Assembly: GCF_027474845.2 (NCBI RefSeq)
Contig: NZ_CP107031.2
Coordinates: 1,626,501-1,690,500, forward strand
Source: Maribacter aestuarii
GTDB lineage: Bacteria > Bacteroidota > Bacteroidia > Flavobacteriales > Flavobacteriaceae
DNA length: 64,000 nt
Direction of reading: 5' to 3'
A program made the position numbers and the translations under genes. Positions 1-64,000 of the stretch are shown one piece after another. Below the pieces are notes generated by a model, which was not told where the DNA came from, did no database searches, and saw nothing but the letters and a program-made list of their open reading frames with translations. How positions within the stretch are numbered: position 1 is the first letter of the stretch; each line of letters starts with the position of its first letter.

Positions 1-297
1 TGGGAGTACCGAACCCATCCTGCTTTCTCCGAGGCTGAGCGTGCGGCCTTAGACTTTTCCTTACTAGCATCGCAAGTGCCCAATGCCGTTGATTCCGAAA
101 TTAAAGAGCGACTCTACCTGTATTGGAACGAGGGCGAAATTGTGGAAATGTTGGGCGTGATTTCTCTTTTTGGCTACCTCAACCGTTGGAACGATTCACA
201 AGGAACGGATATTGAAGATGGTGCCGTTGAAAGTGCCAATCAATATTTGGGCAAACACGGTTGGGAGAAAGGAAAGCATGATGGGAGTCGTTATTAA
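1..297 (+). CDS. Carboxymuconolactone decarboxylase family protein, C-terminal fragment
   Basis: The frame is open from the left edge and stops at 297, so only the last 98 codons are present and the start lies outside the window. The segment has the C-terminal signature of the carboxymuconolactone decarboxylase/AhpD-like family: a VPNAVD turn, then the GVISLFGYLNRWND block near residues 52-65 of the fragment. These are small all-helical cytoplasmic proteins; some are peroxidases using a CxxC pair, which would lie upstream of the edge and cannot be judged here. A role beyond family level is open. The lipoprotein gene that follows starts about 10 bases after this stop and may share its transcript. 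Confidence 0.75.
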   Translation, partial: WEYRTHPAFSEAERAALDFSLLASQVPNAVDSEIKERLYLYWNEGEIVEMLGVISLFGYLNRWNDSQGTDIEDGAVESANQYLGKHGWEKGKHDGSRY

Positions 298-307
298 AGT
301 TTTACAA

Positions 308-781
308 ATGAGAAGCTTATGTATGATAATTTTACTGTTTTCTTCTTGTAAAACTTTAAAGTATGATGAAGATATGATACCTTACTCTTTTATTCCTGAA
401 AATGGGGCGTCAACTCTAACTAAAGGTGATTTTCAAAAAATTAGATTTTTAGAAAACGATGTAATTTATGTTATGCCTGCATATTTTAGAGAAAGTAGGG
501 GAACATTTGAAGGTTACAGAATATTATTAGTGTCACTTCTTATTAACAATAAATATGGGTTCAAAGATTTTGGAACTGTAAGTTCAAGCGAATTTGGCCC
601 TTTGAGGCTTTCCGATAAAAGTAAAACACGTTCATTTTTAAAAGGATATTCCAAATTTGATTTCTATAAATCGCTAGAGGCGATAGCAATAAAAGAGAGG
701 TATGATAGGATTCAAAAAGACACCATAGAAATAGCATTAGGTAATTTGGTTTTTAAGTTTGCTCCTGAAAAATCAAATTGA
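308..781 (+). CDS. Small putative lipoprotein of unknown function
   Basis: The chosen ATG at 308 gives a 157-residue protein opening with MRSLCMIILLFSSCK, a short hydrophobic signal ending in a lipobox (FSSC), so it is probably exported and lipid-anchored. A longer form from 281 would overlap the preceding gene and bury the signal. The mature part is charged and mixed alpha/beta in character with no domain I recognise. Base composition is more AT-rich than the neighbouring genes, which can mean recent acquisition but is weak evidence alone. No partner gene suggests a function. Confidence 0.6.
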   Translation: MRSLCMIILLFSSCKTLKYDEDMIPYSFIPENGASTLTKGDFQKIRFLENDVIYVMPAYFRESRGTFEGYRILLVSLLINNKYGFKDFGTVSSSEFGPLRLSDKSKTRSFLKGYSKFDFYKSLEAIAIKERYDRIQKDTIEIALGNLVFKFAPEKSN

Positions 782-915
782 TTTATAAAAGGCAACCTTA
801 CAGAAAACAGCTAAGGAAAATGACAAAGGTGATTAAGGTTCCTACTGAAATTAGCAGACACCTTCTTTTATTGCAGGTGTTTGATATCGCGTGAGTACAA
901 GTTTTCCAAAACCTT

Positions 916-1491
916 TTAAGGACTAATAACCCCAGCTACCCTTTCTCTCAACTCCCCAAGAACCTCCTCCTCAAACCAAGGATTTTTTATTGTCCAAAAA
1001 CGGTTGACGGGTGAAGGATGTGGTAACGGGAAATATTTAGGCAAGAAATCCTTATAATTTGCTACGTTCTCCGTTAAGTTTCTTTTGGAAGCATCCTTTA
1101 AATAGTTGTCCTGTGCGTATTTTCCAATCAGCAGTATTAATTCAACATTTTTAAACTGTTTCCAAACCAAATCGTGCCACAGCGGCGCACATTCTTTCCG
1201 TGGGGGCATATCACCAGTGGCCGCTTTTCCCGGATAACAGAATCCCATAGGCAATACGGCAAAATTATCCGGATGGTAAAACTGTTCTTCGGTTACTCCC
1301 AACCATTCCCTAAGTTTTCTTCCACTAGGGTCATCCCAAGCCCTATTTTGTTCATGTGCTTTTTTTCCAGGGGCTTGACTTACCAAAATGATTTTGGACG
1401 TATTCGTTACGCTAATGATAGGCCTAGGTCCCAGGGGTAAGTGTTCCTTGCAGACTTCACAGGCCCTGATTTCTGAAAGAAGTTTTTGCAT
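916..1491 (-). CDS. Uracil-DNA glycosylase family protein
   Basis: A 191-residue protein of the uracil-DNA glycosylase superfamily. It shows the glycine/proline loop SQAPGKKAHE near residues 38-47, followed by WDDPSGRKLREWLG, and the C-terminal LPHPSPVNRFW motif that holds the catalytic-loop histidine. Family members cut uracil or related damaged bases from DNA in the cytoplasm. Cysteines at ACEVC, FCYPG and KECAP could hold an Fe-S cluster as in family 4 enzymes, but their spacing is unusual, so the subfamily is uncertain. It begins 2 bases after the upstream DUF819 gene and looks like the third gene of an rsmI operon. Confidence 0.85.
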   Translation of the reverse strand: MQKLLSEIRACEVCKEHLPLGPRPIISVTNTSKIILVSQAPGKKAHEQNRAWDDPSGRKLREWLGVTEEQFYHPDNFAVLPMGFCYPGKAATGDMPPRKECAPLWHDLVWKQFKNVELILLIGKYAQDNYLKDASKRNLTENVANYKDFLPKYFPLPHPSPVNRFWTIKNPWFEEEVLGELRERVAGVISP

Positions 1492-1493
1492 AA

Positions 1494-2633
1494 TTAACCT
1501 GTTCCTTGAACTACAAAATTACGCAACAGCCAAATAGTAAGCATCCCCCAAAATGTACCTGTTGCCATACTTAAAATAGCCAGTACAATGGCATGTGGCA
1601 TCCATTTGATGTTATAGGCCGCCGTGACTGCTGGTGCCGTGGCGATACCGCCAACATTGGCCATACTTGCAATGGGCACCCAAGCCATGTTCACATTGAG
1701 CATTTTCGCAATCAACAGCATAAAAATAAAGTGACCCACAAGCCAAATGATTAGAAACCCGAGAAAAGGAATATTGAATCCTAAAGTGGCTATCTGCAGC
1801 TTTAGTCCTAATACAGCCATGACCACAATAATCAGAATGCTTCCCGCTTTCAAAGCAAATTTGAAATTCCATCGAGGAATGAAATTGCTAAGGGCCAAGC
1901 CTATAAAGGAGAGCAAAACCACTTTAACCACAAAACTGTCTATAAAAAAATTACTCAATACTACGATGGAGAGAAGAACAAATGCACTTAGCCATGGATT
2001 TAATTTTATCCCTTTTTCTACACGGATATCTTCTGGAATGGCTATATCGGATATCTTGAACCATGAGTTTAGTTTGTCGCTTTTTTTAATACTTTGAAAC
2101 ATGAGTATGGTCCAGATGTTCACCAGAATATTGTCCATGACCAGCACCGTAAGAAATATATTTTCGGGGCAGGCTACCAGCTCTTTTAAGACCAGCTGAC
2201 TGGTACTGCCTCCAATCCAACTCCCCACAATGGGAGGGATTCCCATCCAATAACTATCGGCAACCATGGTCTTTGATATAAGCTCGGCATCGGAAAAAAA
2301 TAACATCAGTAGTACAGGAAAGACGGCAATGAACAAAGACCCAGCGGCAAAGACCAAGATAGGTTTGAACCCAATGGCCTTCAACTGGCTTAAGGACAAA
2401 CTGCTCATTACGGCAATAATAGCCAAGGGAATAAAATAATCCCTACTAAAATTGTGAATGTATGCCTGTGAATAATCGACGTTTAAAACAAAGGAAATTA
2501 TTGCGGGAATGATGTAGGCCAATAAAATTGCGGGCACCCAATCAAATAAGGATTTGATATGCTTATTTTCCCATCGGTCCAAGTAGTAAACAGCAATGAC
2601 TGTAAAAGAAGCGATTATCCAAGGTGCTAACAT
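1494..2633 (-). CDS. DUF819 family integral membrane protein
   Basis: A 379-residue polytopic membrane protein with about ten hydrophobic segments spread over its length, of the DUF819 (YjcL-like) family. Conserved glycine-rich stretches include PIVGSWIGGSTSQ near residues 133-145 and ASMANVGGIATAPAV near residues 323-337, arranged like the two inverted halves of a transporter. The substrate is unknown. The ATG at 2633 follows rsmI by 17 bases and the stop is 2 bases before the glycosylase gene, so the three are likely co-transcribed. The link to the neighbours looks positional rather than functional. Confidence 0.85.
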   Translation of the reverse strand: MLAPWIIASFTVIAVYYLDRWENKHIKSLFDWVPAILLAYIIPAIISFVLNVDYSQAYIHNFSRDYFIPLAIIAVMSSLSLSQLKAIGFKPILVFAAGSLFIAVFPVLLMLFFSDAELISKTMVADSYWMGIPPIVGSWIGGSTSQLVLKELVACPENIFLTVLVMDNILVNIWTILMFQSIKKSDKLNSWFKISDIAIPEDIRVEKGIKLNPWLSAFVLLSIVVLSNFFIDSFVVKVVLLSFIGLALSNFIPRWNFKFALKAGSILIIVVMAVLGLKLQIATLGFNIPFLGFLIIWLVGHFIFMLLIAKMLNVNMAWVPIASMANVGGIATAPAVTAAYNIKWMPHAIVLAILSMATGTFWGMLTIWLLRNFVVQGTG

Positions 2634-2650
2634 GGGGCCAATGTAAGAAA

Positions 2651-3322
2651 CTATTTCTTGCCCCCAACAACGATGACAATTTCCCCTTTGGGAGGCTTTT
2701 CCGTGTAGTGTTTCAATACTTCTTCTGCTGTTCCCCTAAACGTTTCTTCGTACAATTTTGTAAGCTCCCGCGACACGGAAATCGCTCTGTCCGCTCCAAA
2801 GTATTCCACAAATTGCGCTAAGGTTTTTAATAGCTTGTGGGGAGATTCGTAAAAAATTAGCGTCCGTTCCTCTTCCGCTAAGAACTTCAATCTCGTTTGT
2901 CTTCCTTTTTTTACCGGGAGAAATCCTTCAAAAACAAATTTGTCGTTCGGAAGGCCACTATTCACAAGCGCGGGAACAAAAGCCGTTGCTCCGGGCAAGC
3001 ATTCAACTTCAATATTATTTTCTAAACAAGCACGTGTTACCAAAAAACCCGGGTCAGAAATTGCCGGTGTTCCGGCATCGGATATAAGCGCAATAGTATC
3101 GCCATTCTTCAACCTACGAACAATCCCATCTACCGTTTTGTGCTCATTGTGCATGTGATGGCTTTGCATAGCCGTTGTTATATCATAATGCTGCAATAGC
3201 TTACCACTCGTGCGTGTGTCTTCCGCCAGAATCAAATCCACTTCCTTTAAGATTCGAATTGCCCTAAGGGTCATATCCTCAAGGTTGCCTATTGGCGTCG
3301 GAACTAAATATAATTTCCCCAT
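2651..3322 (-). CDS. rsmI: 16S rRNA (cytidine(1402)-2'-O)-methyltransferase RsmI
   Basis: A 223-residue tetrapyrrole-methylase-fold enzyme that methylates the ribose of C1402 in 16S rRNA using S-adenosylmethionine. Diagnostic stretches are the N-terminal LYLVPTPIGNLEDMT, the LAEDTRTSGKLL block near residue 35, the SAM-binding SDAGTPAISDPGF near residues 80-92, and LPGATAFVPALVNSGLP. Bacteroidota RsmI is often shorter than the E. coli form because a C-terminal extension is missing, which fits this length. It is probably the first gene of an operon with DUF819 and the glycosylase. Confidence 0.95.
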   Translation of the reverse strand: MGKLYLVPTPIGNLEDMTLRAIRILKEVDLILAEDTRTSGKLLQHYDITTAMQSHHMHNEHKTVDGIVRRLKNGDTIALISDAGTPAISDPGFLVTRACLENNIEVECLPGATAFVPALVNSGLPNDKFVFEGFLPVKKGRQTRLKFLAEEERTLIFYESPHKLLKTLAQFVEYFGADRAISVSRELTKLYEETFRGTAEEVLKHYTEKPPKGEIVIVVGGKK

Positions 3323-3368
3323 GGGTTAAAGTTAAGGCCTTACTTCTTTTCCTCAATAATGAAGCAAT

Positions 3369-3396
3369 AAAAAACCCAACATTACTGTCGGGTTTT
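3369..3396 (-). terminator. Rho-independent terminator after the 3416-4108 gene
   Basis: AACCCAACA at 3373-3381 pairs with TGTCGGGTT at 3386-3394 (one G-T pair) around a TTAC loop. On the minus strand the stem is followed by a U-rich run read from the A tract at 3369-3374. It ends transcription of the gene on its right and separates it from rsmI. Confidence 0.75.
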
Positions 3397-3415
3397 AGAT
3401 TTTAATCCTGTTTTT

Positions 3416-4108
3416 TTATTTCGAAAACCTACGCTCTATCAATTCCATAAAACGCATTTCATATTCCTCTTTTCCTTCCCAATTATTATAGTCCGGCTTT
3501 ACCATGTTCTTAATAAAAGCGATGGAACGCTCCTCGGTATCTATCGTATTGAGTTGGGATAACACACGATTGTAATCTGAGGTGCTGTTGTTGAACAAAT
3601 GTTTCACGAATGCTAGGCGATTGTTCAAATCCACCTTTAAATCCTTGTTCCCAAAACGGTCATTGAGCGATTTGGGGACTTCCACTTCGGCACCGCTCTT
3701 ACCCTTTCTGGGCATGAAAATTTCTTTATCGTTCTTCATTAAATCCGGCTTTCCCATAAACTCTGTAAGTACCTCCTCTAGATTATCCGAATTCGGCATC
3801 TCGGAGACCATATCTTTGATGGTGTCCATCCCAGGCGTCATAATATCCTCTTCGTGCGGGTTACTCTCCGGTACGGATGAGTTTGCGCTCAACACGGCAT
3901 TAGCCATCTTCTCGAACTTCTCCGCAATTACATTTTTGGAGACATCTACTTGAATATCGTTCAATTCCTCCTCAATAAACTTGAGTACCGCAATTTTTTC
4001 ATACAGACCTTTGGCGGCCTCGTAAAGTTCCGGTATCTCATTCATGTTTCTTGAAGTGATGATATCCGTGGACATTTTCACCAATTCAGCTTTCAACTTT
4101 CTTTTCAT
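3416..4108 (-). CDS. Conserved flavobacterial protein of unknown function
   Basis: A 230-residue soluble protein with no signal peptide or membrane segment. The N-terminal 75 residues are heptad-like and charged (probable helix or coiled coil), the middle is acidic and low in complexity (residues about 80-130), and the C-terminal 75 residues form the best-ordered part, with LNNRLAFVKHLFNNSTSDYN and a final EEYEMRFMELIERRF helix. I associate this C-terminal block with an uncharacterised Bacteroidota family commonly sited between rsmI and tdk, but I cannot assign a function. It is transcribed alone, with its own terminator and a 219-base divergent region shared with tdk. Confidence 0.75.
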   Translation of the reverse strand: MKRKLKAELVKMSTDIITSRNMNEIPELYEAAKGLYEKIAVLKFIEEELNDIQVDVSKNVIAEKFEKMANAVLSANSSVPESNPHEEDIMTPGMDTIKDMVSEMPNSDNLEEVLTEFMGKPDLMKNDKEIFMPRKGKSGAEVEVPKSLNDRFGNKDLKVDLNNRLAFVKHLFNNSTSDYNRVLSQLNTIDTEERSIAFIKNMVKPDYNNWEGKEEYEMRFMELIERRFSK

Positions 4109-4327
4109 CTCTACGTGATATTTTTATTGTTTTTACCGGCCCAACTTCAATTAATTCCATGAGTTGCCCTTGTCGTATTGCGATTAAGTGTTGACAGAAT
4201 TAATCTCGACTCCCTTGTTATCCTACAAATTAGTCTAATCCTCCCAATTACAGCGCCTTTTTTTAATAACTTTAGCATTCTATAAACTACAACGAAAAAA
4301 CCTCTTATTTTCGTCTAAAATTACAAA

Positions 4328-4978
4328 ATGTTTCTCGAAAATACCGTTAATCACAAGGAACAATTCGGTTGGATAGAAGTCATCGCCGGTTCCATGTTTT
4401 CTGGGAAAACCGAGGAACTGATACGGCGTTTAAAGCGTGCTCAATTCGCAAAATTAAAAGTAGAGATATTCAAACCTATGGTAGATACCCGTTATGATGA
4501 TGACCTGGTGGTATCGCATGACGCCAATGAGATACGTTCTACCCCTGTTCCTGCAGCTGCTAACATTCGGATTCTTGCGGATACCTGTGACGTTATAGGA
4601 ATAGACGAGGCACAGTTCTTTGATGATGAAATAGTAACGGTTTGTAACGATTTGGCGAACAAAGGGGTTCGGGTAATCGTTGCGGGCTTGGATATGGATT
4701 TTAAGGGAAATCCCTTTGGACCCATGCCCGCCCTTATGGCCACGGCTGAGTATGTGACCAAAGTCCACGCTATCTGCACGCGTACGGGAAATCTGGCCAA
4801 TTACAGTTTTAGAAAATCTAATAACGACAAATTGGTAATGCTAGGCGAGACCAACGAGTACGAGCCGCTGAGTCGCGGTGCTTTTTATAAAGCGATGCTG
4901 AAGGAAAAAGTAAAGGATATGCATGTAGATTCAGAGGAGGTTGCGCCGAATAAAAAAGATTCCAATGGCCATAGCTAG
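4328..4978 (+). CDS. tdk: Thymidine kinase (type II)
   Basis: A 216-residue salvage enzyme that phosphorylates thymidine with ATP. The P-loop is GSMFSGKT at residues 21-28, the Walker-B-like DEAQFF starts at residue 93, and the lasso region includes GETNEYEPLSRGAF near 173-186. The structural zinc site of classical type II enzymes is lost: the first CxxC is CTRT at 150-153 and the second pair is replaced within PLSRGAF. I believe this loss is shared by Bacteroidota relatives. The gene overlaps alr by 14 bases, so the two are translationally coupled. Confidence 0.95.
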   Translation: MFLENTVNHKEQFGWIEVIAGSMFSGKTEELIRRLKRAQFAKLKVEIFKPMVDTRYDDDLVVSHDANEIRSTPVPAAANIRILADTCDVIGIDEAQFFDDEIVTVCNDLANKGVRVIVAGLDMDFKGNPFGPMPALMATAEYVTKVHAICTRTGNLANYSFRKSNNDKLVMLGETNEYEPLSRGAFYKAMLKEKVKDMHVDSEEVAPNKKDSNGHS

Positions 4979-6071
4979 GGAAACCGTTCTCGAAATCGAT
5001 TTAAGGGCATTGGAACATAATTATCATTACCTACGTTCTAAACTAAAATCGGAGACCAAGTTTTTAGCTGTAGTAAAGGCTTTTGCCTACGGGTCCGATG
5101 CGGAGAAGATCGCCCAAAAAATGCAAGGACTTGGCGTAGACTATTTTGGTGTGGCCTATGCAAAGGAAGGGGTTGCGCTCCGAAACGCAGGCATCACAAA
5201 ACCTATTTTGGTTTTACATCCACAGCCCGTTAATTTTGATACCCTAATCGAAAGGTGTCTAGAACCTAGCATCTATTCTCCCAATATTCTGAAACAGTTC
5301 CTGAATATTGCTAAAAAGCATAATCAAAAAGACTATCCGATTCATCTAAAGTTCAATACTGGATTGAACCGATTGGGTTTTTGGGAAAATGATGTCGATT
5401 TTATAATTGCGAAATTGAAAGAGAGTAACGCAGTTAAAGTCGCCTCGGTCTTCTCCCACTTAGCGGCATCCGAGGATTTGAGCGAAGAGGAATTCACGAG
5501 AAAACAAATAAATACTTTCCAAAAAATCGTTACAGAGGTGGACAAGAAGTTGGGTTATAGCCCCTTTAAACATTTGCTAAATACCTCTGGAATAATCAAC
5601 TATGCTCAAGGGCAGTACGATATGGTAAGAAGCGGTATCGGGTTATACGGATATGGGAACGATACCATAATAGATTCACAATTAAAGCCTATTGCCACCC
5701 TGAAGACCATCATTTCACAGATTCACAAAATCGAGCCTGGAGAAAGCGTGGGTTATAATAGGGCCTATAGCTCCACAGATTATAGGACTACGGCAACACT
5801 TCCCATTGGTCATGCGGACGGCATTGGAAGACAGTATGGAAACGGGAAAGCATATTTTTTGGTCCATGGTAAAAAAGCGCCTATTATAGGTAATGTTTGT
5901 ATGGATATGACCATGATCGACATTACGGGTATTGATTGTAAAGAGGGTGATGAAGTACTGGTCTTTGGCCCCGAACTATCTGCGCATCAATTTGCGGGAT
6001 CGGCCAACACCATATCTTATGAGCTTTTAACCGGAATTTCGCAAAGGGTGAGACGAGAGCTAGTCGATTAA
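4965..6071 (+). CDS. alr: Alanine racemase
   Basis: A PLP enzyme interconverting L- and D-alanine for peptidoglycan. I chose the ATG at 4965 (368 residues) because the family N-terminus, ETVLEIDLRALEHNY, follows at once; a TTG at 4941 adds eight unlikely residues. The PLP lysine is K38 in VVKAFAYG, where most family members have VVKADAYG. The catalytic tyrosine lies in GESVGYNRAY and the substrate-binding block is GNVCMDMTMIDIT near residue 312. It overlaps the end of tdk, and mscL follows after 84 bases. Confidence 0.95.
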   Translation: MAIARETVLEIDLRALEHNYHYLRSKLKSETKFLAVVKAFAYGSDAEKIAQKMQGLGVDYFGVAYAKEGVALRNAGITKPILVLHPQPVNFDTLIERCLEPSIYSPNILKQFLNIAKKHNQKDYPIHLKFNTGLNRLGFWENDVDFIIAKLKESNAVKVASVFSHLAASEDLSEEEFTRKQINTFQKIVTEVDKKLGYSPFKHLLNTSGIINYAQGQYDMVRSGIGLYGYGNDTIIDSQLKPIATLKTIISQIHKIEPGESVGYNRAYSSTDYRTTATLPIGHADGIGRQYGNGKAYFLVHGKKAPIIGNVCMDMTMIDITGIDCKEGDEVLVFGPELSAHQFAGSANTISYELLTGISQRVRRELVD

Positions 6072-6155
6072 AAAATAGCAATTAACACTTTGTTAAGAAA
6101 CTGTTTTTTTATTACATTGCTGTTGCTTTATATAAACCACTAAAAACACTAAATC

Positions 6156-6563
6156 ATGTTAAAAGAATTTAAGGATTTCATCATGACGGGGAACGTCATT
6201 GATCTGGCAGTCGCCGTAATTTTGGCCGGCGCGGTAGGATTGGTCGTCAACGGATTTGTCACCGATATAATGATGCCGATTGTAGGTCATTTTGCCGGAG
6301 GAGTAGACTTTGCCGATATGAAAGTAGTCCTTTCGGAAGCGGTCATAGCAACAGACGGTACCGTAACGAAGCCAGAAAATGCCATCATGTACGGTAAATG
6401 GGTCAATGCAATCATCAATTTAATTATTGTAGGTGCCGTACTCTTTGCCATTGTAAAAGCCTATAATAAAACTAAAAAACCTGTTGAAGAAGCTCCGGCA
6501 GCACCAGCAGGACCAACGCAAGAGGAATTGTTGATGCAGATCAGGGATTTGCTGAAGAAATAA
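6156..6563 (+). CDS. mscL: Large-conductance mechanosensitive channel MscL
   Basis: A 135-residue inner-membrane channel subunit that opens under membrane tension during osmotic downshock. The pore helix with its small-residue pattern (NVIDLAVAVILAGAVG, residues 13-28) is typical, TM2 is near residues 80-103, and the C-terminal helix (EELLMQIRDLLKK) forms the cytoplasmic bundle after a Pro/Ala-rich linker. TTG at 6090-6092, 20 bases, then TACATTGC at 6113-6120 is a plausible but imperfect Bacteroidota promoter, suggesting its own transcription start after alr. Confidence 0.95.
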   Translation: MLKEFKDFIMTGNVIDLAVAVILAGAVGLVVNGFVTDIMMPIVGHFAGGVDFADMKVVLSEAVIATDGTVTKPENAIMYGKWVNAIINLIIVGAVLFAIVKAYNKTKKPVEEAPAAPAGPTQEELLMQIRDLLKK

Positions 6564-6629
6564 TACAAATAATTTTTCCTGATGTAAGCATCGGGAAGCC
6601 GCTGCACTACGCAGTATAATTTAAACTTT

Positions 6630-6674
6630 AACCGTCATTCTCTTTTTCGCATAAAAGAATGACGGTTCTTTTTT
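6630..6674 (+). terminator. Rho-independent terminator after mscL
   Basis: AACCGTCATTCT at 6630-6641 pairs perfectly with AGAATGACGGTT at 6656-6667 across a 14-base loop, followed by six T at 6669-6674. Confidence 0.85.
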
Positions 6675-6819
6675 GGTGAGATGGTAAATCACTTAGGCTT
6701 AGGTGATTAAATCAATCCTGGACTTCGGTTCAAGGGTCTCTTTAAATATGTTATATTTAAGTACACAGCTAAAAGAAATAAATTCAAAAGCTCTTTTAAA
6801 TTTTTCTGTAAAATGAAGA

Positions 6820-7653
6820 ATGGGAATTAAAATGTTAGCGTTCATATTTAAGCAAATACCCTACAGTTTTAATTTTAAGAAGCAACTCTTAATAGGTGTC
6901 TTTTTAGGAGGAATCGTGATGTTCATAATGATTTCCCTTCAACCTTTCGGCACGTATGGATTTGAATCCGACTATAAGTATTTAATATTTTCTGGATTTG
7001 GTTTATTAATCAAGATCGCATATTTGTTTTGTGCAAGAATGGAAAATCTATGGTATACGTACAGAAACAAAAGATGGGAGGTTCGCTATGAAATTCTTTC
7101 TTTTATCGGCTTTATACTTGTTTCGAGTGTGCCGATACATTTCTACAACCAAGTCTTTCTAAATAATCTTTTTAGCTACAAATTCAATGGATATGAGCAT
7201 CTAAAACACGGACTTTGGTTTTTCGGAAACTCGATTGTACCGATCATGGTAATCCTTCTTCCATTCTACCTGTATTTCAGAAATAAATTTGGTGTGTTGA
7301 TTACCAAAAAATCTCTTCATGAGATTAAGTTCTTTGGAGTTAACAAAGGAGAGAAAATAACACTTCAAAAAGAAGAAATTCTATTCGTTAAGGCATCTGA
7401 GAATTATATCCGGATTTTTTATATCACAGACAATATCATCAAACAAGTAACATTTAGAAATACTTTAAAAGCCATAAAAAAACAAGCTCCCTTTTTATAT
7501 AGGTCGCATCGTTCCTATTTAGTAAATGCTTCCAACATTAAATCGATAATGGGTAATTCGCAAAATGCTAAAATAGCGTTTCATTACGAAGATGTGAACG
7601 TACCTTTATCAAAATCATACTATAAAACCATCAAATCGGCCATGGATACTTAG
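6820..7653 (+). CDS. Membrane-anchored LytTR-domain transcription regulator
   Basis: A 277-residue protein with four predicted membrane segments (roughly residues 22-40, 52-72, 91-108, 134-154) and a C-terminal LytTR DNA-binding domain (about 175-275) with motifs EEILFVKASENYIRIF and LYRSHRSYLVN. Such proteins sense at the membrane and bind DNA directly without a receiver domain. It is followed after 134 bases by the frameshifted M20 amidohydrolase, which may be its target, but no operator was identified. The region is more AT-rich than tdk-alr-mscL, consistent with an insertion between mscL and asd. Confidence 0.85.
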   Translation: MGIKMLAFIFKQIPYSFNFKKQLLIGVFLGGIVMFIMISLQPFGTYGFESDYKYLIFSGFGLLIKIAYLFCARMENLWYTYRNKRWEVRYEILSFIGFILVSSVPIHFYNQVFLNNLFSYKFNGYEHLKHGLWFFGNSIVPIMVILLPFYLYFRNKFGVLITKKSLHEIKFFGVNKGEKITLQKEEILFVKASENYIRIFYITDNIIKQVTFRNTLKAIKKQAPFLYRSHRSYLVNASNIKSIMGNSQNAKIAFHYEDVNVPLSKSYYKTIKSAMDT

Positions 7654-7787
7654 CCCAAAAAATAGTACTTCGTCAAAAAAACCGGCAACTAATCAATAAT
7701 AATATTCATTCGTCACTATTTCTTTCACCATTTTATCTTTCTGATTTTATTTGACAAATCGTTCAATAAATAATAAAGACAAGTCAA

Positions 7788-9078
7788 ATGAAAAAAAGTC
7801 AAATCTTATGCTACAGTTTATTGGTATTACTAAGCATTACAGCAATATCTTGTGCATCACCGGAAGAAAAAAGTGTCCATCAAGAGATAGAAAAACGAAC
7901 AAATGAAATTTTTAACAAACTGGCTGAAATTCGAAGGGATTTCTACCAAAACCCCGAGCTGTCCGGAAATGAGAAAAGAACTTCCAAGCTTATCAGGGAG
8001 TATTTGCTGAACCTAGGACTGGAAGTGAAAACAGGTGTAGGGGGATATGGTGTCATCGGGATATTAAAAGGAGGGAAAAAAGGTAAAAATATCGCTTGGA
8101 GGGCCGACATGGACGCTATACCGAATGATTTTCCTGATGAGACACCCTACAAATCCAAAATTAAAGGGGTACAGCATGGCTGCGGTCACGATGTTCATCT
8201 CGCCATTGGACTGGGAATAGCAGAAGTATTGTCCAAAAGCAAAGAAACTATCCATGGTACAATATATTTTATATTTCAACCTGAAGAAGAAACTTTTGTC
8301 GGTGCAAAAAATATCGTCAACAGCGACCTATATTCAGTAATGGATATAGATGAAATATATGCATTACACGTGACCGCTTTACCAGTTGGTCAAATCATGG
8401 TAAAACCTAACGAGCTATATGCTTATCAAAAAATAATACAGCTTAAATTCAACAGTGAATTGTCTAAAGAAGATGCGCAAGTACTGCACAATCGGATGAG
8501 AAATGAAACGTTACGAAGAAAAAGATAAAACGAATCCATGGCAAATTTTAAAGGCATTTGATACCATAGACGGACTAAGTAACCCGAATACTATTTTAAA
8601 AGATTATTTTTTTATAGATGAGTTTTTCAGCACCGAAGAAGATAGCGGTCAATTCAAAATAATAGCTTCTGCTTACGAAACCAATAAGTCAAATTTGCCT
8701 CAAATCTTACCTAAAATTGAGCAAATCATTCATGATTCAGAATTTAAAGATCAGTTCATTGCAACATCGTACATTCAAGAAAATCCAACAGTATTGAATG
8801 ATGAAAGGCTAACGCATAAAGCAGAAAACATCCTCAACGAAATATATGGTACCGAAACTGTTGTAACGGGTTACGGTCAAGTTCCCTATTTTAATGACGA
8901 CTTCATCTATTTTCAGCAAAAAACCCCGGGAGTGTATTTTCTACTTGGCGGTTCAAATCTCGAAAAAGGAATTGTCGCCATGAATCACGCGCCCAATTTT
9001 AATGTTGATGAAGAATGTATCAGAGTTGGGGTGAAATCTTTTTCATCATTGATCTTAGAAAGAACCCTTATCAAATAA
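7788..9078 (+). pseudogene. M20 family amidohydrolase/peptidase lipoprotein, frameshifted
   Basis: Two overlapping frames (7788-8528 and 8503-9078) encode the two halves of one M20 metallo-amidohydrolase. The first opens with a lipoprotein signal ending in ISC22 and carries the metal ligands D108, H130-x-C132, HD at 134-135 and EE at 166-167; it stops inside the lid domain. The second supplies the rest of the lid and the C-terminal catalytic part with its MNHAPNFNVDEEC histidine block. Removing one A from the A5 run at 8519-8523 joins the frames without loss. Relatives hydrolyse N-acyl amino acids or peptides. It may be a young pseudogene or a sequencing error. Confidence 0.8.
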
Positions 9079-9165
9079 AGAAAGGCAGCCCACTAAATGA
9101 ACAAATTAAAAAATTGTTCCAAACAAAACATTTTGTTGTGTTTTTAATATGTTCTCAAAATCTTA

Positions 9166-9196
9166 TTGTGAGGTACTCACTGTTGACCTACCTTTG
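9166..9196 (+). promoter_or_regulatory. Bacteroidota-type promoter of asd
   Basis: TTG at 9166-9168 is separated by 20 bases from TACCTTTG at 9189-9196, matching the Bacteroidota primary sigma pattern TTG-N19/20-TAnnTTTG. The asd ATG lies 18 bases after the box. Confidence 0.7.
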
Positions 9197-9214
9197 TTCT
9201 TTAAATTAACATAA

Positions 9215-10204
9215 ATGAAAGTAGCTGTAGTAGGTGCCACCGGAATGGTCGGTGAGGTCATGTTAAAAGTATTGGCAGAGCGTAATTTTCCAATTACGGA
9301 GCTCTTACTGGTAGCTTCCGAACGTTCCGTTGGCAAAACTCTTTCTTATAAGGGAAAAGAACATACCATTATTGGTCTGGCCGATGCCGTTGCCGCAAAA
9401 CCACAAATTGCCATATTTTCTGCGGGTGGGGACACGTCCTTAGCATGGGCGCCCAAGTTTGCTGCAGCCGGAACTACGGTCGTTGATAATTCTTCCGCGT
9501 GGCGTATGGACCCGGACAAGAAACTGATTGTCCCGGAAATTAACGCGCATGAATTGAGCGCCACGGATAAAATCATCGCCAATCCCAACTGTTCTACGAT
9601 ACAATTGGTCATGGCTTTAGCGCCGCTCCACAAAAAGTATAAAATGAAAAGGGTAGTGATATCCACTTATCAGTCGGTTTCAGGTACCGGACTAAAAGCC
9701 GTAAAACAATTAGAAAATGAAATTGCAGGCATACAAGGGGAGATGGCCTATCCATATCCTATTAACAGAAATGCACTACCCCACTGCGATGTGTTTTTGG
9801 AAAATGGTTATACCAAGGAGGAAATGAAACTGGCGCGTGAGCCTCAGAAAATATTGGACGATAGAACATTTTCCGTTTCTGCAACAGCGGTTCGCATTCC
9901 TACGGCAGGAGGACATTCCGAGTCGGTGAATGTGGAATTTTTAAATGATTTTGAATTAAACGAGGTTAGGCAGCTATTGAACGATACGCCAGGCGTCACC
10001 GTACAGGACAATCCGGACACCAACACCTATCCTATGCCCATCTACGCCCACGATAAAGACGAGGTTTTTGTAGGACGTATCCGCAGGGATGAAACACAGC
10101 GCAATACTTTGAACATGTGGATCGTATCTGACAATCTTAGAAAAGGTGCCGCTACCAACGCGGTGCAAATCGCCGAGTATTTGGTGGCGAAAGATTTGGT
10201 CTGA
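9215..10204 (+). CDS. asd: Aspartate-semialdehyde dehydrogenase
   Basis: A 329-residue NADPH-dependent enzyme reducing aspartyl phosphate to aspartate semialdehyde, the branch point to lysine/diaminopimelate, threonine and methionine. The nucleotide-binding GATGMVG is at residues 7-13, the catalytic cysteine is C126 in NPNCSTIQ, and the acid/base histidine is H234 in AGGHSESV. Length is normal. It is monocistronic by appearance, with a clear promoter upstream and a strong terminator downstream. Confidence 0.97.
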   Translation: MKVAVVGATGMVGEVMLKVLAERNFPITELLLVASERSVGKTLSYKGKEHTIIGLADAVAAKPQIAIFSAGGDTSLAWAPKFAAAGTTVVDNSSAWRMDPDKKLIVPEINAHELSATDKIIANPNCSTIQLVMALAPLHKKYKMKRVVISTYQSVSGTGLKAVKQLENEIAGIQGEMAYPYPINRNALPHCDVFLENGYTKEEMKLAREPQKILDDRTFSVSATAVRIPTAGGHSESVNVEFLNDFELNEVRQLLNDTPGVTVQDNPDTNTYPMPIYAHDKDEVFVGRIRRDETQRNTLNMWIVSDNLRKGAATNAVQIAEYLVAKDLV

Positions 10205-10225
10205 TGGTAACACCAAAAAAATGTT

Positions 10226-10262
10226 AAACCCTTCAAAACGTTACCGTTTTGAAGGGTTTTTT
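10226..10262 (+). terminator. Rho-independent terminator after asd
   Basis: A perfect 15-base stem (AAACCCTTCAAAACG at 10226-10240 with its complement at 10245-10259), a TTAC loop and a T run. Confidence 0.9.
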
Positions 10263-10297
10263 ATGGTATTTTTGGCCCGACAAATTCCTAAGGAGAT

Positions 10298-12454
10298 ATG
10301 AAAAAAATAGCCCTATATCTGTTGGCCGTGACCGTCCTCGGCGCATGTAAAACAGAAACTAAAAGAGAACCCATCGCCGTGAACTATCCCACTACTACAA
10401 AAGTCGATTCCACAGACACCTATTTCGGAATAGAAGTTAAAGATCCTTACCGTTGGTTGGAGGACGATAGAAGTCCCCAAACCGAAGCATGGGTGAAAAA
10501 GCAGAACGAAACGACTTTCGACTACTTGGAGAAAATTCCATTTAGAAAGGATATTAAGAATCGCTTGGAAAAACTATGGAACTACGAGAAACTGAGCGCA
10601 CCGTTTAAAGAAGGGGATTATACATATTACTACAAAAACGACGGGCTCCAAAATCAATATGTAGTGTATCGCAAAAAAGGGGAGGTTGAGGAAGAAGTAT
10701 TCCTGAATCCCAACGAATTCTCGGAAGACGGCACTACATCTTTAGCGGGTTTAAGTTTCACCAAGGATGGCTCATTGGCCACTTACCTTATTTCCGAAGG
10801 CGGAAGCGATTGGCGGAAAGCAATTGTTATGAAAACCGCTACGAAAGAGATAGTGGAAGATACCTTGGTCGACATTAAATTCAGCGGCATTTCCTGGCGC
10901 GGGAACGATGGTTTTTACTATTCCAGCTATGATAAACCAAAAGGTAGTGAGCTTTCTGCCAAGACAGATCAGCACAAGGTATATTACCATAAGTTGGGTA
11001 CCCCTCAAAATGAAGATGAACTGGTCTACGGTGGAAAGCCATTAGAAAAGCATCGTTATGTGGGTGCCAGTGTTACGGAGGATAATAAATACCTCATCAT
11101 TTCCGCATCTACCTCCACTTCTGGAAATAAATTGTTCATACAAGACCTTGAAGATCCTAACGGACTTCTGATTCCCATTCTGGAGGATACGGATTCCGAT
11201 ACCTACGTCATAGAAAATGTAGGTTCTAAACTATATCTGGTTACAAACAGGGATGCACCAAACCAAAAAATAGTTACCGTAGATGCTGCTAATCCGACAC
11301 CAGAAAATTGGACGGATTTCATCCCAGAAACCGAAAACGTTCTAAGCCCTAATACGGGAGGCGGTTACTTTTTTACAGAGTACATGGTGGATGCCATTTC
11401 CAAAGTCTTTCAATACGATTATGAGGGCAACCTGGTGCGTGAAGTTAAACTTCCTGGATTGGGCAGCGCCAGTGGGTTTGGAGGCAAAAAAGAAGATAAG
11501 GAATTCTATTTTTCTTTCACTAACTACAACACCCCAGGTTCTTCCTACAAATACAATGTAGAGACCGGGGAATACGAGCAATATTGGAAACCGGAGATAG
11601 ATTTTAATCCCTCGGATTATGAATCCAAACAGGTATTCTATAACTCCAAGGACGGCACTAAGGTTCCTATGATCATAACCCATAAAAAAGGATTGGAGCT
11701 CAATGGCAAGAACCCCACTATTTTATATGGATATGGTGGATTTAACATTAGCCTCACCCCTTCCTTTAGTATTGTAAATGCCGTATGGATGGAACAAGGC
11801 GGCATATACGCGGTCCCGAACCTTAGGGGTGGAGGTGAATACGGTAAAAAATGGCATGACGCCGGCATAAAGACAAAAAAACAAAATGTCTTTGACGATT
11901 TTATAGCCGCAGCCGAATACCTCATCGATAACAAATACACTTCCAAGGAACATCTTGCCATAAGGGGCGGCTCCAATGGCGGGTTATTGGTAGGTGCCAC
12001 CATGACCCAAAGACCGGATTTAATGCAGGTAGCGCTACCTGCGGTTGGTGTTCTTGATATGTTGCGCTATCACACTTTTACATCCGGAGCGGGATGGGCT
12101 TATGATTACGGAACATCTGAAGAGAGCGAGGAAATGTTCAATTACCTAAAAGGATATTCCCCTGTGCACAATGTCAAAGAAGGGACATCATATCCTGCTA
12201 CTTTAGTCACGACAGGAGACCACGATGATCGCGTAGTTCCTGCGCACAGCTTTAAGTTTGCCGCGGAGCTCCAAGAAAAGCAATCAGGGGACAACCCAAC
12301 CTTGATACGTATTGAAACCAATGCCGGCCACGGAGCTGGGACTCCCGTAAGCAAAACCATTGAACAGTATGCCGATATTTTTGCGTTCACGTATTATAAC
12401 ATGGGCTACAATGAATTACCCAATCAATCGGTGTTGAAAGAGTTTAAGGATTAA
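10298..12454 (+). CDS. Prolyl oligopeptidase family serine peptidase (S9), lipoprotein
   Basis: A 718-residue S9A peptidase that cuts short peptides after proline. Residues 1-16 form a lipoprotein signal (LGAC), placing it in the envelope. The N-terminal [15 protein letters not shown] and [11 protein letters not shown] block is typical of the family, residues about 80-450 form the seven-bladed propeller, and the alpha/beta-hydrolase domain carries the nucleophile S559 in GGSNGG, the aspartate motif GDHDDRV near 641 and H678 in AGHGAG. All catalytic residues are present. It has terminators on both sides and appears to be transcribed alone. Confidence 0.95.
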
Positions 12455-12480
12455 TAAAAGGTTTACATCAATATTTTATT

Positions 12481-12514
12481 GAAAAATCCGTTCTTATGTA
12501 GGAACGGATTTTTC
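12481..12514 (+). terminator. Terminator-like hairpin after the prolyl oligopeptidase gene
   Basis: GAAAAATCCGTTC at 12481-12493 pairs with GAACGGATTTTTC at 12502-12514 across an 8-base loop. The T run lies within the 3' arm, as in symmetrical terminators. Confidence 0.75.
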
Positions 12515-12539
12515 GCTATTACATCAATCAGATCACGCT

Positions 12540-13529
12540 ATGCTCCGAATAGAAAATGTTTCTTATGCCTATGACAAACTCCCTGTTCTGGAGGATATCA
12601 ACTTAAGGATACAGCGCAGAGAACATGTGGCCATCATTGGGGAAAGCGGTTGCGGAAAAAGTACCCTTCTCAAAATAATTTACGGGCTCCTAGATTTGGA
12701 GGAAGGAGCTATTTTTTGGGAAGACGAACCCGTACTTGGACCGGCTTATAATCTAGTACCGGGGATGTCTTACATGAAATACCTTTCGCAGGATTTTGAT
12801 TTGATGCCCTTTACTACCGTTGCCGAAAACGTAAGTCAGTATTTGTCCGTTTTTTATCCGAAAGAATTGAAAGAGCGAACAGCCGAGTTATTGGAACTGA
12901 TAGAACTTACGGATTTTGCCCATAAAAAAGTAAATACTTTAAGTGGCGGCCAACAGCAGCGCGTGGCATTGGCTAGGGTACTGGCCCAAAAACCTGAGAT
13001 TTTGCTTTTGGACGAACCCTTTAGTCATATTGATAATTTCCTAAAAAATAGTCTTCGAAGAAATATCTTCAAATACTTGAAGGAGAACGGCATCACCTGT
13101 ATCGTGGCCACTCATGATTATAACGATTTTCTCCCATTTGCGGACCGTGTTGTCGTGATCAGGAACACTAATATCATTGCCAAAGCTCGTCCACTTGAAC
13201 TGTATAGGAATCCACGCGACTTGTATATTGCCTCCTTATTTGGAGAAGCAACCCTAATATCCATAGATGTGCTGAAATCCTACGCCAACACCAAGAGAAA
13301 AATCATTGTTTACGCACATGAATTTAAGGTTTCCGAAAGCTCTGGAATTCCTATTACCGTTAAAAACGTCTATCCCATGGGTAGTCATTATTTAATGAAG
13401 GGTGAAGGAGATGATGGTGACACTATTTTCTTCAATGCCAACACAGATCTTGATATAGGAAGAGAGGTGTTCCTAAATGTGTCTCTGGAAACCATCAATC
13501 AGCGACTACAACAAGTGGAATTGTTGTAA
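12540..13529 (+). CDS. ABC transporter ATP-binding protein
   Basis: A 329-residue ATPase of the spermidine/iron-type importer class. Walker A is GESGCGKST (residues 34-42), the signature LSGGQ is at 134-138, Walker B ILLLDEP at 154-160 and the switch histidine is H192 in VATHD. After about residue 215 there is a C-terminal extension that may be a TOBE-like regulatory domain. No permease or binding protein is adjacent, so the partner subunits and substrate are not known from this window. Confidence 0.9.
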   Translation: MLRIENVSYAYDKLPVLEDINLRIQRREHVAIIGESGCGKSTLLKIIYGLLDLEEGAIFWEDEPVLGPAYNLVPGMSYMKYLSQDFDLMPFTTVAENVSQYLSVFYPKELKERTAELLELIELTDFAHKKVNTLSGGQQQRVALARVLAQKPEILLLDEPFSHIDNFLKNSLRRNIFKYLKENGITCIVATHDYNDFLPFADRVVVIRNTNIIAKARPLELYRNPRDLYIASLFGEATLISIDVLKSYANTKRKIIVYAHEFKVSESSGIPITVKNVYPMGSHYLMKGEGDDGDTIFFNANTDLDIGREVFLNVSLETINQRLQQVELL

Positions 13530-13656
13530 ACCTTTCAACCTCCTTATTGATACCGTTAACATATTGCCCATTTTTAGACTTTTGAATAAATTTCTGCGGA
13601 TACAGACTATTTTCAAAAATCAATCGTTAATGCGGTAAATCTTTAAATCCCATATT

Positions 13657-13725
13657 ATGAAGAGAGTTCATTTTGTGCTAACCTTGGTAGTTTTTACCAT
13701 GCTACTTATTCCCGCTTTCGTTTAA
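13657..13725 (+). CDS. Possible 22-residue hydrophobic peptide
   Basis: An ATG-to-TAA frame encodes MKRVHFVLTLVVFTMLLIPA followed by FV, a basic start and one hydrophobic segment, as in small membrane peptides or a signal-peptide remnant. It sits in an otherwise gene-free 273-base gap between the ABC gene and the ArfB-like gene. No promoter is convincing, so this is tentative. Confidence 0.25.
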   Translation: MKRVHFVLTLVVFTMLLIPAFV

Positions 13726-13802
13726 TATGTCATCCTTAGCCGCATACTTTGCCTAAACCTAGGTAGTGCTTTAGAAATCATTTCCTGACCGTTTGATTAC
13801 AT

Positions 13803-14222
13803 TTGTCTAAAAGCACTCTTTTGGATAGTGAACGCATTTTAAAGGAACTCCAGTTTAAGGCCATTAGAAGTGGTGGGCCTGGGGGCCAACATGCCAATAA
13901 GGTTTCTTCCAAGGTTGAACTCACGTTTGATATAACAAATTCCACTGGTCTTTCCGAAGTGGAAAAGAGTCGATTAAAGCTCAAACTAAGTTCAAAACTC
14001 ACCAAAGACGATACTTTGGTGCTGCAATGTGATGAAACGCGCAGTCAGCACAAGAACAAGGAACTGGTCATAAAAAGATTCTTCGATTTGACGAAGAAAG
14101 CTTTAATCGTCCAGAAAAGAAGAAAAAAGAGCAAACCCACGCGTTCATCCATAGAAAAAAGATTACGGAGCAAAAAAATAGCTTCTTTAAAAAAGAAGCA
14201 CCGTGGCAAACCGGATATTTAA
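13803..14222 (+). CDS. arfB: ArfB-like peptidyl-tRNA hydrolase (release-factor-like GGQ protein)
   Basis: A 139-residue stand-alone release-factor catalytic domain that frees peptide from stalled ribosomes. The GGQ motif is at residues 27-29 (SGGPGGQHANKVSSKVEL), and the lysine/arginine-rich C-terminal tail (KRRKKSKPTRSS, then KKKHRGK) is the part that enters the empty mRNA channel. The start is uncertain: the frame opens with TTG at 13803, while TACATTTG at 13798-13805 looks like a promoter box covering it, so a downstream start such as TTG 13821 is possible. It converges with the FAH gene and their stop codons overlap. Confidence 0.88.
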   Translation: MSKSTLLDSERILKELQFKAIRSGGPGGQHANKVSSKVELTFDITNSTGLSEVEKSRLKLKLSSKLTKDDTLVLQCDETRSQHKNKELVIKRFFDLTKKALIVQKRRKKSKPTRSSIEKRLRSKKIASLKKKHRGKPDI

Positions 14223-15055
14223 CCTACAGTATTCTTCAGCGTTCCAATCCCATCAATAGAGATGAAAACCTCATCTCCAATTTCTAAGGTGAAATCACTA
14301 GGGGGTATGATTCCCGTTCCGGTCATTAACAGACTTCCGTGTGGGAAAGAGCATTCCCGGTAGAGATACCCTACGATATCCGTCAATTTTCGTTTCATTT
14401 GGTCAATACCGATACTTTTTTCAAATACCGATTTTCCCCCTCTTTGAATTGTCAGTTTAATTTGGGTATTACCAGGCAAAGGTTCGCCGGACAATAGAAT
14501 GCAAGGTCCTATGGCAGCACAGCCATCGTAAGTCTTGGCTTGAGGCAGATATAACGGATTTTCGCCTTCAATACTTCTAGAGCTCATATCGTTACCAATA
14601 GTATACCCAATTATTTTACCCGAAGCCGTTATGACCAAGGTCAGTTCCGGTTCTGGCACGTTCCAATGGGAATCTTTACGTATTCTCACGGTTCCGCCAT
14701 GGCCTACTGTACGATGCGCCGTCGCCTTGAAGAACAATTCGGGTCTTTCCGCCTCGTACACCTTGGCATAGAAGTCACTCCCGCCAGACGCTTTAGATTC
14801 TTCTTCCCTTCCTAATTTACTGTTATAATAGGTAACCCCACTTGCCCAGATTTCTTGACTTTCCACCGGAGGTCGCAAGCCTTGCTCGAGCAGGGATTTA
14901 CTATTTTCTACTTCATTATCGGGAGTCAGTTTTGCCATGGTATTGGTAATGATGTCATCATCATTGATGAAATCGTCCCACGTTTCGTGAGTGAGCAGAT
15001 AAAATTTTGATTCTTGTTCTACTAAAATGCCTTCTTTGGTATGGTAGACTTTCAT
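14219..15055 (-). CDS. Fumarylacetoacetate hydrolase family protein, probable 2-keto-3-deoxy sugar-acid dehydratase
   Basis: A 278-residue FAH-fold enzyme. Metal ligands are visible as the PEPELTL block (two glutamates) near residue 134 and an aspartate in IGNDMSSRSIEGENPLYLPQAK-type sequence starting near 152. FAH members act on 2-keto-3-deoxy acids; XylX of the oxidative pentose pathway belongs here. It is the last gene of an operon, 11 bases after the GntP permease and after a pentonate-type dehydratase, so I infer it dehydrates or cleaves the 2-keto-3-deoxy acid made by that enzyme. Exact substrate is unproven. Confidence 0.85.
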   Translation of the reverse strand: MKVYHTKEGILVEQESKFYLLTHETWDDFINDDDIITNTMAKLTPDNEVENSKSLLEQGLRPPVESQEIWASGVTYYNSKLGREEESKASGGSDFYAKVYEAERPELFFKATAHRTVGHGGTVRIRKDSHWNVPEPELTLVITASGKIIGYTIGNDMSSRSIEGENPLYLPQAKTYDGCAAIGPCILLSGEPLPGNTQIKLTIQRGGKSVFEKSIGIDQMKRKLTDIVGYLYRECSFPHGSLLMTGTGIIPPSDFTLEIGDEVFISIDGIGTLKNTVG

Positions 15056-15066
15056 TACTTCTGATT

Positions 15067-16395
15067 TTAAGCAAAAATGGAGTAAAAAATAAAGACGGCA
15101 ATTGCCCCGGTAACCCCCAAAACGCCGCTTCCTAAACTAAATAATCGGTAACCCGTTTTAACGTTCATGCCGCTCATTTGGGTAACGACCCAAAAGAAAC
15201 TATCGTTCGCATGGGAGACCACGGCCGATCCTGCCCCAATAACCACCACCACCAGAGCTTTCTGAATTTCCGAATCAAAACCCAAAGATGGCATCATGGG
15301 CATAATTATCGAGGCCGTAGTTACCAAGGCCACGGTTGAGGATCCTTGAGCCGTTTTTAAAGCCGCTGCAAGTACAAATGGCAGAAAGATGCCCATATTG
15401 TATTCCGTCAAAGTTTGTCCTAAAATATCGGCGATACCCGAGTTCTGTAAAATTTTTCCGAAAATTCCACCCGCCCCTGTAATCAAAATTATCGACGCTG
15501 CATCCTGAATCGCCTTTCCAACCCAACCGGAAGACGATAACATATCGTAGTTCAACTTTTTCGGCAAGAAAAGACAAAGAAAAATACCAATGAGTAAGGA
15601 GATGACCGGTTCGCCCACAAAATTGATGAATGCTACGAATCCATTGTCGAGCCCTGTTTTCGTCGGATTCAAAACCGATTTTAATACGATCAGAATAATG
15701 GGGACAAGTATCGGAATGGATGATTTAAGGGCACTGGGCCTATCTTTTATTTCCGCTTCGGTGGTCGATGCATTATCCACATCGGGCTCAATATACGTTT
15801 TGGAAGCATATTTGTTAGCGAAGAGAATACCTATGGTCAACGCAATGATGCTTATTGGAAAGCCAAAAGCGATGACCAATCCCAAATCCGCCCCCAGAAT
15901 ACCTGCGGCGGCGATTGGTCCTGGAGTCGGTGGAACCATGGTATGCGAAGCCATTAATCCCAATCCCAAAGCTATGGCAGGACCGGCTATGGAAATTTTA
16001 GCTTTTTTTGAAAGGCTTTTGTTCAAGGGGTGAAGCAACATGAAACCACTATCGGCGAATACCGGTATGGATACAATATAACCGATTACCCCCATTGCGG
16101 TGGGCACCCGTTTTCTTCCTATTATTTTCAATACTTTTTCCGCTATGGCATAAGCCCCACCGGTATTTTCCAGAAACGCACCAATAATAACGCCCAATAC
16201 GATTATCAGCCCTATTTTACCTAAAGTACCCCCGAAACCCTCGTTTATGGACAGGATAATCTCACCATAAGGCATTCCTGCAAAAATCCCATAACAAATG
16301 GATATGATAAAAAGTGCCAGAAAAGCGTGAATCTTTAACTTGGTGGTCATCAAAATGATGGCCAGTACGGCAACTAGCAAATATAGTATCTCCAT
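15067..16395 (-). CDS. GntP family gluconate/sugar-acid permease
   Basis: A 442-residue inner-membrane proton symporter of the GntP family, with about 12-14 hydrophobic segments. Typical stretches include HTMVPPTPGPIAAAGILGADLG near residues 148-169, the paired glycine motif ITGAGGIFGKILQNSGI near 301-317 and SHANDSFFWVV near 393. Relatives carry gluconate and other aldonic acids. Its place between a sugar-acid dehydratase and an FAH-family enzyme says it imports the operon's substrate. Confidence 0.92.
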   Translation of the reverse strand: MEILYLLVAVLAIILMTTKLKIHAFLALFIISICYGIFAGMPYGEIILSINEGFGGTLGKIGLIIVLGVIIGAFLENTGGAYAIAEKVLKIIGRKRVPTAMGVIGYIVSIPVFADSGFMLLHPLNKSLSKKAKISIAGPAIALGLGLMASHTMVPPTPGPIAAAGILGADLGLVIAFGFPISIIALTIGILFANKYASKTYIEPDVDNASTTEAEIKDRPSALKSSIPILVPIILIVLKSVLNPTKTGLDNGFVAFINFVGEPVISLLIGIFLCLFLPKKLNYDMLSSSGWVGKAIQDAASIILITGAGGIFGKILQNSGIADILGQTLTEYNMGIFLPFVLAAALKTAQGSSTVALVTTASIIMPMMPSLGFDSEIQKALVVVVIGAGSAVVSHANDSFFWVVTQMSGMNVKTGYRLFSLGSGVLGVTGAIAVFIFYSIFA

Positions 16396-16398
16396 AAT

Positions 16399-18117
16399 CT
16401 AGTGTAAATCCCTTTCTACCTTTGACCCCGAGCCTCCGACCAAAAAATCCAGGTCGGCTCCCTTATCCGCTTGTTCTACGTGGTCTATATACATTTTTAC
16501 GTAACCTCTGTCTGCCAAGGGCTCAGGGGAAGTCCATTCCTTTTTTCTACGTTGCATCTCTTCCTCTGTTATTTCCAAGTTCAAACTGCGATTTTGAACA
16601 TCCAAAGAAATGACATCCCCGTTTTTTACAATTGCCAAAGTCCCGCCTATGGTAGATTCTGGAGAAACATGCAGAATCACTGTGCCAGCCGCGGTACCGC
16701 TCATGCGCCCATCGGAAATACGAACAACATCTGTGATGCCTCTGGCCAAAAGTTTTTTGGGAAGGTCTACATTGCCCACTTCGGGCATACCAGGATATCC
16801 TTTGGGCCCCACCCCTTTTAAAACGATAATACTGTTCTCGTCAATATCCAAATCAGGCATATCGATGCGCGCATGGTAGTCTTCCATGCTTTCAAAAACA
16901 ACCGCTTTGCCTTTATGCTGCATTAATTTTGGCGTAGCGGCAGATGGTTTGATAACAGCTCCGTTCTCACAGAGGTTCCCTTTTAGCACTGCAATGCCCG
17001 ATTGCTCTTGAAAGGGTTTTGATAGGGTGGCAATAACGTCACGATTATAACATTCATCCTTCTCATAATTTGAAGTAATATCCTTTCCGTTTACCGTTAC
17101 GGATTCTTGCAATAAGGGTTGCAGTTCTTTCATCACTATGGGTAACCCACCTGCGTAAAAGAAATCTTCCATTAAGTATTTGCCGGAAGGTTTTAGGTTG
17201 ACCAATAGCGGAACCTTACTGCCAATACTATCAAAATCTTCTAACGCTAGTTTCACCCCTATTCTACCCCCAATCGCCGTCAAATGAATAATGAGATTGG
17301 TAGAGCCCCCTACAGCCGCGTTCGTTATGATAGCGTTCTCAAACGCTTTGCGCGTAAGGATTTTAGAAAGTTTCAAGTCTTCCTTTACCATTTCTACGAT
17401 GCGTCTGCCGGATAGTTGCGCAAATAGTTTCTTTCTTGAATCTACCGCAGGAATCGAAGAAAATCCGGGTAGGGTCAGACCCAAAGCCTCGCACATGGTG
17501 GCCATGGTAGATGCTGTACCCATGGTATTGCAATGGCCTATACTTCGCGCCACGCAAACTTCGGCTTCCCTGATATCAGCAGCAGCATATCCTGCTACTT
17601 CTTGACGTTCCTTTATCATCCAGTTCATGGAGCCGGAACCTATTTTTTCTCCCCTAAAACGACCGGTGAGCATGGGGCCGCCTGGAACTACAATTGTAGG
17701 TAAATCTACACTGCAGGCGCCCATTATCGTGGACGGGGTCGTTTTGTCGCAACCCGTTAGTAATACGACACCATCTAAAGGGTTAGCCCTTATCGACTCT
17801 TCGGTATCCATACTGGCCAAATTTCGAAATAGCATGGTGGTCGGTTTCATGATGGTTTCGCCAAGGGACATTACCGGAAATTCCAAGGGAAATCCACCAG
17901 CTTCCAAAATACCCCTTTTCACAACCTCTGCAAAATCTCTTAGATGACCATTGCACGGGGTGAGTTCAGACCAAGTATTGCAAATACCAATTACCGGTTT
18001 TCCTTCGAAATAATCGTCCGGGTATCCCTGGTTGCGTAACCAAGACCGGTGTACAAAACCCATTTTATCATTTCCCCCAAACCACTCACTGCTCCGTAAC
18101 TTTCTTTTTTTATCCAT
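16399..18117 (-). CDS. IlvD/Edd family sugar-acid dehydratase (L-arabinonate dehydratase-like)
   Basis: A 572-residue Fe-S dehydratase that removes water from an aldonic acid to give a 2-keto-3-deoxy acid. The three iron-sulfur cysteines are C55 (TPCNGH), C123 (GCDKTTPS) and C196 (GHCNTMGT), the set described for pentonate dehydratases. The opening KLRSSEWFGGNDKMGFVHRS and the motif GPKGYPGMPEVGN match L-arabinonate/D-xylonate-type enzymes better than the branched-chain amino-acid enzyme IlvD. It is the first gene of the operon with gntP-like and FAH genes, 3 bases before the permease. Confidence 0.9.
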   Translation of the reverse strand: MDKKRKLRSSEWFGGNDKMGFVHRSWLRNQGYPDDYFEGKPVIGICNTWSELTPCNGHLRDFAEVVKRGILEAGGFPLEFPVMSLGETIMKPTTMLFRNLASMDTEESIRANPLDGVVLLTGCDKTTPSTIMGACSVDLPTIVVPGGPMLTGRFRGEKIGSGSMNWMIKERQEVAGYAAADIREAEVCVARSIGHCNTMGTASTMATMCEALGLTLPGFSSIPAVDSRKKLFAQLSGRRIVEMVKEDLKLSKILTRKAFENAIITNAAVGGSTNLIIHLTAIGGRIGVKLALEDFDSIGSKVPLLVNLKPSGKYLMEDFFYAGGLPIVMKELQPLLQESVTVNGKDITSNYEKDECYNRDVIATLSKPFQEQSGIAVLKGNLCENGAVIKPSAATPKLMQHKGKAVVFESMEDYHARIDMPDLDIDENSIIVLKGVGPKGYPGMPEVGNVDLPKKLLARGITDVVRISDGRMSGTAAGTVILHVSPESTIGGTLAIVKNGDVISLDVQNRSLNLEITEEEMQRRKKEWTSPEPLADRGYVKMYIDHVEQADKGADLDFLVGGSGSKVERDLH

Positions 18118-18179
18118 AATAGTTGGTTGGCTGTAGCTAGGTTGCCGGCTTTAAGATAGCTAAAAATGAATATAAATTA

Positions 18180-18653
18180 TTAGTGAATTGCAAGTATAGA
18201 GGTCGTTGTCCCCTTAAATTCAATATTTTCTCCCACTGCTTTGCCGTTCAACAGCTGCCCGATTGGCGTAGCCCCGGAGATACAGAAAACGGATTGGCCT
18301 TGTGCCTTACATTGTCCTGCTGATATGGCGATGTAATATAGGAAGGCGTCGGTGACGACCAGATTTCCAATGCCAATAGTTTCAGGGTTTGGATTTTGAG
18401 GAACTTTGGTGAGCACTTGTTGCGTTCGTTCCTGTTCCGCTAATTGCCGACCCAATTTTTCGCGTTCCAATTGAATCATGGCCCTCCCCGTTTCGTGCTT
18501 GTCCCCCGCACTACTTTTGGTTTCAGAAGTCAAGGCCTCTTCCAATTCCTTTATTTGAAATTGTATCCTGTTTAACCTATCGACCACAAATTGATTACAG
18601 TGCTCAAAAGCCCTTGTTCTTAATTCCTCAAGATTTTCAATTTTCTTCAACAT
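18180..18653 (-). CDS. GreA/GreB-like C-terminal domain protein
   Basis: With the ATG at 18653 the protein has 157 residues: an N-terminal helical region (RLNRIQFQIKELEEALTSE, about 28-46) resembling a short coiled coil and a C-terminal FKBP-like domain with IGIGNLVVTDAFLYYIAISAG and ATPIGQLLNGKAVGE, as in transcription elongation factors of the Gre family. Gre factors enter the RNA polymerase secondary channel and trigger transcript cleavage; the acidic tip expected of true GreA is not obvious, so activity is uncertain. Relatives in Bacteroidota are sometimes mislabelled 3-oxoacyl-ACP synthase. It overlaps the preceding lipoprotein gene by 17 bases. Confidence 0.75.
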   Translation of the reverse strand: MLKKIENLEELRTRAFEHCNQFVVDRLNRIQFQIKELEEALTSETKSSAGDKHETGRAMIQLEREKLGRQLAEQERTQQVLTKVPQNPNPETIGIGNLVVTDAFLYYIAISAGQCKAQGQSVFCISGATPIGQLLNGKAVGENIEFKGTTTSILAIH

Positions 18654-19272
18654 GGTAAAGATCGGCAAGTTTATATATAAGGAAGTTGACCATGCGGTCA
18701 TCATTTTCGTTGTTTTCAGCCATTTCTTGAACAGCCGCTCTATTCTCAGCCTTAAAATAGTCCAAATCCCCTGTTCTATTTTCATTGAATATATTCCACG
18801 ACTTCAAACCTTCCAGCATCGCTTTGTGCGCATTATACTTTCGGGCCATCTCTTCCTTCTGCTTTTTTAAAGATTTCTCCTTAATTCCGTTTTCTGAAAC
18901 TACTTGCTTGTTGAGCAACCGGTATTCGGCCGTGATACGGGCATCGGCCTTTTCGGCCTCGGTTATGATTTTAAAATATGCCCTGGAGACCAAAGATTGA
19001 TATTTTTCATCAAAGCCAGTATTGTTAGTATAGACCGATGGTTCATCCAATACTACTACATCATTCTCCGTACTAACATAAAGTCCATCCGCAGCAGGGC
19101 CTTCATTCTTAACCAAAAAAGATTCTTCCCATGCTTTAGATTTGATAAGCTCTTTCCAGACCTTACTATATTCCCGATCATATTTGGATTGTGTCGTTGC
19201 ACAGGCAGAAGCCAATGCAATTAATAGGGTACAAATGGTAAGCTTACCCAGCTTTGAGAATTCATTTTTCAT
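18637..19272 (-). CDS. Putative lipoprotein of unknown function
   Basis: With the ATG at 19272 the protein has 211 residues, opening with a basic start, a hydrophobic stretch and the lipobox LASAC. The mature part is helical and charged, with a coiled-coil-like section KEKSLKKQKEEMARKYNAH near residues 130-148. No family recognised. It overlaps the GreA-like gene, implying coupled translation, although an exported lipoprotein and a cytoplasmic factor are an odd pair. Confidence 0.7.
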   Translation of the reverse strand: MKNEFSKLGKLTICTLLIALASACATTQSKYDREYSKVWKELIKSKAWEESFLVKNEGPAADGLYVSTENDVVVLDEPSVYTNNTGFDEKYQSLVSRAYFKIITEAEKADARITAEYRLLNKQVVSENGIKEKSLKKQKEEMARKYNAHKAMLEGLKSWNIFNENRTGDLDYFKAENRAAVQEMAENNENDDRMVNFLIYKLADLYHVEEN

Positions 19273-19506
19273 ATAACGTCCAACTATGTTAGTAGCATAG
19301 CCCACTGGGTTCTAAACAATGGAATTAGGTAGTAGTTCAATGAAAATGATGACTCGCGAAATGGAGCCTTTAAAATATAGGGGAAGACAATATAAAAAGA
19401 AAAAGAAACTTAGAGATTAATATTTACAAGTATTTCTAACTTTAATTACTCTATTTCCGGGGTTCAATTTAGGCTACTATCGTACGTCCTCATTTTTTTG
19501 AGTCCG

Positions 19507-20631
19507 TTAACTTCCAGAGCCGAATAGATTGGCCAATTGTCTACCAACAGTAGTGCCTATGGCAACGCCCATTCCCCCGAGCCGAACACCACATGCCGTA
19601 TTATCGGATAACCGCTTTATTATGGGTTTTTTATGCTTGCCAACGCCCATGATACCGCTCCAACCATAGTCGATTTCAAATGGTGTGTCGGGAAGGATGA
19701 CGGTTTTCAGGAGTTCATGTAGTTTTTTCCGAACTAGCTCGGTTTCGCCGAATTGCGTGGTTTCCTCGGTTTTAAAATCCAGGTTCCTACCACCTCCAAA
19801 AAGAATTCGGTTTTCGATATTCCTAAAATAATAGTAGCCTTCTTGCAAATGAAAGGTCCCTTTTATCTGAAGGTTTTCGATTGGTTTGGTGATAATGACT
19901 TGCGCCCGTGCCGGTTTAATTTTCTCGTTCAACAATTTGTTGGCAAAGCCATTAGTAGCTATGAGTAGTTTATTGGTTCGAAACTCGAATTGATCGGTCT
20001 TAACTTCAACCCCATCCGATTTATCCTCATAGGATTCCACCGTTACCGAATTAAGAATGATGATGCCCGATGCCATAGCCAATTGCAATAAGGAATACAT
20101 CATCTTTCCCGTGTCCAGTTGACCTTCAAACACATGGGAGATATAGTTTTGCTCAATCCCTTTAAAACCAAAATGGTTGGGGATTTTTCTAAAAACATTA
20201 TCCTTAAAAACAGGTTGCAATAAAGCATTAGCCACCTCCAGATTCTCTAAACAATTTTGGTACAGCTCTTGGTCCTCCGCCAGAAAAAGCTCGTGCCCTC
20301 CGTGTAACTGAAAATCGATTGCTCTATCGCTCAATAACTTTCTCAAGGCTGCCATCCCATCCCAGCGTTGCTGCACCAATTCCACGACCTCCTCCTCGGT
20401 ATGTGTCTTTAGATCGGACAGCACTTCGGAAATACTTCCAAAACAGGCAAAGCCTGCATTTTTCGTACTTGCTCCCTGCGGTAGAACGCCTTTTTCCAAA
20501 ACCAAAATTTTAGCCTTTGGATACAAGGTCCGTAATTGCAAGGCACAATTGAGGCCTACAATTCCACTGCCAATAACCGTAAAATCGATATTGGAGAGCC
20601 AAGATTTGTATTCCCAGTAGCTAAGGTTCAT
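19507..20631 (-). CDS. FAD-dependent oxidoreductase, DAO/glycine oxidase-like
   Basis: A 374-residue flavoprotein of the D-amino-acid-oxidase fold. The FAD-binding VIGSGIVGLNCALQLR (residues 19-34) is a canonical GxGxxG beta-alpha-beta site, preceded by a tryptophan-rich leader SYWEYKSWL. A cysteine-containing NAGFACFGS stretch near residue 62 and the C-terminal DYGWSGIMGVGKHKKPII and GVRLGGMGVAIG blocks are typical. Relatives oxidise secondary or primary amines of small amino acids; the substrate is not evident from the neighbours. Confidence 0.88.
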   Translation of the reverse strand: MNLSYWEYKSWLSNIDFTVIGSGIVGLNCALQLRTLYPKAKILVLEKGVLPQGASTKNAGFACFGSISEVLSDLKTHTEEEVVELVQQRWDGMAALRKLLSDRAIDFQLHGGHELFLAEDQELYQNCLENLEVANALLQPVFKDNVFRKIPNHFGFKGIEQNYISHVFEGQLDTGKMMYSLLQLAMASGIIILNSVTVESYEDKSDGVEVKTDQFEFRTNKLLIATNGFANKLLNEKIKPARAQVIITKPIENLQIKGTFHLQEGYYYFRNIENRILFGGGRNLDFKTEETTQFGETELVRKKLHELLKTVILPDTPFEIDYGWSGIMGVGKHKKPIIKRLSDNTACGVRLGGMGVAIGTTVGRQLANLFGSGS

Positions 20632-20696
20632 AATAGAAGTTTATTTGAATTTTAATTGAAAAAGAAAAAGCCAGAGCCGTTGTCGCAGTGCATTGA

Positions 20697-21044
20697 TTAA
20701 TTGAACTTTTCTTTAATTGCAATTTCTACCCTATAAATTAGAGTAGTCGTAAGTACCAAGAGAATTACGATAGCTGCAAAAGCTTCTGTCAAGGACCCTG
20801 GTAAAAAAAAACCAATAAAACTGACTAATATGAAAATCGCACCCATGCGAATCATTTCTTTAGAGGAATATTCTTGTGCAAAATCACATCTTTCCTGATT
20901 TTTTTGAGACGCAGGAGTTCTATAACCATACCAATTATTGATTTTTTTAGGTGGAAAATTCTGAAAAAGCCAACCGCCTAGAGTAAAAATTATTCCACAA
21001 ACAATGCAGACTATAAAAAATGGGCTTAAAACCAATGAATTCAT
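20697..21044 (-). CDS. SdpI family membrane protein
   Basis: With the ATG at 21044 the protein has 115 residues and three hydrophobic segments (about 3-24, 61-80, 84-102). The motif PPKKINNWYGYRTPAS after the first segment is the SdpI hallmark. The founding member protects Bacillus from its own SdpC toxin, but many copies exist without a toxin gene, and none is seen here. The longer frame to 21089 only adds a poor N-terminus. Confidence 0.8.
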   Translation of the reverse strand: MNSLVLSPFFIVCIVCGIIFTLGGWLFQNFPPKKINNWYGYRTPASQKNQERCDFAQEYSSKEMIRMGAIFILVSFIGFFLPGSLTEAFAAIVILLVLTTTLIYRVEIAIKEKFN

Positions 21045-21220
21045 GAAAAAGTCAGGTTGATAGTTCCAGTTTAATTTAATGCAAAACAACGTCTCGGCTA
21101 TGATTTTAGCTTGGGAAATCCGCTAGGATTTTTCAAGATAGGAATCAGCTGGTTTAAAGTTACCGTTTTTCATGTTAGGAGAGAGTTAGAGCTGAATTAT
21201 AGCCAAAGTCATGTTACGTA

Positions 21221-22144
21221 TTATTTTTCCATAAGCCATTTAACTGCTTTTTCTTCAGGTTTGGTGGTATAAATATCCGGTTCTATAGGCCCACCATATA
21301 TAGTTTTTGTCCTATCAACGAATATTGATGTTGTTAAAATAAGTTTGGCACCGTCACTCAAAGGATGAATTGAATTCCCAGTTGTCAGTCCATGTGTAAA
21401 TTCTCCAAAAAACTGGGTTTTAGGAAATTCTTTAAACGCTATTGCTATTGCCTCGCCTGAACTAGCCGTCTTACGTCCGATTAATACCGCAATTTTGTCG
21501 TAATCAGTATTATTTAAAACATACGAATCTTCAATTTCAAGATGTTTGGTTTTACCTTCATAAACTGCATTATTAGAATATCTCCATTCGTAAAATTTAT
21601 TTTCGGAATCTAAAAAGTAGCCAGAAATCCCATCCCCTAAAATTGGGGACAAACCTAAATACATCGGCCACATGTTCCCACCCGTATTTTCGGTCAAATC
21701 AATAATCCAGCTTTTAATCTCTTTCTTGTCCAGTTTTTTAATTTGTTTTTGGATTGATTCTGCAAAATTATTTGGCAAACTGTCACTGCCCATGAATGCA
21801 GGTATTTTCAAATATGCAATTTGTTTGTTTATGATTTTATATTCAACAATCGGCAAGTTTTCATGGGCTTGCCTCATTTTTGTTCTAAGTTGTTCGGTCA
21901 ACAAAAAACTATGATTATCTCCTAGCTCCCTTAAAATTTTTTCAATTATTGGATAAGTTTCTTCAATTGATTCTTTTCCTTTCATTTCGGCAAGAGCTGA
22001 TGTTCTTAACTCTTTCCAGTCGATTTCCTTCTTTTTTATTGAATTCTCCTCCATTATATCTATTGCTGTGTTTAGATAAGAAAGTGCCTTGCTCCCACAT
22101 GAAAACAAAAGTAAGGTTGAAATTACGACCAGGGCTTTTTTCAT
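21221..22144 (-). CDS. S41 family peptidase, lipoprotein
   Basis: A 307-residue C-terminal-processing-type serine protease with start at 22144 so that MKKALVVISTLLLFSC forms a lipoprotein signal. The catalytic serine motif is GRKTASSGEAIAIAF near residue 230, following the family strand block IDLTENTGGNMWPMY near 145-160. A PDZ domain is not evident. It is therefore a small member closer to the tricorn/IRBP-like core than to CtpA. It is AT-rich like SdpI next to it. Targets are unknown. Confidence 0.85.
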   Translation of the reverse strand: MKKALVVISTLLLFSCGSKALSYLNTAIDIMEENSIKKKEIDWKELRTSALAEMKGKESIEETYPIIEKILRELGDNHSFLLTEQLRTKMRQAHENLPIVEYKIINKQIAYLKIPAFMGSDSLPNNFAESIQKQIKKLDKKEIKSWIIDLTENTGGNMWPMYLGLSPILGDGISGYFLDSENKFYEWRYSNNAVYEGKTKHLEIEDSYVLNNTDYDKIAVLIGRKTASSGEAIAIAFKEFPKTQFFGEFTHGLTTGNSIHPLSDGAKLILTTSIFVDRTKTIYGGPIEPDIYTTKPEEKAVKWLMEK

Positions 22145-22262
22145 ATGCAACATTACAAATGAATATCATCATTAATACTATCCAACTTAAAGACTAAAAT
22201 AATAAAACCCTTGGGCAACAAGAGCCTTCATTTTATTCTTTAGCTAATACAAAAGAAACCAA

Positions 22263-22292
22263 TAAAAAAACTCCGATAGCGTTTATCGGAGT
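22263..22292 (-). terminator. Rho-independent terminator after accC
   Basis: ACTCCGATA at 22270-22278 pairs with TATCGGAGT at 22284-22292 around a 5-base loop. On the minus strand the seven A at 22263-22269 are read as a U tract. Confidence 0.85.
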
Positions 22293-22298
22293 TTTGTT

Positions 22299-23651
22299 CT
22301 ATTCTTCTGGTTTTGGATCCATCTTAAAAGTGTCCATAAACGCCGTAGTATAATTCCCGGCCAAATAATCCGGATGATCCATTAACTGCCTGTGGAACGG
22401 AATTGTGGTCTTTATTCCCTCTATGACGAACTCGTCCAACGCACGTTTCATCTTATTAATGGCCTCTTCCCTTGTCTGCGCCGTTGTTATAAGCTTAGCA
22501 ATCATGGAATCGTAATTTGGTGGAATACTATAGCCACTGTACACATGAGTATCCATTCGTATTCCATGACCTCCAGGTGTATGAAGGGTAGTGATTTTCC
22601 CCGGGGAAGGCCTAAAATTATTATAAGGATCTTCCGCGTTAATCCTACATTCTATAGAGTGTAGTTTTGGCGTGTAGTTCTTCCCGGAAATGGGAACTCC
22701 TGCCGCCACCAATATTTGCTCTCGAATCAAATCGTAATCGATAACCTGTTCGGTGATGGGATGCTCTACCTGAATTCGGGTATTCATCTCCATAAAATAA
22801 AACTTTCGGTGCTTGTCCACCAAAAATTCTACGGTACCCGCTCCTTCGTACTTAATGTACTCGGCGGCTTTTACCGCAGCTTTCCCCATGGCATCACGGA
22901 GCTTGTCCGTCATAAAGGGTGAAGGTGTCTCCTCCGTCAATTTCTGGTGCCTGCGCTGTACGGAACAATCCCGTTCCGATAAATGACAGGCCTTTCCGTA
23001 TTGGTCCCCTACTACTTGGATTTCAATATGTCGTGGTTCCTCGATTAATTTCTCCATATACATACCTCCGTTGCCAAAAGCGGCCGTTGCCTCTTGGACG
23101 GCACTTTCAAAAAGCTCCTCCATTTTCTCCTCTTTCCATACGGCGCGCATTCCTTTTCCTCCACCACCTGCAGTGGCTTTAATCATAACGGGATACCCCA
23201 TTTTTGCGGCAATCTTCTTAGCATCGGCTACGTCTTTTAAAAGGCCTTCTGAACCTGGGACACAGGGTACGCCGGCAGCCTTCATTGTAGCTTTGGCGGT
23301 TGCCTTGTCGCCCATCTTGTCTATCTGGTCCCCGGAGGCTCCAATAAATTTTATCTCATGCTCGGCACAAATTCTGGAAAACCGTGCATTTTCCGAAAGA
23401 AAACCATAACCGGGATGTATGGCATCCGCATTGGTTATTTCCGCGGCAGCAATAATATTCGGGATTTTCAAGTAGGATTCACTACTGGCCGCCGGACCGA
23501 TACAAACCGCCTCGTCCGCAAAACGAACATGAAGGCTCTCCTCGTCCGCTTTGGAATAAACGGCAACCGTTTTGATGCCCATTTCCTTACACGTACGAAT
23601 GACGCGTAATGCTATTTCGCCCCTATTTGCTATTAATATTTTTTTGAACAT
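22299..23651 (-). CDS. accC: Acetyl-CoA carboxylase, biotin carboxylase subunit
   Basis: A 450-residue ATP-grasp enzyme that carboxylates biotin on AccB in the first step of fatty-acid synthesis. It shows the N-terminal [20 protein letters not shown], the glycine-rich ATP lid [12 protein letters not shown] near residues 159-170, and the metal/catalytic stretch [16 protein letters not shown] near 290. It ends the operon with accB and fabH and is followed by a terminator. Confidence 0.97.
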
Positions 23652-23653
23652 AG

Positions 23654-23740
23654 TTTTTTAGTTTAAGAGTTTACGGTTTAGCAGTTTATAGGTTCAAATG
23701 CGCTGGATTCAAACGATAAACTTCAAACTTTAAACTTAAA
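23654..23740 (-). other. Imperfect palindrome between accB and accC
   Basis: The intercistronic stretch is built from repeated GTTTA-type words on one side (23654-23690) and their complements on the other (ATAAACTTCAAACTTTAAAC from 23716), so the transcript can fold into a long AU-rich hairpin. It could set the accB/accC ratio by processing or attenuation, but lacks a GC-rich stem typical of terminators. Confidence 0.4.
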
Positions 23741-23741
23741 A

Positions 23742-24230
23742 TTATGACGGATCCACCAAGAAAAGTGGCTGGTCAAATTCTACCGGTGAAGAATCGTCCA
23801 CCAATACCTTCACGATAGTACCGGAAACTTCCGATTCAATGTCATTGAACAATTTCATGGCTTCGATTACACAAAGTACGTCACCTGCGGAAATAGTGTC
23901 CCCAACTTCAACGAAGACTGGTTTGTCCGGAGATGGTTTTCTATAAAAAGTACCGATGATAGGTGATTTTATAGTAATGTACTTAGAGTCGTCCGAGGAA
24001 TCCTCCTTTGGGACGGATCCTGCAGCAGCAGCAGCTTCTGTTTGAACGGGAACCGGCTGTTGTGCCACCGGTGCCTGTGCCATTGGAATGGACTGTACAT
24101 AAGTGGTCTCATTGGTGCCAAGACTACCTGTACGGATGGTTATTTTAATTTCATCCGTTTCCAATTTTACTTCACTAGCTCCGGACTTCGCTACGAATTT
24201 AATCAGGCTTTGAATTTCTTTAATATCCAT
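23742..24230 (-). CDS. accB: Acetyl-CoA carboxylase biotin carboxyl carrier protein
   Basis: A 162-residue carrier with an N-terminal helical segment (DIKEIQSLIKFVAKSG), an Ala/Pro/Gln-rich flexible linker (residues about 48-75) and the biotinyl domain. The biotinylated lysine is K126 in the EAMKLF motif. It works with AccC next to it and the carboxyltransferase subunits, which are not in this window. Confidence 0.96.
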   Translation of the reverse strand: MDIKEIQSLIKFVAKSGASEVKLETDEIKITIRTGSLGTNETTYVQSIPMAQAPVAQQPVPVQTEAAAAAGSVPKEDSSDDSKYITIKSPIIGTFYRKPSPDKPVFVEVGDTISAGDVLCVIEAMKLFNDIESEVSGTIVKVLVDDSSPVEFDQPLFLVDPS

Positions 24231-24257
24231 AGTTTCAAATATGTATTAAGTAATGGT

Positions 24258-25259
24258 TTAATTTGCATTATAGGCCCATTTCAGATAGATGGAACCCCAA
24301 GTAAATCCGCCTCCAAAAGCGGCGAAAATTAGATTATCCCCTTTTTTAAGTTGACTTTCATAATCGTTCAACAAAAGTGGTAGGGTAGCCGAAGTAGTAT
24401 TACCATACCTCTGGATGTTCATCATTACCTTTCCTGCATCCAATCCCATACGCTTGGCGGTTGCGTCGATTATACGTTTATTGGCTTGATGCGGCACCAA
24501 CCAGGCAACATCATCGTCAGTCAAATTGTTCTTCTTCATCATGAGCTCAGCTACATGCGCCATGTTGGATACAGCGAACTTAAAAACAGATTTACCGTCT
24601 TGAAAGATAAAATGTTTTTTGTTTGTAACCGATTCTATCGTAGCTGGCATTAGTGAACCTCCTCCCTCCATTCCAAGAAATTGTCTTCCACTTCCGTCCG
24701 CTCGTAAATATTCATCCTGTAGCCCCAAGCCTTCGGTATTCGGCTCGAACAGTACAGCTCCAGCCCCATCCCCAAAAATGATGCAAGTTGTTCTATCCGT
24801 ATAATCAATAATGGAGGACATCTTGTCCGCTCCGATCAACAAAACCTTCTTATACCTTCCAGTTTCAATATATCCTGCGACGGTACTCATTCCAAAGAGG
24901 AAACTGGAACAAGCGGCCAATAGGTCATAGGCAAATGCATTTACCGCACCTATTTCAGAGGCCACAAAGGCCGCCGTGGATGCTACCATACTATCCGGAG
25001 TTGCCGTGGCAACCACCACTAGGTCTATTTCCTCAGGATTTAATTGGCGCTTTTCAATTAGTTGCGTTGCGGCTTTAATAGCCAAATAGGAACTACCTTC
25101 TCCTTCTTCTTTCTTTAATACCCTTCGTTCCTTAATTCCCGTCCTCGTTGTAATCCATTCATCATTAGTGTCCACCATTGCTTCAAGCATTTTATTGGTA
25201 AGGACGAATTGGGGAACATAGCCTCCTACAGCGGTAATAGCTGCCGTAATCTTGGTCAT
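24258..25259 (-). CDS. fabH: Beta-ketoacyl-ACP synthase III
   Basis: A 333-residue condensing enzyme that starts fatty-acid synthesis by joining acetyl- or branched acyl-CoA to malonyl-ACP. The triad is complete: C117 in LLAACSSF, H257 in VPHQANKRI and N287 in RYGNTTSAT. The N-terminal NDEWITTRTGIKERR block is typical. It sits 27 bases before accB and is separated from rpmF by a 235-base stretch including the rpmF terminator, so it probably has its own promoter. Confidence 0.96.
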   Translation of the reverse strand: MTKITAAITAVGGYVPQFVLTNKMLEAMVDTNDEWITTRTGIKERRVLKKEEGEGSSYLAIKAATQLIEKRQLNPEEIDLVVVATATPDSMVASTAAFVASEIGAVNAFAYDLLAACSSFLFGMSTVAGYIETGRYKKVLLIGADKMSSIIDYTDRTTCIIFGDGAGAVLFEPNTEGLGLQDEYLRADGSGRQFLGMEGGGSLMPATIESVTNKKHFIFQDGKSVFKFAVSNMAHVAELMMKKNNLTDDDVAWLVPHQANKRIIDATAKRMGLDAGKVMMNIQRYGNTTSATLPLLLNDYESQLKKGDNLIFAAFGGGFTWGSIYLKWAYNAN

Positions 25260-25439
25260 ATATCAGTAGTTCTTTGAGTAAAAACCTTTAAAAACACATC
25301 AAAAGTCGTGAAAAATAGTGATTTCCACAGACTTTTTGTTGAAAAACGGTCTTATTTAGCAAATTTAGTTAGAAATATAATATTTTGCTCCGGAGCTTGA
25401 TAGGGATACTATTAAAACCGAAATTTTGTCTTTGGACGA

Positions 25440-25473
25440 AAAAAAACTCCCTACTTCAATTGAAGTGGGAGTT
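25440..25473 (-). terminator. Rho-independent terminator after rpmF
   Basis: AACTCCC-T-ACTTCA pairs with TGAAGT-GGGAGTT (one bulged T) between 25445 and 25473, with an A run at 25440-25446 read as U on the minus strand. Confidence 0.85.
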
Positions 25474-25494
25474 ATATTTTTAGTAGAGCGGAAA

Positions 25495-25692
25495 CTAAGC
25501 TTCGACTTCTTCCGTTTTATCGACTAAAACCTGGCCTCTATAGTACAGTTTACCTTCATGCCAATGTGCTCTATGGTACAAATGCATTTCTCCTGTAGTG
25601 GAGTCTGTAGCCAAAGTTGGTGCAACTGCCTTATAATGTGTTCTTCTTTTGTCTCTCCTGGTTTTGGAAATTTTTCTTTTAGGATGTGCCAT
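25495..25692 (-). CDS. rpmF: 50S ribosomal protein L32
   Basis: A 65-residue basic protein with the canonical start [19 protein letters not shown]. The zinc-binding cysteine pairs of some L32 proteins are absent, as in other cysteine-free L32 versions. It lies 7 bases after the DUF177 gene, the usual pairing in bacteria. Confidence 0.97.
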
Positions 25693-25699
25693 TTAAACC

Positions 25700-26230
25700 T
25701 TATTTATCCGTTAATAGTTTTTTTAATTCGTCCCATCGGGGATCGTTTCCTTCTTTATTATCCTTTTTTTCTTTTGGTTGTAGCTCTTCCAGCCTGTCCA
25801 GAACTTCCGACTTTAACGTCCCGTCTGCAATTCCTGGATGAACTCTTTTTAATGGAACCGCCAATACTAACATCTCATACACGAACTGTGCAATATTCAA
25901 TTGATGCTCACCGTGAGGAAGTATCAGAATTTCATCGTCCTCGTCATTGTACGAATCCCCAAATTTAACGATTAACCTAGAACATGAAGTTATAGGCTGG
26001 TCGTAGGGCTCACTTGTTATATCGCAGTCCACGTTTACAGTTCCGGCAGCATCAAAATCCAACTCCATAATTGTAGGGGTTTTGTTTAATATTACCTTAA
26101 CGGTAACGTCTACCGCATTAAACTCGTCATATCCAAAAGAATCAAAGAACGTATTATCTATGTTGTAACTAAACCCGTGTTTCCCTTGCTTTAATCCTGA
26201 GAAAGGAATATCAAACTCCTTTTGCTTCAT
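25700..26230 (-). CDS. DUF177 (YceD-like) protein
   Basis: A 176-residue protein of the DUF177/YceD family, which is linked to 23S rRNA maturation and is nearly always encoded just before rpmF. I chose ATG 26230 (MKQKEFDIPFSGLKQGKH) because the family N-terminus follows directly. Typical features are a beta-rich first half with DCDITSEPYDQPI near residue 77, where an ancestral CxxC is reduced to C-only, and an acidic DEDDEILILPHGEHQLNIAQ block. Confidence 0.88.
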   Translation of the reverse strand: MKQKEFDIPFSGLKQGKHGFSYNIDNTFFDSFGYDEFNAVDVTVKVILNKTPTIMELDFDAAGTVNVDCDITSEPYDQPITSCSRLIVKFGDSYNDEDDEILILPHGEHQLNIAQFVYEMLVLAVPLKRVHPGIADGTLKSEVLDRLEELQPKEKKDNKEGNDPRWDELKKLLTDK

Positions 26231-26355
26231 CACGTAACACACTTTATTAAAATGATTGCCTTAAAAGGCGGGTGCAAAGATACTATTATTTTAATAAAAC
26301 CCAATAGTTATCAACGATTTGTATGACGACTATTTCTCAGCACACACAACTTAGA

Positions 26356-27402
26356 TTAGCGCCTTACTTTTTGTTTCTTCAAGGGGTTCTCGGTTAGGGT
26401 TTGAAATTCCGTCCTATTTTTAAAAATACTTAATGCGGTAAATACCGCTTCCTTAAACGAGCTGTGGTCCGCAACCCCTTTTCCCGCTATCTCGTAGGCG
26501 GTTCCATGATCCGGCGAAGTCCTCACCTTGCTTAGACCCGCAGTAAAATTTACCCCCCGTCCAAAAGATAAGGTTTTGAAGGGTATAAGACCTTGATCGT
26601 GATAGGCAGCTAGGACCGCATCGAATTTTTTATAGGTATCGGACCCAAAAAAACTATCGGCCGGGTAGGGCCCATAAACTAAATGGCCAAGATTTGCCAT
26701 TTCCGCAATTACGGGTTTCAAAACCTCATCATCTTCTTTGCCGATAACACCATTATCTCCACTGTGTGGATTTATTCCTAACAACGCAATTTTAGGTCTG
26801 CGGATGCCAAAATCCATCATCAGGGATTTTTCAATACAATTGATCTTATCCCTTACCAATCTTGGAATAATGGCCGATGCTACATCTTTCACGGCTACAT
26901 GGTCTGTTAGCAATCCAACTTTTAGGGTATCTGTAACCATGAACATGAGGCTCTCGCCGTCCAATTCCTGGGCTAGATAATCTGTATGTCCCGGAAAATT
27001 AAACTCCTCCGATTGGACGTTGTTTTTGTTTATGGGCGCCGTTACTAAGACATCGATAGCCCCATTTTTTAGCGCTTCGGTAGCCGCCGTCAAAGATTTA
27101 ATCGCATAACGGCCGGACTCCTCTGTTGCTTCCCCAAATTGAATGTTCGGCACTTCTTTCCAGACATTAACAATGTTCACTTTGCCGTCAATCGCCTTGG
27201 AGGCCTCTTGGACACCATTAAAAGCAATGTTGACGTTCAACGCTTTCATTTGGTGCGAAATGGTCTTGTTGGAGGCAAAAATTACAGGCGTGCAAAAGTC
27301 CAGCATCCTACTATCCTCAAAAGTTTTTAACGCCACTTCACAACCTATGCCGTTTAAATCCCCTATGGAAATGCCCAACTTAATCTTACCTTTTTCCTCC
27401 AT
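26356..27402 (-). CDS. pdxA: 4-hydroxythreonine-4-phosphate dehydrogenase
   Basis: A 348-residue NAD- and metal-dependent enzyme of the DXP-dependent pyridoxal-phosphate pathway. Recognisable blocks are the N-terminal LGISIGDLNGIGCEVAL, the metal histidines in LLTDHVAVKDV and AAYHDQGLIPFKTL, and the C-terminal VRTSPDHGTAYEIAGKG. Length is slightly above the usual 330 because of a basic C-terminal tail. It is divergent from ribE with only 59 bases between. Confidence 0.96.
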   Translation of the reverse strand: MEEKGKIKLGISIGDLNGIGCEVALKTFEDSRMLDFCTPVIFASNKTISHQMKALNVNIAFNGVQEASKAIDGKVNIVNVWKEVPNIQFGEATEESGRYAIKSLTAATEALKNGAIDVLVTAPINKNNVQSEEFNFPGHTDYLAQELDGESLMFMVTDTLKVGLLTDHVAVKDVASAIIPRLVRDKINCIEKSLMMDFGIRRPKIALLGINPHSGDNGVIGKEDDEVLKPVIAEMANLGHLVYGPYPADSFFGSDTYKKFDAVLAAYHDQGLIPFKTLSFGRGVNFTAGLSKVRTSPDHGTAYEIAGKGVADHSSFKEAVFTALSIFKNRTEFQTLTENPLKKQKVRR

Positions 27403-27411
27403 GATAATCTT

Positions 27412-27419
27412 TACCTTTG
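27412..27419 (+). promoter_or_regulatory. Promoter -7 box of ribE
   Basis: TACCTTTG matches the Bacteroidota TAnnTTTG box and lies 42 bases before the ribE ATG. No clear TTG is found at the upstream position. Confidence 0.5.
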
Positions 27420-27461
27420 TAAACCAATTCAGTCCACAAAACTACTTAATAAAAACGATAC

Positions 27462-28052
27462 ATGTTTACCGGTATAATTGAAACCTTAGGAGAAGTCGTT
27501 GGTTTGGTTCACGATGCCAGCAATCTTCATATCACCATAAAATCCGACCTCTCAACCGAATTAAAAATTGACCAGAGTGTTGCACATAACGGCGTTTGCC
27601 TTACGGTAGTTTCTTTGGCCGACGATAACTATACCGTAACGGCCATTGCGGAAACATTAGAAAAAACGAACCTGAACCTGCTTGCGGTCGGGGACACCAT
27701 AAATCTGGAGCGCGCCATGATTTTAGGGTCTCGTTTGGACGGACACATCGTACAGGGCCATGTGGACCAAACGGGCACTTGCATCCATATTGAGGAAAAA
27801 GACGGAAGTTGGTTCTTTTCTTTTAAATATGACGCCGATAAGGGGAATCCGACCATTGAGAAAGGCTCCATAACCATTGATGGCACCAGTCTTACTGTGG
27901 TGGATTCGGGAATAGACTCTTTTAGCGTGGCCATCATTCCTTATACCTATGAACATACGCGTTTCAACACCTATGAAGAGGGTACGGTTGTTAATTTGGA
28001 GTTTGATGTCATCGGAAAATATGTGGCGAAGCTTTTAGCTGCTAGGCAGTAG
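27462..28052 (+). CDS. ribE: Riboflavin synthase, alpha subunit
   Basis: A 196-residue enzyme converting two molecules of 6,7-dimethyl-8-ribityllumazine to riboflavin. The N-terminal MFTGIIETLGEV is diagnostic, and two lumazine-binding repeats are visible: the first with VAHNGVCLTV near residues 40-49, the second with GSITIDGTSLTVVDSG near 132-147. The intergenic region is too short to hold an FMN riboswitch. Confidence 0.96.
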   Translation: MFTGIIETLGEVVGLVHDASNLHITIKSDLSTELKIDQSVAHNGVCLTVVSLADDNYTVTAIAETLEKTNLNLLAVGDTINLERAMILGSRLDGHIVQGHVDQTGTCIHIEEKDGSWFFSFKYDADKGNPTIEKGSITIDGTSLTVVDSGIDSFSVAIIPYTYEHTRFNTYEEGTVVNLEFDVIGKYVAKLLAARQ

Positions 28053-28078
28053 ATAGTTATAAGGGTATCCTAACAGGT

Positions 28079-29275
28079 CTAATCCTCAAAAAAACCAATG
28101 GAGGAACCGATCCAGGTTTCTTCGGTATTGTGCGAAACATTGATTAATTCACCCTTACTCATGCGCCCAAGGTTAACGACCGGTTTTAACCGCTCGTTCT
28201 TCTCGTCCCAAATAAAAAGGATGCGTATTTCCGCTTTGGAGTTTTTAGCCGAATTGGTTTTAATGTTAGCCGCGTACTTCACTTTCTCTTGGAGAATATA
28301 ATTTTGCTTATCTGAAATAGCGCCTATTTTCTCTTTGGTGGGATGTAAGTCAATTCCCAGTCCGGCAAAAGAGAACAAGGGTTTTAGAACATAGTTATCC
28401 AGGTTGATGTCCTCCGGGAAATCGTCCAGGTAAAAAGAATTTGGAATGTTCCTATGCTTCAATAAGGGCATTACGCATTTGGAAATCATGAAAAACCAAT
28501 CTGGGTGTGTTACCCATTCCACATCTACCTCATCGTGGAGATTGAACGCCGTGTTCAAATCTTTGGTTCTCGAGATTTCGTCAAAAATAACCCGGTTATA
28601 TATTCTTTTAATCGGAGTTTTTAGACCTTCTTTTAGGTAAAAGAGCTTTTTCCCTTCTTTAATAATGTCGGTCATACAGACCACTTCAATTCCCAACGCC
28701 TTCTTCGTGGCCCAAAAATCGATTCTGGTCTTTTGTTTTTCCGGGTAAAGTTCCATTAGAATGACATGCTCGGGTTGTTCATCACCTAAAATTACCTGCC
28801 GCACTTCCTCTAAATATGTAGATTCATCCAAACCACTAAAATAATAATGGAATCCTTCTCTTGGTATGGTGGGATAATTATTCAAAAAAGCTTTCCCTAA
28901 AAAGGGCTGATAAAAAAACAAGGTGGGGAATGCTTGCAGCTCAATAAGCTGTGGCGTAACTCCCCCGTTACCATCTTCACAAATTCCAAAATCTATTCCC
29001 AGAAAATGAGGTTTCCCAATCTTGGATGGAGACTGAATGTCCCTGTGTACGAACTTCGATCGGATTTCGTCAAAATTTAGATCCCATAGCTGCGCTATAA
29101 TGCTCTCGCAGGCATCAAATATTTGATTCTTTACGTCCTTACTTACAAATATTGGAGTTTCTGACAAGCGAAAAGCGGTCCCCTCGCCATAGGTGTCCAC
29201 AATTTCTTTCTTGAGGTTTTCGTAATACTCTTCCTTGAAATCTGCATTGAATTGCTCCCTTATTTTGGTAATCAT
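28079..29275 (-). CDS. ATP-grasp-like protein, apparently permuted, in amidoligase cluster
   Basis: A 398-residue soluble protein. Near residue 300 it has VLKPLFSFAGLGIDLHP and then ILQEKV and AEIRILFIWDE, resembling the ATP-binding lysine, glutamate lid and arginine strands of ATP-grasp ligases. A possible metal-binding acidic motif, PQLIELQAFPT near residue 111, precedes rather than follows them, which suggests circular permutation. That reading is mine and needs a profile search. Its start overlaps the stop of the amidotransferase gene by an ATGA quartet, so they are tightly coupled and likely work together. Confidence 0.65.
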   Translation of the reverse strand: MITKIREQFNADFKEEYYENLKKEIVDTYGEGTAFRLSETPIFVSKDVKNQIFDACESIIAQLWDLNFDEIRSKFVHRDIQSPSKIGKPHFLGIDFGICEDGNGGVTPQLIELQAFPTLFFYQPFLGKAFLNNYPTIPREGFHYYFSGLDESTYLEEVRQVILGDEQPEHVILMELYPEKQKTRIDFWATKKALGIEVVCMTDIIKEGKKLFYLKEGLKTPIKRIYNRVIFDEISRTKDLNTAFNLHDEVDVEWVTHPDWFFMISKCVMPLLKHRNIPNSFYLDDFPEDINLDNYVLKPLFSFAGLGIDLHPTKEKIGAISDKQNYILQEKVKYAANIKTNSAKNSKAEIRILFIWDEKNERLKPVVNLGRMSKGELINVSHNTEETWIGSSIGFFED

Positions 29276-30108
29276 ACAGTCTGTAATTTGTTCTGATCAA
29301 TGGTCGCAGCCGCCAATCTCAGAAAAGTGGGAATAATAGTCGCATTTGTTTTCATGATCATGTTTTCATCCTCAAGATGTTCCAACATGCTTTTATACTT
29401 CTTTATTCCGAACTTTTTTATAACCAGTTTCTTTTTCTCCTCACGGGCAAAATAACGCTTCATTCCCTTGGCATCGGCTTCTGGGTGAAATTGGGTGCCA
29501 AAGATTTCATTGGAAAAGCGAATGGCCATTACGGCCCGCTCTAAAAGCACGTTAGGTCTGTTTTTCTCTATACATAATACTTTACCATCCAACGTATCTA
29601 ATTTCCATTCCTTCGGACCGATAACTTGATAGTCCCTGGAATCGACCGCAAAAAATGGGTCTTCCAAATCTTTAAAAAGGATTTCATTTTGGCCGCTTTT
29701 GGTCTTGTGCATAGGCAAAATTCCAAAAGAGGTGGACCTGCGTTTGGTAACCTTGGCCACGTCCCAATGCAAGCAAGCCAACTGAAAAGAGTGACATATT
29801 AAAAAGAGATGCTTTTTTTGGGGTTTGGAAAGATTGTGCAGTAAGAGGGCGTCCAAAAAATTGAAATAAGCGTTTTCCCAAGGCTCTCCCGTTACCAATG
29901 GTGTTCCTGGTCCACCGGAAGAAATAAAAATATCGTAGTCCTTTAGTTTGGGAATTTCCGATTTTACGCGTACATCAAAAACATCATATTCCCCTTTGAT
30001 GTCCTTTTGACCTAAAAATTGCACCGCTAATTGTTCAATACAACGCATTCCCTCGTTGGGTTCGCCTGCATTCATATCCAAAATAGCAATCTTATATTTT
30101 CTTTCCAT
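29272..30108 (-). CDS. Class I glutamine amidotransferase-like protein
   Basis: A 278-residue GATase1-fold protein. The nucleophile elbow is FLICHSFQLAC near residues 102-112, with CHSFQ replacing the usual CxGxQ, and the partner residues lie in GTQFHPEAD near 224-232. This Cys/His/Glu set implies release of ammonia from glutamine, or hydrolysis of a gamma-glutamyl bond, for a partner synthetase. It is coupled by ATGA overlap to the ATP-grasp-like gene and lies 68 bases after the GCS2 ligase gene. About 45 extra residues at the C-terminus are basic and helical. Confidence 0.85.
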   Translation of the reverse strand: MERKYKIAILDMNAGEPNEGMRCIEQLAVQFLGQKDIKGEYDVFDVRVKSEIPKLKDYDIFISSGGPGTPLVTGEPWENAYFNFLDALLLHNLSKPQKKHLFLICHSFQLACLHWDVAKVTKRRSTSFGILPMHKTKSGQNEILFKDLEDPFFAVDSRDYQVIGPKEWKLDTLDGKVLCIEKNRPNVLLERAVMAIRFSNEIFGTQFHPEADAKGMKRYFAREEKKKLVIKKFGIKKYKSMLEHLEDENMIMKTNATIIPTFLRLAAATIDQNKLQTV

Positions 30109-30176
30109 TTGTCACCCGACTTTCTTACACTAACGCAAAAAAATGAAGTTGCGTTCAAAATTACTACATATTCCCA

Positions 30177-31274
30177 CTATAGTCCTTTTTGGGTCTGGGA
30201 AACTACGTACTCCATCACTTTTTTCAAGTCTTTGGTTTCCTCATAAACCTTAAGCTGCCTGTCCGCTCCAGAACCCTGCTCCAGCATTTGATATACATAA
30301 TTTACCTCCGTGCGGCACCCAAGCTCATCTACTACGTCGTCTATAAATTCCAATAGCTCATTCATCAATTGGGCAAAAGGTACTTCCTCCTCTTTACCAA
30401 AATCAATAAGTTTAGCCTCCACTCCCCATCTTGCGGCTCGCCATTTATTTTCGTTCAATAAAAGTCTGCGATAATTCTTAAAGGTCTGGTTCTTCTGGTT
30501 CAATTTGTACAACTTGGCTACCAAACATTGCATAAGTGCGGCAATACAAGTTACCTCATCAACCGTCATCACCACATCACATATCCTAAACTCTATAGTA
30601 GGATAGAAGGGGTGCAAACGAATGTCCCACCAAATTTTCTTTGCATTGTCCAAACACTTGGTCCGCACCAAGATATCCACAAACTTGTCATATTCCGCTA
30701 CGCTAGCAAAAAAGGGAGGAATCCCAGTTCTAGGAAACTTATCAAAAACCTTACTGCGGTAGGATTTAAACCCGGTATCCCTTCCTTCCCAAAATGGGGA
30801 ATTCGTAGATAGCGCATATAAATGTGGCAGAAAATACCTGACCGTGTTCAAGATTTCCATGCCTTGTTCCCTGTTAGGTATGGCTACGTGTACGTGCATT
30901 CCAAAAATAAGATTGCCGCGTGCCACGTCTTTCATCTCATCCACGATTTCATCATATCTTGGTTTGGGCGTTATTAGCTGCTCATGCCATTGCGAAATGG
31001 CATGTGTACCTGCTGCGGCAACTTTTAATCCTTCATCGTCCGCCAATTGAATTATTTGTTGACGTAAAAAGGAAACTTCATCCCTAACTTGATGAATATT
31101 TTCACAAACATTGGTACCCATTTCTACCATGGATTGATGCATCTCCTCCTTTATCCGCTCCTTTAAAAAGACCTTGCCACCATCAATAATCTTAGACATC
31201 TGGGAATAAAGCTTTAAGCTATCGCTATCCAAGATTTGAAACTCTTCTTCTATTCCCAGGGTGAACTTATGCAT
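30177..31274 (-). CDS. GCS2-type carboxylate-amine ligase (YbdK family)
   Basis: A 365-residue glutamate-cysteine ligase 2 fold protein. The opening FTLGIEEEFQILD (residues 4-16) carries the metal-binding glutamates, GNLIFGMHVHVAIPN lies near 120-134 and the arginine-containing WWDIRLHPFYPTIEFRICD near 216-234. Family enzymes join an amine to a carboxylate using ATP; true gamma-glutamylcysteine synthesis is only one option. The neighbours (two ATP-grasp proteins, GATase, esterases) argue for a multi-ligase product rather than glutathione. Confidence 0.88.
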   Translation of the reverse strand: MHKFTLGIEEEFQILDSDSLKLYSQMSKIIDGGKVFLKERIKEEMHQSMVEMGTNVCENIHQVRDEVSFLRQQIIQLADDEGLKVAAAGTHAISQWHEQLITPKPRYDEIVDEMKDVARGNLIFGMHVHVAIPNREQGMEILNTVRYFLPHLYALSTNSPFWEGRDTGFKSYRSKVFDKFPRTGIPPFFASVAEYDKFVDILVRTKCLDNAKKIWWDIRLHPFYPTIEFRICDVVMTVDEVTCIAALMQCLVAKLYKLNQKNQTFKNYRRLLLNENKWRAARWGVEAKLIDFGKEEEVPFAQLMNELLEFIDDVVDELGCRTEVNYVYQMLEQGSGADRQLKVYEETKDLKKVMEYVVSQTQKGL

Positions 31275-31298
31275 ACTATGCTTGCTTTTTTGTTATTC

Positions 31299-32453
31299 TT
31301 ATTTGGATTTCCTAGTTGTTGTCTTCGCCTTCCCAGCTGTTTTCCTCGCTGGAGTTCCCTTTGCAGGCGCCTTCTTAACGGCAACGGGTTTCTTAGCGCT
31401 TGGGGTTGCTTTTTTGGCAGCAGTCGAAGTCGACTTTTTTACGGATTTCTTGGCTTCAGCAGCGGTCTTTAAAGTTGTTTTCTTTGCAACTGGCTTTACT
31501 GGGGTAGCGGCATTCTTAAGAAAAGTTCCCCAAGACGTGTTGTTCTTCTTCGGTTTGTGCGCTTTCGCCTTTTCAATAGCCAATTTGGCGGAATGTTCCA
31601 CGATCCAATCAAAATTTTCTTGTCCTACGGAATGGATATCGGCATCTGGCGCAGGGTTACAAAAATCAATGGCATAAGGAATACCATTGCGGATAGCAAA
31701 CTCTACCGTGTTGAAATCATAGCCCAGAGCCTTGTTCAATTTTAAGGTGTAGTCGTGAATGGTCTTCATTAGCTTTTTATGCTCCTCGCCGGTAGTTTTG
31801 GGTTCCGTTGCATAACGTGCATGGAACTCGTTTCTAGGCTCGTAGGGCATTATATGAACGTATTTCTGACCCAAGCAGTAAACACGGTAATAATCGTCAA
31901 AAACGATTTCTTCCTGCAACATCATGACCAACTGGCCCGTTTCCTCCAAACACTCGAATAAGTGGTCGGCGTTGTTCACTTTGTAAACATTCTTCCATCC
32001 ACCTCCATCGTGTGGTTTCATATAGGCCGGAAAACCGATGTAGTCAAAAATGTAATCCCAGTCCAACGGCGCTTTTAAATTCCGGAAGGACTTTTCCGTA
32101 GTATTATCCGGTCTTTCTTTGGATGGCAACAAGACGGTGTTGGGAACAGGAACCCCCAATTCCATGGCCAAACAGTTGTTGAAGAACTTTTCGTCCGCAC
32201 TCCACCAAAAAGGGTTGTTAATGACCGCCGTTCCCATTAACGATGCGTTCTTTAAATATGCCCTATAAAACGGAACCTCCTGGGAGATACGGTCAAAAAT
32301 AACACTGTATCCGTAATCAATACCTTGTTGTAGCTTATCAACCTGTACGGGCTCGGCAACAATTTCCCCGTTCCCTAATTGATTTACCTTATCTATAAAT
32401 GCCCATGGAAACGTGTCTTCCATTCCAAATAATATACCTACTTTTTTTGCCAT
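31299..32453 (-). CDS. ATP-grasp ligase with histone-H1-like Lys/Ala-rich tail
   Basis: With ATG at 32453 the protein has 384 residues. Residues 1-300 are an ATP-grasp enzyme: an N-terminal domain (KKVGILFGMEDTFPWAF), the ATP-binding strand AYMKPHDGGGWKNVY near 147-161, the lid pair MMLQEEIV and the metal motif IDFCNPAPDAD near 270. ATP-grasp ligases form amide or peptide bonds via acyl phosphates. From about residue 305 the chain becomes a lysine/alanine/threonine/proline-rich tail (motifs AKKAT, KKAPAKG, RKTAGK), like bacterial histone-H1-like proteins. It precedes the GCS2 gene by 24 bases. Confidence 0.88.
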   Translation of the reverse strand: MAKKVGILFGMEDTFPWAFIDKVNQLGNGEIVAEPVQVDKLQQGIDYGYSVIFDRISQEVPFYRAYLKNASLMGTAVINNPFWWSADEKFFNNCLAMELGVPVPNTVLLPSKERPDNTTEKSFRNLKAPLDWDYIFDYIGFPAYMKPHDGGGWKNVYKVNNADHLFECLEETGQLVMMLQEEIVFDDYYRVYCLGQKYVHIMPYEPRNEFHARYATEPKTTGEEHKKLMKTIHDYTLKLNKALGYDFNTVEFAIRNGIPYAIDFCNPAPDADIHSVGQENFDWIVEHSAKLAIEKAKAHKPKKNNTSWGTFLKNAATPVKPVAKKTTLKTAAEAKKSVKKSTSTAAKKATPSAKKPVAVKKAPAKGTPARKTAGKAKTTTRKSK

Positions 32454-32567
32454 GTTATTTTCTGTTGTTTTATATAAATTAGTCCTTTTGTTTTTACTTA
32501 AAAATCTCTTGAGCAATCAGCTTCAGTTCATGCAGAGCGCAGTCAAATTATTCAAGGTACAGGTAAC

Positions 32568-33278
32568 TTAAAAATATTTACCCAAATATTCCGGAAACAT
32601 CATTTTCCATAAAGGCCAGTCGTGATCTTGCCATTTTTTTTCGTCGTACCAATGTGCGATTCCCTTGCTGTTTAAAATGCCGGACATGTGCAAGTTCTTA
32701 TCCCTGCAAATATCCCAATCCGAAGTGCCCAATACGATCTGCATGTGGTTATATTTCCATCCTTCCTCATTTTGCATGTACTCGTCCGGACAGTTAAAAT
32801 AAATCCGCATATCCTCAGAAAGTGGGGCCATGTTTCTAATATTGAACGCGGCACTCATCGCAATTAAATGCGAAATAACATCTGGAAAACGAAAAGCGGT
32901 ATTAGCGGCATGAAAACCACCAAAACTTACTCCGGAGACCGCAATCCTATGGGTATTGCATTCCCTTTGAATATACGGAATGAATTCGTTTTGTAAAAAT
33001 TGCATGTACAATTCATAATTATGAATCTTGGTCTCCGAATTCATGTCATCATTGTAGAAGGACATCATATCCAAGGTCTCTACATTATAAAGTTTAACAC
33101 GGCCTTCTTCTACCAAATGCATTACGGATGCATTCAGTCCAAAATCGGTATTCTGGGTATATTGGCCTCCAGAGGATGGGAACATTAAAATAGGATGCCC
33201 CCAATGCCCGGTTACCTCCACCATAATATTGCGACCAAGGGTATTGGAATAATAAGGAATATGTTCAATTTTAGCCAT
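32568..33278 (-). CDS. Esterase-D-like alpha/beta hydrolase
   Basis: A 236-residue putative esterase of the PF00756 type. The nucleophile is S118 in SGVSFGGF, and a C-terminal histidine sits in WQDHDWPLWK near residue 223. No signal peptide is seen, so it acts in the cytoplasm. It is the first gene of the minus-strand amidoligase cluster and is divergent from a second esterase of the same superfamily, with 124 bases between. It may cleave or transfer an acyl or ester group on the cluster's product. Confidence 0.85.
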   Translation of the reverse strand: MAKIEHIPYYSNTLGRNIMVEVTGHWGHPILMFPSSGGQYTQNTDFGLNASVMHLVEEGRVKLYNVETLDMMSFYNDDMNSETKIHNYELYMQFLQNEFIPYIQRECNTHRIAVSGVSFGGFHAANTAFRFPDVISHLIAMSAAFNIRNMAPLSEDMRIYFNCPDEYMQNEEGWKYNHMQIVLGTSDWDICRDKNLHMSGILNSKGIAHWYDEKKWQDHDWPLWKMMFPEYLGKYF

Positions 33279-33402
33279 ATACTAAATTAATGCAAAAGAA
33301 TTAGCAGTCAACCATTTAAGGGGCGCAAAAGTAATTTATTTTTTGACATGTTAAATTTTATTTTTTAGTATTCGTTATACTTGCATTCGCTAAGCGCAAA
33401 AT

Positions 33403-34212
33403 ATGGGTTTTCAGGTTGATTTTATAAGTGCCAAAGGTCATTTTCTTTCTCAAAATTTGAAGAGAAAAGTCCAGTTCCGATTTGTAGCGCCTGGAAATTA
33501 CAAAAAAAGTGAAGCATCCTTTCCCCTACTATTAATGAATGACGGTCAAGACTACCAAGCCATGGGACTGGAAAAAACCTTGGCACGAGCTTTTACAGAT
33601 AGAACCCTACGCCCTTTTTGTTATGTTGGAATTTCCTGTAACGAAGATCGGATGAACGAGTACGGTATAAGTGGCACCCCCGATTTTAAGAACAGGGGCA
33701 AAAGAGCGGCTTCCTACAGCAGATTTATCATCGAGGAATTAATTCCTTTTCTAAAAGAAGAATTCAATATTTCCGATAATCATCGGGAGTGGGTGTATTG
33801 CGGCATGTCTTTGGGTGGGTTATCGGCCTTCGATATCGTGTACAATCACCCGGATTATTTTGGTAAATCGGGTGTTTTTAGTGGGTCTTTTTGGTGGCGC
33901 AAGAAAGCCTATGTGAAAGGGGATACGTTGGATAGAAGTCGCATAATCCTCGATGTTATTAAGAACAGACCGCACGTTGCTGGACAAAAATTTTGGTTCC
34001 AGTGCGGCACCAATGACGAGCTGGCCGATCGTAATAAAAATGGGGTCATTGATGCCATTGACGATACACTTGACGTCATCAAAGAACTACAAAAAAAGGG
34101 ATATTCCTATCCAGGTGACATTACCTATATGGAGGTTAAGGAAGGCAAACACGACTTGCTTACTTGGGGAAATGCGTTCCCGAGTTTTTTGAGGTGGGCG
34201 TTCCTTGAATAG
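33403..34212 (+). CDS. Esterase-D-like alpha/beta hydrolase
   Basis: A 269-residue PF00756-type hydrolase without a signal peptide. It has the N-terminal beta-rich VQFRFVAPGNYKKS, the oxyanion-region LLLMNDGQDYQ near residues 42-52, the nucleophile S136 in CGMSLGGLSA and the late histidine in KEGKHDLLTWG. It is divergent from the other esterase and probably belongs to the same functional cluster. It ends 21 bases before the convergent TonB receptor gene. Confidence 0.85.
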   Translation: MGFQVDFISAKGHFLSQNLKRKVQFRFVAPGNYKKSEASFPLLLMNDGQDYQAMGLEKTLARAFTDRTLRPFCYVGISCNEDRMNEYGISGTPDFKNRGKRAASYSRFIIEELIPFLKEEFNISDNHREWVYCGMSLGGLSAFDIVYNHPDYFGKSGVFSGSFWWRKKAYVKGDTLDRSRIILDVIKNRPHVAGQKFWFQCGTNDELADRNKNGVIDAIDDTLDVIKELQKKGYSYPGDITYMEVKEGKHDLLTWGNAFPSFLRWAFLE

Positions 34213-34233
34213 CTACTGCACTAAAATTTAGCT

Positions 34234-36609
34234 TTAGAAATCGACTACCAGGCCAATGCTGGGAATTAATTGTCCATTATCCTCTGTAATTTCCACCAGG
34301 CTCCTCGGGTCTACCACAGCTCCTGTATCATTCCTGTTAAGACCATATTCAGGTGGTTGAGGGTTGTTTTGGGAAAGTATGTTCTGTACTTCAAAAAATA
34401 CATCTAAGGACAATTTCTTAAAATTCCATTTTTTATCGATTCGGATGTCCAATTGACTAAAAACACCAAGGTTTTCCTCTCCCAATCTTCCATAGTCCAA
34501 GACAATATCCGGGTAGGTATCTAGCGTTCTGTTCAAATCTGTAGGAACGAATGGGGTATTTCCTGCAAAACGGTATCTGGCACTTATTTCCCAATTACGC
34601 TTTAGTTTATAGCCTCCAACAAAGGAAATTAGATGACGGCTGTCCCAAACCGATGGTAAGAATACGTTTCTATCAAAGCCTGTAAAATCACTAAAGAAAT
34701 AGGTGTACGAAAAAATACCATAAAAATTATTCGTTAGTTTCTGTTGAAATTGAATTTCTGTGCCGTAGGTGCGCCCCCGACCTACCGAGGCTATTTCCTC
34801 ATTCCCCAATACTTCAAAACCACCGCCCTTATTGGCCAGGGAAACCCCATCTGTAACAGAAACAGGATAATCGTCATAATCCTTATAAAATGCTTCTACC
34901 GAAATGCTGGCGGCCGGGCCAAAAATATGCTGTAGTCCCAAGACATAATGGTCACTTCTAGTATATTTTAAACTTCTATTTACCAGTTCCAAGTCATTAT
35001 TCCTAAAACCAAGCATCGTGTAGGGCGGAATCTTAAAATACCGTCCTACGGAGGCGTTTAATTTCCAGTTTTCCTTGAATTCGTAAGAAATTCCCATACG
35101 CGGAGAAAGTGTGCTTGCCAAACTATTGCCATCCGTGAAACTGTCATCGTCTGCTCGCACACCAAAAGATACATCCAACTTATTATCGAAGAAAGACTTC
35201 GTGGCGTTAGCGAAGAGACCATATTTCATAAAATCTATTTCGGTATTGAATAATATATTATTAGTGGTATTTATGGTCTCATTGGAATAAAAGGATTGCT
35301 GTACATTAAAGCCTCCTGTCACCTTCCAGCCGTCATAAAACATTGTTGTTTGGTGCCGTAATTTTGTTTCGGACTCTACGGCATCGTTTCTAAAAATAAT
35401 GCCTGTTTGGTTTTCGGAATCCTCAAATCTTGTGAAGACATTTGCCAACCGGTTGTTGCTTAGGGTGGTTTGCATAAATCCAGAGCCATTCTTAAAACGG
35501 TTTTTCCATGTAAGACCTATCGTATTCGACCTTTGATCAATAAATGGAGCTTGTTCCAATTGTGCTTGCTGACCGGAATCAAATTCGTCCGGTGCCGCCA
35601 AAGTAAAATCATCTATGGAACCTACGCCCAAAAGGGTAAGGGAATTATAATCATCTAGCTGATGATCAATTTTGTATTGATAATCCCAATAATTGGGACG
35701 AAAAGGTAAGCCGATTAATGCAAACAGCGCCTGCAGGTAACTCCTTCTGGCCGATACTAAAAAAGTAGTCTTGGATTGATCCCTTCCATTTTTGAACAAA
35801 GGGCCTTCCATAGTTAAGGCCGCCTCGCTGGCGCTTACTCTAAAATTACCTCCAAAGGAGCTATTGTTACCGTTACGCTGGGTAAATTGGAGCACTCCCG
35901 AAAGTGGATTGTCATATTGGGCACCAAAAGCAGACGTGGATAGCGTAACATCATCAATAAAAGAAACGTTCAAAAGTCCAACAGGTCCTCCAGCACTACC
36001 TTGCGTACTAAAATGATTTATGTTGGGCACTTCCATACCATCTAAATAGTAAACCGTTTCGTTGGGCGCACCACCACGAATGATCAGATCATTTCTAAAA
36101 CCACCAACAGAAGGAGAAACTCCTGGCAGGGTTTGCGCTACCTGAACGACATCATTATTACTCCCCGGATAGGTTGCTATTTCAACAGCAGATAAACTTT
36201 GTGTGGATAAAGGTGTTTCTTTAGGCCTTCCTATTTTTGAATTTGAAACAACCACTTCATCCAAATTCTCAGTTGCCTCTACAAGTCTAAAATTGTAGGA
36301 TGGATTCCCTTTAGATTTAACCAGTATATTAAATTTTGTTTGCGTCTCGAAACCCAGATAGCTAACGGTTAGGTTGTACGATGCGGGAACAATGTCCTCC
36401 AAGATATACCGTCCATTTTCATTGGTAATGGTTCCTTTTTGGGTGCCGCTCAAAAAAATCGATGCCCCCATTATGGGTTGTCCTGTAACATCCACGACTT
36501 TACCGCTTAAGGTTCCAGAAACCTGGGCGACCACATTATCTACTGGCAATAAAAACAGTATGGCGGTGAATACGAAGCACTTTGCAAATAAAAGGGGGTG
36601 TAGTTTCAA
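34234..36609 (-). CDS. TonB-dependent receptor with carboxypeptidase-D-like N-terminal domain
   Basis: A 791-residue outer-membrane receptor. Residues 1-28 are a signal peptide, about 33-110 a carboxypeptidase regulatory-like beta domain (GKVVDVTGQPIMGASIFLSG), about 125-235 the plug (RGGAPNETVYYLDGMEVPN), then the 22-strand barrel. It starts with TTG at 36609; no ATG exists between it and the upstream in-frame stop. It is too short for SusC and has no SusD partner, so a polysaccharide locus is not supported. The ligand is unknown. Confidence 0.92.
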   Translation of the reverse strand: MKLHPLLFAKCFVFTAILFLLPVDNVVAQVSGTLSGKVVDVTGQPIMGASIFLSGTQKGTITNENGRYILEDIVPASYNLTVSYLGFETQTKFNILVKSKGNPSYNFRLVEATENLDEVVVSNSKIGRPKETPLSTQSLSAVEIATYPGSNNDVVQVAQTLPGVSPSVGGFRNDLIIRGGAPNETVYYLDGMEVPNINHFSTQGSAGGPVGLLNVSFIDDVTLSTSAFGAQYDNPLSGVLQFTQRNGNNSSFGGNFRVSASEAALTMEGPLFKNGRDQSKTTFLVSARRSYLQALFALIGLPFRPNYWDYQYKIDHQLDDYNSLTLLGVGSIDDFTLAAPDEFDSGQQAQLEQAPFIDQRSNTIGLTWKNRFKNGSGFMQTTLSNNRLANVFTRFEDSENQTGIIFRNDAVESETKLRHQTTMFYDGWKVTGGFNVQQSFYSNETINTTNNILFNTEIDFMKYGLFANATKSFFDNKLDVSFGVRADDDSFTDGNSLASTLSPRMGISYEFKENWKLNASVGRYFKIPPYTMLGFRNNDLELVNRSLKYTRSDHYVLGLQHIFGPAASISVEAFYKDYDDYPVSVTDGVSLANKGGGFEVLGNEEIASVGRGRTYGTEIQFQQKLTNNFYGIFSYTYFFSDFTGFDRNVFLPSVWDSRHLISFVGGYKLKRNWEISARYRFAGNTPFVPTDLNRTLDTYPDIVLDYGRLGEENLGVFSQLDIRIDKKWNFKKLSLDVFFEVQNILSQNNPQPPEYGLNRNDTGAVVDPRSLVEITEDNGQLIPSIGLVVDF

Positions 36610-36756
36610 GCTATTTTCAATTTTGTTTATTCTATTTTATATATGATTAAACAAAAGTAAGGTGTAGCCTTTAGCGCCTATTTAAAAATTTGTTAAAATA
36701 CTTTTATTTCTTTCTAGAAACCAAAAGCTCCAAATAAGAGAAATAACTGTTGGCGC

Positions 36757-37122
36757 CTATGCCTTGTACTCCAGCAGTAGTTCAAAGTTGGCATATTCTA
36801 ACGCATTTTGATGGGTAGCCTCTAAGATTATTTTTGGGGCCTTGCCCGCTTTCTCAGCCTCCAACCATCTTCGGATGCACAAACACCATTTATCGCCTGC
36901 TTTCAAGCCTGGAAACTGCCATTGGGGTATGGGCGTGGACAGGTCGTTTCCTTTAGATTTGGTGAACTCCAAAAATTCGTCCGTCATCACGGCACAGACG
37001 ATGTGGGTGCCAATGTCCTCTTCCCCCGTTTTGCAGAATCCATCTCTGTAGAAACCCGTTTTGGGTTCAAAGCAACAGGAACACAGCTGGGTACCTAATA
37101 CGTTTTTTGGTTTTTCTTCCAT
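36757..37122 (-). CDS. DUF2237 family protein
   Basis: A 121-residue small cytoplasmic protein with the DUF2237 pattern: LGTQLCSCCFEPKTGFYRDG at residues 9-28, THIVCAVMTDEFLEF, and GDKWCLCIRRWLEA, followed by PKIILEATHQNALEY. The conserved cysteine pairs suggest metal or redox chemistry but no activity is established. It overlaps the end of the frameshifted upstream gene by 28 bases. Confidence 0.88.
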   Translation of the reverse strand: MEEKPKNVLGTQLCSCCFEPKTGFYRDGFCKTGEEDIGTHIVCAVMTDEFLEFTKSKGNDLSTPIPQWQFPGLKAGDKWCLCIRRWLEAEKAGKAPKIILEATHQNALEYANFELLLEYKA

Positions 37123-37717
37123 GTGTTGTAAAAAGTAGCGACTTCGTAAGAAGTCTTCAATTCTTTATTTAAAATTTTATCCGCCAACGAAGGGCAATCG
37201 TTGAAAAAGGAAGCTAACCGTTTCCTTCGCAACCCAAAAATACCCTGAGCAGTGCGCACAAGTTCCCTTCCATTACTTTTTTGAAAATAGGATATATGGT
37301 CAAAATATCCCGAATCCGCATCTTGAAACTCCAAGAGGTAATGGTTTACAGGTCCCTTCTTTCTACTACTCTTATAAAAACAGGGTCCCTTCCATCAAAA
37401 GATATGCTATAATCCTGGCTCAGAAAACCTTCCGCATCCACCAAGCTGATGGTCTCGTAAAGTGCATCGCCCTTTTTATAGGATAGGATCTCGTCCGGGC
37501 CGTATTTGGATTTACCCTTTCCCTTAAACCGTATTTTTTTACACAATTTCCCGAAGGGATCGGGTGTCCGATCTTTGATCCGTCCTATAATCGTATCACC
37601 GTTGTTCAATACTACATATCCCTCTTCATAATGCTTCTGCCCCAAGATAGGGTTGGACAGTGCGAAAAGAAAGAATAGTACGAGAAAAAGTAATGGGTTT
37701 CCTAGCTTGTATATCAC
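37095..37717 (-). pseudogene. Secreted protein of unknown function, frameshifted
   Basis: Reading from a GTG at 37717, 2 bases after the acyltransferase stop, gives a signal peptide (hydrophobic LLFLVLFFLFALS) and a domain beginning YVVLNNGDTIIGRIKDR, a pattern I associate with uncharacterised Bacteroidota envelope proteins. The frame stops at 37346. The -1-related frame continues the protein without a gap (KGPVNHYLLEFQDADSGYF to FGLRRKRLASFFNDCPSLADK) to 37095. Restoring one A in the run near 37360 rebuilds a product of about 207 residues. It could be a recent inactivation or a sequence error. Confidence 0.7.
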
Positions 37718-37719
37718 GT

Positions 37720-38805
37720 TTATACCTTTATGAATATCTTTCTTTGGTACAAGAAATATGCCAAGAAACAGTAAAAGGTGACCACGGACAAGGCATACAA
37801 CAACGATGACATTTCCATGGACATGAAATCGTGAACATAAATTTTTCGAAAGAGCCAACCATGTAATGAGGTGTCGCCCACTTCTATCTGTCCCATCACT
37901 TTCGCAATAAAGCTGGAGAGGAAATAAACGATAATGGCGTTCGCCCCAATGTATCGGAAGATGCTACCGAACTCTATTTTTTTAACGTCCGTTAGATAAT
38001 AAATGAGGGCCAATACCAAATTTGCCCACCCCGCCGTGACCAGCACAAAACTGCTAGTCCATAGCGCTTTGTTTATGGGGAAAATGATGTCCCACAAATG
38101 ACCTATGATCAACAGGCTGCCTCCGATACCCATCAAAAGGGTCGCTTTTTTCTCTTGCTTGGATGCCAAAATCAACCCGGTGAAGATGCCCAGTAAAGAA
38201 CTGGCAATGGAGGGGATGGTGCTTAACAATCCCTCTGGGTCGTAATCCGCTTTATAGTTATGAGTACCAAAGACTTGTACATCCAACCAATTCGCCAAAT
38301 TGTTCGGTGCTCGGTCCAAGGTAGATTCCATGCCGTTCACCGGAACCAAGGTCATCAACAACCAATAACCGATTAACAAGATGGCCGTAATGATTATAAG
38401 TGTTCTCCATTTGAAATTGATGAACATAATGGCAGCAAAAAAGAACACCACCCCTATACGCTGCAGTACCCCTGGAAAACGAATATCTGCCCAGTCCTTA
38501 ATAAAAGGTAGGCTTACGGTAAACGCTCCCAGAAAAAGACCCAGACCTATGAGCTTTAAGGTCCGGATCGTAATTTTTTTATAGACCCCCGCATTCACCG
38601 TTTTGTTTTGATACGAGAAAACAATGGACGTGCCCACTATGAACAAGAAGAAAGGAAATACCAGATCGGTCGGGGTATACCCATGCCATGGTGCGTGCAA
38701 AAATGGCGCATACACGTTGGACCAGGTTCCGGGCGTATTTACCAGAACCATTAAGATGATGGTAGCACCCCTAAAAATATCCACCGATATAATTCTATCC
38801 TTCAT
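37720..38805 (-). CDS. NagX/HGSNAT-like membrane acyltransferase (DUF5009)
   Basis: With ATG at 38805 the protein has 361 residues and about ten membrane segments. The opening DRIISVDIFRGATIILMVLVN and WHGYTPTDLVFPFFLFIVGTS near residues 40-60 are hallmarks of the family that includes heparan-alpha-glucosaminide N-acetyltransferase and the bacterial NagX. Members are thought to acetylate or transport amino sugars across the membrane. It starts 11 bases after the SSS symporter gene, so the two may handle one sugar; the substrate is inference only. Confidence 0.88.
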   Translation of the reverse strand: MKDRIISVDIFRGATIILMVLVNTPGTWSNVYAPFLHAPWHGYTPTDLVFPFFLFIVGTSIVFSYQNKTVNAGVYKKITIRTLKLIGLGLFLGAFTVSLPFIKDWADIRFPGVLQRIGVVFFFAAIMFINFKWRTLIIITAILLIGYWLLMTLVPVNGMESTLDRAPNNLANWLDVQVFGTHNYKADYDPEGLLSTIPSIASSLLGIFTGLILASKQEKKATLLMGIGGSLLIIGHLWDIIFPINKALWTSSFVLVTAGWANLVLALIYYLTDVKKIEFGSIFRYIGANAIIVYFLSSFIAKVMGQIEVGDTSLHGWLFRKIYVHDFMSMEMSSLLYALSVVTFYCFLAYFLYQRKIFIKV

Positions 38806-38816
38806 AATTTTCCTTT

Positions 38817-40628
38817 TTATAGAATATTGCCCTTTAATCGGTTCCATGCCTTGATCAGCAAGACCCCAGAGATGATAGAGACCACCGTTAAAACCATCGC
38901 TTGGGTTGTTCTTCCGTAAATCCAGTATCCCGTAGCGAACATGATGGAGTAAATCAATACGATTCCAATCAGCATCGCCGTAATACCGGCCGGCACGCTC
39001 CACACTTCCCCTGACTTTTTAATATCCTTATTTTCGGTTTTGGCATCCCGTACAACTTTGCTCCATCCCGGACCGCCAGGTTGGGTTTTCTTGTAAAAAG
39101 ACCTTAAGGTTTCAGGGCTTTCCGGAGGTGTTAAAAAGGTGACCAGCATCCAAATGGCGGTAGTAACTACCACGATAAAAGGGTAATTGGCCCATACTGG
39201 AAATATGCCCGTCTCCGGTGCAAAAAGGATATCACCTAAATCGGTTCTCGCCAATAAAATAACAATGATTCCCGAGGCGAACATCGCCGTGATCTCGCTC
39301 CACGCGTTGATACGCCACCAAAACCAGCGCAAGATGAACACCAATCCGGTACCCGCCCCGAACTGTATCAACAAATCAAAAACCTCGAAGGCGTTTTGTA
39401 AAGTCAGCGCAAACAGGGCGCTAAGGACCATCAACACTACCGTGGCCAATCTACCCACTAGAACCATTTGCTTTTCGGTCGCATCGGGATTGATTTGTCT
39501 TTTGTAAAAATCAAAAACAATATAGGAGGAACCCCAATTGAGCTGCGTGGAAATCGTACTCATATAGGCAGCCACCAAGGATGCCAATACCACGCCCAAA
39601 AGACCACTGGGCAGTTTGGTCAACATGGCGGAATAGGCCAGGTCATGCCCCAGTTTACCCTCCTCCACATTAGGAAACGCTGCGGCGATACTCGCCACAT
39701 CAGGATATACCACCAAGGAAGCCAAGGCCACCAAAATCCATGGCCAAGGGCGCAGGGCATAGTGCATGATGTTAAAAAAGAAGGTTGCCCCTATGGCATG
39801 GTTCTCGTCTTTTGCCGCCAACATTCGTTGGGCTATGTAGCCACCACCGCCCGGCTCCGCTCCGGGATACCACGAACTCCACCACTGCACCGCAATGGGA
39901 ATGATGAACAGCATAATAAGCACCTGGGTATTGTCAAAATCGGGTAAAATATTGAGTTTGCTCGTAACGTTATCGTGGGACATCAAGGCTTCTATGCCGC
40001 CTACTTCAGGGATATTCACCAAGTAGTACGCCGCCCCGATAGCTCCGGACATTGCTACGAAGAACAGAAGGAAATCGGTATAGACCACCCCTTTGAATCC
40101 GCCCAAAGCACTAAAGACCACGGTAATCAATCCCGCGCCGACCACGGTTTCCCAAGGTTCCAGTCCCAACATGATGCCCCCGATCTTAATGGCCGCCAAG
40201 GTAACGGATGCCATGGTAATAATATTGAATAAGGCCCCTAAGTAGATGGCCCTGAATTTTCGCAAAAAGCTGGCTGGCTTACCACCGTACCGCATCTCGT
40301 AGAATTCTAGATCAGTATTGACGTTGGACCTGCGCCAAAGCTTGGCATAGACAAAAACGGTCAACATTCCCGTAATTAAAAAACACCACCAGACCCAGTT
40401 GCCTGAAACCCCGTTGGTACGCACAATATCCGTTACCAGATTGGGCGTATCGGTAGAAAAGGTGGTTGCCACCATGGAGAGCCCCAAAAGCCACCACGGC
40501 ATGGTTCTGCCCGATAGGAAGAACTCGGTTGAGTTTTTTCCGGATTTCTTGGAGACGTAAATGCCAATTCCTAAAACAAGGGAGAAGAATACGATTATAA
40601 AGCTATAATCTAAGGTGCTTAGTTGCAT
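38817..40628 (-). CDS. Sodium:solute symporter (SSS family)
   Basis: A 603-residue inner-membrane sodium symporter with about 13-15 hydrophobic segments. Signs of the family are SGRTMPWWLLGLSMVATTFS near residue 39, the GGFKGVVYTDFLLF stretch near 183 and the central repeats that make the LeuT-like fold. ATG 40628 (MQLSTLDYSFIIVFF) is preferred over the longer start. Relatives in Bacteroidota import sugars or sialic acid. It leads the operon with the NagX-like gene. Confidence 0.9.
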   Translation of the reverse strand: MQLSTLDYSFIIVFFSLVLGIGIYVSKKSGKNSTEFFLSGRTMPWWLLGLSMVATTFSTDTPNLVTDIVRTNGVSGNWVWWCFLITGMLTVFVYAKLWRRSNVNTDLEFYEMRYGGKPASFLRKFRAIYLGALFNIITMASVTLAAIKIGGIMLGLEPWETVVGAGLITVVFSALGGFKGVVYTDFLLFFVAMSGAIGAAYYLVNIPEVGGIEALMSHDNVTSKLNILPDFDNTQVLIMLFIIPIAVQWWSSWYPGAEPGGGGYIAQRMLAAKDENHAIGATFFFNIMHYALRPWPWILVALASLVVYPDVASIAAAFPNVEEGKLGHDLAYSAMLTKLPSGLLGVVLASLVAAYMSTISTQLNWGSSYIVFDFYKRQINPDATEKQMVLVGRLATVVLMVLSALFALTLQNAFEVFDLLIQFGAGTGLVFILRWFWWRINAWSEITAMFASGIIVILLARTDLGDILFAPETGIFPVWANYPFIVVVTTAIWMLVTFLTPPESPETLRSFYKKTQPGGPGWSKVVRDAKTENKDIKKSGEVWSVPAGITAMLIGIVLIYSIMFATGYWIYGRTTQAMVLTVVSIISGVLLIKAWNRLKGNIL

Positions 40629-40721
40629 GGTTTGGTTGTTAGTTAACAACTAAAGATAAAATAATTTAAGATACTTTTGCCGTTTGTTCGCTAAACGTCC
40701 GGCGGGCTGATACCAACAGCT

Positions 40722-41459
40722 ATGGAAATCTCATTAACATCTTGGATCCTCGCCTTTACGGCCGCCTTTGTTATTGGAGTTTCCAAATCGGGCATCAAAG
40801 GTATCGCCATCATCATCGTTACCTTAATGGCCCTGGCCTTTGGCGCCAAAGAATCTACGGGGCTTATCGTGCCCCTGCTTATTGTGGGCGATATTTTTGC
40901 GGTCATCTACTACAATCGGCATACCCAATGGAAATACATCGTGCGTTTTTTACCGTGGATGATGTTGGGGGTCCTGATCGGGGTTTTGGTCGGAAAAGAT
41001 TTGGATGAAAGCACATTTAAACTAGGCATGGTCGGCATCATTTTGGGCAGTGTGGTCATGATGTATTGGTGGGACCGGAAAAAGTCTAAACGCGTACCTA
41101 CGCATTGGGCATTTGCGGGATCTATGGGGATAATGGCCGGCATCACTACCATGATCGGCAATTTGGCCGGGGCGTTCAGCAATATCTTTTTCTTGGCGAT
41201 GCGACTGCCCAAAAACGAGTTTATAGGTACGGCCGCTTGGCTTTTCTTTATCATCAATATTTTTAAGCTGCCGTTTCACATTTTTGTTTGGGAGACCATA
41301 AGTTTGGATACGCTTTGGGTAAACCTCAAATTGATTCCCGGGATATTGATAGGCTTGTTCGTAGGGGTACGGTTGGTGAAAATAATCAAGGACGATTTTT
41401 ACCGAAAGATGATTTTGGTGCTTACCGCTCTTGGAGCCATATTGATTTTATTCCGATAA
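40722..41459 (+). CDS. TauE/SafE family sulfite-exporter-like permease
   Basis: A 245-residue membrane protein with about eight segments in two related halves. FVIGVSKSGIKG near residue 16 and GSMGIMAGITTMIGNLAGAF near 133 are the paired glycine/asparagine motifs of the TauE/SafE family. Such proteins move small sulfur or organic anions; the substrate here is unknown. It is divergent from the SSS symporter with 93 bases between and ends with no obvious terminator. Confidence 0.9.
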   Translation: MEISLTSWILAFTAAFVIGVSKSGIKGIAIIIVTLMALAFGAKESTGLIVPLLIVGDIFAVIYYNRHTQWKYIVRFLPWMMLGVLIGVLVGKDLDESTFKLGMVGIILGSVVMMYWWDRKKSKRVPTHWAFAGSMGIMAGITTMIGNLAGAFSNIFFLAMRLPKNEFIGTAAWLFFIINIFKLPFHIFVWETISLDTLWVNLKLIPGILIGLFVGVRLVKIIKDDFYRKMILVLTALGAILILFR

Positions 41460-41564
41460 GAAATTCAGTAGTATAGCTTGTTCTGGAACATCGTATTCAA
41501 GGAAAGGTTGAAGTGGGTAATCTTGATGGCTTTGCAAGGGCGATTTACCGTTTTAGGCGCATCA

Positions 41565-41939
41565 CTATTTTTCTCCCTTATTGACCAGTATATTCAGATT
41601 GTTCTCCAAATCGTCGGCATCGCCAAAGTTATAGGCGGTTTCTTTTCCGTTACCCTCTACCATTACAAAATTTACGTTTACCCCACACGTATAGGAAACC
41701 TTTAGTATTTGGAAAAAACCATGGTTGGCCTTGTGGCATTTAGTATAGGCGCCAAAATCTTCCAACCAGGCGGGCTGCTCTAAAAAGTCCTTTATCCGTT
41801 GGGCAACGATCAGAAGTTTTAAGGAATTGCTGCGATCCGTTTGCAGATCGGAATCCGTATCCATTTGGAGTATATAGGAAATAGCCGGCTGGTCACTACC
41901 CCATTTTTTTACCTTGGCGATCAATTGATCCATTTGCAT
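41565..41939 (-). CDS. Small protein of unknown function, possible degenerate nucleotidyltransferase-like domain
   Basis: With ATG 41939 the product has 124 residues, soluble and acidic. The arrangement of an N-terminal helix (DQLIAKVKKWGSDQPAISYILQM), an aspartate-rich strand (DTDSDLQTDRSNSLKLLIV) and PAWLEDFGAY recalls the first 60 residues of aminoglycoside 6-adenylyltransferase-type enzymes, but the glycine-serine nucleotide motif is missing. I treat this only as a hint. Starts at 41933 or TTG 41945 are also possible. Confidence 0.55.
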   Translation of the reverse strand: MQMDQLIAKVKKWGSDQPAISYILQMDTDSDLQTDRSNSLKLLIVAQRIKDFLEQPAWLEDFGAYTKCHKANHGFFQILKVSYTCGVNVNFVMVEGNGKETAYNFGDADDLENNLNILVNKGEK

Positions 41940-42016
41940 TTTCAAATTAATCTTTCTTTTGTACCATTGTTTTTGCTATTCGGCTAAATAAACCCTAATT
42001 TCTCGTTTATACCAAA

Positions 42017-42024
42017 TACCTTTG
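42017..42024 (+). promoter_or_regulatory. Promoter -7 box of the AraC-family gene
   Basis: TACCTTTG matches the Bacteroidota TAnnTTTG box, 48 bases before the ATG at 42073. The upstream TTG element is not clear. Confidence 0.45.
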
Positions 42025-42072
42025 GTTACCATTACAGTATTTGTACCTTATTCTTACTAGACCTATCCCTAT

Positions 42073-43239
42073 ATGTTTTTGGATTTCTTGTACGTTACAA
42101 GTGTTTTCTTTTCCATCGTTACGGCATTGGTGATTTGGTTTCGAATCAACAAAGTGCATAACTTTTCTGCTCATCTCATTGCGACCTACCTTTTCTTAAA
42201 TGCCATTTGCTTCGGTTTTTATTTCGTAATCCTTTACGGGGCAATCAATTATTTTCCCGTACTCTACAAGATGCCCGCACCCATATCCTACCTCATTCCG
42301 CCTATATCCTATATCTATGTAAGATCGGTATTGTACAATGAGAACCGATTTCGTAAAAGAGATTTACTACATCTTATTCCATTTCTGTTTTTCGTCGCCA
42401 ACTATTTCTCTTTTTACACGATGGATTTGGAGGAGAAACGCATCATCGTAAGCAGGGTGGCAGAAAATATAGAAAATGTCTACACAGTTAGGGACGGACT
42501 TCTACCAGAGTGGGTAAATATCATGGCGCGCGCCAGTCAATCGCTTATCTATCTCTTTTTTCAGTGGTGGCTACTCATCGGGTTCTTTAAACGGAACAAG
42601 GAGAATGTATCCAAGCAGTATCGCTTGGTTAAAAAATGGCTGTTCGATTTTACCAAATTACAGACCCTTTACCTGATTTCGTTGGTCTGCCTTTATGTAG
42701 TAATTTTTTTTATGGTCATAGCCTCGGTAAGTGCAGAGGATTTTATGGTGCAGTTTACGCGGGTCATCTTGGCCGTTAGCTACTTGTTGATTTCCGGTTA
42801 CCTCTTATGGAATCCCAACATACTCATTGGCCTACCCACCTTATTGATTACCGATGCGAACAGCCCCACCGAACCCCAAGAATTGCTCTTGCTTAATATC
42901 TTTACGGACTTTAATACTCAAGTGCAACAGCAAAAACTGTTTCTAGATTCGTCCATTACCCTTTCGTTGCTCGCCATGAAGACCGATACCTCTGCGCGGA
43001 GGATATCGGAAATGATCAGCGCATCCAACTATGCCAACTTTAACGATTACATCAACCATTTGAGAGTGGCCCATTCGGAAAAGCTGATACAAAAAAAGTA
43101 TCTGGAAAAGCATTCCATAGAGGCCTTGGGCAAGGTTTGTGGGTTCCATTCTAAAAATGCCTTTTACAGGGCCTTCCGTAAAGAATACGATTGTACCCCA
43201 AAGGAATACAGTGCCCGAAAAAGTTTGCAGGGCTTATGA
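42073..43239 (+). CDS. AraC family regulator with N-terminal membrane domain
   Basis: A 388-residue protein with about seven membrane segments in residues 1-255 and a C-terminal AraC DNA-binding domain (about 285-385) with two helix-turn-helix units; SARRISEMISASNYANFNDYINHLR and the GFHSKNAFYRAFRKEYDCTPKEY hallmark are clear. Such proteins sense a signal at the inner membrane and bind DNA. Possible targets are the downstream MFS gene or the divergent small gene, but no operator was identified. Confidence 0.9.
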   Translation: MFLDFLYVTSVFFSIVTALVIWFRINKVHNFSAHLIATYLFLNAICFGFYFVILYGAINYFPVLYKMPAPISYLIPPISYIYVRSVLYNENRFRKRDLLHLIPFLFFVANYFSFYTMDLEEKRIIVSRVAENIENVYTVRDGLLPEWVNIMARASQSLIYLFFQWWLLIGFFKRNKENVSKQYRLVKKWLFDFTKLQTLYLISLVCLYVVIFFMVIASVSAEDFMVQFTRVILAVSYLLISGYLLWNPNILIGLPTLLITDANSPTEPQELLLLNIFTDFNTQVQQQKLFLDSSITLSLLAMKTDTSARRISEMISASNYANFNDYINHLRVAHSEKLIQKKYLEKHSIEALGKVCGFHSKNAFYRAFRKEYDCTPKEYSARKSLQGL

Positions 43240-43590
43240 CTCTTTTGTAGGTGGCCATCGAGTTTACGACCACTTTTTGGAACGTTGGTCCAGCCATAAA
43301 TGTAGGCCAAAAATGAGCAGGCTTTTCCCTCAGCGTATTCCTTCACCGCGTTCCAAGATGCCACCTATTTCCAAAAAGTTGCGGCCTGGGTTTTGGTATT
43401 CTTGCCATGTTCTAACAGGTTATACGAGATAAAATCCTATCAATGTACAAAACATGATAACTGGGATGCGCGCGGAGACATTATCGTAGGTGTTGGTAGT
43501 GCATACCTTTTTGCCATGATAGGCGCCCGTTTGCCTGTGGTTTTATCTATAAATTAAGATGCTAAAGGGATAGAAAGGCCAAGGTTTAAG
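43240..43590. other. Gene-free stretch with possible gene remnants
   Basis: No intact gene of convincing quality lies here. On the plus strand 43447-43557 reads as a protein-like tail (HDNWDARGDIIVGVGSAYLF) ending in TAA, without a start or upstream frame. On the minus strand 43164-43364 holds a short frame with EYAEGKACSFLAYIYGW that runs into the AraC gene. I suspect decayed coding sequence but recognise no family. Confidence 0.3.
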
Positions 43591-43598
43591 TATTTTTG
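43591..43598 (+). promoter_or_regulatory. Promoter -7 box of the MFS gene
   Basis: TATTTTTG fits TAnnTTTG and ends 12 bases before the ATG at 43611, implying a very short 5' leader. Confidence 0.45.
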
Positions 43599-43610
43599 CC
43601 GAATTCTAAA

Positions 43611-44807
43611 ATGCCAAAACACATGTCCCCAACCCAAAAATCAGCTTCACGCAACAACTACTTGTTGGTCGTAGGCATTATTTTTATTGCCATTAACCTA
43701 CGCCCCGCCTTGGCCAGTGTTGGACCTTTGGTAGAGGATATACGGGTCTCCACCGGCTTGTCCAATACGCTCTTGGGACTGTTGACCACGCTTCCTTTAC
43801 TCGCTTTTGGGGTGGTTTCTACCTTAACCCCGCTGTTTACCAAACGTTTTGGAATTGGCGGCACCTTATTAGGGGCAATGCTCCTATTGACCGCGGGTAT
43901 CGCCATTCGTTATATAAACTGGATTCCGGCGCTATACATTGGCACCCTATTATTGGGGGTGGCCATAGCATTGGGCAATGTGCTACTACCCAGCATAACG
44001 AAACGGAACTTTAATGAGAACTCCGGGTTTATGACCAGTCTCTACTCTAGCTTTATGGCCTTGGGAGCGGCTACAGCGGCTGGGCTTAGTGTGCCCTTGG
44101 CCCAAGATATTGAACTGGGCTGGCGCGGCTCTTTAGTGGTCTGGGGAGTTCCCTCGCTACTAGCGCTTTTCGTGTGGATGCCCCAGGTACCCAAATTAAC
44201 CAAATCGTCCAGTGACCGAAGTTTTAAGGAGGCCATGAAAAAACTTAGCAGCTCTCGGTTGGCGTGGAACGTAGCCTTATTCATGGGTTTGCAGTCTATG
44301 GTCTTCTATATTATTTTGGCATGGCTGCCCGTTATTTTGCAAAGCCGGGGCTATGATGCGGCTTTCGCCGGATGGATGCTTTCCCTATCCCAGGCTACTG
44401 GTATCATTGGGTCTTTGGTCATCCCCTATGTGGCCGGGAAGCAAAAAAACCAGCGCACCATCGTCACCGTTCTCGTTCTGCTAGAAGCGGTAAGCCTGCT
44501 TGGGATACTGTTGCCGGAATTTGGCCTTATTGCCGTTTGGGTCTCCTTGTTGGGAATTGTCCTGGGCGGTACGTTTGGGCTGGCGTTACTATTTTTGGTA
44601 CTCCGTTCACGGGATACTGATGGGGCCACGGAACTTTCCGGTATGGCCCAATCTGTGGGTTATCTGGTAGCCGCCACCGGACCCATGCTTTTTGGGGGCA
44701 TTTTTGACCTCACCGGAGATTGGGACTACGCCCTACTATTTCTTTTTCTTGTCGCCGCCATAAAACTGTATATGGGCCTCGGTGCCGGTAAGGCCGAAAA
44801 GGTTTAA
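43611..44807 (+). CDS. MFS transporter, CynX/NimT family
   Basis: A 398-residue major-facilitator protein with 12 membrane segments. INLRPALASVGPLVEDIR after the first segment is the signature of the cyanate/2-nitroimidazole transporter family (CynX, NimT). ATG 43611 is preferred to the TTG at 43596, which lies inside the predicted promoter box. Members export or import small weak acids and drugs; no cyanase gene is nearby, so cyanate is not supported. It may be controlled by the AraC-type gene upstream. Confidence 0.9.
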   Translation: MPKHMSPTQKSASRNNYLLVVGIIFIAINLRPALASVGPLVEDIRVSTGLSNTLLGLLTTLPLLAFGVVSTLTPLFTKRFGIGGTLLGAMLLLTAGIAIRYINWIPALYIGTLLLGVAIALGNVLLPSITKRNFNENSGFMTSLYSSFMALGAATAAGLSVPLAQDIELGWRGSLVVWGVPSLLALFVWMPQVPKLTKSSSDRSFKEAMKKLSSSRLAWNVALFMGLQSMVFYIILAWLPVILQSRGYDAAFAGWMLSLSQATGIIGSLVIPYVAGKQKNQRTIVTVLVLLEAVSLLGILLPEFGLIAVWVSLLGIVLGGTFGLALLFLVLRSRDTDGATELSGMAQSVGYLVAATGPMLFGGIFDLTGDWDYALLFLFLVAAIKLYMGLGAGKAEKV

Positions 44808-44906
44808 AATCCTGTCCTAAAGCTACTCATAAAACCTCGGTACAAAGATGTTCCTAGCTTTGATTTTTTTATGAATCGGTAAGTCCAGTACTATTTAATT
44901 CCAATT

Positions 44907-46745
44907 TTATACATTTGATTTTTCTTTTCGGGGTCCTTTGACAAAGTACATCTTTAGAATGCCTCTATTCTTTACTTCTACCTTTCCTCTGTATTCACAG
45001 TCAAAAACATCCTTAACCAAAAGATACGTGTTGTGACTTATGTTGATCCTCCCCGAGTCTGAAAAGGTTTCCATTCGGGAAGCCACGTTTACCGTATCGC
45101 CCCAAATATCATAGGAGAATTTTTTACTCCCTACAACCCCTGCAACAACCGGCCCTGTATTAAGGCCGATACGAACACTAAAAGAAAAACTTGTTTCATT
45201 TTTAGCCTTTACCTCTTCTACAAAGCTAAGGATCTCTAACGCTGCGTTGACTGTTTTTATGGCATGGTCCGCTATTGGAAATGGCAAGCCCCCGGCACAC
45301 ATATACGCATCCCCAATGGTTTTGATCTTTTCCAATCCATGCTTTTCTATGATATCGTCAAAGGCGGAAAAATAATAGCCCAACCTACTGACCAAGAGTT
45401 CAGGGTCTACATGTTCAGAATGTGCGGTAAAGGCCTCAAAATCTGTGAACAATACCGTGACGGATTCAAACTTCTTGGCCTTGACTTTCCCATGCTCCTT
45501 TAATTCCTTTGCCGTTTCCACTGGTAGGATATTGACCAACAATGCTTCCGATCGTGCCATTTCGCGTTCTATGATGGCCTTGGTGCGCTTGGTAAAGACA
45601 GCTCGCCTATAGAGTCCAAACGCCAATAAGGCAATTAAAAATAAAGCAATGCCCGTAGCGATGGTAATGATTTTTTGGGTCTGCTTTTGTTGGTTGGCCA
45701 AGTCTATTTCCGCTTGCTTTTGTCCAATTTCAGACTTTCTACGGATGTCTGCCATTTGCTGTACGGCCGTAATATTCACAACGCTGTCCCTAAAAGCAAT
45801 ATACTTGCGGTAATAATTCAAAGCCGCACTGGCATAGCCGGTACGTTCATACAATTCAGATAACTTTAAATAGGCACTGCTTATTTGGGCTTTTAAGCCA
45901 TACTGCTTGGCCAACTCCAAAGAACGCAAGGAATAATCGAAAGCACCGTCCCAGTCTTCCTTGTCCGCATAAATATCGGACATGTAGGTAAGGTAGGTGG
46001 TGATGGGCCAGTAATCCCCTAACTCCTCCAGTATGGCAATGGCCTCCGCAATATTCTCCTCCGCTTTGGTGGGTCTTCCCTGCTGGGCAAAGGCCAGGCC
46101 CTTATTCCCAAGATTATAGGCCAAGGCAAGTTTATTTTCCAATTTTTCGAATATTGGGCCAGATTGGTTGAAGTACAGCAACGCGGAATCCGGTTTGGAC
46201 CACTCCAAATAGGTATCCCCTAAGTTTTCCATGGCAATGGCATAGTTCAAGGTGTCTTGTTCCGTTCTAAAAATAGCAATGGCATCGGCATAGTATTGTC
46301 TCACATTTTTCCGATTATCCATGCCGGCGTAAACTGCCGCAATGGCCGTATACATGATGGCCAACTGTTTTTTTTCGGAATTTCTATCTGCAATTTCCAC
46401 AGCCTTATAATAACTGTCCAAGGCGCCGCTCAGATTTCCTTTTTGTTGTAAAGCGTTACCGGTCTGTAAGTGCGACTTGAATATATACTTGGTGGAATCT
46501 TGCCGTACGGCTTCCATCATCAACGAATCGCTATACAGTAAAATACGATCGGGATCTGGGAGATTATTGACAATATCCGATAAAATTTTAAGCTGTAGCG
46601 CCGAGTCATAATTTCCAGATTCATAGAGCTGTATCAAGCTATCGGCAAGCGATTCATTTTGACCAAAACCGAGAGTACCCTTTACCATTAGGCTCAGCAA
46701 TAGCATTGCTTTTGCCCAACGCTTACATTCTAAAAATAACTTCAT
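44907..46745 (-). CDS. TPR-containing membrane adenylate cyclase (class III)
   Basis: A 612-residue protein: signal peptide (about 1-27), a periplasmic region with five to seven tetratricopeptide repeats (about 75-320, for example AIAMENLGDTYLEWSKPDSALLYF), one membrane segment near 360-380 and a cytoplasmic class III cyclase domain (about 415-605). The metal aspartate is in VLFTDFEAFT; EKIKTIGDAYM and YDIWGDTVNVASRM carry the lysine and aspartate that favour ATP over GTP. It probably makes cAMP in response to periplasmic protein binding. It is the last gene of an operon with two secreted paralogues. Confidence 0.92.
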   Translation of the reverse strand: MKLFLECKRWAKAMLLLSLMVKGTLGFGQNESLADSLIQLYESGNYDSALQLKILSDIVNNLPDPDRILLYSDSLMMEAVRQDSTKYIFKSHLQTGNALQQKGNLSGALDSYYKAVEIADRNSEKKQLAIMYTAIAAVYAGMDNRKNVRQYYADAIAIFRTEQDTLNYAIAMENLGDTYLEWSKPDSALLYFNQSGPIFEKLENKLALAYNLGNKGLAFAQQGRPTKAEENIAEAIAILEELGDYWPITTYLTYMSDIYADKEDWDGAFDYSLRSLELAKQYGLKAQISSAYLKLSELYERTGYASAALNYYRKYIAFRDSVVNITAVQQMADIRRKSEIGQKQAEIDLANQQKQTQKIITIATGIALFLIALLAFGLYRRAVFTKRTKAIIEREMARSEALLVNILPVETAKELKEHGKVKAKKFESVTVLFTDFEAFTAHSEHVDPELLVSRLGYYFSAFDDIIEKHGLEKIKTIGDAYMCAGGLPFPIADHAIKTVNAALEILSFVEEVKAKNETSFSFSVRIGLNTGPVVAGVVGSKKFSYDIWGDTVNVASRMETFSDSGRINISHNTYLLVKDVFDCEYRGKVEVKNRGILKMYFVKGPRKEKSNV

Positions 46746-46762
46746 ATAAAAAGCTTTGATCG

Positions 46763-47215
46763 CTATTTTTTGGTCTTGATTACGGCGGTAACCTGATACA
46801 ACTTGGTATCCGAACCAAGGGAGTATTGGAGCTCGTAGACATAATCTTCCTTGCCTCCACGAATAATGGTGGCCTTAACGGTACTTTTACCGGTTAAGGT
46901 ATTGGAACTAAAAATACGTGGGCCACTACGATAATTGACACCAACCACATGCACAGGTACTTGGGATTCACCGGCGGCCTTGGCCTTCCATAACACGGAA
47001 TCGCCGACATCTGCCCAAATTGCAAATCGCTTCCCAGTGGCCTTTTCGATTACGGTAGTAGTACTGCCTGCACTAAAAGAAAGGTTCGCTTCACTGTTCG
47101 GTTTTATAGCATCTACCGTAAGTACCACTTCGTGTAGCGTCTGGGCTTGCCCCTGAAGCATCCAAAGGCCTAGAAGTAGCACCAAAAAAAATTGTATGTT
47201 GATTTTGTGTTTCAT
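46763..47215 (-). CDS. Secreted protein of unknown function, paralogue of the 47257 gene
   Basis: A 150-residue protein with a signal peptide cut near residue 24 (LQGQA) and a beta-rich mature domain. It shares with its neighbour the pattern HEVVLTVD, WADVGDSVLWKAKA, GPRIFSSNTLTGKSTVKAT and YVYELQYSLG in the same order, so the two arose by tandem duplication. The layout resembles a cupredoxin- or Ig-like sandwich but without visible copper ligands. It starts 41 bases after the neighbour and ends 17 bases before the cyclase, so it may supply a ligand for the cyclase's TPR domain. Confidence 0.75.
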   Translation of the reverse strand: MKHKINIQFFLVLLLGLWMLQGQAQTLHEVVLTVDAIKPNSEANLSFSAGSTTTVIEKATGKRFAIWADVGDSVLWKAKAAGESQVPVHVVGVNYRSGPRIFSSNTLTGKSTVKATIIRGGKEDYVYELQYSLGSDTKLYQVTAVIKTKK

Positions 47216-47256
47216 AACCCTACCCTAAAAAAGGGAATCATAAGCTGGTTAATTTC

Positions 47257-47736
47257 TTATTGCGTTCCAACCCTAATCCTGGGGTCAATTTGGTACGTTT
47301 GGAAACCATCCGGTTTAAAGGTTATACTATATTCAAAGTCTTTGCCGGGAGGTGTTCTTCTATTGGGTTTGGCCTTAATCTTTTCCTTGCCATTACTATT
47401 GCGCCCTCTTACGGGGTTCGAGTCAAAAATTTGGGTCCCTTTTATAAAGTTGATTTTTTTCATACGTACATCCCCACCTGTAGTGGTGATACCTTGCCAT
47501 TCGATTACGTCAGACTCGTTAACTTGAATGGTAAAGGCTTTGGGGTCGTTGGGGTCGTTTATAACGATCCGGTCAGCTGGGACAACGGTGTACGTGCAGC
47601 CCCCGGGAGCCTTACGATCGTCGCCAAGGGCATTGGTGTCTACGGTAAGGGTAATTCTAACCGTTGGCTCTTGTGCGCTAACAAGCCCATAACTTAGCAG
47701 GGCAAAAAGCAGCGCGATGTTTCTAGTCGTTTTCAT
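47257..47736 (-). CDS. Secreted protein of unknown function, first gene of the cyclase operon
   Basis: A 159-residue protein from ATG 47736 with a signal peptide ending near LVSAQ. The mature domain opens TVRITLTVDTNALGDD, continues with VNESDVIEWQGITTTGGDV and GTQIFDSNPVRGRNSNGKEKI, and ends in KDFEYSITFKPDGFQTY, matching its neighbour position by position. It has a single mature cysteine (GGCTYTVV). No known family. The operon order is this gene, its paralogue, then the TPR adenylate cyclase. Confidence 0.75.
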   Translation of the reverse strand: MKTTRNIALLFALLSYGLVSAQEPTVRITLTVDTNALGDDRKAPGGCTYTVVPADRIVINDPNDPKAFTIQVNESDVIEWQGITTTGGDVRMKKINFIKGTQIFDSNPVRGRNSNGKEKIKAKPNRRTPPGKDFEYSITFKPDGFQTYQIDPRIRVGTQ

Positions 47737-47888
47737 AATCATTAGTTTAGTTTGGTTGTTATGTGTTATCCATGTTCAAAAGATAACCTTGTTGAAGGTA
47801 GAAAATAAAATCCAATAATCCCTTAAACTGTTGCGTTCTAAATATTTATGCCGGATAATATAATAGTTAGCCATGGTACATAGAACTT

Positions 47889-48179
47889 TTAGAAATTACT
47901 TAGCCGGTCGCGGATGGTCCCATCCGCTCTGTGGATGATGACATCGGCCTGTTTCTTTCTGGCGAGTCGCTTCGCTTTCCGTATGGCCGTTTCTTGTAAT
48001 CTGTGGGTAGAGGTGATGCGTTGGTTGCCTTCGCGGCGTACCGCCCAACCTTTTTCGTGGGGCACTACATGTTGGTGCCAGGTTCTGGGTCGGTCATTGG
48101 CTCGAGAGCTCTTAAAAAAGACCTCTACCAGTTCAATCAAAATGTTTATCCAAGATTTGGAAGTCTTGTTTCCGGCCAT
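47889..48179 (-). CDS. DUF2188 domain protein
   Basis: A 96-residue basic protein. The C-terminal 60 residues fit DUF2188: HVVPHEKGWAVRREGNQRITSTHRLQETAIRKAKRLARKKQADVIIHRADGTI. In other words a small beta-beta-alpha-beta unit found alone or in tandem in many bacteria, with unknown function. The N-terminal 35 residues are a helical, less conserved extension. It stands alone between the cyclase operon and the next small gene. Confidence 0.8.
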   Translation of the reverse strand: MAGNKTSKSWINILIELVEVFFKSSRANDRPRTWHQHVVPHEKGWAVRREGNQRITSTHRLQETAIRKAKRLARKKQADVIIHRADGTIRDRLSNF

Positions 48180-48264
48180 ACTGTGGTTACGTTATGCTGC
48201 CCAAGATACTACTTTTGTCGTAGTATCCCCCAAGGTCGCCATCTATGGAAATTACGGTGCCTAA

Positions 48265-48543
48265 TTATTGGAGCTTCACCCGCTCCCAACCTTTTTCCGG
48301 TAATTCCCACCGGTCTATTTTCATTATGCTTATGATTCCTTTTTGGGGGTAGTTGTACCGTAAAAAAGTACAGAAATCGTTCTGCTCCAAAAAGAAAAGC
48401 CCCAATCGTTTGGGGAAGGTCAGGAATTTCCGCTCACACTCCATGCGCATGGCATGTGCGCCAATTTCCATAAGCAAATGCTTTATAGCGTACCGGTCAT
48501 AATTTCTATAAACAACGTCTTTCATTTTATGGATATATTCCAT
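48265..48543 (-). CDS. Small protein of unknown function
   Basis: A 92-residue protein from ATG 48543, soluble, rich in aromatic and basic residues (YRNYDRYAIKHLLMEIGAHAM, then LFFLEQNDFCTFLRYNYPQ). I do not recognise a family. A promoter box TATATTTG is read on the minus strand at 48567-48560, which places the transcript start about 10 bases before 48543 and argues against the longer frame to 48591. A start at 48525 is also possible. Confidence 0.5.
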   Translation of the reverse strand: MEYIHKMKDVVYRNYDRYAIKHLLMEIGAHAMRMECERKFLTFPKRLGLFFLEQNDFCTFLRYNYPQKGIISIMKIDRWELPEKGWERVKLQ

Positions 48544-48559
48544 ATTTATGGAATTATAC

Positions 48560-48567
48560 CAAATATA
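48560..48567 (-). promoter_or_regulatory. Promoter -7 box of the 48265-48543 gene
   Basis: The minus strand reads TATATTTG, a match to TAnnTTTG, 16 bases before the chosen ATG. Confidence 0.4.
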
Positions 48568-48632
48568 GATATTTGAGGAATGCCGTTCCACACTTTAACA
48601 GTTTTTGAGTATTTTAGAACAAACGCAATATT

Positions 48633-49385
48633 ATGTGCTACGGAACCCGAGTGGTAAGAACGGCCCAACAGTTGGAGCTGTTCTACAATGTAGAGAAACT
48701 GTACGGGGACCTCCCCAAGGACAAGGAGCTCGTTTACAACTATGCCAACGGGTTTTCACACCCGCATATGTGGATTATTCCGCAGGAGAAAAAAGGCACT
48801 ATGATACCCGTTATGTGGGGATTGATTCCCCATTATAAACTGGGGTCCGAAGCCAAAGACTACTACAAGGAAACCATCCGATACGGTTCTGGCCTAAACG
48901 CGCGTTCCGAAAAGCTCTTTGATTCCAACAACTACAGGAACAGTGCCCTAACGCGAAGGTGTATCATTCCAGTGGACGGTTTTTACGAGCCGCATACGGC
49001 CAAAAAAAACGGGAAGGATTTTAAAATCCCCTTTTACTTCCATAGAAAGAACGACACGCCGTTTAACCTTGCCGGTATCTATGCCGTTACCAAAGATAAA
49101 ATGGTAACCTTTACCATCCTCACCAAAGAGGCCACCCCGTTGTTCGCGAAAATTCACAATAAAAAATTTAGACGACCGGTCATCTTACAGGATGACGACA
49201 TTGATGTTTGGCTGGACGATACACTACAAGAAGATGAGGTCATGGAGGTTATGGCGGATGATTTGGTGGACGAACACATCAAGGCCTACCCCATTAGCAA
49301 GGACCTTTATAAAAGAGGTGGAGAAGGAGATAGACCGGACATTATTGAAAAGGTAGACTATGAGGAACTGTCCATTGAATATTGA
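48633..49385 (+). CDS. SOS response-associated peptidase (SRAP/HMCES family)
   Basis: A 250-residue protein that covalently traps abasic sites in single-stranded DNA. The catalytic cysteine is C2, exposed when the initiator methionine is removed, which fixes the start at 48633. GLNARSEKLFD near residue 89 gives the active-site asparagine, VDGFYEPH near 113 the glutamate, and the RRPVIL motif follows the KIHNKKF histidine near 175. All key residues are present. No LexA-type operator was identified. Confidence 0.93.
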   Translation: MCYGTRVVRTAQQLELFYNVEKLYGDLPKDKELVYNYANGFSHPHMWIIPQEKKGTMIPVMWGLIPHYKLGSEAKDYYKETIRYGSGLNARSEKLFDSNNYRNSALTRRCIIPVDGFYEPHTAKKNGKDFKIPFYFHRKNDTPFNLAGIYAVTKDKMVTFTILTKEATPLFAKIHNKKFRRPVILQDDDIDVWLDDTLQEDEVMEVMADDLVDEHIKAYPISKDLYKRGGEGDRPDIIEKVDYEELSIEY

Positions 49386-49482
49386 TTTAGTCAGAACCAA
49401 ACCATGAGGCGAAAAAGAAAAAGGAGCCTGCACCTTGCAAACTCCTGGCTAATTACCCTAATTGTCGTACCATCATCTCAAC

Positions 49483-49989
49483 TTACATAGCCTCGTCAGC
49501 GCTCATAGTTGCGGCGACCGGTTTTGTGGTTACCGTCATATCCCTCACACATTTATAATTGCCCTCTATTTTTTCAAAATACGACATATAATACCCGTTT
49601 TCAAGGGCCGTGCCCTCCTCGTTATATTCTGTCCATGACCCAATTTCCAATGCGGTATCGCCTTCGGCAAATAGGTCTACCAGTTTGTATACATTATAAT
49701 TGCCCGTAGTATCCTTCGCAATATTTTCGGCAATATTTGCACGTATCTCTGCCCTGCCTTTAGCAGGCTGGTCGTTGCGACTATAACTGATGGCATTCTC
49801 GCTGTAATAGGCGGCCACGGCATCGGCATCTTTGGCTTTTTCACCGGCAGCATAGGCATCTTCCATAGCCTGTATTTCTGCCCTTACCGCATCCATATCC
49901 AACGGTACCGGTTTTTCTGCCGTTTCACAGGCTGTAAATGTGAACGCCACAAGAGCCAAAAAGCCCCCTAATAGAATGAGTTTTTTCAT
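49483..49989 (-). CDS. SnoaL/DUF4440-like lipoprotein
   Basis: A 168-residue protein from ATG 49989 with a lipoprotein signal (LILLGGFLALVAFTFTAC). The mature domain is a ketosteroid-isomerase-like cone fold: AIQAMEDAYAAGEKAKDADAVAAYY-type helix near residues 41-65, the SENAISY turn and GDTALEIGSWTEYNEEG strands. Such NTF2-like proteins may be enzymes or binding modules; no function can be read here. The C-terminus is alanine/methionine-rich. Confidence 0.82.
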   Translation of the reverse strand: MKKLILLGGFLALVAFTFTACETAEKPVPLDMDAVRAEIQAMEDAYAAGEKAKDADAVAAYYSENAISYSRNDQPAKGRAEIRANIAENIAKDTTGNYNVYKLVDLFAEGDTALEIGSWTEYNEEGTALENGYYMSYFEKIEGNYKCVRDMTVTTKPVAATMSADEAM

Positions 49990-50297
49990 GATTTTAAGTT
50001 TTAGTTTAAGAAATGATTGGTTTTCCTGGCCTCTCAAGGTTGTTCCGGTTAATTGATACCGTCCCACGGGGAAGGCCCTTAAAGGTATCCTTTTTAATAC
50101 CGGCAATGGGCCTGCCGCGGACGAACGATAGGAATGAGTGTCCGTAAGTGCCTAATTAATGATCGAGAAGGAGGTGTTTTCCCCTATTCTTTGTCAATCT
50201 TTGAAACAAAAAAAGCCTTTCGACTTCTCTTCGTGGACTTACATTGGCTTACCTCGACTACGCTCGGCATGAACTTCTCGCCCAGGGTTTGTTCCAC

Positions 50298-50328
50298 AAA
50301 AAAAGTCCTAGCTTTCGCTAAGACTTTT
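50298..50328 (-). terminator. Rho-independent terminator after the tRNA
   Basis: AAAAGTCCTAGC at 50301-50312 pairs with GCTAAGACTTTT at 50317-50328 (one mismatch) around TTTC. The A run at 50298-50304 is read as a U tract on the minus strand, 12 bases after the tRNA. Confidence 0.8.
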
Positions 50329-50339
50329 CAACCACTGTG

Positions 50340-50413
50340 TGGTCCCACCTGGGCTCGAACCAGGGACCCCCTGATTATGAGTCAGGTGCTCTAACCAGCT
50401 GAGCTATAGGACC
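50340..50413 (-). tRNA. tRNA with anticodon CAT, probably Ile2 (lysidine type) or elongator Met
   Basis: A full cloverleaf is read on the minus strand: acceptor GGTCCTA/TGGGACC (one G-T pair), D arm AGCTCAGCTGGTTAGAGC, anticodon stem CCTGA/TCAGG with loop CTCATAA, and T arm CCTGG-TTCGAGC-CCAGG. The anticodon is CAT. The CCA end is not encoded. C4-G69 and C5-G68, known determinants for the lysidine synthetase TilS, favour tRNA-Ile2 over elongator Met, but this is not decisive. Confidence 0.92.
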
Positions 50414-50471
50414 CGCAAATTGCGGATGCAATATTACTATTTATTTTTAATCGATACAAGCAAAACAACAC

Positions 50472-50876
50472 CTACTTCCGTATTTCCTGGCAAAGCTCAA
50501 CGAGCACTCCATTGGCCGTCTTGGGATGTACAAAAGCTACCAATTTATTGTCCGCACCGCTTTTGGGCGTTTCGTTCAACACCGTAAAACCCTCTGCTTT
50601 TAGCCGGGTGATTTCCGCCACAATATCGTCTACCTCAAAAGCCACATGGTGGATGCCTTCGCCCTTTTTCTCTAAAAATTTAGCAATGGGGCTATTATCG
50701 TCCAAGGCCTCCAAAAGCTCAATTTTGTTAGGCCCGTTCTTAAAGAACGAAGTCCTTACTCCCTCGGAAGCTACTTCTTCCTGTTTGTAAGGTGCCGCGC
50801 CCAATAACTTCTCGAACAAAAGATTGGACGCTTCCATGTTTTTGACCACAATTCCCAAATGTTCTATTTTCTTCAC
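50472..50876 (-). CDS. mce: Methylmalonyl-CoA epimerase
   Basis: A 134-residue vicinal-oxygen-chelate protein starting with GTG. KKIEHLGIVVKNMEAS at the N-terminus gives the first metal histidine, GEGIHHVAFEVDDI near residues 72-85 the second set, and GVLVELCQE at the end the glutamate. It interconverts the two methylmalonyl-CoA epimers on the route between propionyl-CoA and succinyl-CoA; the mutase is not in the window. It is divergent from rbfA. Confidence 0.93.
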   Translation of the reverse strand: MKKIEHLGIVVKNMEASNLLFEKLLGAAPYKQEEVASEGVRTSFFKNGPNKIELLEALDDNSPIAKFLEKKGEGIHHVAFEVDDIVAEITRLKAEGFTVLNETPKSGADNKLVAFVHPKTANGVLVELCQEIRK

Positions 50877-50920
50877 GCCGAATATATTTCTGTCACTACC
50901 GAAGATACAGTATTACTGCG

Positions 50921-50928
50921 TATTTTTG
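50921..50928 (+). promoter_or_regulatory. Promoter -7 box of rbfA
   Basis: TATTTTTG fits TAnnTTTG and lies only 4 bases before the rbfA ATG at 50933, suggesting a leaderless or near-leaderless transcript. Confidence 0.4.
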
Positions 50929-50932
50929 TAGC

Positions 50933-51325
50933 ATGGAAACGCAACGACAACGAAAAATAGGTGGGGTAATTCAAAAGGATATTGTAGATATCCTGCAAAA
51001 AGCGGCATTGGAAGGTGGGCTTAGGGGTACGCTGATTTCCGTTTCCAAGGTTTCCGTTACTACAGACTTATCCATTGCCAAGGTATACGTAAGCATCTTC
51101 CCTACGGACAAGGCAAAGGAACTGATGGAGGGGATAAAATCCAACCAGCCGTTGATTAAACACGAATTGGCGCAACGCACGCGTAATCAACTCCGTAGGG
51201 TTCCGGAATTATTGTTCTTTTTGGACGATTCCTTGGACTATATCGAAAAAATAGAAAGCTCTTTGAAAGAAAAGGAAAACCCTATCGAAAACAGGGATTT
51301 ATTGCCCAAACGTAAAAAGTCCTAA
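50933..51325 (+). CDS. rbfA: Ribosome-binding factor A
   Basis: A 130-residue 30S maturation factor of KH-like fold. RQRKIGGVIQKDIVDILQ at the start, ISVSKVSVTTDLSIAKVYVSIF near residues 36-57 and LRRVPELLFFLDDSLDYIEKIE near 91-112 are diagnostic. A basic tail (PKRKKS) ends the protein. The permease gene follows after 4 bases, so they share a transcript. Confidence 0.95.
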   Translation: METQRQRKIGGVIQKDIVDILQKAALEGGLRGTLISVSKVSVTTDLSIAKVYVSIFPTDKAKELMEGIKSNQPLIKHELAQRTRNQLRRVPELLFFLDDSLDYIEKIESSLKEKENPIENRDLLPKRKKS

Positions 51326-51329
51326 TCTC

Positions 51330-52544
51330 TTGAATTTTCCGCTCTACATTGCCAAAAGGTATGTACGTTCTAAAAGCAGCCAGAACGCGGTAAACATCAT
51401 TAATTTTATCACTTTTCTGGTCATTGTCATCGGTTCCGCGGCCCTGTTCATCGTGCTTTCTGGTTTTGCTGGCTTAAAAACCTTTAGCCTCTCCTTTACC
51501 AATTCTTTTGACCCGGAACTCAAAGCACTGCCTGCAACGGGAAAGTTTTTTGAAATAACCCCTGAACAGGAGAAGCAACTCAGTGAAATATCAGGCTTGG
51601 CTATTTATTCCAAAGAAATTGAGGAAAAGGTTTATCTGGAACACCGAGGTAAAAATCACATTGCCTATATCAAGGGAATTGACTCCAACTATGTAAAGTC
51701 CATAAAAGTGGACAGTATCCTGTATTTGGGAGATTGGACCATTAACGAGCAGCAGGTCGTTTCCGGAATCGGGATTGCCAATATTCTTGGTGTCACCATC
51801 AACCAATTTAGAAGTCCGTTGCAAATCTACGCGGTGAAACCAGGAACGGGTTCCATCTCCCAGAGTATGGGCAGTTCCAATTCATTGTACAACCAATTAC
51901 CCATGGTCATTGGAGGGGTTTACGCGGTGGAGGCCGATTTGGACAACAAATATGTTTTTGCCGATTTGCCCTTGGTACAAGCTTTGCTCGAAAAGAAGGA
52001 GAACCAAATTTCCGGCATCAATTTTAAACTGAAAGAGGATGCCGATGCCCTGACCGTAAGAGCGGACATTAAAGCGGTCTTAGGGGAATCCATCGTTCTA
52101 AAAAACAGGGAAGAGCTGAACAGTACACTCTATAAGATGTTGAACACCGAAAATTTGGCCACGTACCTCATCTTTACGCTGGTCTTGATCATCGCCCTGT
52201 TCAATGTAGTTGGCGCCATTATCATGATGATCTTGGACAAACAGCAGAATTCCAAAACGCTATACAGTTTTGGAACTACCATTAAAGAACTACGCTCCAT
52301 CTATTTTATGCAGGGGATTTTGGTTACGAGTATGGGTGGCATCATCGGGGTCTTGTTGGGTTCGCTTTTGATATGGTCGCAAACCACCTTTGGGTGGCTA
52401 CGTATAACCCCATCCTTGGCCTATCCGGTAGAATTTAAAATTATGAACGTCTTTTTGGTATTGGCCACTATTGTAGTGCTGGGCGTTATCGCCTCTAAAA
52501 TTGCCAGTAGCCGCATCAATAAAAAACTGATTTCCCTACACTAG
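51330..52544 (+). CDS. FtsX/LolE-like ABC transporter permease
   Basis: A 404-residue inner-membrane permease starting with TTG. It has one N-terminal segment (about residues 21-45), a periplasmic domain of roughly 220 residues and three C-terminal segments (about 276-300, 328-350, 370-392), the MacB/LolCE topology. NFPLYIAKRYVRSKSSQNAVNIIN is the typical start of Bacteroidota relatives. These extract lipoproteins or other substrates with a separate ATPase, which is not adjacent here. Confidence 0.9.
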   Translation: MNFPLYIAKRYVRSKSSQNAVNIINFITFLVIVIGSAALFIVLSGFAGLKTFSLSFTNSFDPELKALPATGKFFEITPEQEKQLSEISGLAIYSKEIEEKVYLEHRGKNHIAYIKGIDSNYVKSIKVDSILYLGDWTINEQQVVSGIGIANILGVTINQFRSPLQIYAVKPGTGSISQSMGSSNSLYNQLPMVIGGVYAVEADLDNKYVFADLPLVQALLEKKENQISGINFKLKEDADALTVRADIKAVLGESIVLKNREELNSTLYKMLNTENLATYLIFTLVLIIALFNVVGAIIMMILDKQQNSKTLYSFGTTIKELRSIYFMQGILVTSMGGIIGVLLGSLLIWSQTTFGWLRITPSLAYPVEFKIMNVFLVLATIVVLGVIASKIASSRINKKLISLH

Positions 52545-53534
52545 ACTAAACTGGTGGTCCCCGAACTTTTCCAGTACCTCGTCAAAAGCATTAAAAACGC
52601 TGGCGGAATCATCGCTGGTCACCATTTTCATACGGTACTCCTTAAAATTGGGGATGCCTTTGAAGTAATTGGTATAGTGTCTGCGGGTTTCAAATACGCC
52701 CAAGGTTTCCCCTTTCCAATCTATGGCCATTTGCAAATGTCGCCGTGCAGCCTCCACCCGCTCTGGCATAGTCGGTAGCTCTAAATAGGTGCCCGTTTCA
52801 AAATAATGTTTTACCTCTCTAAAAAACCAGGGATAACCAATACTGGCACGTCCGATCATGGCACCGTCCAAGCCGTATTCGTCCCGCATCCTCATAGCCG
52901 CTTCGGGCGAATCTACATCCCCATTTCCAAAAACCGGAATGTGCATTCTAGGGTTATTCTTCACCGCAGCAATAGGTTCCCAATTAGCTTTGCCCTTGTA
53001 CATCTGTGCCCTGGTCCTGCCGTGGATGGCTATGGCCTTACATCCTACGTCTTGCAGCCGCTCCGCCACTTCTACAATTTTAATGGAATGCTCGTCCCAC
53101 CCCAGACGCGTCTTTACCGTAATGGGTAATTTGGTATGTTTCACCATGGCCTCGGTAAGCGAAACCATTAAATCGATGTCTTTTAAAATTCCGGCGCCGG
53201 CGCCTTTGGATACCACTTTCTTAACGGGACATCCGAAATTAATATCGATGATATCCGGATTGGATTTTTCCACAATCTCCACGGATTGCAACATGGAATC
53301 CAGGTTAGCGCCAAAAATCTGTATCCCCACCGGACGTTCTTTTTCATAGATATCCAGCTTCATTACACTTTTGGCAGCATCCCTTATTAAGCCTTCCGAG
53401 GAAATAAACTCGGTATACACCACGTCCGCCCCTTGCTCTTTGCAAAGCGCACGAAAAGGTGGGTCGCTCACGTCTTCCATAGGGGCGAGAAGCAAAGGGA
53501 ATTCCGGTAATTTTATGTCTCCTATTTTAGGCAC
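52536..53534 (-). CDS. dusB: tRNA-dihydrouridine synthase B
   Basis: A 332-residue flavin enzyme reducing uridine in tRNA, starting with GTG at 53534. The opening PLLLAPMEDVSDPPFRALCKEQ is diagnostic, the catalytic cysteine is in DINFGCPVKKVVSKGAG near residue 100, and FMN contacts lie in IAIHGRTRAQMYKG and GNGDV. It converges on the permease gene and their ends overlap by 9 bases. Confidence 0.95.
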   Translation of the reverse strand: MPKIGDIKLPEFPLLLAPMEDVSDPPFRALCKEQGADVVYTEFISSEGLIRDAAKSVMKLDIYEKERPVGIQIFGANLDSMLQSVEIVEKSNPDIIDINFGCPVKKVVSKGAGAGILKDIDLMVSLTEAMVKHTKLPITVKTRLGWDEHSIKIVEVAERLQDVGCKAIAIHGRTRAQMYKGKANWEPIAAVKNNPRMHIPVFGNGDVDSPEAAMRMRDEYGLDGAMIGRASIGYPWFFREVKHYFETGTYLELPTMPERVEAARRHLQMAIDWKGETLGVFETRRHYTNYFKGIPNFKEYRMKMVTSDDSASVFNAFDEVLEKFGDHQFSLV

Positions 53535-53608
53535 GGACCTTATTGATTTTGGATTGCAAAGTTAAGAAAAAATGGAATGAAGGGTTTTAAAGAAGTTAAT
53601 AGCACTCC

Positions 53609-53719
53609 GTTGTTATTTCGAGTAGTTTTTCAACGGATGAAAAAAATGTTTTCAAGAAGAGTCGAAGAAGCAATTTGTTCTCGATACACTTCGCCTATTG
53701 TGAAGCGCTCGAACTGACA
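53609..53719 (+). repeat. 111-bp palindromic repeat, copy A
   Basis: First of five direct copies. It begins GTTGTTATTTCGAG and ends CGCTCGAACTGACA, with an inner TTCTCGATAC arm. The left half differs from the consensus most. A 50-base spacer starting TTCTGAAGAA links it to copy B. Confidence 0.85.
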
Positions 53720-53769
53720 TTCTGAAGAAATGTAAAGGTTTCGTTTTTTTAAGAGTTAAATAGCTACCT

Positions 53770-53880
53770 GTTGTCACTTCGAGTGGTTTTTCAACATTGG
53801 AGAAAAATTGTATCGAGAAGTTTTCTTGCTCCAAACGGTTCTCGATACACTACACGTGCTGCGTAGCACTCGAACTGACA
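53770..53880 (+). repeat. 111-bp palindromic repeat, copy B
   Basis: Best-preserved copy. Outer arms TGTCACTTCGAGTG (53772-53785) and CACTCGAACTGACA (53867-53880) pair at 13 of 14 positions; inner arms GTATCGAGAA (53810-53819) and TTCTCGATAC (53839-53848) pair perfectly. It ends 40 bases before the GIY-YIG start codon. Confidence 0.9.
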
Positions 53881-53920
53881 GTGTGCTAGAAAGTACAAAG
53901 ATTTTTATTAGTTTAATCAA

Positions 53921-54211
53921 ATGAAGCTGTTCTATGTTTATATCCTTGAGTGTTCCGATGGTACTTATTATACGGGTATAACGTCGGATATGGAGAAAAG
54001 GTTAGCCTCACATAATATTGGTGCCTATCCAAACAGTTATACCGCTTCACGTGGACCACTGAAACTTGTATTTTATTGTGAATTCACGGAGGCAGCTGTT
54101 GCTATCGCTACAGAAAAACAAATCAAAAAATGGTCAAGAGCTAAGAAACAGGCCCTAATCTCAGGTCAGTTCGATAAGTTGCCAAATCTTGCCAAGAAAA
54201 AGTTCTCGTGA
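53921..54211 (+). CDS. Solo GIY-YIG nuclease domain protein (YhbQ/UPF0213-like)
   Basis: A 96-residue protein that is essentially one GIY-YIG nuclease domain. The paired motif is VYI (residues 6-8) and YTG (17-19), the catalytic arginine is R27 in DMEKRLASH and the metal glutamate is E65 in ATEKQIKKW. The C-terminus is basic. All catalytic residues are present, so it should cut or nick DNA. It lies inside an array of 111-bp palindromic repeats: two copies upstream and three downstream, the nearest 5 bases after its stop. This suggests the nuclease acts on, or spreads with, the repeats. Confidence 0.92.
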   Translation: MKLFYVYILECSDGTYYTGITSDMEKRLASHNIGAYPNSYTASRGPLKLVFYCEFTEAAVAIATEKQIKKWSRAKKQALISGQFDKLPNLAKKKFS

Positions 54212-54216
54212 TTTAT

Positions 54217-54327
54217 GGTGTCACTTGGTGTAGTTTGTCGACATAGGAGACAAGTGGTGTCAAGAAGCGTGTATGTCATACCTAGTTCTCGATACACTTC
54301 GCCTCTGGCGAAGCACTCGAACTGACA
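54217..54327 (+). repeat. 111-bp palindromic repeat, copy C
   Basis: Starts 5 bases after the GIY-YIG stop codon. It has a perfect third hairpin, CTTCGCC-TCT-GGCGAAG at 54297-54313, within the 3' half, and ends CACTCGAACTGACA. Its following spacer (TTCTGAAGAAATGT start) matches the one after copy A. Confidence 0.9.
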
Positions 54328-54375
54328 TTCTGAAGAAATGTGAGGTTAGGTTTTTTAAAACCTAAATAGTATTCC

Positions 54376-54485
54376 GTTGCCATTTCGAATTGTTTTTAGA
54401 TACGGGAGAAAAACTATCTCAAGAAGCTTTCATGGTTGAAACGGTCTCAACACACTACACCTGCGGCGTAGCTCTCGAAGTGACA
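54376..54485 (+). repeat. 110-bp palindromic repeat, copy D
   Basis: Most diverged copy: CATTTCGAATTG at the left, CTACACCTGCGGCGTAG hairpin near the right, ending in TCGAAGTGACA. One base shorter than the others. Confidence 0.8.
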
Positions 54486-54509
54486 TTCTAAAGAACTAAA
54501 TAGTAATCC

Positions 54510-54620
54510 GTTGTCACTTCGAGTGGTTTTTCGACGCAGGAGAAAAATTGTATCGAGAAGTTTTTGTTTTTCAAATGGTTATCGATGCACTTCGCCTATT
54601 GCTAAGCACTCGAACTGACA
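54510..54620 (+). repeat. 111-bp palindromic repeat, copy E
   Basis: Left half nearly identical to copy B (GTTGTCACTTCGAGTGG, then TGTATCGAGAAG). It ends CACTCGAACTGACA, 5 bases before the 3' end of the convergent M28 peptidase gene, and could also act as that gene's transcript end. Confidence 0.9.
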
Positions 54621-54625
54621 ATATC

Positions 54626-55846
54626 CTAAAACTTTATTTCCGCCGATATTTTCTCCCCATTCCTATCCACCGTGACTTCAGTGGTGTTACCTTCCTCGAA
54701 TACCGAAAGGGCCCGCATGTAGCTCATCATATCGGTGACGAGACTATCGCCCAACTGTATAACGACATCGCCTTTTTGGAGTCCGGCCGCAGCTGCCGGT
54801 CTGCCTTCCGTAACGCCGTCTATCCGCATGCCTTTCCCATCAAAAAGATAATCGGGCATTACACCGAGAGCCACTTTAAAACGCGGAACATCCTCGCTTT
54901 CATTTTTGGTGGTTCGAAACGCTAGTTTGGCATCATCATCCAATTCGGAGATGATATGGGTTATATATTCCTCGATCATTCGCATACCATCGTAATTCAG
55001 TTTTTCCGAATCGTCAGAAGGTTTATGGTAATCCGAATGTTGACCCGTGAAAAAGTGCAAGGCAGGTATGTCCTGTAGGTAAAAGGAAGTATGGTCCGAA
55101 GGGCCCATTCCAGATTCGCTCAGCACCAACTTGAAATCGGAATTATTTGAATTCAGCACTTGGTTCCAAATAGGGGACGTACCTACTCCGCTAATGGACA
55201 AAGTATTATCGTCACGCAGCCTCCCCACCATATCCATATTCAACATATAGCTGGCCTTTGGTAAATCTATGGTCGGATTTTTAGTAAAATAATTGCTGCC
55301 CAAAAGTCCCATCTCTTCCCCTGAAAAAGCAAGGAACAAATAATTACTTCCTTTTAGAGAGTCCTTTAACCTTTCTGCCAGTTGCAGTAGAATGCCCACC
55401 CCGCTCGCATTGTCATCGGCGCCATTATGAACGGCGTCCCCCTCTGCGTATAAAGAGCCTTCGCCTCCCAATCCCAAATGATCGTAATGGGCGCCGATGA
55501 TAACCGTTTTATCGGCTTGGTTATCCACATAGCCAATTACATTGGTTCCCGTTATGGTACTGTCCCCGTTTACGAATTCAATTTCCGTGTGCGGGTCGGT
55601 TTTGGGCTTAAAGGTGAAGGTTTGAAAGTAAGTGCCTGCGTTACCCTTGGGAGCTAAACCAATGCCTTCCATACGTTTCTTAATGTACATCGCGGCTTTT
55701 AGCTCATATTCGGTACCGGTTTCCCTACCTTGGAGGCTATCACTGGCCAAATATGCAATATCCTCCTCTAGGGAAATTGATTTTTGTTTTTCTGATTTAC
55801 AGGATATAAATAATGTGATAAGTAGGTAAAAAACAGTTCTATTCAT
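54626..55846 (-). CDS. M28 family metallopeptidase with C-terminal PDZ domain, lipoprotein
   Basis: A 406-residue aminopeptidase-type enzyme from ATG 55846 with a lipoprotein signal (LITLFISC). Zinc ligands are in IGAHYDHLG, NGADDNASGVG, FSGEEMGLLGS, LNMDMVGR and TGQHSDYHKPSDD, the complete M28 set. Residues about 325-406 form a PDZ domain (KVALGVMPDYLFDGKGMRID, then GDVVIQLGDSLVTDM), which may guide substrates. It probably degrades peptides in the envelope. Its 3' end abuts repeat copy E. Confidence 0.92.
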   Translation of the reverse strand: MNRTVFYLLITLFISCKSEKQKSISLEEDIAYLASDSLQGRETGTEYELKAAMYIKKRMEGIGLAPKGNAGTYFQTFTFKPKTDPHTEIEFVNGDSTITGTNVIGYVDNQADKTVIIGAHYDHLGLGGEGSLYAEGDAVHNGADDNASGVGILLQLAERLKDSLKGSNYLFLAFSGEEMGLLGSNYFTKNPTIDLPKASYMLNMDMVGRLRDDNTLSISGVGTSPIWNQVLNSNNSDFKLVLSESGMGPSDHTSFYLQDIPALHFFTGQHSDYHKPSDDSEKLNYDGMRMIEEYITHIISELDDDAKLAFRTTKNESEDVPRFKVALGVMPDYLFDGKGMRIDGVTEGRPAAAAGLQKGDVVIQLGDSLVTDMMSYMRALSVFEEGNTTEVTVDRNGEKISAEIKF

Positions 55847-55974
55847 GATATTTGTAATTATCAATACGAAGATAATACTTAAATAAGCCCTGAACATTAT
55901 CAGGGTTAATTCAGCGTTCCGATTCGAGGTCGTAAATCGGATTTAAAGTGGGCGTTCAATAAAATAAACATCGC

Positions 55975-57084
55975 ATGAGAATTTTAACCCTATTAGCCGT
56001 TTTGTTTCTTTTTACCCATTGCAAGAACGAATCCAAAAAAAATACGTCCCCCGAGACCGAAAAAAAAGCTTCCCTGATGGCGGGTACGGATACCTTGATT
56101 TATCCCGAGGAGAAATATTTCAAATCCATTCGTCAAATCACTTTCGGCGGAGATAATGCGGAGGCGTATTGGAGCTGGGATGATAAACAGATGATCTTTC
56201 AATCCAACAATGCCGATTGGGGCATGGAGTGCGATCAAATGTTCCTAATGAACGTTACCGATAGTTTTGCGGATACTATTCCTCCCATGGTGAGCACGGG
56301 GATGGGTAGAACCACCTGTGCCTATTTCTTGCCGGACAACAAGCATTTTGTATACGGTTCCACCCATTTGGCAGATGCCGAGTGTCCCGAGGTGCCCTTG
56401 CGTAAAAATGGCAACTATGTCTGGCCCGTCTATGATTCGTTTGACATTTTTGTGTCCGACCTAGAAGGAAACATTACCGCTCAGTTAACCGATTTGCCCG
56501 GGTACGATGCAGAAGCGACGGTATCTCCAAAAGGGGATAAGATTGTTTTCACCTCCACCCGAAGTGGCGATTTAGAGCTTTATACCATGAATCTTGACGG
56601 TTCTGACGTAAAACAGATCACCAATGAGCTGGGCTATGACGGGGGCGCATTTTTTTCTCCGGATGGCACCAAATTAATTTTTAGGGCATCCCGGCCCAAG
56701 ACCCCTGAGGCCATAAAAAAGTACAAAGACCTATTGGCAGAGGGTCTGGTGGAACCCACGGAAATGGAGTTGTTTATTTGCAATGCCGATGGGTCCGATT
56801 TGAAACAATTGACCTTTTTGGGAAATGCGAATTGGAGTCCTTTCTTTCATCCCTCTGGAAAGAAAATATTGTTTAGCAGTAATTATGAAGCTGAAAAAGG
56901 CTTCCCTTTTAACCTCTATTTTATTGATATCGATGGGAAGAACCTTGAGCGGGTTACCCATGGCGAAACTTTTGATGCATTCCCGGTATTTTCTAACGAC
57001 GGGAAGTATTTGGCCTTTTCCAGTAACCGGAATAACGGAGGTACGCGTGATACAAATTTGTTCATCGCCGAATGGCAGGAATAG
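55975..57084 (+). CDS. PD40/TolB-like beta-propeller lipoprotein
   Basis: A 369-residue protein with a lipoprotein signal (LAVLFLFTHC) and repeated PD40/TolB-like blades, for example ATVSPKGDKIVFTSTRSGDLELY, GGAFFSPDGTKLIFRASR and PVFSNDGKYLAFSSNRN. These form a six- or seven-bladed propeller usually used for protein or ligand binding in the periplasm. It is the first gene of a tight operon and overlaps the Lgt-like gene by 13 bases, so its partner is likely membrane- or lipid-related. Confidence 0.9.
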   Translation: MRILTLLAVLFLFTHCKNESKKNTSPETEKKASLMAGTDTLIYPEEKYFKSIRQITFGGDNAEAYWSWDDKQMIFQSNNADWGMECDQMFLMNVTDSFADTIPPMVSTGMGRTTCAYFLPDNKHFVYGSTHLADAECPEVPLRKNGNYVWPVYDSFDIFVSDLEGNITAQLTDLPGYDAEATVSPKGDKIVFTSTRSGDLELYTMNLDGSDVKQITNELGYDGGAFFSPDGTKLIFRASRPKTPEAIKKYKDLLAEGLVEPTEMELFICNADGSDLKQLTFLGNANWSPFFHPSGKKILFSSNYEAEKGFPFNLYFIDIDGKNLERVTHGETFDAFPVFSNDGKYLAFSSNRNNGGTRDTNLFIAEWQE

Positions 57085-57842
57085 CACTTCCGTTTGAACC
57101 TATTTTGTTTGGCGTAAAGGTCAACCTGCATTTAGTGCTGGAGTACTTGGCATTCTTTGTAGCCTTCAGATATTACATTGTACTGCGCAGAAAAAATGAT
57201 GACGTTATTTCTTCCAACAATCGGCTATCCATAATTATTGGGGCCATTTTTGGTGCGCTACTATTTTCCAGAGTAGTGGCTTTTTTAGAAAATCCCGCTT
57301 TACACTACGAACAGGGATGGCTAGCCATCTTGAACAATAAAACTATTATGGGAGGCCTATTTGGTGGTCTATTGGGCGTGGAACTTGCAAAAAAGATTAT
57401 CGGAGAAAAGCATTCCTCCGGGGATTTGTTTACGCTGCCGATCATACTGGGGATTATCATTGGACGTATCGGATGTTTTTTAGCGGGCATCAAGGAATTC
57501 ACTTATGGGAAAACAACCGGTTTTTTCCTTGGAATGGATTTGGGAGATGGTTTAGTTAGACATCCCATAGCCCTGTATGAAGTGGTTTTTCTGATTATTC
57601 TATTCTTTTTCATAAAACGATTGCAACAACGCCCAAATCGTTTGGAAAGCGGCATGTATTTCAAGATTTTCATGCTCTCCTACTTTGGGTTTCGGTTCGT
57701 AATCGAATTCTTGAAACCCAATACTTTTTTAATTCTAGGGCTGAGTAGCATCCAATATTTATGCTTAATTTGTTTCGTCTACTATTCTAAAACTATCCTA
57801 CAAGGAACTGCCTATGCCAGAAAAAAATTACACCTATTATGA
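57072..57842 (+). CDS. Lgt family membrane protein, divergent paralogue of prolipoprotein diacylglyceryl transferase
   Basis: A 256-residue protein with about seven membrane segments and the Lgt fold pattern: MGGLFGGLLG in the third segment, GRIGCFLAG near residues 131-139, and RHPIALYE near 163-170. True Lgt transfers diacylglycerol from phosphatidylglycerol to prolipoproteins and needs a histidine in the HGG-type motif and an asparagine in GRxGNF; here these are missing and replaced by cysteine, respectively. It is therefore likely a paralogue with a changed reaction. It overlaps the radical SAM gene by 29 bases. Confidence 0.85.
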   Translation: MAGIALPFEPILFGVKVNLHLVLEYLAFFVAFRYYIVLRRKNDDVISSNNRLSIIIGAIFGALLFSRVVAFLENPALHYEQGWLAILNNKTIMGGLFGGLLGVELAKKIIGEKHSSGDLFTLPIILGIIIGRIGCFLAGIKEFTYGKTTGFFLGMDLGDGLVRHPIALYEVVFLIILFFFIKRLQQRPNRLESGMYFKIFMLSYFGFRFVIEFLKPNTFLILGLSSIQYLCLICFVYYSKTILQGTAYARKKLHLL

Positions 57843-59208
57843 TTTTACGCTAAGCCTTTGTCCAGATTGCCTGCGCCGCGTAGACGCCAAAATCGTCTTT
57901 GAAAATGACAAGGTATACATGCTCAAGAATTGTAGGGAACACGGGCGCTCCAAAGTTTTGATCGCAGACGACATTGAGTACTACAAGAACATTCGGAACT
58001 ATAATAAGGCTTCTGAATATCCAAAAACCTTCAACACCAAAACACATTACGGCTGTCCTTACGATTGCGGTCTATGTCCAGACCACGAACAGCATTCGTG
58101 CCTTACCGTTGTGGAGCTTACGGATCGTTGTAATTTGACTTGCCCCACCTGCTATGCGGGGTCTTCTCCCACCTATGGGCGTCATCGTACCTTAGAGGAG
58201 GTCAAAAAGATGTTGGACGTCATCGTGAAAAACGAGGGAGAGCCAGATGTAGTGCAGCTCAGCGGTGGGGAACCGACGATACATCCCCAGTTTTTTGAGA
58301 TTATGGATTATGCCAAATCCTTACCCATACGGCATTTGATGCTGAACACCAACGGAATAAAAATTGCCAAGGATTTCGCCTTTGCTGAGCGATTAGCTTC
58401 CTATGCCCCGGATTTTGAGATATACCTGCAATTTGATTCGTTAGACAATAGCGTATTGCAAACTTTGCGCGGTGCGGATCTGGCCGAAATAAGACTAAAA
58501 GCGTTGGAGCACCTTAACAGGCTCAACTTATCTACCACTTTAGTGGTGACCCTACAAAAAGGATTGAACGACCATGACATGGGGGAGACCATCGATTTTG
58601 CACTGAAACAAAAATGCGTTCGAGGGGTTACTTTCCAACCTACACAGATTGCTGGAAGATTGGAGAATTTTGAGGTAGATGAAAATAGAATTACACTCAC
58701 GGAAGTACGGCGTAAGATACTGGAACAATCCCCAATTTTTGAAGCGGACGATCTTATTCCCGTGCCCTGCAATCCTGATGCGCTGGTAATGGCATATGCC
58801 CTAAAATTGGGGGATGAGGTAAGCCCTCTAACACGATACATCAACCCGGACGATTTGTTGAACGAAGGGAAGAACACCATTATCTATGAGCAGGACGAAC
58901 AGTTACATGGAAAAATGATCGAGCTGTTCAGTACTGGGAATTCTGTTGAAAAAGCATCTGAAAACCTAAAAAGCATCATGTGCTGCTTACCGGAAATTGA
59001 TGCGCCAGAATTGGGTTATGATAATTTGTTCCGTATCATTATCATGCAATTTATTGATGCCCATAATTTTGATGTCAGGGCAATTAAAAAATCCTGCGTA
59101 CATATCGTGAACAAGGATTATAAAATTATCCCGTTTGAAACGATGAACTTGTTTTATAGGGACGATAAAATTGAGCATTTGGTTAAACTTCAAAATGAGA
59201 TAGTATGA
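57814..59208 (+). CDS. Radical SAM enzyme, tetraether-lipid-synthase-like (COG1964 type)
   Basis: A 464-residue radical SAM protein. The SAM cluster is C106-x3-C110-x2-C113 (RCNLTCPTCY), with GGEPTIHP near residue 151. Before it lie a rubredoxin-like set (C16, C19, C40 and nearby H43) and an auxiliary cluster set (C81, C85, C88, C96). This order resembles archaeal Tes/MJ0619 proteins, which join lipid tails through C-C bonds. Coupling to an Lgt paralogue supports a lipid substrate; that is inference. Its stop overlaps the ATG of a tiny membrane gene. Confidence 0.88.
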   Translation: MPEKNYTYYDFTLSLCPDCLRRVDAKIVFENDKVYMLKNCREHGRSKVLIADDIEYYKNIRNYNKASEYPKTFNTKTHYGCPYDCGLCPDHEQHSCLTVVELTDRCNLTCPTCYAGSSPTYGRHRTLEEVKKMLDVIVKNEGEPDVVQLSGGEPTIHPQFFEIMDYAKSLPIRHLMLNTNGIKIAKDFAFAERLASYAPDFEIYLQFDSLDNSVLQTLRGADLAEIRLKALEHLNRLNLSTTLVVTLQKGLNDHDMGETIDFALKQKCVRGVTFQPTQIAGRLENFEVDENRITLTEVRRKILEQSPIFEADDLIPVPCNPDALVMAYALKLGDEVSPLTRYINPDDLLNEGKNTIIYEQDEQLHGKMIELFSTGNSVEKASENLKSIMCCLPEIDAPELGYDNLFRIIIMQFIDAHNFDVRAIKKSCVHIVNKDYKIIPFETMNLFYRDDKIEHLVKLQNEIV

Positions 59209-59384
59209 TACTAATTCTCTTATTGATGTTTGGGCCGGCCTTATTATTTCTCGTCCTCGGTATTGTTTTTAAAAACAAGCTAGAGAAGAAAAAAGCAAAA
59301 ATTATGTTCATTTTGGCCGGGGTCTATTTGCTGATAAGCCTAGGTACTTGTGGGATTATGATGGCTAATTTCAGCCTTCATTAA
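59205..59384 (+). CDS. 59-residue two-segment membrane protein
   Basis: A short gene starting at an ATGA overlap with the radical SAM stop. It has two hydrophobic segments (residues 1-21 and 33-53) separated by the basic loop KNKLEKKKAK. FGPALLFLVLGIVF and MFILAGVYLLISLGTCGIMM are matched by the next gene, so the two are tandem duplicates. The overlap and the paralogue make it a real gene despite its size. It may anchor or assist the lipid-acting enzymes of the operon. Confidence 0.8.
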   Translation: MILILLLMFGPALLFLVLGIVFKNKLEKKKAKIMFILAGVYLLISLGTCGIMMANFSLH

Positions 59385-59402
59385 CTAAAGATTGATAGTA
59401 CA

Positions 59403-59606
59403 ATGATTTTAGAGGTAGGGAATTTAGACGGGCTCGTAGTTTTAATATTTCTGGTCATGCTGGGGCCACCGGCCCTTTTGTTGTTAACTGGCATTATTTT
59501 AATTCTAAAAAAGAAAAAAACGGCCGGTAAGGTTTTTTGTATTCTTGCCGGAGTCTACCTATTGGTTAGCCTGGGTATCTGTGGTGCGATGCTTGGCGGG
59601 TATTGA
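59403..59606 (+). CDS. 67-residue two-segment membrane protein, paralogue of the previous gene
   Basis: A small membrane protein with two hydrophobic segments around a basic loop (LKKKKTAGK). The second segment, FCILAGVYLLVSLGICGAML, is nearly the same as in its neighbour, while the N-terminus (MILEVGNLDG) is longer. It starts 18 bases after the neighbour and ends one base before the convergent barrel gene. It closes the PD40/Lgt-like/radical SAM operon. Confidence 0.78.
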   Translation: MILEVGNLDGLVVLIFLVMLGPPALLLLTGIILILKKKKTAGKVFCILAGVYLLVSLGICGAMLGGY

Positions 59607-59607
59607 T

Positions 59608-62013
59608 TTAAATCCTATTGCGTTCGTCCACACGCTTTCTCTTTTTATTGTCCCTTATCCTTGTGTTTCCAAACTTATACCGAAATCCTAAAATCAACAA
59701 TCTATTTTCAGGCCTGAACGAGGAGGTGTTGTCCTGATTAAGATAGCGCCTGGTATTGAATAAGTTTCCTTGGTTGAAAATGTCTTCAACCTCCAAAGAA
59801 ATGCTTGCATTCTTGTTCCAGATGGTCTTTCTAAGTGCGAAGCCTAACTGATTATAGGAATCCTGACGGGAATTCCCATTTACAGTAGGAGAGAAATACG
59901 TAAACGTTAAATCGGCGAACAGGGATTTGTCACTTAAAAAAGTAAAACTGTTAGTGGTACGAATGTGTCCCGTCCAGACATCGTTGTTCAATTGTGCTCC
60001 TGAACCCAAATCGGTAAACTCATTGATTTCATAAAAATAACTGACCAGGAAAAAAGTATTCCAAAAGTCGGTTATTTCTTTATTCAGCGAAAAATCGGCC
60101 CCATAACTTCTACTCAATCCTAGATTGGTGCTTATAAAACGAAGAAGATTGGAGTCATTATCTTGAAAGACTTGTTGTAAATACTGATTTTTTCGTTCCC
60201 CGAAAAAGAATTCCAGATTATACGCCTTGTCAAAGGTATATCCCAAGGAAATGTAGTTGCGGGTAGAAGGCAGCAAATTCGGATTGCCCTCTACGACCGA
60301 ATTATTGGTCTGAAAATATTGGAAAGGGTTCAACCTATTATAGCGCGGTCTAGTAATCCTACGATAATAGTTTAAGCCAAAACTATGCTTTGTATTTAGC
60401 GTGTGCCTCAAAGAAAACGATGGAAAAAACTCCAAATAGTTATTTTCTGTAGCCACCTCCTCGGTATCCAAAAGACCTATGGTTTCAGTATATTCGGCTC
60501 TTAAACCCATTTTTATTTCCCAATTATTCCAGCCGCTATTAAAACTTATGTAAGCTGCAGATATATCCTCATCATAGGAAAAAACTCCCGTTTCGGTTGG
60601 GTTTATTCCCGGCTGATTCCTATCGAAACCCTCCTGAGAAATGGTGTTGTCGGAATTAATAGCGGCATAGCGCAACCCTGCTTCTAATTCGCTCGATTTT
60701 CCCACAGGTGTGCTATAATCCAGTTGGATGCTGAACAATCCCGTTAGTTGTCCAGACTGAGTAGTGAAATCATTCTCACCGGTCAAGGTCCCATCGGCAT
60801 CAAAAAAATCGGTATTTAACAACTGTCCCCGGTCATATTCATAGTTGGTATAGTGGGTGTTAAAAGCGATTTCCGCACCTTTTTTATCCAATCGATGTGC
60901 CCAGTCCAAGTAAATGGAAGTATTGTACAAATCATAATCGGAATCATTGGTCGTGTCAAAGCTTGAAATCAAGGTCCCGTTCGTATCGGTTATTACGGTC
61001 TCGGAATCATAAAACCTATTAACGGATGGGGTCAGCGTATTTATCGTGGACAAACTGATGGTATTCTTATCATTAAGTTCAAAATCCAGAAAAGCGCTAA
61101 CGTTGTGTTGTTTTCTTCTGGTTACCGCGCTTTGTTCAGCACTCCAAACTTCATCAACGGTACTATCCTCAAAGAAATTGGTGATATCCGTAAATCGGCT
61201 AATCGTTTTCGCGTTTCTAAAACTATAGTTTATGGAGAAATCAGTCCGCTTCCCTTTGAAAAAATGATCGGTACCTACGGTATGTTTTGGAAAGACCCCT
61301 TGGGTATAGCGGTTATAGAGGGAACCGTTGTAACCTGCTATCAAATTTTTTTTCATTTTAATATCGATGAGCAGCCCCCCTTCTGCACTATATTTTGCAG
61401 GTGGGTTTGTTATCACCTCGATGGCCTCCACATTGCCGGCCGAACTTCCGGAAAGCAGGTTTATAATATCGCTTTGTGGTATGTTCACCAATCTTCCATT
61501 GATCATAATACCAATATTGGAACTCCCCTTAATAGTTAATTCGTCCTTGATTACCACTACGCCTGGTGTACGTTTTAGCACGTTCCAAATATCACTATCG
61601 GAGAGTGCAGTATTCTCAATATTGAAAACCAAGCGGTCCACTTTCTGTTCAATGGTCGGTTTTTTATAAGCGACCACCACTTCATCCAATGCTTGGGCGT
61701 TTTCCAATATAATAAGTGAGCCTATATCTGTATCTCCTGTAAGAGATAATGGAAGAATCTCAGATCTGTTTTCGATAAAACTGGCGGCCAATAGATAATT
61801 TCCTTGCGCTATATTGTCCAATTGGAAGAAACCCTTTTCATCAGTAGCAGTGCCTTTGATGAGAACCGAATCCTCTGTTTGGAGCAGCACACTGGCAAAA
61901 ACTAGCGGCGCTTCATTGCCGTCCAATACGGTTCCTGATATCTTAAAATCTTGCGCTATGGTGAGGGAAACAAAAAGCACAAAAATTGAGAATAGTCTAA
62001 GTTCCCTCTTCAT
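59608..62013 (-). CDS. Outer-membrane beta-barrel family protein (TonB-receptor-like)
   Basis: An 801-residue outer-membrane protein: signal peptide (1-20), carboxypeptidase regulatory-like domain (about 24-100, SGTVLDGNEAPLVFASVLLQ), a plug-like region with IEVITNPPAKYSAEGG near 204-219, then an outer-membrane barrel of the PF14905 kind. The segment NYYRRITRPRYNRLNPF is shared with the downstream-coordinate paralogue. The substrate is unknown. It ends next to the 67-residue membrane gene on the opposite strand. Confidence 0.9.
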   Translation of the reverse strand: MKRELRLFSIFVLFVSLTIAQDFKISGTVLDGNEAPLVFASVLLQTEDSVLIKGTATDEKGFFQLDNIAQGNYLLAASFIENRSEILPLSLTGDTDIGSLIILENAQALDEVVVAYKKPTIEQKVDRLVFNIENTALSDSDIWNVLKRTPGVVVIKDELTIKGSSNIGIMINGRLVNIPQSDIINLLSGSSAGNVEAIEVITNPPAKYSAEGGLLIDIKMKKNLIAGYNGSLYNRYTQGVFPKHTVGTDHFFKGKRTDFSINYSFRNAKTISRFTDITNFFEDSTVDEVWSAEQSAVTRRKQHNVSAFLDFELNDKNTISLSTINTLTPSVNRFYDSETVITDTNGTLISSFDTTNDSDYDLYNTSIYLDWAHRLDKKGAEIAFNTHYTNYEYDRGQLLNTDFFDADGTLTGENDFTTQSGQLTGLFSIQLDYSTPVGKSSELEAGLRYAAINSDNTISQEGFDRNQPGINPTETGVFSYDEDISAAYISFNSGWNNWEIKMGLRAEYTETIGLLDTEEVATENNYLEFFPSFSLRHTLNTKHSFGLNYYRRITRPRYNRLNPFQYFQTNNSVVEGNPNLLPSTRNYISLGYTFDKAYNLEFFFGERKNQYLQQVFQDNDSNLLRFISTNLGLSRSYGADFSLNKEITDFWNTFFLVSYFYEINEFTDLGSGAQLNNDVWTGHIRTTNSFTFLSDKSLFADLTFTYFSPTVNGNSRQDSYNQLGFALRKTIWNKNASISLEVEDIFNQGNLFNTRRYLNQDNTSSFRPENRLLILGFRYKFGNTRIRDNKKRKRVDERNRI

Positions 62014-62109
62014 TCATCGTAGGTATGCGCTAAATATAAAAAAGAAAATCCGAATAATCCTACATCTAAAATAGTTTGGTGAAATTTGAAAGTGGATAGG
62101 TGTAGCGGT

Positions 62110-64000
62110 CTATTCGGCACGTAAGCGATCTCTTTCAATCTTATCTATTTCTCTTTGATTATCCTCTAATCTAAAATTCCCAAAATTATAGGTAAATCCA
62201 AAACGCACATACTGTGTTTCCGGCACGGCTAAATAGTTGTTGTCCTGATTCAAATACTTAGAGGTGACCCTGCTATTGGCCTTGCCCAATATATCATTAG
62301 CTGAGATACTTACGAGCGCTCTTCTGTTCCAAAACGACTTGCGTAAACCTAGGGTTAGATTGGTGGTTTCGTCTATGATATAAGATCCCTGTAAAAATCC
62401 GGACAAATAGGTGAGCCCCAATTCACCTTTAAAAGTGCCGTCTTTGGAAAGGGTTAAATAATTTGTGATATCCAAATAAAGTCCATCAATCTCATTGGTG
62501 GCGGATAACGCATCGCTTTCCAAGGCCAAAAAAGTCTCATCTTCATGAAAAATGGAAACATAACTATATAGATACCAATTGTTCGAAATAGATTTCCCAT
62601 AGTTAAAATCGAATCCATAAGAGGTACTTTCCAAAACATTTTGGGTAACATCCCTTAAAATTTGATTTTCGTTATCCTGGAAAGAAAGTGTGGAGATGTA
62701 TTCCCCATTGTCCCGATAATAAAAATCAAAGAAGAACTCTTGCTTTAGGGTATAGTTTAAATTGAAATTATTGCTGAAACTTGGAGGTAAATTTGGGTTG
62801 CCTTCATAGAAGATGTTTTCGTTAATAAATGTTCTAAAGGGGTTTAAGTCCTCATACCTGGGTCGCGTCAGTTTTCTTGAATAGTCAAAAGCTACACTAT
62901 GGTTCTCGTGGATATTATGTAAGAGGTACAACGTAGGGAACAGCTCAAAATATTCCAAGTTATTGATTGTGGATAGTGCAATAGACGTCCCCGAACTTTG
63001 CGTATGTTCCGCTCTTAATCCAGTTTTTAAACTCCACTTTTCCCAATCCTTGGAAAGACTTAAGTAGCCTGCATAAACAGTTTCATCATAAAGAAAGTTA
63101 TCGGACAGGTTCGGGTCTAAAACACTTCCATTATTCTGGTCAAAATAATCCAGCTTACTTTCCGAATTGATAAATGAGCCCTTTATGCCCGCTTCAACAC
63201 CTACGGTTCCCAATAGATTGGTATAATCCATTTGAGCAGTTACAATTTCTATATCCTGATTGGCGTCCGTAAAAAAATTAAAATCTCGAATGAAGTTGCC
63301 GTCTGGCTCAAAATAAGTAGAGTTCGCATCCTGCGTTCGTGTAAAATCAAATTGTGTATAGTGCCCGTTTAGGGTTAGCCCTCCATTTTCCTTAAAGCGA
63401 TGTTTAAAAGTAAGGTCGCCCGAAATATTATTCTTGTTTTCATCCAGAAAACTGGATGTGGTGAAGGTTGAATCCAATACTCCAGAGGTATTTCTAATTT
63501 GTGTGTCTTGAAAATTGTTATATGTTCTTTCTGGAGATAATTGCGCATTTGTGGTGAAATTGAGTTCGTTCCTCTTATTAATTTCATAATCAATGACAAG
63601 GCCTGCGTTGTGAGTTCTAAAGCGGTTCGTTTTATCAAAATCAGTGTCCCATCGAGAAAAAATACCTGTGTCGTTTATAAAATTGATGATGCTCTCCGTA
63701 TTCTTAAAATCTTTTCTGGGTACATAGGAATAGCTGGTATTTAAATTTAATTTCTTGGTTTTGTAAAAATGTGATGTGCCAAAACTGTATTTGGGAAATA
63801 TCGCTTGAGTATAATTGGTAGTAACATTGCCTTTGTATCCTAAAGAAATATTCTTGCTGGTGACAATATTAAGTACGGCTCCTCCCTCCGCATCATAATT
63901 GGAGGGCGGATTGGGAATCACCTCTACGGATTTGATGTTCGCCCCTTGATAATTTTCCAATAGACTACGAATCTCCTCAGCCGATAATTGAACCTTACGA
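62110..64000 (-). CDS. Outer-membrane beta-barrel family protein, 5' end beyond window
   Basis: The frame is open to the right edge; the 630 C-terminal codons are present and the signal peptide, carboxypeptidase-like domain and part of the plug are missing. The plug motif VEVIPNPPSNYDAEGGAVLN starts near fragment residue 26, and SRKLTRPRYEDLNPFRTF lies in the barrel. Both match the neighbour at 59608-62013, so the two are tandem paralogues, 96 bases apart and probably co-transcribed with this one first. Confidence 0.9.
   Translation of the reverse strand, partial: RKVQLSAEEIRSLLENYQGANIKSVEVIPNPPSNYDAEGGAVLNIVTSKNISLGYKGNVTTNYTQAIFPKYSFGTSHFYKTKKLNLNTSYSYVPRKDFKNTESIINFINDTGIFSRWDTDFDKTNRFRTHNAGLVIDYEINKRNELNFTTNAQLSPERTYNNFQDTQIRNTSGVLDSTFTTSSFLDENKNNISGDLTFKHRFKENGGLTLNGHYTQFDFTRTQDANSTYFEPDGNFIRDFNFFTDANQDIEIVTAQMDYTNLLGTVGVEAGIKGSFINSESKLDYFDQNNGSVLDPNLSDNFLYDETVYAGYLSLSKDWEKWSLKTGLRAEHTQSSGTSIALSTINNLEYFELFPTLYLLHNIHENHSVAFDYSRKLTRPRYEDLNPFRTFINENIFYEGNPNLPPSFSNNFNLNYTLKQEFFFDFYYRDNGEYISTLSFQDNENQILRDVTQNVLESTSYGFDFNYGKSISNNWYLYSYVSIFHEDETFLALESDALSATNEIDGLYLDITNYLTLSKDGTFKGELGLTYLSGFLQGSYIIDETTNLTLGLRKSFWNRRALVSISANDILGKANSRVTSKYLNQDNNYLAVPETQYVRFGFTYNFGNFRLEDNQREIDKIERDRLRAE

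Follow-up and report, generated by a model that had tools for sequence, protein, structure and literature searches.

A REP-like repeat array in Maribacter aestuarii, built around a GIY-YIG nuclease that probably takes the place of a transposase

What is a solo GIY-YIG nuclease gene doing in the middle of an array of palindromic repeats, and do gene and repeats belong together? The question is raised by an intergenic stretch of 1091 bp (53535..54625) in the window, as we call the whole 64,000-nucleotide piece of the M. aestuarii genome analysed here. This stretch contains the whole element and is bordered by two genes on the minus strand, one (52536..53534) that from its sequence we take to encode a tRNA-dihydrouridine synthase-like protein, and one (54626..55897) that codes presumably, also judging from its sequence, for an M28-like peptidase with a PDZ-like end. 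The first-pass annotation of this DNA had described five copies (A to E) of a 111-bp repeat, and these are indeed present far beyond chance (families D1-D3), with copies A-B matching copies C-D at an E value of 2e-45 when the array is compared with itself by BLAST. The reading of each copy as a single palindrome with three stems had to be replaced. Each copy of ca. 111 bp is one dimer of two inverted hairpin units, i.e., the window contains ten units in five head-out dimers, each made of one plus and one minus unit with their TGTC tags outward and 14–15 bases between them. The outer arms recognised earlier correspond to the 5' half of either unit and the inner arms to its 3' half. The outer arms do face each other, but imperfectly, TGTCAC.. 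against ..CTGACA giving a C-C mismatch, a type of mismatch that the repeat family shows repeatedly.

The left arm had been held common to all five copies and is exact in two of them, dimer B (left unit 53772..53821, plus strand, TGTC, C type; right unit 53837..53880, minus, TGTC, G type) and dimer E (54512..54561, plus, TGTC, C type; 54577..54620, minus, TGTC, G type, ending 5 bases before the stop codon of the neighbouring gene), the types being those of the base S described below. In the other three it is worn. Dimer A has the tag TGTT in its left unit (53611..53660, plus) and a right unit with TGTC of G type (53676..53719, minus), the left unit of dimer C has diverged (54219..54268, plus; right unit 54284..54327, minus, TGTC, G type), and dimer D has TGCC on the left (54378..54427, plus) and TGTC on the right (54442..54485, minus). 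The whole genome has 15 arms, 7 of them in the window array (control, 1). Gene-less copies of the same family, distant from the GIY-YIG genes identified, were seen at 3851075-3853277 (L011), 3587650 (L012) and 2140912; the three in L011 are ca. 159 bp long with a longer middle. That such dimers without a gene occur elsewhere in the genomes agrees with the earlier description of the family as non-autonomous.

The nuclease gene sits between copies B and C, as had been proposed. It is an open reading frame of 96 residues (53921..54211, plus strand), UPF0213-like and matched by the Pfam family PF01541 (E 9e-17), and copy C follows 5 bases after its stop codon by the earlier count, its first tag beginning at 54219. 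Y7, Y17, G19, R27, H31 and E65, which we take to be the catalytic set of the GIY-YIG superfamily, are all present. The first five are conserved in 81 of 81 sequences and E65 in 79, the two exceptions (L014 and L091) being shortened reading frames. The predicted structure (pLDDT 87.7) would be one small domain filling the 96 residues, with UPF0213 1zg2 (E 2e-6) and 1ywl as its nearest fold matches, followed by Slx1 (E near 0.01). These two UPF0213 proteins, by their titles structural-genomics entries in the PDB, resemble the window protein also in sequence over most of its length. Carriage of the nuclease clade by phages was considered and rejected, with 24 matching phage records all under 60% identity and a single scan that confirmed no viral contig.

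The unit itself, 44–50 bp in the window, reads [C/T]GTC-A(G/C)TTCGAGTG-(small hairpin)-TTGTATCGAGAA(G/C)T, and comprises an outer stem of 5 bp, then an inner zone and, at the apex, a hairpin. Aligning one unit for each of 80 loci, window included, with GTC and a paired S (G or C) required, gave the consensus [C/T]GTC-A-S-TTCGAGTG, a variable part, and TTGTATCGAGAA-S-T. Upstream of the tag conservation drops immediately to 0.2 bits, an absence that the scan did not impose, and for this reason we place the end of the unit at the tag. The median length in the family is 52. Among 542 units, collected by a scan that favours the tag and the arm letters and tolerates two substitutions per half, 301 had TGTC and 189 CGTC. 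The two S positions, ca. 40 bases apart, were complementary in 479 of the 495 units with G or C at both (16 were not); the scan did not require them to agree, and the 47 units with another letter there fall outside this count. Since both S types occur within 69 of 81 loci, the pairing goes beyond what shared descent alone would give. The apical part folds at a mean of -3.9 kcal/mol against -0.8 for shuffled sequence, and the variable middle was stabler than 95% of its own shuffles in 50 of 79 cases. Loci from the wider class have the same layout with other stems, for example AGGTC/GACCT or ACCCT/AGGGT, in a scan that demanded pairing. A strict pairing detector was dropped as proof of covariation, being circular, and its parallel control was flawed as well, ACTTC/GAAGT being identical read either way.

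The two types of unit are not combined at random. Counting only units with a paired G/C at S, inverted neighbours no more than 60 bases apart were of opposite type in 99 of 114 plus-minus pairs (99:15) and in 107 of 117 minus-plus pairs (107:10), while neighbours in the same orientation and within the same distance were always alike (24/24 and 22/22, i.e., 46:0). The arrays therefore resemble one heterodimer repeated in tandem, and the long palindrome of such a dimer bears a C-C or G-G mismatch. Plus-minus pairs that span the nuclease gene were also of opposite type in 37 of 42 cases, most often with the C unit on the left and the G unit on the right. Of the 79 loci that have units on either side of the gene, the window among them, 46 enclose it directly in one head-out pair; L027, L034 and L053 have a single gene-enclosing pair and nothing more. 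A gene within one head-out pair is likely the basic form of the element. Duplicated genes were also seen; L084 has a second GIY-YIG gene in tandem with units in between, and G218 (L160/L169) has two copies 506 bp apart.

A protein scan gave 289 relatives of the nuclease, and the best 80, all Bacteroidota by record title, were kept. In every one of these best 80 of 289 a unit was located within 400 bp of the nuclease gene, and in 78 the units flanked it on both sides (L020 and L065 had them downstream only). Up to 500 bp from the gene the density was 5.45 units per kb, and past 1 kb it was 0.05–0.2. When all 80 loci were resampled once by a first-order Markov model, 16 units appeared against 532 real ones, and 117 of 1560 mock genes, drawn more than 1.4 kb from the nuclease in the 78 loci with room, had a unit within 400 bp. 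Farther out in the class, 29 more relatives were compared. A strict tagged unit lay within 500 bp in 21 of them (on both sides in 10), other repeated 10-mers surrounded the gene in L097, L100, L110, L117, L118 and L122, and in L103 and L113 tagged hairpins were legible on both sides, so that two scripts found repeats beside the gene in 27 of the 29 and reading did so in the other two. Three or more repeated 10-mers occurred within 500 bp in 22 of these loci and farther away in 8, at densities of 63 and 3.9 per kb, respectively.

These loci, together with four of ten proteobacterial ones described below, bear out the proposal of a repeat family with a resident nuclease, and orthologues that never adjoin such repeats, which the annotation had named as evidence against itself, are not what was found. 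The tag base (T or C) follows the nuclease as well. It requires 4 changes on the nuclease tree (97 columns, 43 of 74 inner branches open) against ca. 25 when shuffled, and none of 500 shuffles was as low. Tag type and nuclease are co-inherited, something that physical linkage alone could cause without recognition. Other GIY-YIG clades gave a different picture, with no unit of this sequence in 14 of 17 loci; L166 had four units of another stem type, and L190 and L199 had tRNA-like matches. The other solo GIY-YIG gene of M. aestuarii (L008) had no unit, which rules it out as the partner of these repeats, a GIY-YIG domain in a 598-residue frame (L009) had one weak and distant match, and another in a 462-residue frame (L010) had two, ca. 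390 and 850 bp past the domain.

Does the element move? The insertion-free orthologous sites that the annotation had recommended for comparison do exist. Nine of 24 congeners have both flanking genes adjacent and no array, the gap being 39–42 bp in five of them against 1091 bp at the window; the remaining congeners are uninformative, with no peptidase match within the 1.5 kb examined. The window array is an insertion. A sister genome (G220) has it at the same site, where the assembled side shows fewer dimers and the nuclease frame is interrupted by a stop. Within the genus the nuclease gene occupies at least four different sites. At the second the element of G201 consists of six units and the gene (781 bp), and is 82% identical over 780 bp, tag to tag, to that of G203, the 1.5-kb flanks of which do not match. 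All ten congeners with both flanks of this second site on one contig have it vacant, with a length difference of 823–839 bp against the 781 bp of the element. With 40–60 bp extra and the sequences diverged, a target duplication would be hidden, and neither this nor a base-exact footprint could be resolved at site 1, site 2 or a lone gene-less head-out dimer (G201:1139127-1139261) whose site is not cleanly alignable. In some places the element appears to be vertically inherited, namely between what we take to be an osmC-like gene and recJ in L024, L027, L034, L049 and L053, and at site 4 in five congeners. The genus has a further interspersed repeat (L239:561-690), ca. 1.3 kb from the lone dimer, to which 16 matches were listed in G203 and G206.

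Short palindromes of a similar kind have been described before. CGTC-type REPs are one of two known REP classes, and in the main text of the article by Di Nocera et al. (2013; PMC3733652), where 'GIY' does not occur, they apparently have no dedicated transposase, their mobilisation is left open, and transposase genes lie beside them in only a few fortuitous cases. The repeats described there share with the window units the unpaired [C/T]GTC tag at one end (CGTC, TGTC or CCTC in the class), the A-T first stem pair, the prevalence of inverted dimers (five of five pairs in the window and the inverted neighbours family-wide), many heterodimers and dispersed gene-less copies (PMC3733652). They are, however, 20–40 bp long with stems of 8–9 bp, a loop of 4–5, a CCA tail and A-T in the first two pairs, whereas the window units are 44–50 bp long, with an apical hairpin, no CCA and G-C or C-G as second pair. 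Because of this greater length, the second pair and the lack of CCA we call the window units CGTC-like and not plain CGTC REPs; the rhizobial units described next do fit. One flavobacterium, if its name is taken as a guide, is 'G. forsetii'. It is among the CGTC-positive species listed in the same article (PMC3733652).

Of 38 plasmid records with a homologue of the nuclease, ten proteobacterial loci were examined. Canonical CGTC REPs surround the homologue in four, all alphaproteobacterial (L267–L270; Azospirillum lipoferum, Sinorhizobium meliloti, Rhizobium and Shinella), most of the units having CCA tails, with 18 units within 700 bp and one farther. Here size, stem and tail nearly agree with the published class, and the rhizobial-type units, CGTCAT.., have A-T in both first pairs with a pattern that required CAT. 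The strict scan found no CGTC hairpins in the other six. Of these, L263 and L264 carry inverted repeats of another sort that lack the tag, L265 has a homologue match split in two pieces, and L266, L271 and L272 have no such repeats. In A. lipoferum (L267) sufB and sufC of the suf operon are separated by the nuclease gene and two CGTC dimers. A literature search by titles and the starts of abstracts, with subscription papers largely outside its reach, found no paper linking GIY-YIG to REPs, which is not proof of absence.

Our answer to the initial question is that the element is probably (at roughly 0.68) a REP-like replicator in which a GIY-YIG nuclease stands in for the transposase. The case rests on the unit structure and its pairing, the constant association with one clade, the co-inheritance of tag and nuclease, the kept catalytic-type residues and tag-bounded elements at different sites. 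With REP/RAYT systems and REPINs (see also PMC3733652) it shares short palindromes that flank one enzyme gene, inverted dimers, and enzyme-less copies, but the enzyme there is a HUH tyrosine transposase and the tag GTAG, and within the array the one recognisable gene is the GIY-YIG nuclease. The building block would be a hairpin unit of ca. 50 nt with an unpaired [C/T]GTC tag, C-type and G-type units being paired head-out. The resident protein would be a site-specific nuclease like Ssn of Neisseria (2025), reportedly one of a group of GIY-YIG nucleases with thousands of homologues, specific for single-stranded DNA and with repeats (NTS) as targets. It would recognise the tagged hairpin, most likely while single-stranded during replication or DNA uptake, and nick at or near the tag. 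That it cleaves the repeat we regard as quite likely, provided that Ssn nucleases act as reported. Nicking followed by host repair or recombination could carry copies of the dimers, and of the element with its gene, to other sites, for which we would give about even odds. GIY-YIG enzymes are hydrolytic, and copying by break and repair would therefore be expected, not covalent strand transfer of the RAYT type. For the growth of tandem arrays, slippage or recombination from one dimer to another would suffice.

The Ssn nucleases too are solo GIY-YIG proteins, with catalytic-type residues as here, and have genomic repeats as presumed target, and they probably cover the biochemistry. The present case differs in being in Bacteroidota, in a gene-bearing element with empty sites and with its unit structure and dimer asymmetry worked out, the activity being putative. 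The same likeness leads to a possible, if doubtful, alternative, that an Ssn-like enzyme serves its host by cutting tagged repeats in incoming single-stranded DNA, tuning natural transformation or genome exchange, with the array as a target reservoir. The Neisseria enzyme is said to cut repeats of hundreds of copies and to modulate transformation. The dRS3 repeats of Neisseria are CGTC-1 REPs according to the main text of PMC3733652, and the vertical inheritance at some sites would agree with a service of this kind. It sits badly with the different sites within one genus, the empty sites and the few repeats in the genome of M. aestuarii. The odds of this service and of the replicator overlap because the cutting step is common to both.

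We consider it improbable that another enzyme, e.g., a tyrosine transposase, moves the repeats and that the nuclease gene is cargo between them. What speaks for such an arrangement is that many genomes have repeats without the close nuclease. The exact arm YGTCASTTCGAGTG was found in 27 of 197 genomes of the class, its backwards control in 6 with a single match each. Two or more arms occurred in 20 genomes, a strong nuclease match (our own cut-off, E ≤1e-18) in 53, and both in 14 (Fisher p 2.6e-5). Six of the 20 (G009, G030, G049, G062, G068 and G184) thus have arms without a strong match, and G062 has a nuclease remnant with three stops. Conversely, 39 of the 53 have fewer than two exact arms, for at least part of which other stem types account. 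Within the genus the mean was 19.2 arms in the genomes with the close nuclease clade (n=10, M. aestuarii included) and 6.1 in those without (n=15; p 2.7e-4). Repeats widespread in the absence of the nuclease were the other finding that the annotation had set against its own reading. Arms are indeed fewer where the clade is missing, but 13 of the 15 congeners without it still have at least one exact arm and 11 at least three (backwards control 0–2 per genome), and G231, which belongs to a different family and lacks an intact close copy, has 73 arms. In part, this adverse finding was made. REPs can outlive lost RAYTs, and by that analogy the repeats in nuclease-less genomes may be relics, undated, which still count against the replicator. 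Against a mere passenger stand the association in 80 of 80 loci, the same arrangement in two phyla, the tag type that tracks the nuclease tree, and the few and fortuitous transposase neighbours in the published account (PMC3733652).

A role in RNA, as terminators or mRNA stabilisers beside short genes and with no function at the DNA level, is very improbable. The units fold stably and here are intergenic, but they lie in both orientations around the gene, the elements occupy different sites as a block, and no Rfam family exceeded its gathering threshold in 53500-54700 (best E 0.15, 17.5 bits against a gathering score of 117), which rules out a known RNA family as explanation. GIY-YIG is a classical homing domain and empty sites exist, but a homing-type element whose nuclease cuts the empty allele is hardly credible for an intergenic gene with no constant target, in at least four different sites of one genus, and with its 96 residues taken up by a single predicted GIY-YIG-like fold.

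New here are the link to CGTC-type REPs, the anatomy of unit and dimer, and the evidence of insertion. The hairpin repeats beside its relatives in many other bacteria suggest that the nuclease is the long-missing partner that handles, and maybe spreads, one of two big classes of palindromic repeats. We propose tentatively, at somewhat less than even odds, that the dedicated enzyme which the CGTC REPs appear to lack is this GIY-YIG protein. It would stand for an independent second way to keep and spread palindromes, in which a nuclease hydrolyses and the host repairs, conserved between Bacteroidota and Alphaproteobacteria, the two-type dimer being the transposable form. If so, a REP system would work without a transposase, and many candidate nuclease-target pairs could be read directly from genomes. 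It would also fit the published puzzle of the heterodimers, the mismatch keeping the long palindrome imperfect; Di Nocera et al. (PMC3733652) note in the main text that heterodimers are favoured in CGTC REPs for no obvious reason and suggest protection from SbcCD-type clearance. With a GIY-YIG partner recurring in two phyla, a single 96-residue protein and a single oligonucleotide would suffice to put the question to a test.

Solo GIY-YIG genes of a second clade (loci including L189, L190, L192, L199 and L208) adjoin tRNA genes in 4 of 8 loci scanned. The neighbour is tRNA-Arg in M. aestuarii (L008:1398-1749; 723161-723358 in the genome), and tRNA-Asp (L190, L208) or tRNA-Ala (L189) in relatives. 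Two repeated pieces in L192 resemble tRNA 3' ends, and G213 has three tandem GIY-YIG copies in steps of 403 bp, alternating with tRNA 3'-end repeats. This clade is possibly an element of its own with tRNA 3' ends as its repeats.
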